Virus record (IMG/VR): IMGVR_UViG_3300031566_000169
Location: 1-37,959 of that record
Length of the DNA: 37,959 nucleotides
DNA from: a virus
Direction: 5' to 3' (one strand)
Of the stretch, positions 1-37,959 are shown one piece after another (position 1 is the stretch's first letter; every line of letters begins with the position of its first letter). The notes under the pieces were generated by a model. That model did no database searches. It was given only the letters and a program-made list of their open reading frames with translations, and was not told the origin of the DNA. Both the position numbers and the translations under genes were made by a program.

Positions 1-1
1 G

Positions 2-256
2 GATGCAGTGGATTTGTTTAAGAAGGGTAAGATAAGAGAAGCCAGAACATTAATATCTTCTCAAGCTAGGGTAGATGAAGTAGACGAAATTATTAAATGG
101 GCGTATGACAATTTATCGTTGTGGTCGACTACCGATGAAGGGCAGGATCAGGCAATATTAGTAATTAGAAATGCACTAGTAAACCATAGTCAAGTTGCAG
201 ATGCAGAAATTAACTTAGCAGCAATGCTAGTAGAATTAACTCAAATTGAGGGATAA
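2..256 (+). CDS. 44: Sliding-clamp loader large subunit, C-terminal end (gp44-like, 5' partial)
   Basis: The reading frame is open to the window edge, so this is the tail of a longer gene; the GTG at 8 is probably internal. The visible 80-odd residues are helical. They end in a pattern (QAILVIRNALVN, then ADAEINLAAMLVEL) that I match from memory to the C-terminal collar domain of T4 gp44, where a hydrophobic helix is followed by an AN-x-EL-x-LA segment. gp44 is the AAA+ subunit of the gp44/62 complex that loads the gp45 clamp on DNA; its ATPase domain would lie left of the window. The stop overlaps the next start (TAATG), so the genes are co-transcribed. A gp43-like polymerase and gp45-like clamp elsewhere in the window fit this. 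Without the AAA+ part the call rests on the tail alone. Confidence 0.6.
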   Translation, partial: DAVDLFKKGKIREARTLISSQARVDEVDEIIKWAYDNLSLWSTTDEGQDQAILVIRNALVNHSQVADAEINLAAMLVELTQIEG

Positions 257-594
257 TGAAAAATAAAGACATACATTTGCTAGCATTTTATGTTAGAGTG
301 CCGAAGGATCCTAAAAAGACGCACATGAAAGACTTCGGCAAAGACGAGAGCAATTTTGCTTATAACGAAGAAGTGCATGTAACACTAGGTCTTAAAGATA
401 AAGACTTACTACGAGCAAATGTTATTATAAACGTAAACCAAAAAAAAGTAATTAAGTGCAGTCTAAATCCAGATGCTGACTTTTTAGATTTGTATTCCTA
501 TTACAAGAAGAACTATCCACAATATTTAAACGTTTTAGAAAAGGGGTTATACGGTGAAGAGTCAACTACTGTCGAACAAGATAATACTGACTGA
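256..594 (+). CDS. Unknown 112-aa protein downstream of the clamp loader
   Basis: I do not recognise this protein. It starts on an ATG that shares a base with the upstream stop and is therefore translationally coupled to the clamp-loader gene. In T4 this position is held by gp62, the small clamp-loader subunit, but gp62 is longer and I see no likeness to it. The sequence mixes beta-strand-like stretches (HLLAFYVRV, LRANVIINV) with a charged middle, and its last third looks helical. The C-terminus (EESTTVEQDNTD) is acidic and probably disordered. The last 41 bases overlap the start of the HAD gene. A diverged clamp-loader accessory role is possible by position only. Confidence 0.6.
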   Translation: MKNKDIHLLAFYVRVPKDPKKTHMKDFGKDESNFAYNEEVHVTLGLKDKDLLRANVIINVNQKKVIKCSLNPDADFLDLYSYYKKNYPQYLNVLEKGLYGEESTTVEQDNTD

Positions 595-1159
595 CATTGA
601 CGGTGTTGTTTTAGATTGGGAATATGCATTTCATATATGGATGCAGGAACACGGATACGAGCCGCATGAAGATTGGAAAAAGTTCTACAGCGTAGAAAAA
701 ATTTACTCCATTACAAATGAAAAAGCATGGGAATATGTAAAGCAGTTTAACGGGTCGGCCGCAATAGGATTTTTGCCTCCTCTTAGAGATTCTATGCATT
801 ACATTAAAAGACTGCACGAAGAACACGGATTCCTGTTTCATGCTATCACAAGCGTAGGTACCGATACAAATGTTGTTAAACTTAGAGAAATGAACTTGAA
901 TAAACTCTTTGGTCCTACTACGTTTGAAAAAGTTGTTTGTTTATCGATGGGTATTTCTAAAACTGATGCACTGCAAGAATATGCAGAGATGGGATTTGCT
1001 GGACTTTGGATTGAGGATAAAGTCACAAATGCTGTAGCCGGTGCAGGGTTAGGGTTCCGCACGTTGTTAATGGAACACGGGCACAACATGGAATATCTCA
1101 ATGTGCAATACACCATTGTAAAAAACTGGAAACAAATATACGAAATAGCAACTGGATAG
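554..1159 (+). CDS. HAD-superfamily phosphatase
   Basis: A 201-residue protein with the HAD signatures in order: DIDGVVLDW with nucleophile D14 and acid/base D16, motif II T99/S100 (HAITS), motif III K136 (SKTDAL), and motif IV E154-D155 (WIEDK). A cap-like helical insert follows motif I. The family hydrolyses phosphomonoesters through an aspartyl-phosphate; the substrate cannot be read from sequence, and a 5'-nucleotidase role in nucleotide metabolism is plausible for a phage. The start is a GTG at 554 with AAGGGG eight bases upstream, which gives a 41-base overlap with the previous gene. No ATG lies nearer motif I, so I accept this start. Confidence 0.78.
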   Translation: MKSQLLSNKIILTDIDGVVLDWEYAFHIWMQEHGYEPHEDWKKFYSVEKIYSITNEKAWEYVKQFNGSAAIGFLPPLRDSMHYIKRLHEEHGFLFHAITSVGTDTNVVKLREMNLNKLFGPTTFEKVVCLSMGISKTDALQEYAEMGFAGLWIEDKVTNAVAGAGLGFRTLLMEHGHNMEYLNVQYTIVKNWKQIYEIATG

Positions 1160-1163
1160 GAAT

Positions 1164-1613
1164 GTGGCTAAGATAATTTTAATTGTGGGCCTTTCTAAAA
1201 GTGGAAAAACAACATTAGCAGAAAAACTAATAGACGAATTAAAAAAGAAACATTTAGTACAGCATTTGAACGGCGATATTGTAAGACAAAAATTCAACCA
1301 TTGGGATTTTTCAGTAGCAGGAAGAATAACTCAATCAGTCCGCATTAAAGACATGATAGACGAAGCACATGACTTTGTCGTTATAGACATAATTGCTCCA
1401 CTAACAGAACAACGAAGAATAATTAATCCTAATTTTATTATTTGGATGAATACTATATCCCACGATGTTTATAATGGCGACGTACCGTTTGAAGACGTCG
1501 TTCATCCACGCTTGTTCAAAGTAAAGGACTACCGTAGAGCAGATATTAAATTCATTGCATCAATACTGCAAGACGAAGTTATGTATAGTGTTGAGTTCTA
1601 TTCTTCGGTCTGA
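1164..1613 (+). CDS. P-loop kinase resembling adenylylsulfate kinase
   Basis: The 149-residue protein opens with IILIVGLSKSGKTTLAEKL, a Walker A at residues 9-16. It is followed by a LNGDIVR segment (35-41) that matches the LDGDxxR substrate/Mg site of adenylylsulfate kinases (CysC) and related small-molecule kinases. VVIDIIAPL near residue 72 fits the Walker B/second strand, and a lid-like region with VHPRLFKVKDYR follows. True APS kinases are about 200 residues, so this is short. The substrate may be APS, a nucleotide or a polynucleotide end. The start is GTG at 1164 with TAGGA just upstream, four bases after the HAD stop. Its end overlaps the convergent phoH by 16 bases with no terminator between. 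Confidence 0.65.
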   Translation: MAKIILIVGLSKSGKTTLAEKLIDELKKKHLVQHLNGDIVRQKFNHWDFSVAGRITQSVRIKDMIDEAHDFVVIDIIAPLTEQRRIINPNFIIWMNTISHDVYNGDVPFEDVVHPRLFKVKDYRRADIKFIASILQDEVMYSVEFYSSV

Positions 1614-2338
1614 TACATAGATAATATTTCCTTTACTGCTGGGTGACGTTGTATATCTCTATTACTAAAGAACACTCCGTCAATATGTTTTGGCTTATGA
1701 AAACCTACTTTGTTAGTAAAATCTTTTAAGCCGTTATTCTCGACAAACTTTCTATCGGTTTGATCGAGGTCGCCGGTTATTACAATTCTTGAACCATCGC
1801 CTAAACGTGTTAGAATCATTTTCATTTGGTTTATCGTGGAGTTTTGAGCTTCGTCAAATACTATCCACGCGTTCTTAAATGTTCTACCACGCATAAATGC
1901 TAGGGGGGATATTTCTATAATTTGTTCATCTATCATTCTAGCGACTTCTTTGGGACTATAATACTCAAGTATCACATCAAATAATGGTCTTGTCCATGGC
2001 TCCATCTTTCTAACTAAATCGCCCGGTAAGAAGCCGTGCTTCTCGTCCTCTACCCCTACTGCCGGCCTAGTTAAAATTAACTTCTCTACTGTACCTTCTC
2101 TATAATGCTTTAAACCAGCCAATACTGCAAGCAACGTTTTTCCGGTACCTGCCGGACCCGCTGCAAAAACAATAGATTTATTTTCGTCAGTTAACATCTC
2201 TATTAGAGTTTCCTGACTAAGTGATTTTGGTACTAAAAATACTGTTTTCTTCCTTTCGACAAAATCGTTAAAGTTTACGGTGTTGTCTGCTGCTAATTTT
2301 AAGCGTTGTTTTCCCATCTGTTTTTTTCTTGCTCTCAA
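1598..2338 (-). CDS. phoH: PhoH-like ATPase
   Basis: A 246-residue PhoH-family P-loop protein. Walker A is GPAGTGKT (61-68), then LTRPAVGVEDEKHGFLPGD, which is characteristic of PhoH, then Walker B WIVFDEAQN (158-166) and the sensor-like ITGDLDQTD. PhoH proteins have an ATPase/helicase-like core related to RNA metabolism and are common in marine phages, where their role is unsettled. The start is a TTG at 2338: on the minus strand an unusually good AGGAGG sits six bases before it, and the next ATG is seven codons in. It is one of only two minus-strand genes here and ends convergently with the APS-kinase-like gene. Confidence 0.93.
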   Translation of the reverse strand: MRARKKQMGKQRLKLAADNTVNFNDFVERKKTVFLVPKSLSQETLIEMLTDENKSIVFAAGPAGTGKTLLAVLAGLKHYREGTVEKLILTRPAVGVEDEKHGFLPGDLVRKMEPWTRPLFDVILEYYSPKEVARMIDEQIIEISPLAFMRGRTFKNAWIVFDEAQNSTINQMKMILTRLGDGSRIVITGDLDQTDRKFVENNGLKDFTNKVGFHKPKHIDGVFFSNRDIQRHPAVKEILSMYQTEE

Positions 2339-2468
2339 AGCTGACCTCCTACTATATTGTCAAGCAATAATATTTAAATACATTTGTCAAAATAATATAC
2401 GATCATATCTGATCCCAAAGCGCCAGCTAAATATCCCTTCTGTTCCTCTATCTTAATCCCTGCAGAAT

Positions 2469-2476
2469 TATAAATA
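2469..2476 (+). promoter_or_regulatory. T4-type late promoter before the 2484 gene
   Basis: Perfect TATAAATA, the -10-like element of T4 late promoters. It ends eight bases before the ATG at 2484, so transcription should start about two bases before the start codon and give a practically leaderless mRNA; no Shine-Dalgarno is present in that space. Confidence 0.72.
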
Positions 2477-2483
2477 CTTAACT

Positions 2484-3062
2484 ATGGAAAGCATAAAAGA
2501 GTTACTTGACAATACCAAAGCTATAACCCTCTCAGATACTATGCAGCAACAACTGATGAATTTTGAACGGGTATTAGACCATCTAAACCTCTATGTGTTT
2601 AAAAATTGGATGGATGGTGAATTAGTAAAAGGACCTGAGGTTAAGAAATATTGGGTTACTTGCACATTTATGTGGCCCCATTCTAAAATGCCAGATCCCG
2701 TCGGCGGAGAAAAGTTATTAAATTACGGCTGCAAAGTTTTGTATAGAGTAGGAAAAATTAAGACTCCGGTCGAAATTACATCCTATGAAGATTTTCAGCC
2801 TGCAACAAAATATCCTAAGATGATTAAAAAGAAGATTTGGTTGGTTGAAGTAACTATGCCACAAAAATTAATTACAGACATCCTACGAGGTAGCTTGGAT
2901 GTTGAAGATGAAACAATTGACGTAAGTAATTTAGATGCAGCAATAGAGAAAGACGTCGATGATGAAATTTATCAAAATCAGAACGATAACATGGAGAACG
3001 ATGCAGAGTCAGGAATGCCAGTCGCTCCGCCAAATTCACCAGGACAGCAAGGACAATTTTAA
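2484..3062 (+). CDS. Unknown late protein, 192 aa
   Basis: I do not recognise a named family. The N-terminal two thirds look globular and rich in aromatic residues (LDHLNLYVFKNW, KKYWVTCTFMWPH, KKIWLVEVTMP). They may recur in other large T4-like phages, but I cannot name a function. The C-terminal 50 residues are acidic, then Gly/Pro/Gln-rich (VAPPNSPGQQGQF), and so probably disordered. A perfect late promoter lies immediately upstream, which points to a virion or late-stage protein. The ATG at 2484 sits at the predicted transcription start. It is followed after one base by the next gene. Confidence 0.7.
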   Translation: MESIKELLDNTKAITLSDTMQQQLMNFERVLDHLNLYVFKNWMDGELVKGPEVKKYWVTCTFMWPHSKMPDPVGGEKLLNYGCKVLYRVGKIKTPVEITSYEDFQPATKYPKMIKKKIWLVEVTMPQKLITDILRGSLDVEDETIDVSNLDAAIEKDVDDEIYQNQNDNMENDAESGMPVAPPNSPGQQGQF

Positions 3063-3063
3063 T

Positions 3064-3618
3064 ATGAAACGAGCATTAAGAGAAGGCCTACAAAATGCTG
3101 ACTTAAAAGACACAGTTTCTGATCGTGTCCACATTGATGAATTTAAAAGCAAGATGGGCAGGGATGAAGATATTGTAGTTGTTAGTTTTAAAACTATGAA
3201 TAAAGAACCCGGACTTGATCTTTCCGATTTCTTCGAAAAAGGATATGAGTTTGTATTAGACGCCGATGTTAGTAGCGGCGACATTGGCGGCGACGGCGAC
3301 TACCTTGTGTTTGTTGAGTTAGAGCGCAGTCCTAAAGTTGTCGAGCAAATCTTAAAGATTACAAGAGAAATGAGTAACCTAACAGATATAGATGTTGAAG
3401 ATTTGAGATTCCGTTATGGTAAGAGTATCAAAAAGTATCCTATTACGAAAGAAGAATTAGAACAGAAAATACCTCTAACACCCGAGGAATATTTGCAAAG
3501 ATATCCTAATACCGATGATATTGATGCAATGAAAACAATGGCCCAACTTCCGGTAGAATCAAAAGCTCCAATTAATGATTGGACAGACGGATGGCGGATA
3601 CTGAGCGGAACCAAATAA
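3064..3618 (+). CDS. Unknown late protein, 184 aa
   Basis: No recognised family. I place the start at ATG 3064, one base after the previous stop, with AAGGA about ten bases upstream; a longer frame back to 2959 would lie inside the preceding gene. The protein has a basic N-terminus, a central alpha/beta part (DIVVVSFKTM, YEFVLDADVSSGDIGGDGDYLVFVELER) and a C-terminal helical part with LTPEEYLQRYP. It probably belongs to the late transcript that begins at 2482, and its stop overlaps the i-spanin ATG, so all four genes to 4450 look co-transcribed. Confidence 0.68.
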   Translation: MKRALREGLQNADLKDTVSDRVHIDEFKSKMGRDEDIVVVSFKTMNKEPGLDLSDFFEKGYEFVLDADVSSGDIGGDGDYLVFVELERSPKVVEQILKITREMSNLTDIDVEDLRFRYGKSIKKYPITKEELEQKIPLTPEEYLQRYPNTDDIDAMKTMAQLPVESKAPINDWTDGWRILSGTK

Positions 3619-4100
3619 TGTTTACTAAACAACGTGGGATGATTCAAATTTATTTGATTGTGGCCCTTATTGTTGGTGCTGCTGGTGTTAGTGGATATTT
3701 TTATGTTCTAAGTTTGCGTAGTGATTTAAAGGTTGCTGAAGCTAATCAAATTAAAATGCAAGAAGCACAAGAAGCACAAGCAAAGAAAATTAAAAAGCTA
3801 GACGACGATATGAAGCAAGCAGCAAAGGTTAGAATAGAATTGTTTAGAGAATTGTCTGATGCAAGTAAAGAACGCGCAGAACTAGCTAAAACATTTACCC
3901 AAAATAAATTAGGAAAGAAGAGAGATTTTAGTTCCATAGCTGTAAGGAAGCCTGGGCTAGTGGAAAACATTGTTAATAACGCGACACGAGATGCTCTTCG
4001 ATGCAATGAAATTGCAACTGGATCTCCGTTAACTGCAGACGAACGTGCTGGCAAAGTTAAAAATTCTGTATGCGGGAATATGTTAAAGGTTGAGCCATGA
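3618..4100 (+). CDS. i-spanin (Rz-like), inner-membrane lysis protein
   Basis: From ATG 3618 (sharing a base with the previous TAA) the protein is 160 residues. It has a short cytoplasmic N-terminus, one membrane helix (IYLIVALIVGAAGVSGYFYVL, about residues 10-30), and a long charged coiled coil that includes repeated EAQ units. The C-terminal part (ALRCNEIATGSPL, then a second Cys near the end) is of a kind seen in phage Rz-like proteins. This N-in/C-out layout with a periplasmic coiled coil is that of an i-spanin, which with the o-spanin fuses inner and outer membranes in the last step of lysis. The next gene overlaps by four bases and encodes a lipoprotein, as expected for a spanin pair. 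A small direct DNA repeat (AAGAAGCAC twice) encodes the EAQ units. Confidence 0.75.
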   Translation: MFTKQRGMIQIYLIVALIVGAAGVSGYFYVLSLRSDLKVAEANQIKMQEAQEAQAKKIKKLDDDMKQAAKVRIELFRELSDASKERAELAKTFTQNKLGKKRDFSSIAVRKPGLVENIVNNATRDALRCNEIATGSPLTADERAGKVKNSVCGNMLKVEP

Positions 4101-4450
4101 AAATAATTGCTGCAATTTTAATGACATTATTTTTGGCTGGATGCGGCGGAATAGATCACGTTTTTACCAAACCAGAAATAGTTGATAAACCTCCACTGCT
4201 ACTTCCGGAGCCAGAACCAGCACAACAAATTGCAATGGAATGGTACATCATTACCAAAGATAATTTTGAAGATAAAGTAAGAGAAATGGAAAAACGGGGC
4301 GGCTCAGTTGTCCTATTTGCATTAACCGGTGAAGGTTACCAAGTTTTAAGTTTGAATACTGCAGAACTTAGACGGTATATTAGACAACAGCGAGCAATCA
4401 TTGCCGCATTAAAACAATACTACGAGAGAAAGCAACTAGATCAAAAGTAA
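4097..4450 (+). CDS. o-spanin (Rz1-like) outer-membrane lipoprotein
   Basis: The N-terminus is a lipoprotein signal peptide (MKIIAAILMTLFLAGCGG) with lipobox LAGC, giving a predicted acylated Cys16. A proline-rich stretch (KPPLLLPEPEP) follows, typical of Rz1-type o-spanins. The remaining 70 residues contain a small alpha/beta segment (SVVLFALTGEGYQVLSLN) and a C-terminal helix, which makes it larger than lambda Rz1 but like o-spanins of several large phages. The gene overlaps the i-spanin by four bases (ATGA). Having a spanin pair implies a Gram-negative host with an outer membrane. Confidence 0.75.
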   Translation: MKIIAAILMTLFLAGCGGIDHVFTKPEIVDKPPLLLPEPEPAQQIAMEWYIITKDNFEDKVREMEKRGGSVVLFALTGEGYQVLSLNTAELRRYIRQQRAIIAALKQYYERKQLDQK

Positions 4451-4455
4451 TAGAT

Positions 4456-4484
4456 TTGACTAGAAACGGTATTGGCTTTATAAT
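4456..4484 (+). promoter_or_regulatory. Sigma70-type promoter of dnaJ
   Basis: TTGACT at 4456-4461, a 17-base spacer, and TATAAT at 4479-4484. The expected transcription start is 4491, exactly the A of the dnaJ ATG, and there is no Shine-Dalgarno, so a leaderless mRNA is predicted. Confidence 0.75.
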
Positions 4485-4490
4485 TCATTA

Positions 4491-5342
4491 ATGAAGGACT
4501 ATTACCAAATTTTGGGTTTGTCTGATACCGCTACGGCTGAAGACATCAAAAAAGCTTACCGAAAATTGGCTATGACGCATCATCCAGATAGAGAAACGGG
4601 CAACGAAACAAAGTTCAAGGAAATTAATGAAGCACACGATACATTGAGCGACATCAGTAAGAAATCCAAGTACGATATGCAACGGAAGCACGGGACTAGC
4701 TCTGGTTCTTATCAAATACATGGCGCAAATTTTGGAGACCTTCGAGATGAAATGATGGACGCGTTATTTAGGCGATTTACTGAGGAAAAAGTATCTAGAC
4801 ATAAACCTAAAAATAAAGATATTTTATTAACTATTCAAATTGAACTGAAAGAGTTATTAGAACCGAAAACAAAAGTTCTATCTTATAAGACCAGCAAACA
4901 TACAGAGAAACAAATAGAAGTACATTATCCCAAATCACTTAGCAATCCCCCGAGGACAAAATATCCCGGCTTAGGAGATGATGCAATTAACAATATTCCG
5001 ACAGGAGATTTACTTGTTGAATTTAGAATTTCAATGCCAAACGGCTTCTGGTTAGAGCAATCTAATGTACTTTGTTCTAAAATTGATATTTCGGTGTGGG
5101 ATGCATTAACTGGATCTATAGTTCAATTTAAAAATTATGACGACAGCACATACGATGTAATGATTCCGGTGGGCACACAATTTGGTACTGGGCTTTCATT
5201 AAAAGGTAAAGGCGTTAAAGTATCTGATAAACACCGAGGAGATCTGAAATTGCTGGTGCAGATTACAATACCTAAGGATTTAAACGAAAAACAACTGGCA
5301 ATGATCAAAGAAATAAACTCCCCACAATTCAAGGATGAATAA
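4491..5342 (+). CDS. dnaJ: DnaJ/CbpA-type J-domain co-chaperone
   Basis: Residues 1-68 are a complete J domain with the HPD motif at 31-33 (THHPDRE) and the [14 protein letters not shown] helix. It should stimulate the ATPase of a DnaK/Hsp70, presumably the host's. The classical CxxCxGxG zinc-finger repeats are absent, and the C-terminal part (from about residue 105) has the beta-sandwich features of DnaJ substrate-binding domains ([18 protein letters not shown]). This makes it a type II, CbpA-like protein. At 283 residues it is slightly shorter than CbpA. It heads a run with peptide deformylase and a ClpA-like unfoldase, pointing to phage control of protein folding and turnover. Confidence 0.9.
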
Positions 5343-5345
5343 ATA
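5339..5345 (+). promoter_or_regulatory. Late promoter-like ATAAATA before def
   Basis: ATAAATA overlapping the dnaJ stop codon. The usual spacing would put the transcript start near 5351, which would exclude the ATG at 5348 and favour the ATG at 5354 on that transcript. The flanking base is A (AATAAATA) rather than T, so it is weaker than the perfect site at 2469. Confidence 0.45.
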
Positions 5346-5347
5346 TT

Positions 5348-5836
5348 ATGACAATGAAACTAACATCTAAAACATTAGCGTTCACAACCAAGCCTATCAG
5401 CTTTAAATTCCCTGTTGCTAATAAAATTGTAGCTGATAACATGTTTAAATTTATGAAAAAGAATGGAGGCATTGGGTTAGCAGCAAACCAAGTCGGTCTC
5501 AGAGAACAAGTATTTGTAATGGAAGTTGCTGGTGTGCGTCGTAATGTTTTTAATCCTAGCATAAAAGAATTTTCAGAGCAAACAGCCGTAGAAGAAGAAG
5601 GCTGTTTGAGTTATCCAGATCGTACGGCTCCTGTACACAGGTCGACTAGTGTTACAGTTCAATATTTCAATGCTTCAGGAGAAATAAAAGAAGAACTATT
5701 ACACGGACTAGCTGCTAGGTGTTTTCAACACGAGTATGATCATTTGTTTGGAATTACAATGCTTTGGCGTGCAGATCAGTATAAACGACAGCAGCAAGCA
5801 ATAGTTGAATCAACCCCATCGGAGATAATAGAATGA
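5348..5836 (+). CDS. def: Peptide deformylase
   Basis: All three deformylase motifs are present: GIGLAANQ (41-48), EGCLS (84-88, metal-binding Cys) and QHEYDH (127-132, two metal His and the catalytic Glu). The enzyme removes the formyl group from new polypeptides. Phage deformylases are well known from cyanophages and other marine phages; this 162-residue form has a short C-terminus after the HEYDH helix. Two ATGs compete: 5348, and 5354, which better fits a start on the late-type transcript from the ATAAATA just upstream. The residues between are only Met-Thr, so function is unaffected. The stop overlaps the clpA start by four bases. Confidence 0.93.
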   Translation: MTMKLTSKTLAFTTKPISFKFPVANKIVADNMFKFMKKNGGIGLAANQVGLREQVFVMEVAGVRRNVFNPSIKEFSEQTAVEEEGCLSYPDRTAPVHRSTSVTVQYFNASGEIKEELLHGLAARCFQHEYDHLFGITMLWRADQYKRQQQAIVESTPSEIIE

Positions 5837-8115
5837 TACAGCCAAATCCAGAAACACAGTCAATCATCGACAGTGCATTTGATTATGCTCGATATTATCA
5901 ACACGAATATTTTACTGTCGAACATTTATTATTGGGGTTACTGTCAAACAAAAATTTTAAGTTATTCCTTAAAGAGTTTGGCACCGACTCCGAAGGATTG
6001 GAAACTGACATCAAGCTTTATTTAGAAGGGCAGGCCAAGTATTCTAAGTATACACTCGAATACCTGCCTAAGAAGACTAACACAATAGATAGAGTGTTTA
6101 ATCGAGCATTTGCACAAGTATTGTTTAACGGTAGAGCTAAAGTACTTCCCATCGATCTATTTTTAAGCTTAATGGGTGAAGACAAAACCTATGCCTTGTA
6201 CTTTTGCCAGAAGTATGGCATTGACAAGGCCGATATTGTAAAACATTTTCACGAAAACCAATTAAGCGGAAAAGAGAATATGACGGGATCAAAAGCCGAC
6301 GTGGTGTTAGACGAATATTGCACTAACATTACCGCCTTAGCGAAGGATGGCAAAATTGATCCTGTAATTGGACGTGAGTTAGAACTACATGAGATTGTCC
6401 AAACATTGGGAAGAAAGAATAAGAGTAATGTCCTACTAGTTGGCGATCCCGGAGTAGGTAAGACTGCAATTGTCGAAGGACTTGCATTAGAAATTTTAGC
6501 TGATCGTGTTCCAGACTACCTTAAAGGGTTTGAACTCTTTAACTTGGATGTAGGATCGTTGTTAGCGGGAAGTAAGTACAGAGGTGAGTTTGAAGAAAAA
6601 CTAAAAGACGTACTAAAAGCTCTTACCTCCAAAGGTAAATGCATTCTTTTCGTAGACGAAGCTCACCAAATGCGCGGCGCAGGATCAGGATCTGGTAGCA
6701 GTGTGGACTTTGCCAATATGATCAAGCCTGCATTAACGAGAGGACAGATCAAAGTAATTGCTAGCACTACTTGGGAAGAATATGTCGGTAGCTTTGAAAA
6801 AGACCGTGCGCTAATGCGTAGATTTTATAGACTAACAATTGACGAGCCCGATAGAGATACAACTAGAAAAATTCTTCTTAGTCTGAAACCAATCTACGAG
6901 AAATTCCACGGTGGAAAAATTGAAAAGGCTGCGATTGATGCAGCGGTGGACTTTAGCATTAGATATATTCAGGACAAGAAACTACCGGATAAAGCAATTG
7001 ACATGATTGACATGGCCTGTGCTAAGGAAAAGATTAAGAATGCTAACTTTACTGTTAGGAAAGCCGATATCTTAGAAATTATTAGTAAGCAAACCAAAAT
7101 TCCATTAGATCAGCTAACAACAAAGGCGGATACTGTTACTGTTACTATTGAGGAAAGTATTAAGTCTAAGTTATACGGGCAGGATCATGTTGTAGATAAA
7201 GTCCTAGACAAGATCTACATTGCAAAAGCTGGATTAAAGACAATCGGCAAACCGTTAGCTAACTTCTTATTCTTGGGCCCGACGGGCGTAGGTAAAACAG
7301 AATTATCTAAATTGCTGGCCGCGCAATTAAGCATGAAGCTGTTGAAATATGACATGAGCGAATATCAAGAAAAGCATACCGTTGCTAAACTAATTGGTGC
7401 TCCTCCAGGATATGTAGGATATGATGACGGTAACTTAGGTGGCGGACTGCTAATTAGCGATATTGAAAAGAATCCGCATAGTGTTATATTATTTGACGAG
7501 ATCGAAAAGGCACATCCAGATGTAGTTAACATCTTGCTACAAATTATGGATGAAGGTATAGTAACAGCAAGCAATGGTAAGAAAGCAGATTGTCGAAATT
7601 GCATGGTTATTTTAACCAGTAATTTAGGTGCAGAAGCATCTGAGAAAAATGCAATTGGTTTTGGGTCTTTAAATAAGACCGGAGAGTATGAGAAAGAAGT
7701 CAATAATTTCTTTAAGCCGGAATTTAGAAATAGGTTAGATGGAATTATTAGATTTGATACGCTTGACACGTTGTCGATTAAGAAAGTAGTAAATAAATTT
7801 ATCAACGAGCTTAACGAGCTACTGTCGCAACGTAATCTTAAAATTCGCTGCACAGAAAATGCAATTGATGCGCTGGCTGAACAAGGGTACGATGATAAAA
7901 TGGGAGCGCGACCACTTGCAAGAATTATTAATGAAAAGCTAAAGACTCCGTTGAGTAAAAAGATTCTGTTCGAGAAGATTCCGAATAAATCTATTATCTT
8001 AGTGGACTTCGATAAGAAAGAAGATAAATTTACATTTACTATAGTACAAAATGACGACACCATTCATACAGAAAGCGAGAAAAATACTTCGACAGAAGAC
8101 TCTACAATTATTTGA
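5833..8115 (+). CDS. clpA: ClpA-type AAA+ protein unfoldase
   Basis: A 760-residue double-ring Clp ATPase, close to the E. coli ClpA length. It has an N-terminal Clp_N repeat region (about 1-140), AAA1 with Walker A GDPGVGKT (204-211) and FVDEAHQMRG, AAA2 with Walker A GPTGVGKT (482-489) and ILFDEIEKAHPDV, and a D2-small C-terminal domain (GARPLARIINEKL). There is no ClpB-type coiled-coil middle domain. At residues 608-610 it keeps IGF where ClpA has its IGL ClpP-docking loop, so it could feed substrates to a ClpP peptidase, which is not encoded here and would be the host's. It follows def by a four-base overlap. Confidence 0.92.
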   Translation: MIQPNPETQSIIDSAFDYARYYQHEYFTVEHLLLGLLSNKNFKLFLKEFGTDSEGLETDIKLYLEGQAKYSKYTLEYLPKKTNTIDRVFNRAFAQVLFNGRAKVLPIDLFLSLMGEDKTYALYFCQKYGIDKADIVKHFHENQLSGKENMTGSKADVVLDEYCTNITALAKDGKIDPVIGRELELHEIVQTLGRKNKSNVLLVGDPGVGKTAIVEGLALEILADRVPDYLKGFELFNLDVGSLLAGSKYRGEFEEKLKDVLKALTSKGKCILFVDEAHQMRGAGSGSGSSVDFANMIKPALTRGQIKVIASTTWEEYVGSFEKDRALMRRFYRLTIDEPDRDTTRKILLSLKPIYEKFHGGKIEKAAIDAAVDFSIRYIQDKKLPDKAIDMIDMACAKEKIKNANFTVRKADILEIISKQTKIPLDQLTTKADTVTVTIEESIKSKLYGQDHVVDKVLDKIYIAKAGLKTIGKPLANFLFLGPTGVGKTELSKLLAAQLSMKLLKYDMSEYQEKHTVAKLIGAPPGYVGYDDGNLGGGLLISDIEKNPHSVILFDEIEKAHPDVVNILLQIMDEGIVTASNGKKADCRNCMVILTSNLGAEASEKNAIGFGSLNKTGEYEKEVNNFFKPEFRNRLDGIIRFDTLDTLSIKKVVNKFINELNELLSQRNLKIRCTENAIDALAEQGYDDKMGARPLARIINEKLKTPLSKKILFEKIPNKSIILVDFDKKEDKFTFTIVQNDDTIHTESEKNTSTEDSTII

Positions 8116-8809
8116 AGTTAAGAGTACTAACCGACTTTTATTCAACAAGTATTTGTATAGGATTTCATTTCAGGTGCACGGCGCGTTTCTGCTTGGCTCG
8201 TATAGGCGCAGACGATTTGGCAATGACTTCAGTCTGCCTAACTGTCTGGCAGAAATTGAAAGCATGATCGATTTCAGAAAAAGCATAAGACAAAAGTTTT
8301 CCGCTGCGTACGGTGACTCGAAAGAAGAATATGATACTATTATTAATTTGGCGCGATTGTTAGGATTAGTTAGTAATTGTAAAACATCCATTTATAGATC
8401 TACAGTACATTGCTTTTTTGAAAATGAAGAAGAATGTTTAACTCTCTTAAAGAAACTGCCAAGCATCTTTAAGGGCAGGATAATTTCTATTACAGAACCT
8501 GGGGCAGCGGCCATTGAACCAAATACTCTGCTTGTTAAAAATACCCGTGATTACAAATATCTTGCTCATTCACATTGGCAACTTTGGTCACGTTTCGAAA
8601 TTCAAGCTCTTAGAAATTTCATTACAAACTGTGACTGCGAAGCCACCCGACATACTAAACACAAAACTGACCCGGTAGAATCAAACCTAATCGGCGGCGA
8701 TTGGATAGAGGGTATGCGGATAAGAATAAAAGATGACACCACATTGTCATGGTTTCAACTTGTTGTTGGCGGGAAGTGGAAAATTTATACGTTAGTACAA
8801 AAGGATTAA
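8051..8809 (+). CDS. Unknown 252-aa protein overlapping clpA
   Basis: I do not recognise the family. The ATG at 8051 lies 65 bases inside the clpA end, with no clear Shine-Dalgarno. There is no in-frame ATG again until about codon 72, so the long overlap seems real or initiation uses a rarer codon such as the TTG near 8153. The N-terminal 40 residues are very basic (KARKILRQKTL, YRRRRFGND), the middle is helical, and the C-terminus is beta-rich (WFQLVVGGKWKIYTLVQ). The charge pattern could suit nucleic-acid binding, but that is a guess. It is followed by the glycosyltransferase gene after 27 bases. Confidence 0.65.
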   Translation: MTTPFIQKARKILRQKTLQLFEVKSTNRLLFNKYLYRISFQVHGAFLLGSYRRRRFGNDFSLPNCLAEIESMIDFRKSIRQKFSAAYGDSKEEYDTIINLARLLGLVSNCKTSIYRSTVHCFFENEEECLTLLKKLPSIFKGRIISITEPGAAAIEPNTLLVKNTRDYKYLAHSHWQLWSRFEIQALRNFITNCDCEATRHTKHKTDPVESNLIGGDWIEGMRIRIKDDTTLSWFQLVVGGKWKIYTLVQKD

Positions 8810-8836
8810 ATAAGAAGAAGAAAGGAATACTTCCAG

Positions 8837-9736
8837 ATGAAGAAAGAATCAAAAGTAAGTCCGCTGTTAGATCCATCAATTAATCCTTCAGTACCACAAC
8901 CAACGCTAGCAAATAAACAGGTTCACGTTTACATAGCTATCCCATGTTACGGCGGGCAAATTTTTGAAGCTTGTTTTATGAGTTTATTGAAGTTTGCTGT
9001 AGTTGCCCAAAAATGGGGAATAAATTGGACAGTAGACACAATGGTAAACGAAAGTTTAATCCCCAGAGGTCGAAACAACTTAGTATCAAAGTTCCTTTTT
9101 AACGAAAGCGCCACCCACCTAATGTTTATTGATGCAGACATTAGATGGAAGCCAGAGTATATTCCGCTAATGCTACAAACTAAGAAGGATTTGATTTGTG
9201 GCTTATATCCAATGAAGTGTGTTCCGCCTAGATTTGTTATTAATTCAATTCCAAATCCTTCTAGAGAAGGTCCGTTGGAAGAAGTTAGTACGGCAGGGAC
9301 TGGATTCATGTTAATCGAACGTCACGTAATAACAGATATGATTGCAAAGATGCCAGAACTAAAATACAATGACAACATTGGTATCGGTAAGCAGTACGAG
9401 CCACACATGTATGACTTGTTTGACACTATGATCGACGAACACAAAAACTATCTAAGTGAGGATTGGACATTTTGCTATAGATGGCGTAAAATGGGCAATA
9501 AGGTATGGGTGCATAAGGAAGTTATCCTAGATCACCAAGGCACATATTCATTCTTAGGTGAAGACGCAATCAAACACCACAAAGATTTAGCTGAGAAATT
9601 TAATGCAGCACAGGCCGCAAATGCCGCTAATGCCGGAGTACCTGTTTCTAACGTAACAGTGGATGCTGGTAAGGTTACAAAGCTATTAGATACGACCCCG
9701 AACTTCAAAACGGACAAACAACCTAGAAAAGAATAA
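8837..9736 (+). CDS. GT-A fold glycosyltransferase
   Basis: A 299-residue protein. After a 28-residue linker-like N-terminus comes VYIAIPCYGG, the first strand of a GT-A/GT2-type nucleotide-sugar domain. MFIDADIRW follows, with the DxD-like metal site D99-A100-D101, then the acceptor-side STAGTGFMLI, and LSEDWTFCYRW with the ED motif expected of the catalytic base. Such proteins transfer sugars to glycans, protein or modified DNA bases; the acceptor cannot be told from sequence. Similar enzymes are frequent in large T4-like marine phages. The last 50 residues are Ala/Asn-rich and then Lys-rich and probably flexible. An AAAGGA about 11 bases before the ATG supports the start. Confidence 0.82.
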   Translation: MKKESKVSPLLDPSINPSVPQPTLANKQVHVYIAIPCYGGQIFEACFMSLLKFAVVAQKWGINWTVDTMVNESLIPRGRNNLVSKFLFNESATHLMFIDADIRWKPEYIPLMLQTKKDLICGLYPMKCVPPRFVINSIPNPSREGPLEEVSTAGTGFMLIERHVITDMIAKMPELKYNDNIGIGKQYEPHMYDLFDTMIDEHKNYLSEDWTFCYRWRKMGNKVWVHKEVILDHQGTYSFLGEDAIKHHKDLAEKFNAAQAANAANAGVPVSNVTVDAGKVTKLLDTTPNFKTDKQPRKE

Positions 9737-9739
9737 ATA
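9732..9739 (+). promoter_or_regulatory. Late promoter-like AATAAATA before the 9760 gene
   Basis: AATAAATA overlaps the end of the glycosyltransferase gene. The expected start is about 9745, inside the perfect 18-base palindrome at 9740-9757 that immediately follows. Confidence 0.5.
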
Positions 9740-9757
9740 TAGTGTAATATTACACTA
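9740..9757. repeat. Perfect 18-bp palindrome between late promoter and start codon
   Basis: TAGTGTAATATTACACTA is fully self-complementary. It lies between the ATAAATA element and the ATG at 9760, over the expected transcription start, where a dimeric protein or an RNA hairpin could control the gene. Confidence 0.7.
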
Positions 9758-9759
9758 TA

Positions 9760-10563
9760 ATGAAAATAGCCGAGGCCACAAATAAAATTGCTGTAATGAC
9801 CTTCGGTAGGATGAATCCTCCTACTGTAGCGCATAAGCATCTGTTCGACAAAATGCAAAAGCTAGCTGGACAAACTAACGCAGATGTACATCTATTCCTA
9901 AGCCAAACACAAGATGCTAAAAAGAATCCGTTGGGATTTAAGTCGAAGAAGTATTTCGTACAAAACCTATTAGGTACAAAGAGCGTAGTAGACAAGCCTG
10001 AGGTGAAAACACCCGTGGATGCGTTAAATTGGCTCACTGCACAAGGATACGAACAAGTATATTTTGTAGTAGGCAGTGACAGAATAAAAACGTTCCAAGA
10101 TATTATTAATTCTTACAACGGTAAGCCTACTAAAGAAGGGATTATTCCTTTCAATTTTCCCGGCGGAGTGAAGATGGTTAGTGCCGGAGAACGTGATCCC
10201 GACAGTGATGCTATGTCGGGGATGAGTGCATCAAAACTTAGAGATTTAGCAGTGCAAGGAAATTTTAAATCATTTGCTAGCGGTGTGCCTAGTAAAGATA
10301 ATAACCTTAAAAAGAAAATGTATGACGAATTACGACGTAAAATGGGAGTAACAGACATGACCGAAGGTGATGATAGAATTGTACCGCAAGGCGGAACCGG
10401 CAGTTGGACGCAAGATACGCTAATAAGAAATGTAGTAAAGGAAATGCACATTCTAACTACAATGTTAGAGCGTGGTGATGCAAGCAACGTCTATCATCAT
10501 TTGACAAAGGGTTCGATTGTCAATAAAATAAAAGCTCTTGCCGACATTCAAAATAAGGAATAA
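9760..10563 (+). CDS. Cytidylyltransferase-like nucleotidyltransferase
   Basis: Residues 10-160 form an HxGH-superfamily nucleotidyltransferase: TFGRMNPPTVAHKHLF (14-29, the N-P-P-T-x-x-H version of the nucleotide-binding loop), YFVVGSDRI (101-109) and MSASKLR (155-161), equivalent to the ISSTxIR motif. The superfamily includes NMN adenylyltransferase, FAD synthetase and CTP-dependent enzymes; the substrate is unresolved. The extra 100 residues end in a helical segment (VVKEMHIL, 225-232) that resembles the C-terminus of the 10898 protein. The N-terminus MKIAE|ATN has an IxE-A pattern like T4 prohead-protease sites, but is only five residues long. Confidence 0.8.
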   Translation: MKIAEATNKIAVMTFGRMNPPTVAHKHLFDKMQKLAGQTNADVHLFLSQTQDAKKNPLGFKSKKYFVQNLLGTKSVVDKPEVKTPVDALNWLTAQGYEQVYFVVGSDRIKTFQDIINSYNGKPTKEGIIPFNFPGGVKMVSAGERDPDSDAMSGMSASKLRDLAVQGNFKSFASGVPSKDNNLKKKMYDELRRKMGVTDMTEGDDRIVPQGGTGSWTQDTLIRNVVKEMHILTTMLERGDASNVYHHLTKGSIVNKIKALADIQNKE

Positions 10564-10565
10564 TT

Positions 10566-10874
10566 ATGGAAATCAATCCAGTATATGTAATTGAATTTGA
10601 TTTGATGTGTAACAAAACCAAAGTAGATGTACATCCTACACCGCGCTATAGAATCTATGTAGATAACGACTTAATGGCCGAACGGGACTATGTGTGGGAC
10701 AATGCGACACAATTCATCCGAGAACGATGCGAAGTACGCCTAGAAAAGGGTGAACACAAGGTGAAAATAGAAGATTTAGACAGCAAAGGCACTGCAATTT
10801 ATTCACTTGTGAACACGACAGTAGATAAACAGCCACTTGCTATAGATGATGCAGGAAAGTTTGAAATTTTATAA
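10566..10874 (+). CDS. Unknown beta-rich 102-aa protein
   Basis: I do not recognise it. The sequence alternates hydrophobic and polar residues in strand-like runs (VYVIEFDLMC, RYRIYVDNDLMAERDY, CEVRLEKGEHKVKIEDL, AIYSLVNTTV). This is compatible with a small Ig-like or lectin-like beta sandwich, as found in phage decoration and fibre proteins. AAGGA lies seven bases before the ATG, and the gene sits two bases after the nucleotidyltransferase stop. It is flanked by genes whose N-termini look like capsid-targeting peptides, but its own N-terminus does not. Confidence 0.65.
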   Translation: MEINPVYVIEFDLMCNKTKVDVHPTPRYRIYVDNDLMAERDYVWDNATQFIRERCEVRLEKGEHKVKIEDLDSKGTAIYSLVNTTVDKQPLAIDDAGKFEIL

Positions 10875-10877
10875 ATA
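10870..10877 (+). promoter_or_regulatory. T4-type late promoter before the 10898 gene
   Basis: Perfect TATAAATA overlapping the end of the preceding gene. The expected start near 10883 gives a 15-base leader with AAGG ahead of the ATG at 10898. Confidence 0.65.
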
Positions 10878-10897
10878 TTAAATAAGGTCTTAAAACA

Positions 10898-11230
10898 ATG
10901 GATGATATTAAGAGATCTCTTAAAGTTCTACTAGAATATTCCCAACCAAAAGCGCCTAGTGGGCAAGTTAAGGGTAAAGAAAAAGCTAAAAACACCGGCA
11001 AGGGCCACCCGTTTAGAGGTAGACTAGTTGGTGAAGAAGACGTCGTCGAAACCCCACGCAACATTCCAGTGGATACTCGGGCAGACGTCATCCAAGAAAT
11101 GCACATGTTAATTGATAACTTTAAAGAATCTATTTTTCTTCTTCATGGCAGCAAAAAAGAAAGAATTGTATTTCTTAACGCACTTGAAAAACTTGACATG
11201 TTAGTACACCAATTGAGGACCGATGAATGA
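10898..11230 (+). CDS. Unknown 110-aa late protein, possible internal virion protein
   Basis: The protein starts with an amphipathic helix ending in KVLLE|YSQ, a pattern like the (L/I)xE cleavage sites that follow T4 capsid-targeting sequences. It continues with a basic, Gly/Lys-rich linker (residues 18-45) and ends in a helical domain containing VIQEMHML (64-71). That domain shares its EMH motif and a following (K)xxIV...AL segment with the end of the 9760 nucleotidyltransferase. Function unknown. A late promoter is directly upstream, and the ATGA overlap with the large downstream gene indicates coupling. Confidence 0.65.
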   Translation: MDDIKRSLKVLLEYSQPKAPSGQVKGKEKAKNTGKGHPFRGRLVGEEDVVETPRNIPVDTRADVIQEMHMLIDNFKESIFLLHGSKKERIVFLNALEKLDMLVHQLRTDE

Positions 11231-14013
11231 ATCCTGAAATAATCCGTAAATTTGTAAACCTATTCGAAGGTAAAAAGAAATCTTTAAACGAAGGTTACGA
11301 AGGTAAAATATTAACTATCCTCGACCAACATCATATTGATGCACATTTTGAAAACGGTTCTTTAGTAGTATATGACCAAATTGACGTTAATAGAGTAGAA
11401 GACGTCTTAATGAATCATCCAGGAATTCAAATGCCTGAAGTTCGCGTCGAAGATGAAAGTGCTCCCCAGGATTACGACGATAGCATGGATGGTGATTTTG
11501 ATTCCGGTATGGCGTCGGCAGGATTAGGAACCGATGAAGATTATGGCGACTACGGTAGCAGTGGCTATGAAGAGTCTGTTGAAAAGACAGATAAATCCAA
11601 CGCATATATACAAGGTTACAAAGATGGCTTTAAACGTAAACCTCAGGACTACGGCATGAAGAATCGAGAATACCAGACTGGTTATGAAGATGGCAAGAAA
11701 GAGCATGATGACCACGGCATGCATGAGACTAGAAAACTAGGAAGCTTTAATTCCGACGGCAGTTACAATACATCCGACGACGAAGCTATAGACTTCGATG
11801 AATTAGACTTCGATGAATCCATGAAAACCAAAGTCACAATGACTAAAGAACAAAAGAAGGCATTAAAAGCTTACGAATTTGCGCTGCGCCAAGAAGATCG
11901 CTATATGGGTAGCGTCTTTGCTAACGCTTATGGGCAGCGCCAGCACGAAGCGAAAGTCTCAGCCGCCCATGCTGAGTGCAAGCGGCTCGGCATGACGCAC
12001 GAATACGGCACGTTGCGCGGTGACCTAATTACGAAAGCGAAACGTTATGAGTCCGACGAAGATGAGAAAGTAGAAGAAGCTCCTGAACTACTTAAAGATT
12101 ACGAATTTAATGATCCACAAATGTGGGATCGTGCAGTTCAGGCAAGAGGGTTGCAAACTCGGGTTGCAGCCGACGTAGAAAATGGACCAAGTCCAGATGA
12201 CATATGGAATTATGCGTATGCTCAAGATGAGCACGGAGACTTATACGGACATTGGGGACCGGATGAAGCAAAAAGTGATCCCGATTCCAACAATCCGGAA
12301 TATTCTGGAGTGCTATTTAAAAATTCAGACGACTATTTAAACTACATTCACAATTCCGATGCGTTTGACAAAGACGATGGACAGTTTGGTAACCTTAATA
12401 TGGAAGCAAAGCACAGGAACAATATTGAACAAGTAATCGAAACTATTGAACACGATGGTTCCCAAGTTTACAAAGTAAAAACAGCAGAAGGTAGAACTAC
12501 ACTGTCGATTAGACACCCGGATGGTAAAGAATCAATTAGAGACATTGCTGTCGAAGACGGAGTAGAGGAAGATTTAGTTCGTTCTATGCACAGACAGTGG
12601 AATGACTATGTTAAAGAAGTTGATGTTAATAAGCCTACTAGCTATAGACAATTATCCGACGCTGGACCAAAATATGCCCCAGGAAACTCTGAGGTATGGT
12701 ATTGGAAACAAGAATACAGTAGAGATTTTATGATGGGGCCAAGTTGGATAGAAGAAAAGAGACCCGAACTAATGCCTTCGGCAGAAACTATTGGCAAAAC
12801 ACATTCGATGATCGGAACCCTTAATACTTCCGATTTAGAAGACATTTATATGATGATGCAAGGCGAAAATTGGAGCCCGCAGGGTGAGGCACGAGGAATG
12901 ATCGAACGGTCGGGCACAGGCCACACCTCAATGAGTATGGGTGATGCTGTACGAGTTGGTACTGCCCTTTACATTGTCGATAGCTTTGGATTTAAACGTC
13001 TTGGTGAAGACGTAACAGAAAAAATGTCCGAATCGAGGGGCTCGGACGGTCGCGCCCTACGCGCCATGGGCCACGCATGGGCGATAAACGCCCCGCCGAA
13101 GGCGGGCGTGTATTCGAGGTCAGCAAGCGTTGGTTATCCAAATGATTTTGCAATAATTGATAAGCATGAAATTGTAGCTGGGCCATTCAAAAACATTGCA
13201 GACGCAACAAAAGCTAAGATTGAGGTTGGTTATGGAAAAATTGTTCCTTTAAATAAAATTTCTCCAGAAATGTTAATCAATTTTGGTATTTCGTTGGATC
13301 ATAATCAAAGACCCGTAGGCGAGGCTACCTTTGGTACAAAATATAAGCATACCCCAGCCGAATTGGCGCAGATAAAAGGATGGGAAAATGCTATGGATCT
13401 CAAATTTAAAAATCCGTATGACCATTCTCAACCAGAATTAAGAGATGCCTATATAAAAGGATACATGGCTGCTCGACGAAAACAGAAACGAATTGGATTT
13501 GGGCGTATTGCAGATCTTCCTAACCGTAAACTTACGAGAGAAGGTAACCTTAACACACAAGAGGCCAAGAAACCTGCCGCAAAAAATTCTAATACAGAGT
13601 CACTAAAACTCGTAATTGACGGTAGTGATGTTGGTTTTGAGGGTGAAGATTATTACTACGACGGTGATAATATTATAGCAAATGATCGAAGAATCGCTGG
13701 CAAGATCCTTAGAGCAATTAATACTAGTGGGCTATTTTCAAAGCAGGCAGTGGTTGTTAAAAACGGCGAACAGCCTGTAATTGGATTTGATGCGTTAGCC
13801 GATGCGCGTTCAGTATTTCAAGATACTATTGGGACAGACGAGTTTCCAATGGACGTAGAAATTAAAACTGATAGCACCAATAAATTCTATATCTATACAA
13901 ACGGTAAACGTAATGTCCGAACGTTTGATAAATTTCCACATGCAAAACGCTATATTAAAAAGCTAGATCAACAACTTCAGGACCAATCAGGTCCTGAAAG
14001 AATGGAAGTATAA
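11227..14013 (+). CDS. Large mosaic protein, 928 aa, possible internal virion protein
   Basis: I know no named function. The N-terminus (RKFVNLFE|GKKKSLNE|GYEG) carries two (L)xE-G sites in a short amphipathic leader, as in T4 capsid-targeted proteins. A short alpha/beta domain (about 25-75) and a long acidic region follow. Y-x-x-GY-x-x-G elements (YIQGYKDGFK, YQTGYEDGKK) recur near residue 745 (YIKGYMAARRK). A block around residues 540-590 (YMMMQGENWSP, GTGHTSMSMGDAVRV) looks like a compact conserved domain. Two GC-rich segments (about 11875-12050 and 13031-13120) contrast sharply with the AT-rich rest and look inserted in frame. GAGGA lies eight bases before the start. Confidence 0.72.
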   Translation: MNPEIIRKFVNLFEGKKKSLNEGYEGKILTILDQHHIDAHFENGSLVVYDQIDVNRVEDVLMNHPGIQMPEVRVEDESAPQDYDDSMDGDFDSGMASAGLGTDEDYGDYGSSGYEESVEKTDKSNAYIQGYKDGFKRKPQDYGMKNREYQTGYEDGKKEHDDHGMHETRKLGSFNSDGSYNTSDDEAIDFDELDFDESMKTKVTMTKEQKKALKAYEFALRQEDRYMGSVFANAYGQRQHEAKVSAAHAECKRLGMTHEYGTLRGDLITKAKRYESDEDEKVEEAPELLKDYEFNDPQMWDRAVQARGLQTRVAADVENGPSPDDIWNYAYAQDEHGDLYGHWGPDEAKSDPDSNNPEYSGVLFKNSDDYLNYIHNSDAFDKDDGQFGNLNMEAKHRNNIEQVIETIEHDGSQVYKVKTAEGRTTLSIRHPDGKESIRDIAVEDGVEEDLVRSMHRQWNDYVKEVDVNKPTSYRQLSDAGPKYAPGNSEVWYWKQEYSRDFMMGPSWIEEKRPELMPSAETIGKTHSMIGTLNTSDLEDIYMMMQGENWSPQGEARGMIERSGTGHTSMSMGDAVRVGTALYIVDSFGFKRLGEDVTEKMSESRGSDGRALRAMGHAWAINAPPKAGVYSRSASVGYPNDFAIIDKHEIVAGPFKNIADATKAKIEVGYGKIVPLNKISPEMLINFGISLDHNQRPVGEATFGTKYKHTPAELAQIKGWENAMDLKFKNPYDHSQPELRDAYIKGYMAARRKQKRIGFGRIADLPNRKLTREGNLNTQEAKKPAAKNSNTESLKLVIDGSDVGFEGEDYYYDGDNIIANDRRIAGKILRAINTSGLFSKQAVVVKNGEQPVIGFDALADARSVFQDTIGTDEFPMDVEIKTDSTNKFYIYTNGKRNVRTFDKFPHAKRYIKKLDQQLQDQSGPERMEV
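11791..11818 (+). repeat. Short tandem repeat in the 928-aa gene
   Basis: Two copies of GACTTCGATGAAT with a 15-base period (11791-11803 and 11806-11818), encoding the acidic run DFDELDFDES. It is probably a slippage-derived expansion. Confidence 0.8.
11863..12118 (+). repeat. GC-rich segment flanked by imperfect direct repeats
   Basis: TTAAAAGCTTACGAATTT at 11863-11880 and TTAAAGATTACGAATTT at 12102-12118 bracket a stretch that is much more GC-rich than the surrounding gene, especially 11880-12050. Both repeats encode LK-x-YEF. The segment is in frame with the gene, as if a coding piece had been inserted or a boundary duplicated. Confidence 0.5.
13031..13119 (+). repeat. GC-rich in-frame insert with hairpin and 8-base flanks
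   Basis: A very GC-rich block inside the AT-rich gene, bounded by AATCGAGG (13031-13038) and ATTCGAGG (13112-13119). It contains a strong potential hairpin (ACGCCCCGCC, then GAA, then GGCGGGCGT) around 13088-13110. It encodes about 30 residues, including GRALRAMGHAWAINAP. The flanks differ by one base and could be a target duplication. Confidence 0.5.
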
Positions 14014-15776
14014 TGTTCATAAATGATTTAGTTGAAGCAGGTAATGTTGGACACGCTATGGAATTCGAATGGACCACTGAGATTGATTCCGAAAACTACA
14101 GGAACTTGAATTCACTGGCAAAATATAATAACGGAATTTTTAAAAGCTACAAACAACAACAATTCCTACAAAGAAAATGGGGATGGACTTTACCATCTTT
14201 TAATTCTCAACACGCGCAGCAAAATCTAAACCAACAATATTCTGGTTCACTACGAGATGACGAAGCAATGTTACTAAGTAACTTTGGTGTTACTATTGTT
14301 CCAGGACAACGAGTAATTTCACCAAGCGGTTATATGCGTTGGAGTCAGTATGGCGGAAGAGGAAATCGACCAATACAATGGATGTTCGTATTAGATGAAT
14401 ATGGCGTAGCAGCAAAATATAAACTAAAATTTAAGGGTGACATGAAGTCAGGTACTAGCGTTGACGCTGCTGGAACCAAATTAGAATGGGAACGAGATGT
14501 TACTTCGGCCCAACCTATGATTGATGCATTAAGTCAAGGTCAAGCTGCTGACGCACAACAAAAACAACAAGCCGCAGCTAATAGAATTCCTAGTAAACAT
14601 TTAGGAAATATAGGTGATAGAATAAAAGGACAGGCGGTTGACGTATTAATGTCGTTTGGCCCACGTTCCGGTCAATTTGGTGATTACTATATCAATAAAC
14701 TAGTAACTCCTAATGGGGAAGAATTACTTTACTTCGGAAACAAAATGGGAAACAAGGGAGATAAACTTGTTATCTCATTTACTGTTGGTAAGCATGATAT
14801 TGATAGTAAGACACAAGAACCTATTACATTAATTAAGCGTCCTAAAAAACTAGCAACACCTGCAGCAGTACCAGCAGCACCAGCAGGCGAACCAAAAATG
14901 CTGACGCCTGCAGAATTACGACAAAAGGATTTTGATTCTGGTACAACTAGAGAATCAGTATATGATTCTAAAAAACAATATGGTGTTCGATATAAAATGT
15001 TCGCAGGTAAAGAAGGACGTCTTACTACTAAGGAAGCCTGGTTTTCTAGTCCTCAAGCATTAGAAAAAGCTGTTGCAAGAATTCAAAACATGGGAAATTT
15101 TTATGAGATTGACGGTTATTCATATCCGCAGGGATTGAGTGATGAAAAGGATGGCGAACGAATAAAAGAACAAAAGAAGAAGAATAAAAAACATGATTTA
15201 AAATCAGAGTTCAACCAAAAAATGGACGCTCTTGGTTATCTTCGTGATTTGCGTCTATCTGGTTTAAGGATGAATAAAAGTGAACAGTCCCAGTGGATTG
15301 ATCTTGAGCGATGGTACGATTCATTAAAAACCAAAACCAATGAAGATAGGACCGTTTGGGTTAAAGGTCCAGGTGGCTCTTTAAAGAAAAAGGTTATTCC
15401 GGACACCGATGCACAAAAGGCCAGTAAACTTAAAACAATGCAACGCCAGCAACAAAAAGCAGAAGAAGAATTTGATTATAAGCGTATGGCTCCTATTGAA
15501 GATAATGAATTAGATTGGGGTAGGTTACAAAAAATATTTACAACTGGCGAATATCCTGGTCCAGGTGGAGAAATTATTGATATTGTTTCGAGAAAAGATA
15601 CTACTCTTACAATTAATGGTAAGCGAGTGGCAGGCAAAAAATTAGGAGTTTATTTTGCATTTGATCCAACAGAATTTGGATTGCCTGGACAGACTGAAGC
15701 TATGTCAGATCAAATTGATATTACAGTTTATAGAGATCCACAAAAACCTAATAGATTAAAGGCAACATATGGATGA
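14013..15776 (+). CDS. Large unknown protein, 587 aa, possible internal virion protein
   Basis: Not recognised as a named family. The short leader MFINDLVE|AGN fits the (L)xE-A pattern of T4 prohead-protease sites. Around residues 195-275 there is a segment (GQAVDVLMSFG, GDYYINKLVTPNGEELLYFG, KLVISFTVGKHDID) whose strand pattern suggests an OB-fold-like domain; this is an inference. A Pro/Ala linker follows (ATPAAVPAAPAGEP), then a second alpha/beta part and a long Lys-rich helical stretch. The C-terminus has TTLTINGKRVAGKKLGVYF. The ATG shares a base with the previous stop. Together with 11227 and 15769 it forms one transcription unit. Confidence 0.7.
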   Translation: MFINDLVEAGNVGHAMEFEWTTEIDSENYRNLNSLAKYNNGIFKSYKQQQFLQRKWGWTLPSFNSQHAQQNLNQQYSGSLRDDEAMLLSNFGVTIVPGQRVISPSGYMRWSQYGGRGNRPIQWMFVLDEYGVAAKYKLKFKGDMKSGTSVDAAGTKLEWERDVTSAQPMIDALSQGQAADAQQKQQAAANRIPSKHLGNIGDRIKGQAVDVLMSFGPRSGQFGDYYINKLVTPNGEELLYFGNKMGNKGDKLVISFTVGKHDIDSKTQEPITLIKRPKKLATPAAVPAAPAGEPKMLTPAELRQKDFDSGTTRESVYDSKKQYGVRYKMFAGKEGRLTTKEAWFSSPQALEKAVARIQNMGNFYEIDGYSYPQGLSDEKDGERIKEQKKKNKKHDLKSEFNQKMDALGYLRDLRLSGLRMNKSEQSQWIDLERWYDSLKTKTNEDRTVWVKGPGGSLKKKVIPDTDAQKASKLKTMQRQQQKAEEEFDYKRMAPIEDNELDWGRLQKIFTTGEYPGPGGEIIDIVSRKDTTLTINGKRVAGKKLGVYFAFDPTEFGLPGQTEAMSDQIDITVYRDPQKPNRLKATYG

Positions 15777-15990
15777 TCTAGAAAAACTTAAAGAGCTTGC
15801 TGGTATTACTGGTAAAGAAACTGTAGAAGATAACCTTGGACAACGTGCAAGTGATGCACATCAAAAACGTATTACTGAACGTGAACAAAATATTAAGCCA
15901 GGTACTAATGAATGGTTTAATTTGTGGTTCTCACAAAAACAACAATTAAATTTACCCACCGGATTCAGAGGTAGGACGAAGAAGCGATAA
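15769..15990 (+). CDS. Small unknown protein, 73 aa
   Basis: A short charged helical protein (MDDLEKLKELAGITGKE) with an IKPGTNEWFNLWFSQ segment and a basic C-terminus ending RGRTKKR. I do not recognise a function. It begins eight bases inside the end of the 587-residue gene and closes this plus-strand block. Its last 39 bases overlap the 3' end of the convergent PP-loop ATPase gene, with no terminator between them. Confidence 0.62.
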   Translation: MDDLEKLKELAGITGKETVEDNLGQRASDAHQKRITEREQNIKPGTNEWFNLWFSQKQQLNLPTGFRGRTKKR

Positions 15991-16932
15991 TAAATCTAGA
16001 TACTTGTATCGGTATCTATTATTCATTTGTACATTTATTCCTTTAACTACATTATTGTATTCGATAACATTTGGAATATATTCTGATCCCATGTATTCTT
16101 CTCGATTTTCTAAATCAGTATAATAAGAAGAATATATTTGATATTTTTCTTCGCCCTTAAGCACAAATTTCATTCTATCCTTAAACGCATTTATAATTTC
16201 ATCCCTCATTAAATACGAATAAATCTGTTCTGGCATATATGAAAAATAATTGTATACTCCAGCTATGTTATTGAACAACATAAATCTAGTATTTGCGTAT
16301 CCGGGCCCCTCGGTAAAATGAACATACCAATCATCAATTTGATGTCCGCCATGTGTATCAAATTTATACATTATTTCACGTCCTGCGGGCCGCAAGGAAT
16401 TAAAATCACCCGGAATTGCTCGCACTATAACTTGGTCACCATTACCACAAATAGGAAAACCACCAGCATTAGCAATTTGAAGAATTAGATATGCATGAAG
16501 TAATAAGGTAACACTTGAAACTTGAGATGTTTTGATAAAATCTTTTATTTTATTGGATTTAAATAATTTTTCTACATCTACCTTATATACTTGATACGGA
16601 ATATTCCGTTCTTTGCAAAATTTATAAGCGTATCCAATATCATGTTCATTATAGCCATTATCTAGTATAGCAATCTTTATATCAATATTAGCTTCTAAAA
16701 ATGTCCGCACCATAAACTCGCTATCAATCCCACCACTAAACGCTAGTACCAATTCTTTATTAGTATCATTTCTAATTGCGTGGCATGCAGCAAGACAAGA
16801 TTCTTTAAATCCAAGATCGACCTTACATCGTTCAATCTCTACATAAAATTGATCGGTAATTGATTTCCTTTGGCTAAACGGAACAGAATTGTATCCAAAT
16901 TTGAGGTAATTTTTATAAGTGTAATTGAACAT
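15952..16932 (-). CDS. PP-loop (N-type) ATP pyrophosphatase
   Basis: The central motif is LVLAFSGGIDSEFMVRTF, the SGGxDS PP-loop of enzymes that adenylate a substrate, such as asparagine synthetase, GMP synthetase, QueC and tRNA thiolases. A Rossmann-like continuation (IKIAILDNGYNEHDIGYAYKF) follows. At 326 residues it lacks both the glutaminase domain of asparagine synthetase and the clustered C-terminal cysteines of QueC. It is therefore a stand-alone asparagine-synthetase-like ATPase of unknown substrate. By context (DpdA, FolE nearby) a role in base modification is possible but not shown. It is one of two minus-strand genes and diverges from the replication block. Confidence 0.72.
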   Translation of the reverse strand: MFNYTYKNYLKFGYNSVPFSQRKSITDQFYVEIERCKVDLGFKESCLAACHAIRNDTNKELVLAFSGGIDSEFMVRTFLEANIDIKIAILDNGYNEHDIGYAYKFCKERNIPYQVYKVDVEKLFKSNKIKDFIKTSQVSSVTLLLHAYLILQIANAGGFPICGNGDQVIVRAIPGDFNSLRPAGREIMYKFDTHGGHQIDDWYVHFTEGPGYANTRFMLFNNIAGVYNYFSYMPEQIYSYLMRDEIINAFKDRMKFVLKGEEKYQIYSSYYTDLENREEYMGSEYIPNVIEYNNVVKGINVQMNNRYRYKYLDLLSLLRPTSESGG

Positions 16933-16967
16933 AGAATTGCGCTACCTAAGTTAATTTGTAATAACTA

Positions 16968-16996
16968 TTGATATATGATACAATTTCATATATAAT
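16968..16996 (+). promoter_or_regulatory. Sigma70-type promoter of the polymerase block
   Basis: TTGATA (16968-16973), a 17-base spacer, and TATAAT (16991-16996), followed by an AGGAG six bases before the ATG at 17018. It should drive the dsbA-like gene, DNA polymerase and the following gene. Confidence 0.8.
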
Positions 16997-17017
16997 ACTT
17001 ATTCCATAGGAGATACC

Positions 17018-17278
17018 ATGAGCAAAAGTTTTAACCCAGACCAAAAAGCCAAACTGACTACATTAATAAACGAAGGCATTCAAGTACTATCAGAAATTGA
17101 AGACTTAAATGGCAGTTTAAATGATACAGTGAAAGCTGTTGCGGAAGAACTAGAAATTAAACCAAGCATTCTTAAAAAGGCAATTAAGATCGCACAGAAA
17201 AGCCAGTATACACAACATAGTCAAGACAACGACACATTACACGATATTCTCACAGTAACCGGAAAAATTAATAATTAA
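17018..17278 (+). CDS. Small helical protein, DsbA-like dsDNA-binding candidate
   Basis: An 86-residue helical protein with a basic C-terminal half (EELEIKPSILKKAIKIAQKS). Its size and the pattern of a conserved helix ending in an LKKAI stretch recall the small T4 DsbA-type double-stranded DNA-binding proteins found in T4-like phages, which bind near late promoters. The similarity is at pattern level only. It is first in the operon with the polymerase; its stop shares a base with the polymerase start. A strong promoter and a good Shine-Dalgarno (AGGAG) suggest high expression. Confidence 0.6.
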   Translation: MSKSFNPDQKAKLTTLINEGIQVLSEIEDLNGSLNDTVKAVAEELEIKPSILKKAIKIAQKSQYTQHSQDNDTLHDILTVTGKINN

Positions 17279-19998
17279 TGAGTTACGTTGATGCATATAT
17301 AGATCGCGAGCACGATCGAATTCATGTTGTTGAACGAAAGGATGGTAATCGTGAATTTAAAGAATTTCCTACGAACTATATCTTTTATTACGATGATGCG
17401 GCAGGCAAACACACAACCATTTTTGGAACGCCGGTGGCCAGATTTGCTAGTAAAAGCATCAGAGAATTTAAAAAAGAGACAAAACTCCATAGTAACAAAC
17501 GAACCTGGGAGACAGATATAAATCCTGTGTTTCGGTGCCTGGAAGAAAATTATCTAGGCGTTAATTCACCTAAGCTTCATACAGCATTCTTTGACATTGA
17601 GGTAGACTTTGATCCTGAACGTGGATATAGTAGTCCAGAGGATCCATTTAATTCTATCACTGCTATTAGTATCTATTTCGATTGGTTGGATCAATTAGTT
17701 ACATTAGTCAAACCACCAAAGACATTAACTCTAGCAGAAGCAGAAGAAATAGCATCTGGTTTTGAAAACACATTTGTTTTTGAAGATGAAAAAGATCTAT
17801 TAAATACATTTCTAAATCTAATAGAAGATGCTGACGTATTAAGTGGGTGGAATTCAGAAGGTTATGATATACCATATTGCGTAATGCGTGTAAACAAAAT
17901 AATGAGCAAGGATGATACTAGACGTTTTTGCTTGTGGGGACAATATCCTAAGAAACGAACATTTGAACGATATGGAGTAGAGCATTTAACATTCGATTTA
18001 ATTGGTCGAGTACATTTAGATTACATGCAAGTCTATCGTAAATTCACATATGAAGAAAGACATTCTTGGGCGTTAGACGCTATTGGTGAATATGAACTTA
18101 ATGAACGTAAAGTAGCGTATGAAGGAACATTAGATCAACTATACAATAATGACTTTAGAAAATTTATTGATTATAACAGACAAGATGCAATAATTTTACA
18201 TAAACTAGATAAGAAATTACGTTTTATGGATCTAGCTAACGAACTTGCACATGATAACACAGTATTGTTACCAACCGTGATGGGAGCAGTAGCAGTAACA
18301 GACCAGGCAATTATCAATGAGGCCCACCAATTAGGTTTTGTAGTTCCTAGTAGAAAACGACATGGTTTCAATGACGATAAAGATGAAGGACACGAAATTG
18401 GGGTTGCTGGTGCATATGTTGTTAATCCTAAAAAAGGAATGCATGATTGGATCGGATCTATCGATATAAAAAGTCTATATCCTAGTACGATTAGAGCTTT
18501 GAATATGGGTCCAGAAACTATTGTCGGACAATTAAAACCAATAATGACCAATCAATATTTAACAGAAAAACAAAGAGTTGGATTAAAGGGATCCACAGGA
18601 TGGGACGGATTGTTTGGCAGTTTAGAATATACTGCGGTAATGAATAAGGATGTTGGTACAGAAATTACAATTGATTGGGAAGATGGTGAATCTTCGACTC
18701 ATTCGGCATCTGAAATTTGGAACATTATATTTGATAGTAATAGGCCTTGGATTCTTAGTGGAAATGGAACTATTTTCTCATATGAGAAGCAAGGCATTAT
18801 TCCAGGATTGCTAGCTAAATGGTATGTAGAACGACAGGTATTACAAAAAAAGGCCGGTTCAGCAAATACGGCTGAAGAAATTAGTTTTTGGGATAAAAGG
18901 CAACATGTTAAAAAAATTAACCTAAATAGTTTATACGGTGCATTACTAAATCCAGGTTGTAGATTCTTTGATGAACGTATTGGACAAAGTGTAACTCTTA
19001 GTGGTCGAATAATTGCCAAGCATATGGCTGAGGAATTAAATGAAGCGATGACTGGAGTTAAAGATGCCATTGGAGAAGCAATTATATATGGCGATACAGA
19101 TAGTTGTTATTTTAGTATTTGGCCAAAAATTAAAGATGAAGTAAACTTAGGTAAGATGGAATGGAATAAAGATATTTGTGTAGAAATATATGACCAATTA
19201 GCTGAAACTGTAAATGAGAGTTTTCCAAAATGCATGGCTGAGAATTTTCATTGCTCACCAAATTTAGGAAAGTTAATTAGTGGCGGTAGAGAATTAATTG
19301 CCTTAAAAGGATTGTTTATTAAAAAGAAACGCTACGGGGTATTAATTTATGATTTAGATGGAAAACGATTAGATAAGATGTCGGCACAAGAAGCTAAAGC
19401 TAAAGGCATAGTGCCAGGTGTCGGAAAAATTAAAGCAATGGGATTAGATCTTAAACGATCAGATACTCCAAAGGTTGTGCAAGATTTTTTAAGTACGTTA
19501 TTGGTGGAGGTACTTCGAGGTGGTCAAAAAGATGAAATAGTAGATATGATTAGAAAGTTTAAAATTGAATTTACTGAACGTCCTGGTTGGGAAAAAGGTA
19601 CTCCTAAACGTGTCAACAATTTAACTAAGTATACTAAGGAAGAAGAACGCTTAGGTAAAGCAAATCTTCCAGGTCATGTTAGAGCATCTATGAATTGGAA
19701 CAATTTGAGGCGCATGAATAATGATAATTACAGTATGAAAATAGTTGATGGTATGAAAGTTATTGTATGTAAGCTAAAGAATAATCCAATCGGATTTACT
19801 AGCGTAGCATATCCGACTGATGAAGTACATTTGCCGTCGTGGTATAAACAGTTACCGTTTGATGATGCTGATATGGAAGATACAATTATAGATCAAAAAG
19901 TAAATAACTTATTGGGAGTCCTTGGTTGGGAATTATCTAAATCAACTCAAATAAAGAGCACATTTAATACGTTGTTTAGTTTTGAGGATGATGAATGA
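17278..19998 (+). CDS. 43: Family B DNA polymerase (gp43-like)
   Basis: 906 residues, near the T4 gp43 length. 3'-5' exonuclease: Exo I FFDIEVDF with D106/E108, Exo II LSGWNSEGYDIPYC, Exo III YNRQDAIILHKLD. Polymerase: motif A SIDIKSLYPSTIRAL with D396, motif B KKINLNSLYGALLN, motif C YGDTDSCYF with D606/D608. Both activities therefore look intact. The C-terminal end (INTLFSFEDDE-like) carries hydrophobic and acidic residues as in gp43, whose tail binds the sliding clamp. It replicates the phage genome with the clamp encoded 1 kb downstream and the loader at the left edge. The start ATG overlaps the preceding stop, and the stop overlaps the next gene by four bases. Confidence 0.97.
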   Translation: MSYVDAYIDREHDRIHVVERKDGNREFKEFPTNYIFYYDDAAGKHTTIFGTPVARFASKSIREFKKETKLHSNKRTWETDINPVFRCLEENYLGVNSPKLHTAFFDIEVDFDPERGYSSPEDPFNSITAISIYFDWLDQLVTLVKPPKTLTLAEAEEIASGFENTFVFEDEKDLLNTFLNLIEDADVLSGWNSEGYDIPYCVMRVNKIMSKDDTRRFCLWGQYPKKRTFERYGVEHLTFDLIGRVHLDYMQVYRKFTYEERHSWALDAIGEYELNERKVAYEGTLDQLYNNDFRKFIDYNRQDAIILHKLDKKLRFMDLANELAHDNTVLLPTVMGAVAVTDQAIINEAHQLGFVVPSRKRHGFNDDKDEGHEIGVAGAYVVNPKKGMHDWIGSIDIKSLYPSTIRALNMGPETIVGQLKPIMTNQYLTEKQRVGLKGSTGWDGLFGSLEYTAVMNKDVGTEITIDWEDGESSTHSASEIWNIIFDSNRPWILSGNGTIFSYEKQGIIPGLLAKWYVERQVLQKKAGSANTAEEISFWDKRQHVKKINLNSLYGALLNPGCRFFDERIGQSVTLSGRIIAKHMAEELNEAMTGVKDAIGEAIIYGDTDSCYFSIWPKIKDEVNLGKMEWNKDICVEIYDQLAETVNESFPKCMAENFHCSPNLGKLISGGRELIALKGLFIKKKRYGVLIYDLDGKRLDKMSAQEAKAKGIVPGVGKIKAMGLDLKRSDTPKVVQDFLSTLLVEVLRGGQKDEIVDMIRKFKIEFTERPGWEKGTPKRVNNLTKYTKEEERLGKANLPGHVRASMNWNNLRRMNNDNYSMKIVDGMKVIVCKLKNNPIGFTSVAYPTDEVHLPSWYKQLPFDDADMEDTIIDQKVNNLLGVLGWELSKSTQIKSTFNTLFSFEDDE

Positions 19999-20942
19999 AA
20001 ATTGAGAATATAGAAACGCAACAACTACTTAAAATGGTTGAAGTAATAATAGACTATCGAAATAAGTTACAAATTAACAGCACAAATTTAGCTGACTTAA
20101 TTGCATTTATTAGTATGATTTCAGATGATCGAGAAAGCCAAGAAAAAATATTAAATGAAATGTTAAAATTAGATAGTATTTTATCTAAGGCACAGATGCA
20201 TTATAGTAATCTAATAGAAGAAATGATTACAAAATCTAGAACATTATATAATATTAGAAATAACTCAGCCCATCAATCATATGCTCCGTGGATGAATGAA
20301 ATATTAGAAAATGATGTTGATGCCTTTAATCATGTAATGTCAGTAATTGAACACAAGGTTGATCATCGATTTCCAGTATTAAATGTAGATAGTCATAGTA
20401 AAAAATTAGGAATAGCTATGTCACCTGGTGACCCGTATTACATAATTTCAAAGCCAGATGAATTTAATGAACAAAATGAATATAATGATGGTCTTTTTAA
20501 ATCGTTAAAAAATTATACTACAAAAGGTAGATTCCTAGAAGCATCATCGAAACTTCCGCAAGATCAATTTGGTTTAATTCTATCAACCCAAAATTTCAAT
20601 TCCATAGGCGTAAGCGTATTATCAACCCACCTAATTCAATGTTACAAACTTCTTAGACCGGGCGGTATTTTATTAATTTCGTTTATTGATGTATTGAGTG
20701 AGGGCGGATTTGAAATGCTAGCACGTTATAAAAATGGTGCAGCATCCCCACAAATAAGTTGTTTAACTAAAAATTATTTTTTCGAATACCTATTAAAACC
20801 AATTAAAGATCGCGCGCCGTTTATAATACATGATGAACAAACATTTTTAACACACACCGTTTTATCACTTAGAAAACCTGGAGAATTGAAGACCGTTAAA
20901 AATAGAAAAACGATTGGCGCAATTAAAACCGTTACGAACTAG
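19995..20942 (+). CDS. Coiled-coil protein with methyltransferase-like C-terminal domain
   Basis: 315 residues. The first 130 are helical with heptad-like spacing. From about residue 180 the sequence resembles the second half of a class I SAM-dependent methyltransferase: QFGLILSTQNF in the position of motif IV, then CYKLLRPGGILLISFID, the common LxPGGxLxxS strand-turn. A canonical glycine-rich SAM-binding motif I is not visible upstream, so the domain may be degenerate. It sits between polymerase and clamp, coupled to the polymerase by a four-base overlap and GAGG, so a role at the replication fork or in base modification is an inference. No gene in T4 occupies this place with such a fold. 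Confidence 0.62.
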   Translation: MKIENIETQQLLKMVEVIIDYRNKLQINSTNLADLIAFISMISDDRESQEKILNEMLKLDSILSKAQMHYSNLIEEMITKSRTLYNIRNNSAHQSYAPWMNEILENDVDAFNHVMSVIEHKVDHRFPVLNVDSHSKKLGIAMSPGDPYYIISKPDEFNEQNEYNDGLFKSLKNYTTKGRFLEASSKLPQDQFGLILSTQNFNSIGVSVLSTHLIQCYKLLRPGGILLISFIDVLSEGGFEMLARYKNGAASPQISCLTKNYFFEYLLKPIKDRAPFIIHDEQTFLTHTVLSLRKPGELKTVKNRKTIGAIKTVTN

Positions 20943-20968
20943 ACTTTTCCGTTGTAATACTGTATAAT
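20940..20968 (+). promoter_or_regulatory. Promoter of the sliding clamp gene
   Basis: TATAAT at 20963-20968 with TAGACT 17 bases upstream, followed by AGGAGA before the ATG at 20989. The -35 match is moderate (four of six). Confidence 0.6.
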
Positions 20969-20988
20969 TTCAAGTTAGGAGAACATTT

Positions 20989-21720
20989 ATGAAAGACCAC
21001 TTACAGGATTTAGTAGATCATATTCACGCATTAGGAACAGTAGATTTTATCAAAATAATTGGCGGGGCAAAAGAAACTAAGTTTGCTGCAATGGCTGAGG
21101 ACAATTCAGTTATTATTGCAGGCAAATTTAAGAAGGCCGTGTCAGAATTTGATGGAACCTTTGGGATGCCAAATTTAACCAAACTTAGTGTAATTTTGGG
21201 AATTCCGGAATACGATGAGAATTCAACTATTACGGTAGAAACTGCAAAACGTAATGGTGAGACAGTTCCAACGTGTTTGCATTTTAAGAATGAAGCAGGT
21301 GATTTTAAAAATGATTATAGGTTTATGTCAACAGAAATCGTTAATGAAAAACTTAAAACTGTAAAGTTTAAAGGTGTTACTTGGAATGTAGAAGTTGAAC
21401 CGACGGTTTCGAGCGTTAATAGATTCAAATTTCAAAGCCAGGCGAATAATGAAGAACCATTATTTACAGTGAAAACTGAAAATAAAAATCTCATGTTTTA
21501 CTTTGGTGATGTTAGTAGCCACGCCGGTAACTTTGTATTTGAGGCTAAGGTCACTGGCGTTTTAAGTAAAGGTTGGCAATGGCCAGTTGCTCCTGTGATT
21601 GGAATTTTAAATCTAGTTGGCGATAAGGTTATGAAATTTAGTGATCAAGGTGCATTGTTAATTACAGTTGACAGCGGAGTTGCTGAATACGAATATATTC
21701 TCCCAGCACAAAGTAAATAA
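20989..21720 (+). CDS. 45: Sliding clamp (gp45-like)
   Basis: 243 residues, compared with about 228 in T4 gp45. The protein has alternating beta strands with lysine-rich helices on the DNA-facing side, and the layout of a two-domain clamp monomer (IIGGAKETKFAAMAEDNSVI in domain 1, LMFYFGDVSSHAGNFVFEA in domain 2). The end (DQGALLITVDSGVAEYEYILPA) matches the C-terminal strand of gp45-like clamps. As a trimer it would tether the polymerase to DNA and, in T4-like phages, also activate late transcription. This fits the ATAAATA late promoters in this window. It has its own promoter, and its stop shares a base with the dpdA start. Confidence 0.85.
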   Translation: MKDHLQDLVDHIHALGTVDFIKIIGGAKETKFAAMAEDNSVIIAGKFKKAVSEFDGTFGMPNLTKLSVILGIPEYDENSTITVETAKRNGETVPTCLHFKNEAGDFKNDYRFMSTEIVNEKLKTVKFKGVTWNVEVEPTVSSVNRFKFQSQANNEEPLFTVKTENKNLMFYFGDVSSHAGNFVFEAKVTGVLSKGWQWPVAPVIGILNLVGDKVMKFSDQGALLITVDSGVAEYEYILPAQSK

Positions 21721-23198
21721 TGGAAAACGAATTTACCACATTCAATAAGAATCATGCCATCTTTTTACCAGCTATAAGTAGCTTCTATGCTACTTTTATT
21801 GGTAAACAAAGATTTGGTGAATATATTGCGCATTCACGTATTCCTAAATCATTTAAACATGGCGTCGAAAGTATCAATTTTCTTAATAAGGATGAAGGTA
21901 TTTTTTATTATCCATATGCGTTATACAGTGCGGGCCACGCCAAATTAGACCTAAATAAGGTAGAACACAAAGAAGATATGATTCGAAATAGAGATCGAAG
22001 CTCAAGCCTATTAGTAGGCGATAGTGGGGGATTTCAAATCGGGAAAGGAGTGTGGGAAGGTGATTGGACTGATTCCAATTGTCCCAAGGCTAGCAAACAA
22101 CGTGAAACAGTTCTCCATTGGTTAGAAGGAATATCTGATTATGCTATGTGTTTAGATATTCCTGTGTGGACTAGGTACACAGAAAAAGCTAGAAAAACAA
22201 CAAAAGTAAAAACATATCAGGATGCAGTTAACGGAACAAAAATTAACAATGAATACTTTATAAAGAACAGACACGGTAATACTAAGTTCCTAAATGTTCT
22301 TCAAGGTGAAAATCATACTGAAGCGGAAGATTGGTATGAACAAATGAAACAATATTGTGATCCTAAAAAATATAAAACTAATCACTTTAATGGATGGGCA
22401 ATGGGTGGACAAAATATGTGTGATTTGCACCTAGCTCTTAAACGAGTAATTACATTAAAATTTGATGGGTTGCTAGAAAAAGGTGTGCATGATTGGATGC
22501 ACTTTTTAGGAACCAGTAGATTAGAGTGGGCAATGGCATTATCAGATATTCAACGTGCTGTTCGTAAATATCATAATTCGAATTTTACTATTAGTTATGA
22601 TTGTGCCAGTCCATTTTTAGCTACAGCAAACGGTAGAATTTATACTAGTTTAGATTTAAATCCGGGTGAGAAATGGATATATAGAATGGAATTTGGACCC
22701 GATAATAAAAAATATGCGACCGACAATAGAAAATTTAGCCAAGCATTATTAGAAGATTTAAAACGTAAAAAAACAACAATTGATAATTTTATTGATAGTC
22801 CAGTCACAGAAGATTTATTGATTAGTGATGTTTGTATATACAAGGAAGGCGACGTAAATAAAATTGGTAAAGAAGGTAAAACAAGTTGGGATAGTTTTAG
22901 TTATGCGATCCAGATGGCTCATAATGTTTGGATGCACTTGATGGCGGTGAGACTTGCTAATGAATTATATGATAGCGGAACATACCCAACAATGTTGGTT
23001 GAAGATAGCATTAGTCAACTAATGATGAAAGACTTAATTACTGAGGCAATTAGAATTGATAGTAAACCAAAAGCATTAAAGTTTTTAGATGATCATAGTA
23101 AATTTTGGATGCGTTTGGTTGGTACTAGAGGATTTAGCGGTAAAAAGGCCATGAATGCAACGACCCAATTTAACAACCTTTTTGAAATTATAGAATAA
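21720..23198 (+). CDS. dpdA: DpdA-type DNA/tRNA guanine transglycosylase
   Basis: 492 residues with the catalytic landmarks of the TGT fold: VGDSGGFQIGKG (acid/base D101), CLDIPVW, FLNVLQGE (193-197), GWAMGG (225-230), HFLGTS (261-266) and SYDCASP with D294 in the place of the TGT nucleophile (DCVxPT). The CxCxxC zinc cluster of tRNA TGTs is not visible. Phage and island DpdA proteins exchange guanine in DNA for a 7-deazaguanine base, which blocks restriction. With folE 2.7 kb downstream, the DNA-modifying version is the more likely. It starts on the base shared with the clamp stop, so modification and replication genes are coupled. A tRNA substrate cannot be fully excluded. Confidence 0.85.
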   Translation: MENEFTTFNKNHAIFLPAISSFYATFIGKQRFGEYIAHSRIPKSFKHGVESINFLNKDEGIFYYPYALYSAGHAKLDLNKVEHKEDMIRNRDRSSSLLVGDSGGFQIGKGVWEGDWTDSNCPKASKQRETVLHWLEGISDYAMCLDIPVWTRYTEKARKTTKVKTYQDAVNGTKINNEYFIKNRHGNTKFLNVLQGENHTEAEDWYEQMKQYCDPKKYKTNHFNGWAMGGQNMCDLHLALKRVITLKFDGLLEKGVHDWMHFLGTSRLEWAMALSDIQRAVRKYHNSNFTISYDCASPFLATANGRIYTSLDLNPGEKWIYRMEFGPDNKKYATDNRKFSQALLEDLKRKKTTIDNFIDSPVTEDLLISDVCIYKEGDVNKIGKEGKTSWDSFSYAIQMAHNVWMHLMAVRLANELYDSGTYPTMLVEDSISQLMMKDLITEAIRIDSKPKALKFLDDHSKFWMRLVGTRGFSGKKAMNATTQFNNLFEIIE

Positions 23199-23213
23199 AT
23201 TTGCAATTTGAAT

Positions 23214-23219
23214 TATAAT
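23214..23219 (+). promoter_or_regulatory. Probable -10 element before the 23243 gene
   Basis: TATAAT at 23214-23219 in the gap after dpdA, with an AAGGA Shine-Dalgarno before the ATG at 23243. No good -35 is visible (TAGAAT at 17 bases), so it may need an activator or be weak. Confidence 0.4.
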
Positions 23220-23242
23220 CTGTTAATATAAGGACATACGTT

Positions 23243-23671
23243 ATGATTGACGATCAAATACATCAGGCTCAATTAGATAATATTAATCACACAGTCGACG
23301 GGGCGATGAAAAGAATTTGGATAACTTTCCAAAAAGAAGGCATCCATAAATTTCCAGAAGCGTTAGAAGATCCAAATCTTGAAGATGTGTCCTTTTTAGG
23401 ATATCCACATAGACATATTTTTCATTTTAGAGTTTGGATCACTGTTCAACACAATGATAGAGAAATTGAATTTATTCAATTTAAACGATGGGTAGAAGGT
23501 CTTTACCTTAACAAGGCATTAGATCTAAATAACAAAAGCTGTGAAATGATTTCCGATGATTTATTTAAAATGATTTCTTCTAAATATTATGGGCGGGAAA
23601 TATGGATAGAGATTAGTGAAGATGGTGAGAATGGTAGTTTCGTAAAATATAACGATCCACGGATTAGATAA
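23243..23671 (+). CDS. Conserved phage protein, possibly degenerate QueD/PTPS fold
   Basis: 142 residues. After an N-terminal helix comes KRIWITFQKEGIHKF. Then FLGYPHRHIFHFRVWITV places H-R-H before a strand exactly as the HGH zinc site precedes a strand in 6-pyruvoyl-tetrahydropterin/QueD enzymes. It continues EIEFIQFKRWVE, like the DFxxLK motif, and ends IWIEISEDGENGSFVKY, like the last strand of that fold. The catalytic Cys that precedes HGH in QueD is replaced, so it is either a degenerate T-fold protein or an unrelated one. Its position between dpdA and folE makes a link to 7-deazaguanine synthesis attractive but unproven. AAGGA supports the start. Confidence 0.55.
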   Translation: MIDDQIHQAQLDNINHTVDGAMKRIWITFQKEGIHKFPEALEDPNLEDVSFLGYPHRHIFHFRVWITVQHNDREIEFIQFKRWVEGLYLNKALDLNNKSCEMISDDLFKMISSKYYGREIWIEISEDGENGSFVKYNDPRIR

Positions 23672-23683
23672 AAAGGAAATATA

Positions 23684-23875
23684 ATGGCACAACCACTTTG
23701 GTTAAAAAAATATTTAATAATGAAACCGGAAGTTAAGAAGATTTACTCTGACTTAGAGGATTATTTAAATTTTTGTAGGATGGAACTTCTTCCATTTAAT
23801 CCAGGAGATATGTACAATAACAAGAACAATACCTGGAAGCAATACACGAAAGAACAATCCAAACGTAGACGATGA
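23684..23875 (+). CDS. Small unknown protein, 63 aa
   Basis: A 63-residue basic protein with no recognised family. It starts with a Lys-rich helix (LWLKKYLIMKPEVKKIYSDLED) and ends in KEQSKRRR. A good AAAAGGA sits six bases before the ATG at 23684. The stop overlaps the next start by four bases, so it is co-translated with the Acb1-like gene. A small accessory or DNA-binding role is possible; nothing in the sequence decides it. Confidence 0.62.
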   Translation: MAQPLWLKKYLIMKPEVKKIYSDLEDYLNFCRMELLPFNPGDMYNNKNNTWKQYTKEQSKRRR

Positions 23876-24369
23876 AAACCCTCAAAGATTTTATTGCTGA
23901 AGTTGAAGCTGAACACGTGGATGGTACATATGCAGCATTATATCCAGACGATGATACTAAGTCTAATGTAGCAGAATTAATAGGATCATTGGAACTTGGT
24001 GATTCTGCAAAGATTGATGACATCCATTGTACGGTTGCATATAGTCGTAAACCAATTGCTGATGCTGGAGAATTTTCTACCTCTGTTAACATAGTTGCAA
24101 GAGTAATTGGGTATGAAGTTTTGAAACATGATACTAATACCCTTGTTTTAACTTTAGAGAGCAAAGAAATTACTGATCTCTTTAATAAGTTTTTAAGCAA
24201 AGGGGCAACCTGGGATCATGAAAATTTTAAACCACACCTATCAATAGGATATAATTATCCGCATAATGATTTATCTAATATTATACTTCTAGCTCCAAAA
24301 TTTAAAACAGTAACATTTAATAAGCTTATTATATCTCCGTTAGAATTAGATTGGAAAGAAACTAGATGA
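23872..24369 (+). CDS. acb1: Acb1-like 2H phosphoesterase with capsid-targeting-like N-terminus
   Basis: 165 residues with the two H-x-T/S motifs of 2H phosphoesterases: HCTVAYSRK (H52, T54) and FKPHLSIGY (H122, S124). DGTYAALYP precedes the first motif and a C-terminal LELDWKE follows the second. The pattern, including the Tyr 32 residues before the first His, resembles T4 Acb1 (gene 57B), which cleaves cyclic di- and trinucleotides and so silences CBASS. The first residues, MKTLKDFIAE|V, closely resemble the capsid-targeting/cleavage peptide of T4 internal proteins (MKTYQEFIAE|A, from memory), so the protein may be packaged and injected. Alternatively it could be a general RNA 2',3'-cyclic phosphodiesterase. 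ATGA overlaps on both sides. Confidence 0.72.
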   Translation: MKTLKDFIAEVEAEHVDGTYAALYPDDDTKSNVAELIGSLELGDSAKIDDIHCTVAYSRKPIADAGEFSTSVNIVARVIGYEVLKHDTNTLVLTLESKEITDLFNKFLSKGATWDHENFKPHLSIGYNYPHNDLSNIILLAPKFKTVTFNKLIISPLELDWKETR

Positions 24370-25448
24370 CATTATACGTTGTAGATTTAGAGGCGGTAGA
24401 AACTCGTTATACTGGACAATGGAAGAAACACCTTCCAAAGCTATTGCAGAAGAACGGTATTAAAGCTGTGGTAATTTCAGGTGTTGATGATATTCCAAAA
24501 GCAACAACTCCGGGCGCATTTTTGAACTTTGGCGGTACTAATGTTTATAAAGCATCACAAGTCGAAACAATTAGTCGACTATTTTGTGCGGGGAAAATAA
24601 AAAAAGGCGATCAATTTTTATTTACTGATGCTTGGCATCCGGGCATTATCAATCTCAAATATATGAGTGAATTATTAGGCATTTCTGTTAATATTCATGC
24701 GCTCTGGCATGCAGGAAGCTATGATTCTGCCGATTTTTTAGGTAGGATTATAGGAGATGCTCCTTGGGTGCGCAACTTTGAAAAATCATTGTTTCATGCA
24801 ATTAATTTTAATTACTTTGCATCAACTTTTCACATTGAATTGTTTAGCCAAATTTTATTTAGATCGACACCAATCCAGATGTCAAAAACTTTTGGGGTTG
24901 ACAAAATAGTAAGATCAGGATGGCCGTTTGAGTTTTTAAAAGCAGAAATATTGTCTGGACCAAAACAAAAGAAAAAGGATCTTATTGTATTCCCACATAG
25001 AATAGCAATAGAAAAACAAGTAGCTATTTTTAAAAACTTAGCTAAAGAGTTACCAGAATATGAATTTGTTATCTGCCAGGAAAAGCAGTTAACAAAGAAA
25101 GAATACCATAAAATTCTCAAACAAGCCAAATTGGTATTTTCAGCAAACCTACAAGAAACATTAGGTATTGGCTGTTATGAAGGGTTACTTGCTGATGCTA
25201 ATGTTTTGGTTCCTCATAGGTTAAGTTATAAAGAAATGTATGTAAAAGATTCATTTGTTTATCCATCAGAATGGTCATCAAGTTATCAATTATATGATAG
25301 AAATAAAATTCAACTAATAGAAACTATTAGAGATTTAGTATCTAATTATGATGATTACGCTATTGATCGAGAATTAACAGAACATCACTTAACAGAATTT
25401 TATTTCTCCTCTAATAAGTTGATTGAAAATATTAAAGAATGGCAATAA
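24366..25448 (+). CDS. GT-B fold glycosyltransferase-like protein
   Basis: 360 residues. The C-terminal half has a Rossmann-like start (KKKDLIVFPHRIAIEKQ), EYEFVICQEKQLTKKEYHKIL, then LVFSANLQETLGIGCYEGLLADANVLVPHRL. That last part is an E-x-x-G-x-x-x-x-E arrangement close to the donor-binding motif of GT4-type enzymes. The N-terminal half carries LFTDAWHPGIINLKYM and HALWHAG. The acceptor is unknown; candidates are a modified DNA base or a host or virion glycan. It lies between an Acb1-like gene and a macro-domain gene, overlapping the first by four and the second by ten bases, in a run rich in base-modification and counter-defence functions. Confidence 0.7.
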   Translation: MTLYVVDLEAVETRYTGQWKKHLPKLLQKNGIKAVVISGVDDIPKATTPGAFLNFGGTNVYKASQVETISRLFCAGKIKKGDQFLFTDAWHPGIINLKYMSELLGISVNIHALWHAGSYDSADFLGRIIGDAPWVRNFEKSLFHAINFNYFASTFHIELFSQILFRSTPIQMSKTFGVDKIVRSGWPFEFLKAEILSGPKQKKKDLIVFPHRIAIEKQVAIFKNLAKELPEYEFVICQEKQLTKKEYHKILKQAKLVFSANLQETLGIGCYEGLLADANVLVPHRLSYKEMYVKDSFVYPSEWSSSYQLYDRNKIQLIETIRDLVSNYDDYAIDRELTEHHLTEFYFSSNKLIENIKEWQ

Positions 25449-25945
25449 TCTTAATTCAAAAAGATATTACCGAAATAACTAACGGGGTAATAGTTCATGG
25501 TTGTAACGCTAAGGGCGTTATGGGTTCTGGTGTGGCTAAAGCTATAAAGAAAAAATGGCCGGGTGCATACATGGCTTATAGAACTGTATATATTGAAGAT
25601 GGCTTATTTCTTGGGGATACAATTTGGTATCAAGCTAACGAAAATTTGTTTGTTGTTAATGCGATCACACAAGAAACTTACGGTACAGATGGTAAGGTTT
25701 ACGCTAACATTGACGCAATCGACAATGTCCTATATAATATTATTAGTGCTGTACGAGGAACCGATTTACAAAACAAAATTTACATGCCGATGATTGGTTG
25801 TGGATTGGGTGGATTAGATTGGAATGACGCAGTTGAACCCGTTGTTAGAGATTTATTAGCTCACGAATCCGATGACGTTGATATACGGGTTTGTAGTTTA
25901 TCGTTATACAATTTTAATACAGGAAAATATGAAAACATCAGATAA
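25439..25945 (+). CDS. Macro-domain protein (ADP-ribose hydrolase type)
   Basis: A 168-residue stand-alone macro domain: GVIVHGCNAKGVMGSGVAKAIKKKWP (16-41) holds the adenine and distal-ribose loops, and YMPMIGCGLGGLDW the phosphate loop. The GCN-x-x-G-x-M-GxG form is that of the ALC1/TARG1/DarG class, which removes ADP-ribose from proteins or DNA or hydrolyses ADP-ribose-1''-phosphate. In phage it could reverse ADP-ribosylation by a host DarT-like toxin or recycle products of tRNA repair or NAD breakdown. T4 also encodes a macro protein (Tk.4). The ATG lies ten bases before the end of the upstream gene; the next gene starts inside it. Confidence 0.88.
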   Translation: MAIILIQKDITEITNGVIVHGCNAKGVMGSGVAKAIKKKWPGAYMAYRTVYIEDGLFLGDTIWYQANENLFVVNAITQETYGTDGKVYANIDAIDNVLYNIISAVRGTDLQNKIYMPMIGCGLGGLDWNDAVEPVVRDLLAHESDDVDIRVCSLSLYNFNTGKYENIR

Positions 25946-26597
25946 AATAAGAGCAAGACTTAAACGGTTAGAGAAACGATATTTTAGTAACGACAATATT
26001 TCTGAGGTATTACTCCCAGGAGATGAACAACGGATTATTAATGAAGTTGCAGCAGAAATGGAAAATGTATTCCAAGCGTTAGTGATTGATACCAAGAATG
26101 ATCATAATACTAAAGAAACTGCAATGCGTGTGGCTAAGATGTTTGTTACAGAAATATTTGCTGGACGATATCAAGATGCTCCGGCTATAACGGCATTTCC
26201 AAATGATTTAGAATACGACCAATTATATGTGACTGGACCTATTACAATAAGAAGTACATGCGCCCATCATATAATGCCTATTGTAGGTAAAGCTTACGTT
26301 GGTGTATTTCCGGGACGTAAGGTAATTGGCCTAAGTAAGTTTAATAGAATTGCAGATTGGATTACAAGCCGTCCACAAATACAAGAAGAAATGACAATGC
26401 AATTAGCCGATGCTATAGAAAGTGAAACCGAGGCTGATGGCATTGCTGTATTAATTCAAGCAGAACACTTTTGTATGACGCATCGGGGAGTACGGGAACA
26501 TCAAAGTGACATGACTACGAGTGTGCTTCGAGGTACAATGCGTGACACACCAGAACTTAGACAAGAATTTTTTAATATTATTGCTAGGATGAAATAA
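25929..26597 (+). CDS. folE: GTP cyclohydrolase I
   Basis: 222 residues with the GTP cyclohydrolase I signature: STCAHHIMP with zinc ligands C111 and H114 (H113 adjacent), GLSKFNRI, and EHFCMTHRGV with the third ligand C182, then HQSDMTTSVLRG. It converts GTP to dihydroneopterin triphosphate, the first step both of folate and of 7-deazaguanine (queuosine/preQ0) synthesis. With a DpdA transglycosylase in the same block, deazaguanine supply is the likely job. I chose ATG 25929, which has AGGAAAAT before it, over an in-frame upstream start at 25872 that would lie in the macro-domain gene. The stop shares a base with the next ATG. Confidence 0.95.
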   Translation: MKTSDKIRARLKRLEKRYFSNDNISEVLLPGDEQRIINEVAAEMENVFQALVIDTKNDHNTKETAMRVAKMFVTEIFAGRYQDAPAITAFPNDLEYDQLYVTGPITIRSTCAHHIMPIVGKAYVGVFPGRKVIGLSKFNRIADWITSRPQIQEEMTMQLADAIESETEADGIAVLIQAEHFCMTHRGVREHQSDMTTSVLRGTMRDTPELRQEFFNIIARMK

Positions 26598-26932
26598 TGA
26601 ATGAATCGGCCCCTTGGCGCAATCCACGTAACATAATTGTTGATATATGCGTAAACAATGCCAAAGGATGGGATGATAATTCTATCCGAAGTTTTGTACG
26701 GCAAGGATATACAATTTATAAAATACGCAAGCATTTTCTAACAATATCAGGAAAAGGAACATTTGGCGAGCAGGCTGGTAGTAATAGCGATACTATAAGC
26801 TACTATAGAATTAAATTTCCTTACTCTGAGCAAGGTAAACAGATGATTACATGGATGATGATGCAAATAGGAACCGATTTTCAGATATTGGATACTACCC
26901 ACAGGAAAGAGATATGTTTCGAAGATTCCTAA
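26597..26932 (+). CDS. Unknown 111-aa protein
   Basis: I do not recognise it. The sequence has a short N-terminal strand (IIVDICVN), a helix, a beta-hairpin-like stretch (YTIYKIRKHFLTISG) and a C-terminal helix (GKQMITWMMMQIG). Three Met in a row (WMMMQ) are unusual but probably without meaning. It is coupled to folE by one shared base and overlaps the cupin gene by 19 bases. Position suggests a role in the deazaguanine or nucleotide block, with no direct support. Confidence 0.6.
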   Translation: MNESAPWRNPRNIIVDICVNNAKGWDDNSIRSFVRQGYTIYKIRKHFLTISGKGTFGEQAGSNSDTISYYRIKFPYSEQGKQMITWMMMQIGTDFQILDTTHRKEICFEDS

Positions 26933-27408
26933 ACTGGTTGGAGCAACATGATCGTAAACGAGTTATTTTAGATCGTCAAGGCGAATCACCATATTTAGAA
27001 CGGTACTATATCTTTATTAAAGATCGAGTACATTGCCCATTCAATATTTTCTTGCATAAATTCCTACGATCAGATCCAGACGATTTGCACGACCATCCAT
27101 GGCCATATATGACAATAGTATTAAAAGGTGGATATTGGGAATGGATACCTAAGACCGCTTGGAATCCGATTACTGGTTACGATATAATTATTGGGGAGCA
27201 ACGACTATGGCGTGGGCCTGGACATTTTAGACTATGCAAAGCAACGTCACTTCATAGAATTGAATTAAATCCTGATGTTAGTGATTGTTGGACTTTGTTT
27301 ATACCTGGCAAACGAAAAAGAGAATGGGGATTTTTAACACACAGAAATTGGAAAAACCAAAAATGGGTGGATAATGAAACTTACATTTCAGAAGAATCAA
27401 ACGTATGA
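26914..27408 (+). CDS. Cupin-fold protein
   Basis: 164 residues. The core is DLHDHPWPYMTIVLKGGYWEW, fitting cupin motif 1 (HxH then Gly), and WRGPGHFRLCKATSLHRIEL, fitting motif 2 with a second-site His. A metal-binding double-stranded beta-helix is therefore likely. Cupins include isomerases, dioxygenases and sugar epimerases, and I cannot choose among them. ATG 26914 has AGGAAAGAG immediately upstream; an in-frame start at 26851 would add 21 residues translated from inside the preceding gene and lacks a ribosome site. The end overlaps the phosphoribosyltransferase start by four bases. Confidence 0.7.
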   Translation: MFRRFLNWLEQHDRKRVILDRQGESPYLERYYIFIKDRVHCPFNIFLHKFLRSDPDDLHDHPWPYMTIVLKGGYWEWIPKTAWNPITGYDIIIGEQRLWRGPGHFRLCKATSLHRIELNPDVSDCWTLFIPGKRKREWGFLTHRNWKNQKWVDNETYISEESNV

Positions 27409-27950
27409 CTACTAAATTAGAAATTGTAACTTGGCCCCAGGCTAATTCATATATTGCTGAGATTGCTAGACAAATGCATATTGGTAGTTGGAGGCCTGAT
27501 TATATTGTTGGTGTTACTAGAGGGGGTGCAATTCCAGCAACGATGTTAAGTCATTATCTCGATGTTCCTTTAGAGACATTACGAATTTGTTTACGTGAGC
27601 ATGAAGGATTAGAATCAAATACTTGGATGGCAGAGGAAGCATTTGGATATGTTAAGGAAGAAAATCGTTTATTCCCAACCCAATATACTGAAGCAAGACT
27701 TAGAAAAAATATTTTAATAGTTGATGATATTAATGACACTGGAGCAACATTGCAATGGATTAAGGATGATTGGATGACCAGTTGTTTTAAAGACAATATT
27801 GCTTGGCAATGGATTTGGGGTGGCACTGTTAGATTTGCAACATTAATTAATAACACGGCCTCAAATTTTGATGTTAATTATAGCGCGTTGGATATTAACA
27901 AATTAGAGAACGATGTTTGGTTTAGATTTCCATGGGAACAATGGTGGTAA
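27405..27950 (+). CDS. Phosphoribosyltransferase-family protein
   Basis: 181 residues. NILIVDDINDTGATLQWI (about 102-119) is the classical PRPP-binding motif of type I phosphoribosyltransferases, and DYIVGVTRGGAIPATMLSHYL the N-terminal loop. The sequence ends with VWFRFPWEQWW, an end I associate with COG2236-type predicted purine phosphoribosyltransferases. The likely reaction is transfer of a base to PRPP, for example purine or deazapurine salvage, or the reverse. Its position after folE and the cupin gene suggests nucleotide metabolism for DNA modification. The substrate is not deducible. Confidence 0.85.
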   Translation: MTTKLEIVTWPQANSYIAEIARQMHIGSWRPDYIVGVTRGGAIPATMLSHYLDVPLETLRICLREHEGLESNTWMAEEAFGYVKEENRLFPTQYTEARLRKNILIVDDINDTGATLQWIKDDWMTSCFKDNIAWQWIWGGTVRFATLINNTASNFDVNYSALDINKLENDVWFRFPWEQWW

Positions 27951-28171
27951 TGTCTAAAATTTATTTAGAATGTGATTCTGATACCGCTGATATTTTATAT
28001 ACCAAATTGATCGAAGATAATCATGTTTTAAAAATACGGCATCTTGGTCCGGAGACTGTCAGAATTATATTAACAGATCTGAGTAAAGATGAGTTTGAAC
28101 GTTATAAAGCATTTATTTTACTAGCTGGATTGAATGTTTATTTTCCTCTTAATGAGCCGAAATATGAATGA
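27950..28171 (+). CDS. Small unknown protein, 73 aa
   Basis: From ATG 27950, which shares a base with the upstream stop, the protein is 73 residues; earlier in-frame ATGs lie in the phosphoribosyltransferase gene. It has an alpha/beta pattern (SKIYLECDSDTADILYTKLI, TVRIILTDLSKDEFERYKAFI) like a small ferredoxin-like or regulatory fold. No family is recognised. It overlaps the HIT gene by eight bases. Confidence 0.6.
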   Translation: MSKIYLECDSDTADILYTKLIEDNHVLKIRHLGPETVRIILTDLSKDEFERYKAFILLAGLNVYFPLNEPKYE

Positions 28172-28706
28172 TTTAGAAAAAGCATTAGCACATAAAATAG
28201 TTCCGTGGACTGAAATACAACACCGGACTAAAAACTATTGGGTGTTTAAAGATGGTTACCCGGTAAATCCTGGTCATCAATTATTTGTTCCAACTAATAA
28301 TAATGATATGGCATGTTTGATGGAATGCTATGAAGCAGCTTATAAATTTGGATTCATGTTAATGTCGAGCGATAAATGTAATGGATTTAATGTAGGACAA
28401 AATATAAGTCCAGCTGCTGGTCAAACTGTAAATTATCCACATGTACATATGATTCCTAGATTTAATGGTGACATGGATGACCCGACAGGCGGTATCAGGA
28501 ATGTTGTTCCTAACATGGGAAATTATAAGAACCCACATAAATTATTAAATGATGAGGATCATAAACAATTAAAAGAAACATTTAGATTACTTTCAAAATT
28601 GTGGGCAGATCCAAAAATGATGGATGAATCGGCAACCCCGTTAATCAGACTTGAACGTGTATTACATAAATTAGGATCACAAAAACATGCCCGTTTACGA
28701 TCTTAA
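28164..28706 (+). CDS. HIT-family nucleotide hydrolase/transferase
   Basis: About 180 residues from ATG 28164; ATGs at 28152 and 28134 are in frame but lie deeper in the previous gene. FNVGQNISPAAGQTVNYPHVHMIPRF carries the HIT signature: G-Q-T then H93-V-H95-M-I-P-R. Compared with Fhit-type HVHVHVLPR the first His is replaced by Tyr, while the catalytic and following His are kept. HIT enzymes cleave nucleotide phosphoramidates or dinucleoside polyphosphates such as Ap4A. The substrate here is unknown, and an alarmone-degrading role would fit a phage. The C-terminal 60 residues are helical. Confidence 0.8.
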   Translation: MNDLEKALAHKIVPWTEIQHRTKNYWVFKDGYPVNPGHQLFVPTNNNDMACLMECYEAAYKFGFMLMSSDKCNGFNVGQNISPAAGQTVNYPHVHMIPRFNGDMDDPTGGIRNVVPNMGNYKNPHKLLNDEDHKQLKETFRLLSKLWADPKMMDESATPLIRLERVLHKLGSQKHARLRS

Positions 28707-28971
28707 ATGTAAAAATTGCAATATGATTTTCGAAGCCTTAGTTAAAATATCAGAATTCGAAAATAGCGAAGTACCTTGTCCTAACTGTTCTAAAACTGAT
28801 TTAGAAAAATTAGTTAGTAGCGCAAGCTTTAAATTAAAAGGAACCGGATGGTATGAAACAGACTTTAAACAAAAACCTCAAAAGCAAAAAAAGAAAAAAG
28901 AAAGCAGTCCAACAACACCAAATCCCAACGCTGCCGGTGCCGGCACTGGCACCAGAACGGACGATAACTGA
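28687..28971 (+). CDS. FmdB-type zinc-ribbon protein
   Basis: The first 45 residues are a zinc ribbon of the FmdB/CxxC_CxxC_SSSS family: MPVYDLKCKNCNMIF with C8/C11 and VPCPNCSK with the second pair. SFKLKGTGWYETDF follows, a motif usual in this family. The tail is Lys/Gln-rich, then Thr/Pro/Asn/Gly-rich, and disordered. Members are small putative regulators, and many phages carry one. Its last bases are more GC-rich (GCCGGTGCCGGCACTGGCACC), a repetitive stretch encoding AGAGTGT. It overlaps the HIT gene by 20 bases. Confidence 0.82.
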   Translation: MPVYDLKCKNCNMIFEALVKISEFENSEVPCPNCSKTDLEKLVSSASFKLKGTGWYETDFKQKPQKQKKKKESSPTTPNPNAAGAGTGTRTDDN

Positions 28972-28978
28972 TTTTACT

Positions 28979-29308
28979 ATGGGTGTTACTAACTCCTCAC
29001 GTTTACTATCAATCAATGCTCCTTCTAATAAAGAGATAGTAAGAATTACAAATGATGGTGATGTAATTTGGTATGGAAAACCTTCAGAAGCAATAAAGAC
29101 ATTAACAACTTGTTTTCATTTATCAGTTGAGGCGATGGCTGGTGTTAATAAGGGCGCTAGAAAAAAATACCAATATCATGCCTATAAAAATATCTTAAAG
29201 AAATCTCAATCAATGACTAAGAAACAATTAATATCAGATTTAACAAGAATCGTTAAAGAACACGAAGAAAAAATAATTATGGACACGTTAACTAACGTGG
29301 ATAAATAA
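28979..29308 (+). CDS. Unknown 109-aa protein
   Basis: I place the start at ATG 28979, seven bases after the zinc-ribbon stop. An in-frame ATG at 28853 would add 42 low-complexity residues (KSKKRKKKAVQQ) translated from inside the previous gene. The core EIVRITNDGDVIWYGKPSEAI looks like a small beta-hairpin domain seen in other large phages; the rest is helical and basic. No function known. The 3' end holds a perfect inverted repeat just ahead of the next promoter. Confidence 0.6.
   Translation: MGVTNSSRLLSINAPSNKEIVRITNDGDVIWYGKPSEAIKTLTTCFHLSVEAMAGVNKGARKKYQYHAYKNILKKSQSMTKKQLISDLTRIVKEHEEKIIMDTLTNVDK
29284..29299. repeat. Inverted repeat directly upstream of a late promoter
   Basis: CACGTTA-AC-TAACGTG, seven-base perfect arms with a two-base centre, abutting the ATAAATA element at 29300. 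It could be a protein-binding site; it is too short and has no T-run for a terminator. Confidence 0.5.
29300..29307 (+). promoter_or_regulatory. Late promoter-like GATAAATA before the 29326 gene
   Basis: GATAAATA overlaps the end of the previous gene. The expected start near 29313 leaves a leader with AGGAG (29315-29319) before the ATG at 29326. Confidence 0.5.
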
Positions 29309-29325
29309 TTAACTAGGAGTATAAT

Positions 29326-29715
29326 ATGAATTGGTTTAATAAATTATTTTCGAACAAAGAAATTAAGCTAGAAGCTAAGGTTAAAGAATTAGAAGAAAAA
29401 TTAGAGGAAAAATCAAAACCAACTGCTAAAGAAGAAGCTACTAAAAAAGGTGAACCATATGTTAATATCTTAGAAATGGAAATTTCCAAAGGTAGCACTG
29501 GATTGGGGAGTTTTGAATTAGACTGGAATTCATATTTTATTGCCTATCTCAGAGAGCACGGTTATGAAGGTAGAACTGATGAATTGATTATTGATCGTTG
29601 GTTTACTGATGTATGTAGAAATGTTGTATTAGAAACATACGAACAACATGCTGCTAATAATACAGATTACGTTACCCGTAAAAAATTAGACGATGGACGA
29701 ACTGAAATTGGTTAA
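29326..29715 (+). CDS. Unknown 129-aa protein with N-terminal coiled coil
   Basis: Residues 8-45 are a highly charged heptad stretch (KVKELEEKLEEKSK) followed by a compact domain (GSFELDWNSYFIAYLREHGYEG, then DRWFTDVCRNVVLETYEQ). I do not recognise the domain; its size and the DxxIIDRWF segment suggest a small helical fold. It has its own late-type promoter and a strong AGGAG, so good late expression is likely. A sigma70-like promoter for the nuclease gene follows directly after the stop. Confidence 0.68.
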   Translation: MNWFNKLFSNKEIKLEAKVKELEEKLEEKSKPTAKEEATKKGEPYVNILEMEISKGSTGLGSFELDWNSYFIAYLREHGYEGRTDELIIDRWFTDVCRNVVLETYEQHAANNTDYVTRKKLDDGRTEIG

Positions 29716-29722
29716 CTAGTTT

Positions 29723-29754
29723 TTGACTTAGTTCTAATTAACTGCTATTATAAT
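29723..29754 (+). promoter_or_regulatory. Sigma70-type promoter of the 5' nuclease gene
   Basis: TTGACT at 29723-29728 with TATTAT at 29746-29751 (17-base spacer) overlapping TATAAT at 29749-29754 (20-base spacer). Either places the transcript start at 29758-29761, on or next to the ATG, with no Shine-Dalgarno. Confidence 0.6.
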
Positions 29755-29760
29755 TCAACT

Positions 29761-30735
29761 ATGAAATATCTATTGGTCGATACCGCAAATACATTTTTTA
29801 GAGCACGTTATATTTCGGGTCGACATTCTACTTTGGATGAGCGCACTGGAATGGCTATCCATATTACATTAACCTCTATTTCCAAACTTTGGAGAGAACA
29901 AGATCCAGAACATGTTGTTTTTTGTTTGGAAGGTACAAGTTGGAGGCGAGGAACATATCCGCCATATAAGAAAAACAGAGATGTAGCCAAAGTTGCACTG
30001 ACTCCAGCTGAGGTAAAAGAAGATCAAGCATATTGGGATGCATTCAATCAACTAAGTGAATACCTAAACAATAAAACAAATTGTTCAGTTCTCCATAGTC
30101 CCAACGCTGAGGCGGATGACCTCATTGCCCGATTCATTGCACTTCATCCTCATGACGAACATGTAATACTGAGCAGTGATTCAGATATGTTACAATTAAT
30201 TGCTGAAAATGTTACTGTATATAACGGCATCACCGGAGAGTTACATTCCCTCAAAGGAGTGTTTAATGGTGGAAGTAAACCAGCAATAGATAAGAAAACT
30301 AAACTACCAAAAGAGGCACCAAATCCTGCGTGGTTATTATTTGAAAAATGCATGAGGGGTGATTCTAGCGACAATGTGTTTAGTGCATATCCTAGAGTGA
30401 ATGTTAAAAGATTGAAAGAAGCATTTAATGATCGTGAGAAAAAAGGATATAGTTGGAATAATGTTATGTTGCAACGTTGGACTGATCATAATAAAAAAGA
30501 ACACAAGGTAGTAGATGATTATGAACGGAATAAAGTTTTGATTGATTTGACTGCACAACCTGACAAAATTAAAAAAGAAATAGATACAGATATTATTTCT
30601 CAGTTAAATAGAAAAACAATTTCACAAGTAGGAACACATTTTATTGTGTTTTGTGGAAAACACGAGTTAGTAAAGTTATTAGATTTTACTGATTCTTATG
30701 TCTCGATTCTGAATCGACCATACAAGGTGAAATAA
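29761..30735 (+). CDS. rnh: 5'-3' exonuclease / T4 RNase H-like FEN
   Basis: 324 residues, close to the 305 of T4 RNase H. FEN/PIN-type metal ligands are in place: D7 in YLLVDTANTFFRA, VVFCLEGTSWRRGTYPPYKKNR (arch-side base), EADDLIARF (E117, D119, D120), LSSDSDMLQLI (D140, D142) and MRGDSSDN for the second metal site. It would remove RNA primers and 5' flaps during lagging-strand synthesis, working with the polymerase and clamp encoded upstream. An insert (FNGGSKPAIDKKTKLPKEA) lies before the MRGDSSDN helix. The promoter is so close that the mRNA should be leaderless. Confidence 0.9.
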   Translation: MKYLLVDTANTFFRARYISGRHSTLDERTGMAIHITLTSISKLWREQDPEHVVFCLEGTSWRRGTYPPYKKNRDVAKVALTPAEVKEDQAYWDAFNQLSEYLNNKTNCSVLHSPNAEADDLIARFIALHPHDEHVILSSDSDMLQLIAENVTVYNGITGELHSLKGVFNGGSKPAIDKKTKLPKEAPNPAWLLFEKCMRGDSSDNVFSAYPRVNVKRLKEAFNDREKKGYSWNNVMLQRWTDHNKKEHKVVDDYERNKVLIDLTAQPDKIKKEIDTDIISQLNRKTISQVGTHFIVFCGKHELVKLLDFTDSYVSILNRPYKVK

Positions 30736-31475
30736 TGAATTATAGCATTTACGACAAAATGTCATCATTAATAACAAAACCAAAACGTCCTAAGTTATCA
30801 ACATTTGTATCTTCGGCGGATTTATTTACCTATGTCTATCCGAGAGGAAATATGGATCTTCATTCTTTCTTACATTTAATCGGAGTGGGAAAGGACGGAC
30901 CTTGGATTGCCGGTGGAGCAGCATTAGCATGGTATAAGGGAGAAACGATTGATTCCTTAACGGACGTTGATATATTTTTTGCTAATAAGGATAATTTTGA
31001 TTGGGTTGACAAAATTTTTAATGATGTATTAACGAATCCCAATGATAAATTAGACGATTTTAGTAAATTATTTTCAAAAGATGTGTTGGTAGGTACCAAC
31101 CCGTATATTCATAGATCACACAATGCAACTACAATTAGATTTAGCATTCAAACAAAAATATATACGATACAATTAATTAAAGCTAGGTTTCATGACAATA
31201 TTCAATCAGTAATTGATAGTTTTGATATTAGTGTTTGTAAAGTAGCGACTGACGGTAAACATTTTTATTTAGGAGAAAATACTGCACACGATATAAACAA
31301 TAAAATATTAAGGTATGAAGGTGAATTTAAAATGAATTCATTACCTAGAATTTTAAAATACCAAACCTATGGTTATAAACCCACAGACGAATTAGTTCAA
31401 CGAATGAGAGATAGTGAGAGTTTATATACCGAAATTGATATTGAGGATGTAAATGGATATAACAACATCGCCTAA
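30735..31475 (+). CDS. Minimal nucleotidyltransferase-fold protein
   Basis: 246 residues. WIAGGAALAWYKG with G60-G61, followed by SLTDVDIFFAN with D77/D79, is the GG...DxD signature of the DNA polymerase-beta-like nucleotidyltransferase superfamily. DSFDISVCKVATDG further on fits the third strand with its acidic residue. It could transfer a nucleotide to RNA, protein or a small molecule; phage relatives have no settled role, and toxin-antitoxin or tRNA-end functions are possible. Coupled to the nuclease gene by one shared base. Confidence 0.72.
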   Translation: MNYSIYDKMSSLITKPKRPKLSTFVSSADLFTYVYPRGNMDLHSFLHLIGVGKDGPWIAGGAALAWYKGETIDSLTDVDIFFANKDNFDWVDKIFNDVLTNPNDKLDDFSKLFSKDVLVGTNPYIHRSHNATTIRFSIQTKIYTIQLIKARFHDNIQSVIDSFDISVCKVATDGKHFYLGENTAHDINNKILRYEGEFKMNSLPRILKYQTYGYKPTDELVQRMRDSESLYTEIDIEDVNGYNNIA

Positions 31476-31929
31476 CGAATATAAAGAAAGAACTTGGAGC
31501 CTGTTCTCCAAGAAGCCTATGCTAATGTATTCTAAAAAGCATGATCAATATATTGTCCTTTGGAATGGCATTATAATGACTAGGAATGATGCAATTTATA
31601 TTTTGTTTCATGCATTTCATCGAGTCTTTCCAGGACAAAAAGTTAAACAGAAACTATTAGATGACTATATGCGCTGTCTACGCAGTGGCGTATTTAAAGA
31701 ATTTACCGATGAAGCGGGCGAAAGATTTATGGAAAATAGGTGCCGATTGTCTGACATGGTGGTGGAAGATATGACTAAGATTGAAGTCGCTAATAATATG
31801 AGAAATACTCGATTTCAATATTTAATAAAAATATTTTCTGCACTTCTTTATGATTACGAGAATAACGGAACAACTTTTAAACAGGCTATGGATTGGTTAG
31901 ATTTAGGGCAGGCAAACGAATATGATTAG
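31453..31929 (+). CDS. Unknown 158-aa protein
   Basis: Not recognised. It begins 23 bases inside the upstream gene with GAGG six bases before the ATG. An N-terminal short beta stretch (PMLMYSKKHDQYIVLWNGIIM) is followed by mostly helical sequence with a cluster of Arg/Asp residues (YMRCLRSGVFKEF) and a C-terminal helix. Part of a chain of overlapping small genes from 30735 to 32931. Confidence 0.62.
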   Translation: MDITTSPNEYKERTWSLFSKKPMLMYSKKHDQYIVLWNGIIMTRNDAIYILFHAFHRVFPGQKVKQKLLDDYMRCLRSGVFKEFTDEAGERFMENRCRLSDMVVEDMTKIEVANNMRNTRFQYLIKIFSALLYDYENNGTTFKQAMDWLDLGQANEYD

Positions 31930-32263
31930 AGATGTTAACATAGTCGGAAGTACCTTTTTCGTATCCTCGACTCAAATGCCAATATATGCTATTGGTGAGA
32001 ACCAAGTTCGATATAATAATCGAAAAAATGCATTAGAGCAATGGGTTGCATCGAATAACAGCTGGCAAGAAATTGCTGGCGCGGTAGACATTCGTATCAA
32101 TCCAGAAATTGATGCATTATTAAATTGGGTTCGAGAAAAACAACAAGAAGAATTTAAACTAACAAACATATATAAAAAATATCCAGAACTTCGTAAAATG
32201 AAAGAACAGCATGATATAATGCTTGCACTTATAAAGGAATATGTAGATGAGCCTAATCGCTAA
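31922..32263 (+). CDS. Unknown 113-aa protein with fibre-like N-terminal repeat
   Basis: Residues 20-55 (YAIGENQVRYNNRKNALEQWV, then NNSWQEIAG) follow the GxVRYNxxxxxxExW...W pattern common at the start of phage tail-fibre and baseplate modules. The remainder is helical and charged (LLNWVREKQQEEFKL). This mixture suggests a small structural or chaperone protein, not certain. It overlaps its neighbours by 8 and 17 bases. Confidence 0.6.
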   Translation: MIRDVNIVGSTFFVSSTQMPIYAIGENQVRYNNRKNALEQWVASNNSWQEIAGAVDIRINPEIDALLNWVREKQQEEFKLTNIYKKYPELRKMKEQHDIMLALIKEYVDEPNR

Positions 32264-32738
32264 AACAGTAGTAAAGAATAAATTTTGGATCGTGGAAGAA
32301 GATGGCATTAAGGTCGCTACTATTCAAAAAAGCCCCGGCGGTGTTGCGTTTGTAAAAGATGCTAATAGAGAACTTTTTCCTAGCATTAAAAACCTAGGTA
32401 GTACTCACAATATTATCTTTGATAAAATTGAAAAGAAAAAGAAAACCTTAGAAAAGAAAGAGCATGTTTCTGAAATTAACGGATATCCAACGAATACTAC
32501 ACCATACAATGTTCTTCACAATGTACAGAACAATAGTTACATTTATACAAAGAAACCTAAAAGCAAAAGTTATTTTTGTGCGGGATATTATATCGTACAA
32601 TTTTCAGTCACCTGGGTGCGAGGATTTTGTCCTAAACTCATTACGCTTGAACGATACAAATTTAAAGGTCCGTTTAAGACAAAAACAGAAATGCAAGCAG
32701 TTTTACAAAAGACAGTTAATGAACCCGATATTGACTAA
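32247..32738 (+). CDS. Conserved-looking unknown protein, 163 aa
   Basis: AAGGAA nine bases before the ATG supports the start, which overlaps the previous gene by 17 bases. The sequence has an N-terminal beta part (NKFWIVEEDGIKVATIQKS), a Lys-rich linker (EKKKKTLEKKEHV) and a dense aromatic/cysteine part (SYFCAGYYIVQFSVTWVRGFCPKLITLERYKFKGPF). I recall similar SK-x-YFCAGYY...FCPKL...RY proteins in T4-like marine phages, but no function for them. The tight spacing of Cys and aromatics suggests a small ordered domain rather than a linker protein. Confidence 0.66.
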   Translation: MSLIAKTVVKNKFWIVEEDGIKVATIQKSPGGVAFVKDANRELFPSIKNLGSTHNIIFDKIEKKKKTLEKKEHVSEINGYPTNTTPYNVLHNVQNNSYIYTKKPKSKSYFCAGYYIVQFSVTWVRGFCPKLITLERYKFKGPFKTKTEMQAVLQKTVNEPDID

Positions 32739-32931
32739 GTTTAATACAAAGGTTCAAACCCTTAGTCAAAGTGGCGGGAAACAACTTCTATTAAGTGCTA
32801 GAGAAGCCCGAGATCTACAATCAGAAATTTTCGTCCTTCTTCGACAAATTGCTACATTAGAAGCTAATTTACGCAGGGCTGAATCGGGTGAAGTTCCTGC
32901 TTCTATATCTGCCGACGGTGGCAAGTTTTAA
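32719..32931 (+). CDS. Small helical protein, 70 aa
   Basis: I take ATG 32719, inside the end of the preceding gene, as the start. The open frame reaches back to 32464, but that part is a shadow of the upstream gene, whose own reading frame is clearly coding. The protein is one long helix (LLLSAREARDLQSEIFVLLRQ, then IATLEANLRRAE) with leucine spacing suited to a coiled coil, and a short Gly/Ser tail. Function unknown; the last codons overlap the following late promoter hairpin. Confidence 0.58.
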   Translation: MNPILTKFNTKVQTLSQSGGKQLLLSAREARDLQSEIFVLLRQIATLEANLRRAESGEVPASISADGGKF

Positions 32932-32939
32932 CATAAATA
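32932..32939 (+). promoter_or_regulatory. Late promoter-like CATAAATA inside an inverted repeat
   Basis: CATAAATA ends eight bases before the ATG at 32947, the same spacing as the late promoter at 2469, so the mRNA should start about two bases before the ATG. It is embedded in TAACATA-AATAC-TATGTTA (32929-32947), whose right arm ends on the A of the start codon. Confidence 0.55.
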
Positions 32940-32946
32940 CTATGTT

Positions 32947-33243
32947 ATGAGTAGACCCAAGCCCACCGTCATTTTAGAGAAAGTAAATAAGACAACCTAC
33001 AAATGTGATCAGGTACTGCATAGTGATGGCATTTGGGCTGTGTACTTTAACGGCAAACCTATTAACTTAAAAACTAGTAATCTACTAGTTAACTATCCAG
33101 GACCTAAATATAAAAAGGTTAGTTTTAGTAATAAAGGTCATGCTATTAACCTAGCTAAAAAATTAAATGAAACTTTTCAAACAGATAAATTTACCGTTGT
33201 GTTCTTGACTCAAGGAGAACAGGTATTCCCAACCAAGAATTAA
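32947..33243 (+). CDS. Unknown 98-aa protein
   Basis: A small basic protein with strand-like segments (TYKCDQVLHSDGIWAVYFNGKPI, FTVVFLTQGEQVF) and a Lys-rich helix (HAINLAKKLNETF). No family recognised. It is the first gene after a late-type promoter and lacks a Shine-Dalgarno, consistent with leaderless initiation. Confidence 0.62.
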   Translation: MSRPKPTVILEKVNKTTYKCDQVLHSDGIWAVYFNGKPINLKTSNLLVNYPGPKYKKVSFSNKGHAINLAKKLNETFQTDKFTVVFLTQGEQVFPTKN

Positions 33244-33275
33244 AGGCAATTAAAAAGAAAAGATTGACCAGAGAA

Positions 33276-33602
33276 ATGTGTGTGCAGTATAACGCCCAGG
33301 GCGGCGATTGCGACACAAAGGTCTTTTCTAATTCAATATGGCAGCATCCAGATGCTTGGACTTTGCAACTAAGAAAAAATGGACGTAAGATACTTGATCA
33401 GATGGGGATGAAAAGTTATCTAATCAAGTTAACCCATCAAGATTTTACATCAAACGTTTATTTAAAATTATACAAATGTCTCGAAGGACCATTTTATATT
33501 AATACTCCACAATTGTGGCTTTATTTAGAAAAAGACTATATTATGATGACATTACTTGATAACGATTTAAAGAAAATTATCAGGAACTGTTCGGATAAGT
33601 GA
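33276..33602 (+). CDS. Unknown 108-aa protein
   Basis: Start at ATG 33276; a TTG at 33264 is in frame but has no better ribosome site. The N-terminus has MCVQYNAQGGDCDTKVF, then aromatic-rich strands (WQHPDAWTLQLRKNG, NVYLKLYKCLEGPFYI) and a C-terminal helix. It is loosely similar in length and layout to the upstream 98-residue protein, but I cannot show homology by eye. Function unknown. Confidence 0.58.
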   Translation: MCVQYNAQGGDCDTKVFSNSIWQHPDAWTLQLRKNGRKILDQMGMKSYLIKLTHQDFTSNVYLKLYKCLEGPFYINTPQLWLYLEKDYIMMTLLDNDLKKIIRNCSDK

Positions 33603-33615
33603 TGATCATAATAGC

Positions 33616-33960
33616 ATGACAACCGTTAACACTAGATTGGTTTGGATCAATCTCCCATCCAAATTTTGGGAAGAAACCGATGATGGTACGAAGCAAGAGA
33701 AATTATCAATAATTGCTATTGTAGCATTTTTCAAAAAATATACACCGATGGCCGAAATCCATTTGTTACACGATCATCCTCAAATTGAGAAGGAACTTCG
33801 ACATTGGTTGAGAGCGAATTCTATTCAATTACCTGGTGCGGTAATTCCGGTGGTAATTCCAAACGATGCAGACTTTTTAGTATTCCAATTAAAATGGTTT
33901 GATTATATAAAATTTATTACCTATACTGATATTAATCCCTCGGTAATCACTACTGACTAA
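33616..33960 (+). CDS. Unknown 114-aa protein
   Basis: Not recognised. An alpha/beta pattern is visible: RLVWINLPSKFW, LSIIAIVAFFKKY, MAEIHLLHDHPQIEKELRHWL, then a hydrophobic AVIPVVIPNDADFLVF and DYIKFITYTD. This could be a small Rossmann-like domain. No Shine-Dalgarno is visible before the ATG, which lies 13 bases after the preceding stop. Confidence 0.58.
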   Translation: MTTVNTRLVWINLPSKFWEETDDGTKQEKLSIIAIVAFFKKYTPMAEIHLLHDHPQIEKELRHWLRANSIQLPGAVIPVVIPNDADFLVFQLKWFDYIKFITYTDINPSVITTD

Positions 33961-33968
33961 TATAACAT

Positions 33969-33997
33969 TTGACTTTGGAAAAGCTTTAACGTAAAAT
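33969..33997 (+). promoter_or_regulatory. Sigma70-type promoter of the cysteine peptidase gene
   Basis: TTGACT (33969-33974), a 17-base spacer, and TAAAAT (33992-33997). The expected start is near 34004, two bases before the ATG at 34006. No Shine-Dalgarno is present. Confidence 0.7.
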
Positions 33998-34005
33998 AAT
34001 TAAAT

Positions 34006-34521
34006 ATGAGACCATATACTCAAGGGCTTTTGGACGGTATGTGTGGCGTCTATTCGGTTATCAACGCAATGCACGCCATTGATCATATGCCTGAAAAACG
34101 AGCAGAAACAATGTTTCGGATAACAATTAAAAAGTTTTCTAGCATATTTCCCACAGCATTCTATGACGGGATTAAATTCGATGAACTTCTTACAATTACA
34201 CGCTGGATTGCAAAAAAATATGTCAAAAATAAGCTAAAATGTTACAAACCTGTTAGAAAAAAAGTCGATATTAGAGGTTGGTTCGATATACTGGAACAAG
34301 TATTAGATAAAGATAAAACTGCCGTTATTATCGGCCTAGGATATCCGGAAGATCATTGGAGCGTCTGTGTCGCTGTAGAACGCAAAGGAAATGGACGTTA
34401 TCTTGTACTGTCAGATTCATATTTTGGTTTAAAGAGATTTAGAGAATCCAAATTCTCTATGTTTAAGAAAAAAGACAAAATTCAAATTGACCCATTCGAA
34501 ACTATTGTAATTGGAAAATAA
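34006..34521 (+). CDS. Papain-like cysteine peptidase
   Basis: 171 residues with a convincing catalytic set: Q6 (oxyanion) and C13 in TQGLLDGMCGVYSVINAM, H117 in PEDHWSVCVAV, and D137 in LVLSDSYF. The order Cys, His, Asp and the Q-x6-C-G-x-Y form fit a small papain/C39-like fold. No signal peptide or membrane helix, so it should act in the cytoplasm. Possible targets are host proteins, a defence-system protein or conjugated peptide, or a phage precursor; none is shown by the sequence. It has its own early-type promoter next to the start codon, suggesting early expression. Confidence 0.75.
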   Translation: MRPYTQGLLDGMCGVYSVINAMHAIDHMPEKRAETMFRITIKKFSSIFPTAFYDGIKFDELLTITRWIAKKYVKNKLKCYKPVRKKVDIRGWFDILEQVLDKDKTAVIIGLGYPEDHWSVCVAVERKGNGRYLVLSDSYFGLKRFRESKFSMFKKKDKIQIDPFETIVIGK

Positions 34522-34522
34522 C

Positions 34523-34753
34523 ATGAATACGGAAAAAGAAAATATGATGCGAACATTAGCCGATAAACCTAGGCTTGCATCAGCTTGGTGTAGTATAGGA
34601 ATCCACCGATGGCAGCGTTGGAGAAGTTATAAAGAAGATATAATTGAAACTGATAAGCTTGGATATTCTGTAATCCAACAACTTCGAGAATGTGATGATT
34701 GTGGATTGAAACAATTATCATATACTAACGCTAGTCACAAAAAAATCACCTAA
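34523..34753 (+). CDS. Small zinc-finger-like protein, 76 aa
   Basis: From ATG 34523, one base after the upstream stop. The arrangement WCSIGIHRWQRW (Cys, then G-x-H-x-W) followed by LRECDDCGLKQL (CxxC) resembles the small phage DUF1660-type zinc proteins, which have C-x3-GH-x-W and R-x-C-x2-CG. A single zinc site with ligands Cys/His and CxxC is likely. Role unknown. It ends the transcription unit before the hairpin at 34757. Confidence 0.65.
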   Translation: MNTEKENMMRTLADKPRLASAWCSIGIHRWQRWRSYKEDIIETDKLGYSVIQQLRECDDCGLKQLSYTNASHKKIT

Positions 34754-34756
34754 TCT

Positions 34757-34798
34757 AAATCAATGACTTATAAGACCCCCAACATAAGTCATTGATTT
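34757..34798 (+). terminator. Hairpin with 15-bp perfect stem (terminator of a PeSL-like cassette)
   Basis: Arms AAATCAATGACTTAT (34757-34771) and ATAAGTCATTGATTT (34784-34798) around a 12-base loop, with U-rich 3' sequence. The same stem recurs at 37007 with one compensatory change. A consensus promoter follows 18 bases later. Confidence 0.75.
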
Positions 34799-34816
34799 TA
34801 TTAATGTTAATTGGGC

Positions 34817-34845
34817 TTGACACTAACTTCAAACTCCAGTAAAAT
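34817..34845 (+). promoter_or_regulatory. Consensus sigma70 promoter of the MoxR module
   Basis: TTGACA (34817-34822), a 17-base spacer, and TAAAAT (34840-34845), followed by an AGGAG before the ATG at 34886. Directly downstream of the hairpin at 34757-34798. Confidence 0.85.
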
Positions 34846-34885
34846 ACTAGGGTATTAAACGTTAACCTACTAGGAGAATAAACGT

Positions 34886-35980
34886 ATGGCTCAAGCACAA
34901 GAATCCACCCGCACAGTAAATCCCAAAGAAGCTGAGGCGGCAATTATGACTTGTTTTAAGTCGAAGCGTCCGCTGTTTCTGTGGGGACCTCCGGGAATCG
35001 GTAAAAGCGAAGTGGTAGACACTATTACTACGCGCCTCGAAGGCTTTATGATTGACCTGCGTTTGGGTCAAATGGAGCCGACGGATTTGCGTGGAATTCC
35101 GTACTTTAACAAAGAGCTGGGGCTCATGGACTGGGCACCGCCCATCGACCTTCCTTCGGAAGAACTTGCTGCAAAATATCCGATCATTGTATTGTTCCTC
35201 GACGAGATGAACGCGGCAGCGCCGTCGGTGCAAGCGGCTGCCTACCAGCTTATTCTTAACCGTCGTATCGGAAAATACTTTCTCCCCAAAAACGTTGTTA
35301 TTGTTGCAGCGGGTAACAGGGAATCGGATCGAGGCGTTACTTATCGCATGCCTAGTCCGCTTGCCAACCGTTTTGTTCACCTCGAAATGAGGCACGATTT
35401 TGATTGCTGGCAGGAATGGGCAATTCATCATCGCATCAACAACGACGTTATTGGTTACCTCAGCCACAATAAACAAGATTTGTTCGACTTCAAAGCGACG
35501 TCGGCGAGCCGGGCGTTTGCTACTCCGCGTTCGTGGGTCTTTGTAAGTGACCTCATTGACGACGGTGTCGGCTACGATGTCCTGACCAATCTGGTTGCTG
35601 GTACTGTTGGCGAGGGCCTTGCTGTTAAGTTCATGGCGCACCGGAAATTGGTCGAAGACCTTCCGATGCCGATGGACATTCTTGAGGGCAAGGTTACGGA
35701 ACTCAAAGTCAAGGAGATCAGCGCAATGTATTCGCTTACGATTTCCATGTGCTACGAACTGAAGGATGCCAGGGAGAAAAAGGTCTCCGACGACAAGTGG
35801 CACAAAATGATCGATTGCTTCTTCGCGTTCATGATGAAGAATTTCCAAAAGGAAATCGTGGTTATGGGCGCGCGTACTGCGCTCACCACGTATGACCTTC
35901 CGATTAACCCGAAGAAGATGAAGTCCTTCGACGAGTTCCACAAACTGTACGGCAAATACATTATTGCCGCTAACCAGTAA
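34886..35980 (+). CDS. MoxR-type AAA+ ATPase
   Basis: 364 residues. Walker A GPPGIGKS (34-41), LRLGQMEPTDLRGIP (the MoxR-specific segment), Walker B IIVLFLDEMNAA (D106, E107), sensor 1 IVAAGNRES, and arginine-finger region MPSPLANRFVHLEM. MoxR/CobS-like ATPases act with VWA-domain partners to remodel or metallate target complexes, and a HExxH/VWA-type gene lies 1.1 kb downstream in the same module. The gene is much richer in G/C at third positions than the genes to its left, suggesting recent acquisition or strong codon selection. A consensus promoter and AGGAG precede it and a strong terminator follows. Confidence 0.92.
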   Translation: MAQAQESTRTVNPKEAEAAIMTCFKSKRPLFLWGPPGIGKSEVVDTITTRLEGFMIDLRLGQMEPTDLRGIPYFNKELGLMDWAPPIDLPSEELAAKYPIIVLFLDEMNAAAPSVQAAAYQLILNRRIGKYFLPKNVVIVAAGNRESDRGVTYRMPSPLANRFVHLEMRHDFDCWQEWAIHHRINNDVIGYLSHNKQDLFDFKATSASRAFATPRSWVFVSDLIDDGVGYDVLTNLVAGTVGEGLAVKFMAHRKLVEDLPMPMDILEGKVTELKVKEISAMYSLTISMCYELKDAREKKVSDDKWHKMIDCFFAFMMKNFQKEIVVMGARTALTTYDLPINPKKMKSFDEFHKLYGKYIIAANQ

Positions 35981-35988
35981 ACGGTTTA

Positions 35989-36040
35989 GGCTAGTTGGGA
36001 TGGCGTCCTAGTCGCCGGCAGTACCCAACTAGCCTTTCTT
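35989..36040 (+). terminator. Rho-independent terminator after the MoxR gene
   Basis: GGCTAGTTGGG (35989-35999) pairs perfectly with CCCAACTAGCC (36024-36034), followed by TTTCTT. The 24-base loop contains a further GGCG/CGCC pairing. Placed nine bases after the moxR stop, it should limit readthrough into the small genes. Confidence 0.88.
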
Positions 36041-36054
36041 ATTAAGGAGACAAA

Positions 36055-36300
36055 ATGAACCGCAAATCAAAATATATTGTTGTAAAACACGAAGGTTTTG
36101 AGATGCCGATTGTCTTTTCTGACCTAATGCAGCATACGCAGGCGGCGGGCCTGCGCGAGGTTATTGGTGCAGGTTTTTGCTATGTCGAAGCTGGCGAATA
36201 TGTTTGTTATGGTGAAAGCATTGGTCTACATGTTAAAAGCCGAGGCGAAACAGATGCATCGGTACTGAATGAAATGCTTGGAATGATCCGTGAAGAATAA
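36055..36300 (+). CDS. Unknown 81-aa protein
   Basis: A small protein with strand-like N-terminus (KYIVVKHEGFEMPIVFSD) and a Gly-rich middle (GAGFCYVEAGEYVCYGES). The family is not recognised. AAGGAG lies four bases before the ATG, directly after the moxR terminator, so it depends on readthrough or an unseen promoter. Small genes like this are frequent in phage accessory modules. Confidence 0.65.
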   Translation: MNRKSKYIVVKHEGFEMPIVFSDLMQHTQAAGLREVIGAGFCYVEAGEYVCYGESIGLHVKSRGETDASVLNEMLGMIREE

Positions 36301-36301
36301 T

Positions 36302-36574
36302 ATGAATAAAGACAAACCAATGACCGCTGATGAATTTCTAAGTTATTGGTTGGATCCAATTGACGATGAAGGTCCTCACATGTCTGCGTTGGATGCATTT
36401 GAGGAATCTCTTTTTGAGCATGAATCCCAATATTATAGTGAGTGCGCGATGTTTGGTGATGCCGGTCCAGGACAAGGATTGCACGTTTCTAATGGACAAC
36501 GCGAACTTGAAAATGTTCGTCGTCAAATTAACCGTATCAAAACCTTAAAAGGTGAACTGCATGGCAATGACTAA
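36302..36574 (+). CDS. Unknown 90-aa acidic protein
   Basis: I use ATG 36302, one base after the previous stop, in preference to a GTG at 36290 inside that gene. The protein is acidic in its first two thirds (FLSYWLDPIDDEGPHMSALD, FEESLFEHESQYYSE) with a basic C-terminal helix (LENVRRQINRIKTLKGEL). No family recognised. It overlaps the membrane-protein gene by 14 bases. Confidence 0.62.
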   Translation: MNKDKPMTADEFLSYWLDPIDDEGPHMSALDAFEESLFEHESQYYSECAMFGDAGPGQGLHVSNGQRELENVRRQINRIKTLKGELHGND

Positions 36575-37004
36575 AAACGAACGTCGATTTTATTGGGCAG
36601 TTCAAGACTCATTATTTCTTACCATGACCTATTTGGCTGTGGTTGATGGTATTGGTTGGGCTAACGTTGTTCTCAATGTGTACCTTTGGATAATGATCGT
36701 GTCAATGGGTCTTATTGCATTGGGTACCTGGGCGCATAATTTTCTAGTAGCACAAGGTCATCGGGACAAAAACGAACTAACAGTGCTTGATCAACTTCGA
36801 GCAAAAGGAGTATCAGTGCCCCCACTGCTTATGGCTTTTGTTGACGCTATTGTTTTCGGTGCTGCATTATCAGTCGGTTGGTATTGGACCGCTGCCGCCG
36901 CATTTAGCATGATTATTTTTGAAATTGTCGTATTTGATAAACGTGCTGTCGCTGCCGCTGTGGCGCGTAAAAATGAATTTGAGATGATGGCTGAAAAAAA
37001 CTAA
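36561..37004 (+). CDS. Predicted four-helix membrane protein
   Basis: 147 residues from ATG 36561, with AAAAGG eight bases upstream (a GTG at 36552 is too close to that site). Hydrophobic segments at roughly 15-35, 37-57 (LWIMIVSMGLIALGTWA), 87-107 (LLMAFVDAIVFGAALSVGWYW) and 108-125 suggest four membrane helices. A basic loop (HRDKNELTVLDQLRAKG) lies between the second and third. Too large and too many helices for a classical class II holin, and there are no lysis genes beside it. Role unknown. It closes the MoxR module ahead of the second hairpin cassette. Confidence 0.68.
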   Translation: MAMTKNERRFYWAVQDSLFLTMTYLAVVDGIGWANVVLNVYLWIMIVSMGLIALGTWAHNFLVAQGHRDKNELTVLDQLRAKGVSVPPLLMAFVDAIVFGAALSVGWYWTAAAAFSMIIFEIVVFDKRAVAAAVARKNEFEMMAEKN

Positions 37005-37006
37005 AC

Positions 37007-37051
37007 AAATCAATGACTTACAAAACCAGTACCGATGTAAGTCATTGATTT
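37007..37051 (+). terminator. Second copy of the 15-bp hairpin (PeSL-like cassette)
   Basis: Arms AAATCAATGACTTAC (37007-37021) and GTAAGTCATTGATTT (37037-37051) around a 15-base loop. It is identical to the stem at 34757 except that the closing T-A pair has become C-G, so pairing is preserved. A consensus promoter follows 16 bases later. Confidence 0.75.
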
Positions 37052-37067
37052 ACAACAGGATATTTGG

Positions 37068-37096
37068 TTGACACTATACCAGATCCACCATATAAT
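37068..37096 (+). promoter_or_regulatory. Perfect consensus sigma70 promoter
   Basis: TTGACA (37068-37073), a 17-base spacer, and TATAAT (37091-37096), both hexamers perfect. An AAGGA precedes the ATG at 37123. This is the strongest promoter in the window. Confidence 0.92.
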
Positions 37097-37122
37097 ACTG
37101 TTATAACCAATTAAGGACTTAT

Positions 37123-37959
37123 ATGAGCCAAGACACCACAGCAAACAAAAAGATCAAGCTCAACACCTTGTCCGATACGTTTGATGCAAAGTTGGACGAG
37201 AAAGTGCGCGAGCAAATTGTTACTGCGCGAATCAGTATGTTACTGAAAATGCCCTTCCTGGGCAATATTGCTACCCGACTTATTCTTGTACCTGCCGATA
37301 AATGGCTGCCTACTGCGGCGGTTGATGGTCGGCATTTGTTTTACAATTCCAAATTTTTCCAAATGCTTTCGTTGCCGCAAACCATTTTCGTAATCGGCCA
37401 CGAAATTCTCCACGTTATTTACGAGCACATGGATCGTCGCGCACACCGCGATCCTGGGTTGTGGAATATTGCGGCTGACTTTGCTATTAACGGTGATTTG
37501 GTTGAGCACCGAATCGGTGAAAAAGTAACACAATTTCCAATCTGTCTTGATCCGAAATATACCGGTCGAACGGCAGAAGACATTTATAATGAGCTGTATG
37601 AAAACGCCGACAAAATTAATATCCAGGAATTGTTAGATCAATTGTTGGATGAGCATTTAGATCCCGACGGCGAAGATCCGAGTAAGGGCAAGGGTGGAAA
37701 CGGTAATGATGATGGTGATGGTGCGGGTAGGCCAGTTCTTAGTCCTGAGGAGCGCCGTAAGGTGCGCGACGAGATTAAAGAAGCAATTATGCAGGCATAC
37801 CAGGCGGCAGGGGCAGGTAATCTTCCGGCGGGTGTAAAGCGATTGCTCGACGAGATGATGGAGCCGAAAATGAACTGGCGTGAATTGTTGCGCCAGCAAA
37901 TTGAAAGCACGTTCAAAAACGATTTTACCTGGATGCGGCCTTCACGTCGAGGCTGGCAC
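37123..37959 (+). CDS. HExxH metallopeptidase / VWA-type protein (3' partial)
   Basis: The frame is open to the window end (279 codons seen). TIFVIGHEILHVIYEHMDRR carries a zinc-protease HExxH (H93, E94, H97), followed by WNIAADFAINGDLVEH, as in the N-terminal putative metallopeptidase domain of DUF2201 proteins. An acidic Gly/Asp linker (GKGGNGNDDGDGAGRP) and LNWRELLRQQIE-type sequence follow. In that family the missing C-terminus is a VWA domain with a MIDAS site, and the partner is a MoxR ATPase, here at 34886. Composition is GC-richer than the left part of the window. AAGGA and a perfect promoter precede the ATG. Confidence 0.82.
   Translation, partial: MSQDTTANKKIKLNTLSDTFDAKLDEKVREQIVTARISMLLKMPFLGNIATRLILVPADKWLPTAAVDGRHLFYNSKFFQMLSLPQTIFVIGHEILHVIYEHMDRRAHRDPGLWNIAADFAINGDLVEHRIGEKVTQFPICLDPKYTGRTAEDIYNELYENADKINIQELLDQLLDEHLDPDGEDPSKGKGGNGNDDGDGAGRPVLSPEERRKVRDEIKEAIMQAYQAAGAGNLPAGVKRLLDEMMEPKMNWRELLRQQIESTFKNDFTWMRPSRRGWH

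Follow-up and report, generated by a model that had tools for sequence, protein, structure and literature searches.

The phage lambda promoter pL is activated by IHF, and in Escherichia coli the RIB/RIP and BIME elements are IHF-binding palindromic repeats located at operon 3' ends. In phage Mu, ATCAACGCGTTA, an IHF-consensus site, lies upstream of the promoter Pe, and Pe transcription reportedly falls when that site is deleted (PMC3820752). The PeSL elements of the T4-type phages RB49 and phi1 consist of a stem-loop followed by an early-type promoter, and are repeated within the genome (in part from PMC4503421). The IHF consensus is WATCAANNNNTTR (PMC5963220, PMC7581858); in Table 2 of PMC6907758 the H-NS and IHF binding motifs are apparently swapped in print.

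The window, by which we mean the whole viral DNA stretch of 37,959 nucleotides analysed here, contains two inverted repeats, each beginning 2–3 nt after a stop codon and ending 16–18 nt before a sigma70-type promoter (Table 1). The arms are AAATCAATGACTTAT and ATAAGTCATTGATTT in copy 1, and AAATCAATGACTTACA and TGTAAGTCATTGATTT in copy 2. The first-pass annotation had reported a 15-bp stem present twice, each time followed by a consensus sigma70 promoter, with the two stems differing at the loop-closing pair. Both statements are confirmed (the closing pair is T-A in one copy and C-G in the other), with the correction that the arms of copy 2 are really 16 bp long and include one inner pair more than those of copy 1. 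The two promoters score highest in the region. The DNA polymerase encoded in the window is nearest to the enzymes of Phosso and Atu_ph07, both jumbo phages, and another contig matches the window at 99.96% identity across 5.5 kb.

Table 1. Positions of the inverted repeats, putative IHF-type cores, promoters and genes in the window
Feature	Position	Strand	Remarks
Hairpin 1 (two IHF-type sites in inverted orientation)	34757..34798	+	15-bp arms, 12-nt loop
Promoter-proximal IHF-type core, copy 1	34785..34796	-	20 bp before -35
Sigma70-type promoter 1, TTGACA-17-TAAAAT	34817..34845	+	11/12 match; reads into MoxR gene
MoxR-type AAA ATPase (phrog_1297; AAA_5)	34886..35980	+	
Three small ORFs, insert between MoxR and DUF2201	36055..37004	+	Unmatched in 79 relatives
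Small ORF	36055..36300	+	
Small ORF	36302..36574	+	
Small ORF	36561..37004	+	
Hairpin 2 (two IHF-type sites in inverted orientation)	37007..37051	+	16-bp arms, 13-nt loop
Promoter-proximal IHF-type core, copy 2	37038..37049	-	18 bp before -35
Sigma70-type promoter 2, TTGACA-17-TATAAT	37068..37096	+	12/12 match
DUF2201_N putative metallopeptidase, MoxR's usual partner	37123..37959	+	Cut by window end

All four arms agree, as AAATCAATGACTTA, with the IHF consensus at every informative position, the consensus being that of E. coli. The two arms of each hairpin are a single 14-bp site, present once in either orientation; the promoter-proximal core of copy 1 reads ATCAATGACTTA on the minus strand and TAAGTCATTGAT on the plus strand. 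A literature search gave no relevant match to the arm sequence, and a search of Rfam matched no family, with a single chance miRNA hit. A count of variants took the 11-mer as its only starting point and made no use of IHF; in it, 21 of the 22 intergenic single-mismatch variants fell in the four N positions of the IHF consensus, compared with 2 variants in all for the control; the nominal binomial probability, about 1e-8 if the variants are independent, is a guide only, because related loci are pooled. In a 344-kb viral record (G003), ATCAANNNNTTA occurs 31 times in intergenic DNA, which makes up 8% of that genome, and 15 times in coding DNA, whereas the reversed control occurs 2 and 23 times, respectively.

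The motif TCAATGACTTA with an inverted copy 3–33 nt away was found in 64 IMG/VR stretches, versus 2 for a control with reversed arms. These 64 stretches group into 34 clusters that share no nucleotide similarity, their loops and flanks are unrelated, and they are mostly intergenic. Promoters of 10–12 matches lie downstream in 38 of 73 cases, where shuffled flanks predict 3.6. Thus, the proposed recurrence of the hairpin-plus-promoter unit in other phages holds. A search of the window's own record, apparently a fragment, yielded no further copy within two mismatches. A longer form of the inverted pair was present in only five bacterial contigs in 257 Gb, all with proteobacterial titles. Five bacterial genomes showed a modest excess (61 versus 19 for the control), with copies in both coding and intergenic DNA. 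A Beggiatoa MAG contains ATCAAYRACTTA 31 times, versus 9 for the control, some copies lying inside coding or repeated sequence. None of 20 GenBank phage records tested, among them the cultured proteobacterial phages PA5oct, Phosso, Atu_ph07, 121Q, RB49 and XacN1, was clearly enriched in the motif, which counts against IHF as the factor.

In one locus (L036:5550-5672), four arm copies, two direct and then two inverted, are nested about a single hairpin. L017, L026, L038, L054 and their relatives have stems of 17–20 bp that extend past the motif, with loops of 22–32 nt, and carry two copies about 2.9 kb apart. In L087 and L088, both of the viral record G025, promoters are preceded by GC-rich terminator-like hairpins that hold the motif in their loop (for example, CCCTGCTAAGTCATTGATCTTGCAGGG). 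At L130, L161 and L180, an apparent tRNA gene has an IHF-type site starting within a few bases of its 3' end, and a phased promoter comes next.

The relation of site to promoter was examined in a scan in which the N4 stretch of the site and the gap between site and -35 element (from 10 to 40) were left free, and which gave 121 distinct matches, compared with 111 for the control. The gaps peak at 19–20, 29–30 and 40 bp, and none of these peaks is found in the control. Over the whole collection, a gap of 19–20 bp occurs in at least 120 stretches and a gap of 24–25 bp in 3. Among the matches listed, the 19–20 class comprises 61 independent clusters, 48 of them intergenic; 52 of 59 promoters face the next gene, and a second site is present in inverted orientation in 7 of the 61 clusters and in direct orientation in 3. 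Both gaps in the window (Table 1) fall in the first peak (18–22). The placement of the site, in helical phase with a sigma70 promoter downstream of it, is as expected for an IHF-activated promoter, and the 10-bp phasing argues for a DNA-bound factor acting on one face of the helix. In L185, five near-identical promoters, TTGACATTTAATTGAGTCGTGATATAAT, lie within 8.8 kb, and their gap to an IHF-like core is 12.

In the same scan, 69 of the 121 matches, compared with 2 of the 111 control matches, have AC as the last two letters of N4. The site profile also has a GG conserved about 7 bp beyond the core, in a flank that on the ATCAA side is otherwise AT-rich, and the extended consensus is TAAGTNNTTGATTTnATaGG. 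By these profiles, the phage sites are more exacting than the IHF consensus of E. coli, since plain IHF requires neither NNAC nor GG, a point against the IHF reading. The sites of G003 are chiefly single or direct repeats, often 25–26 bp apart, and TAAGTCATTGATTT generally reads towards a promoter. The hairpin is thus not the feature common to these phages, because the arm elsewhere occurs singly or as a direct repeat at the same distance from the promoter. At L079, L083 and L084 of G003, three direct-repeat IHF-type sites lie ahead of single promoters, GTTGACC...TATAATTAGTACATAG, which apparently form one promoter family of this phage.

From sequence comparison, we consider that the promoters in the window are probably assisted by host IHF, acting at twin inverted sites. 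The attribution to the host is suggested by the gene content of the motif-bearing records: in 25 of 27, including those of 344 and 357 kb, no Bac_DNA_binding (IHF/HU) gene was recognised, and a phage-encoded IHF/HU was therefore dropped from consideration. Bending is proposed because of the helical phasing. Each facing pair of IHF-type sites lies directly behind the upstream stop codon and approximately two helical turns before the -35 element, and host IHF would occupy the site nearer to the promoter, whose AT-rich arm points that way. The resulting sharp bend could engage upstream DNA or the alpha C-terminal domain of RNA polymerase and thereby stimulate transcription of MoxR and DUF2201. 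The second inverted site might bind a second IHF, insulate the promoter from read-through, or give the upstream message an RNA hairpin at its 3' end. Activation by bending is suggested by the Mu Pe precedent, the phasing and the probable host origin of IHF taken together; the sites may instead serve in repression, in road-blocking of upstream transcription, or in a double role.

The first-pass annotation had read the elements as PeSL-like cassettes. On such a reading, the stem-loop would terminate transcription of the upstream genes and be joined to an early promoter, and the repeats would serve as recombination points for exchanging modules. A strong sigma70-like promoter does stand beside each stem-loop, and the hairpin lies between stop codon and promoter in both copies; its RNA folds are stable (-15.9 and -18.5 kcal/mol, z about -6, with shuffles never as good), the motif of G025 is found inside terminator-like hairpins, and the ORFs between the hairpin copies vary among relatives. 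However, the stem is AU-rich, a U-tract is absent, and a terminator scan called neither hairpin. Furthermore, the promoter-phased sites are mostly single and unable to form a stem (7 of 61 with an inverted partner, among the matches listed), a terminator would not be expected to be phased to a promoter, the hairpin is absent before MoxR in 79 relatives whose MoxR-DUF2201 interval varies, and ATCAANNACTTA is not enriched in RB49 or phi1 (in both, 3 per 164 kb versus 1 for the control). The PeSL label is thus quite unlikely to be correct and is not retained. The difference between the two copies at the loop-closing pair had been offered as proof of selection for pairing. This pair is complementary beyond chance, in 20 of 34 clusters versus 12.1 expected (p=0.0025), but template switching between the arms would give the same result. 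Either the hairpin does something of its own, for instance as an RNA 3' end, or such switching has homogenised the arms. Selection for pairing as the sole cause is weakened, the arms being motif copies and the sites elsewhere being mostly single or direct. IHF alone leaves this covariation without explanation.

The elements might also be operators for a phage-encoded or unknown host activator, other than IHF but with an IHF-like preference. Such an activator would account for NNAC and the downstream GG, which are narrower than the E. coli IHF consensus, and for the restriction of the motif to some phage groups, but the spread over at least 34 unrelated clusters favours a host factor, and the variation is almost confined to the N positions of the IHF consensus; we regard this alternative as unlikely. 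It is likewise rather unlikely that a non-IHF factor, whose motif TAAGTNNTTGATTTnATaGG would resemble that of IHF but be stricter, activates promoters in many unrelated phages while bound to one constant face of the helix, a situation which, if true, would represent an undescribed promoter class common to a large part of the uncultured virosphere. Finally, a selfish or recombination-prone inverted repeat without any regulatory role could be present in the window lineage and missing upstream of the same gene in the 79 relatives, as is observed, but its fixed helical distance to promoters, intergenic position, and unrelated flanks and loops make this highly improbable.

The MoxR of the window is 51% identical to the PA5oct ATPase. 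A DUF2201 partner lies near MoxR in 76 of the 79 relatives, 24–3265 bp away, and is also found in PA5oct and Phosso; in the window the DUF2201 gene sits outside the hairpin bracket. The MoxR gene of PA5oct is also GC-high (0.53) among AT-rich neighbours. The suggestion that the hairpins bracket a foreign MoxR module was accordingly rejected, the pair being conserved, the high GC recurring in AT-rich PA5oct, and the partner lying outside. The MoxR-DUF2201 interval varies among relatives, and the small ORFs are its sole variable part. Because most of the 79 relatives keep a sigma70 promoter before MoxR and none has the hairpin there, the IHF-type sites were, most simply, added to a pre-existing MoxR promoter in the window lineage; their loss everywhere else is less likely.

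If host IHF does act at these sites, many virulent-type phages, jumbo phages included, would have independently placed a host DNA-bending protein before their promoters, each time at one of two or three shared helical positions. A mode of control familiar in lambda and Mu would then reach a broad range of uncultured phages, strong promoters in viral contigs could be recognised by the sequence signature of the site, and IHF-carrying hosts (proteobacteria) would be predicted. The recurring arrangement suggests a common way of drawing the host transcription machinery to phage genes.

Compared with the described systems, the window shares with lambda pL and Mu Pe the placing of an IHF consensus site before a sigma70 early promoter. 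Sites of the window type differ in being located approximately 20 or 30 bp before the -35 element with the ATCAA side facing the promoter (the orientation in Mu is opposite), in often directly following the preceding gene, in being found in many uncultured phages, and in sometimes being inverted twins. The repeated stem-loop followed by an early-type promoter is shared with PeSL, but the arm in the window is an IHF-type site without a terminator U-tract, and most members elsewhere are stemless. As in RIB/RIP and BIME of E. coli, IHF-type sites are found near gene ends within palindromic elements; in contrast, the elements in the window are not REP sequences and are tied to a downstream promoter at a fixed distance.
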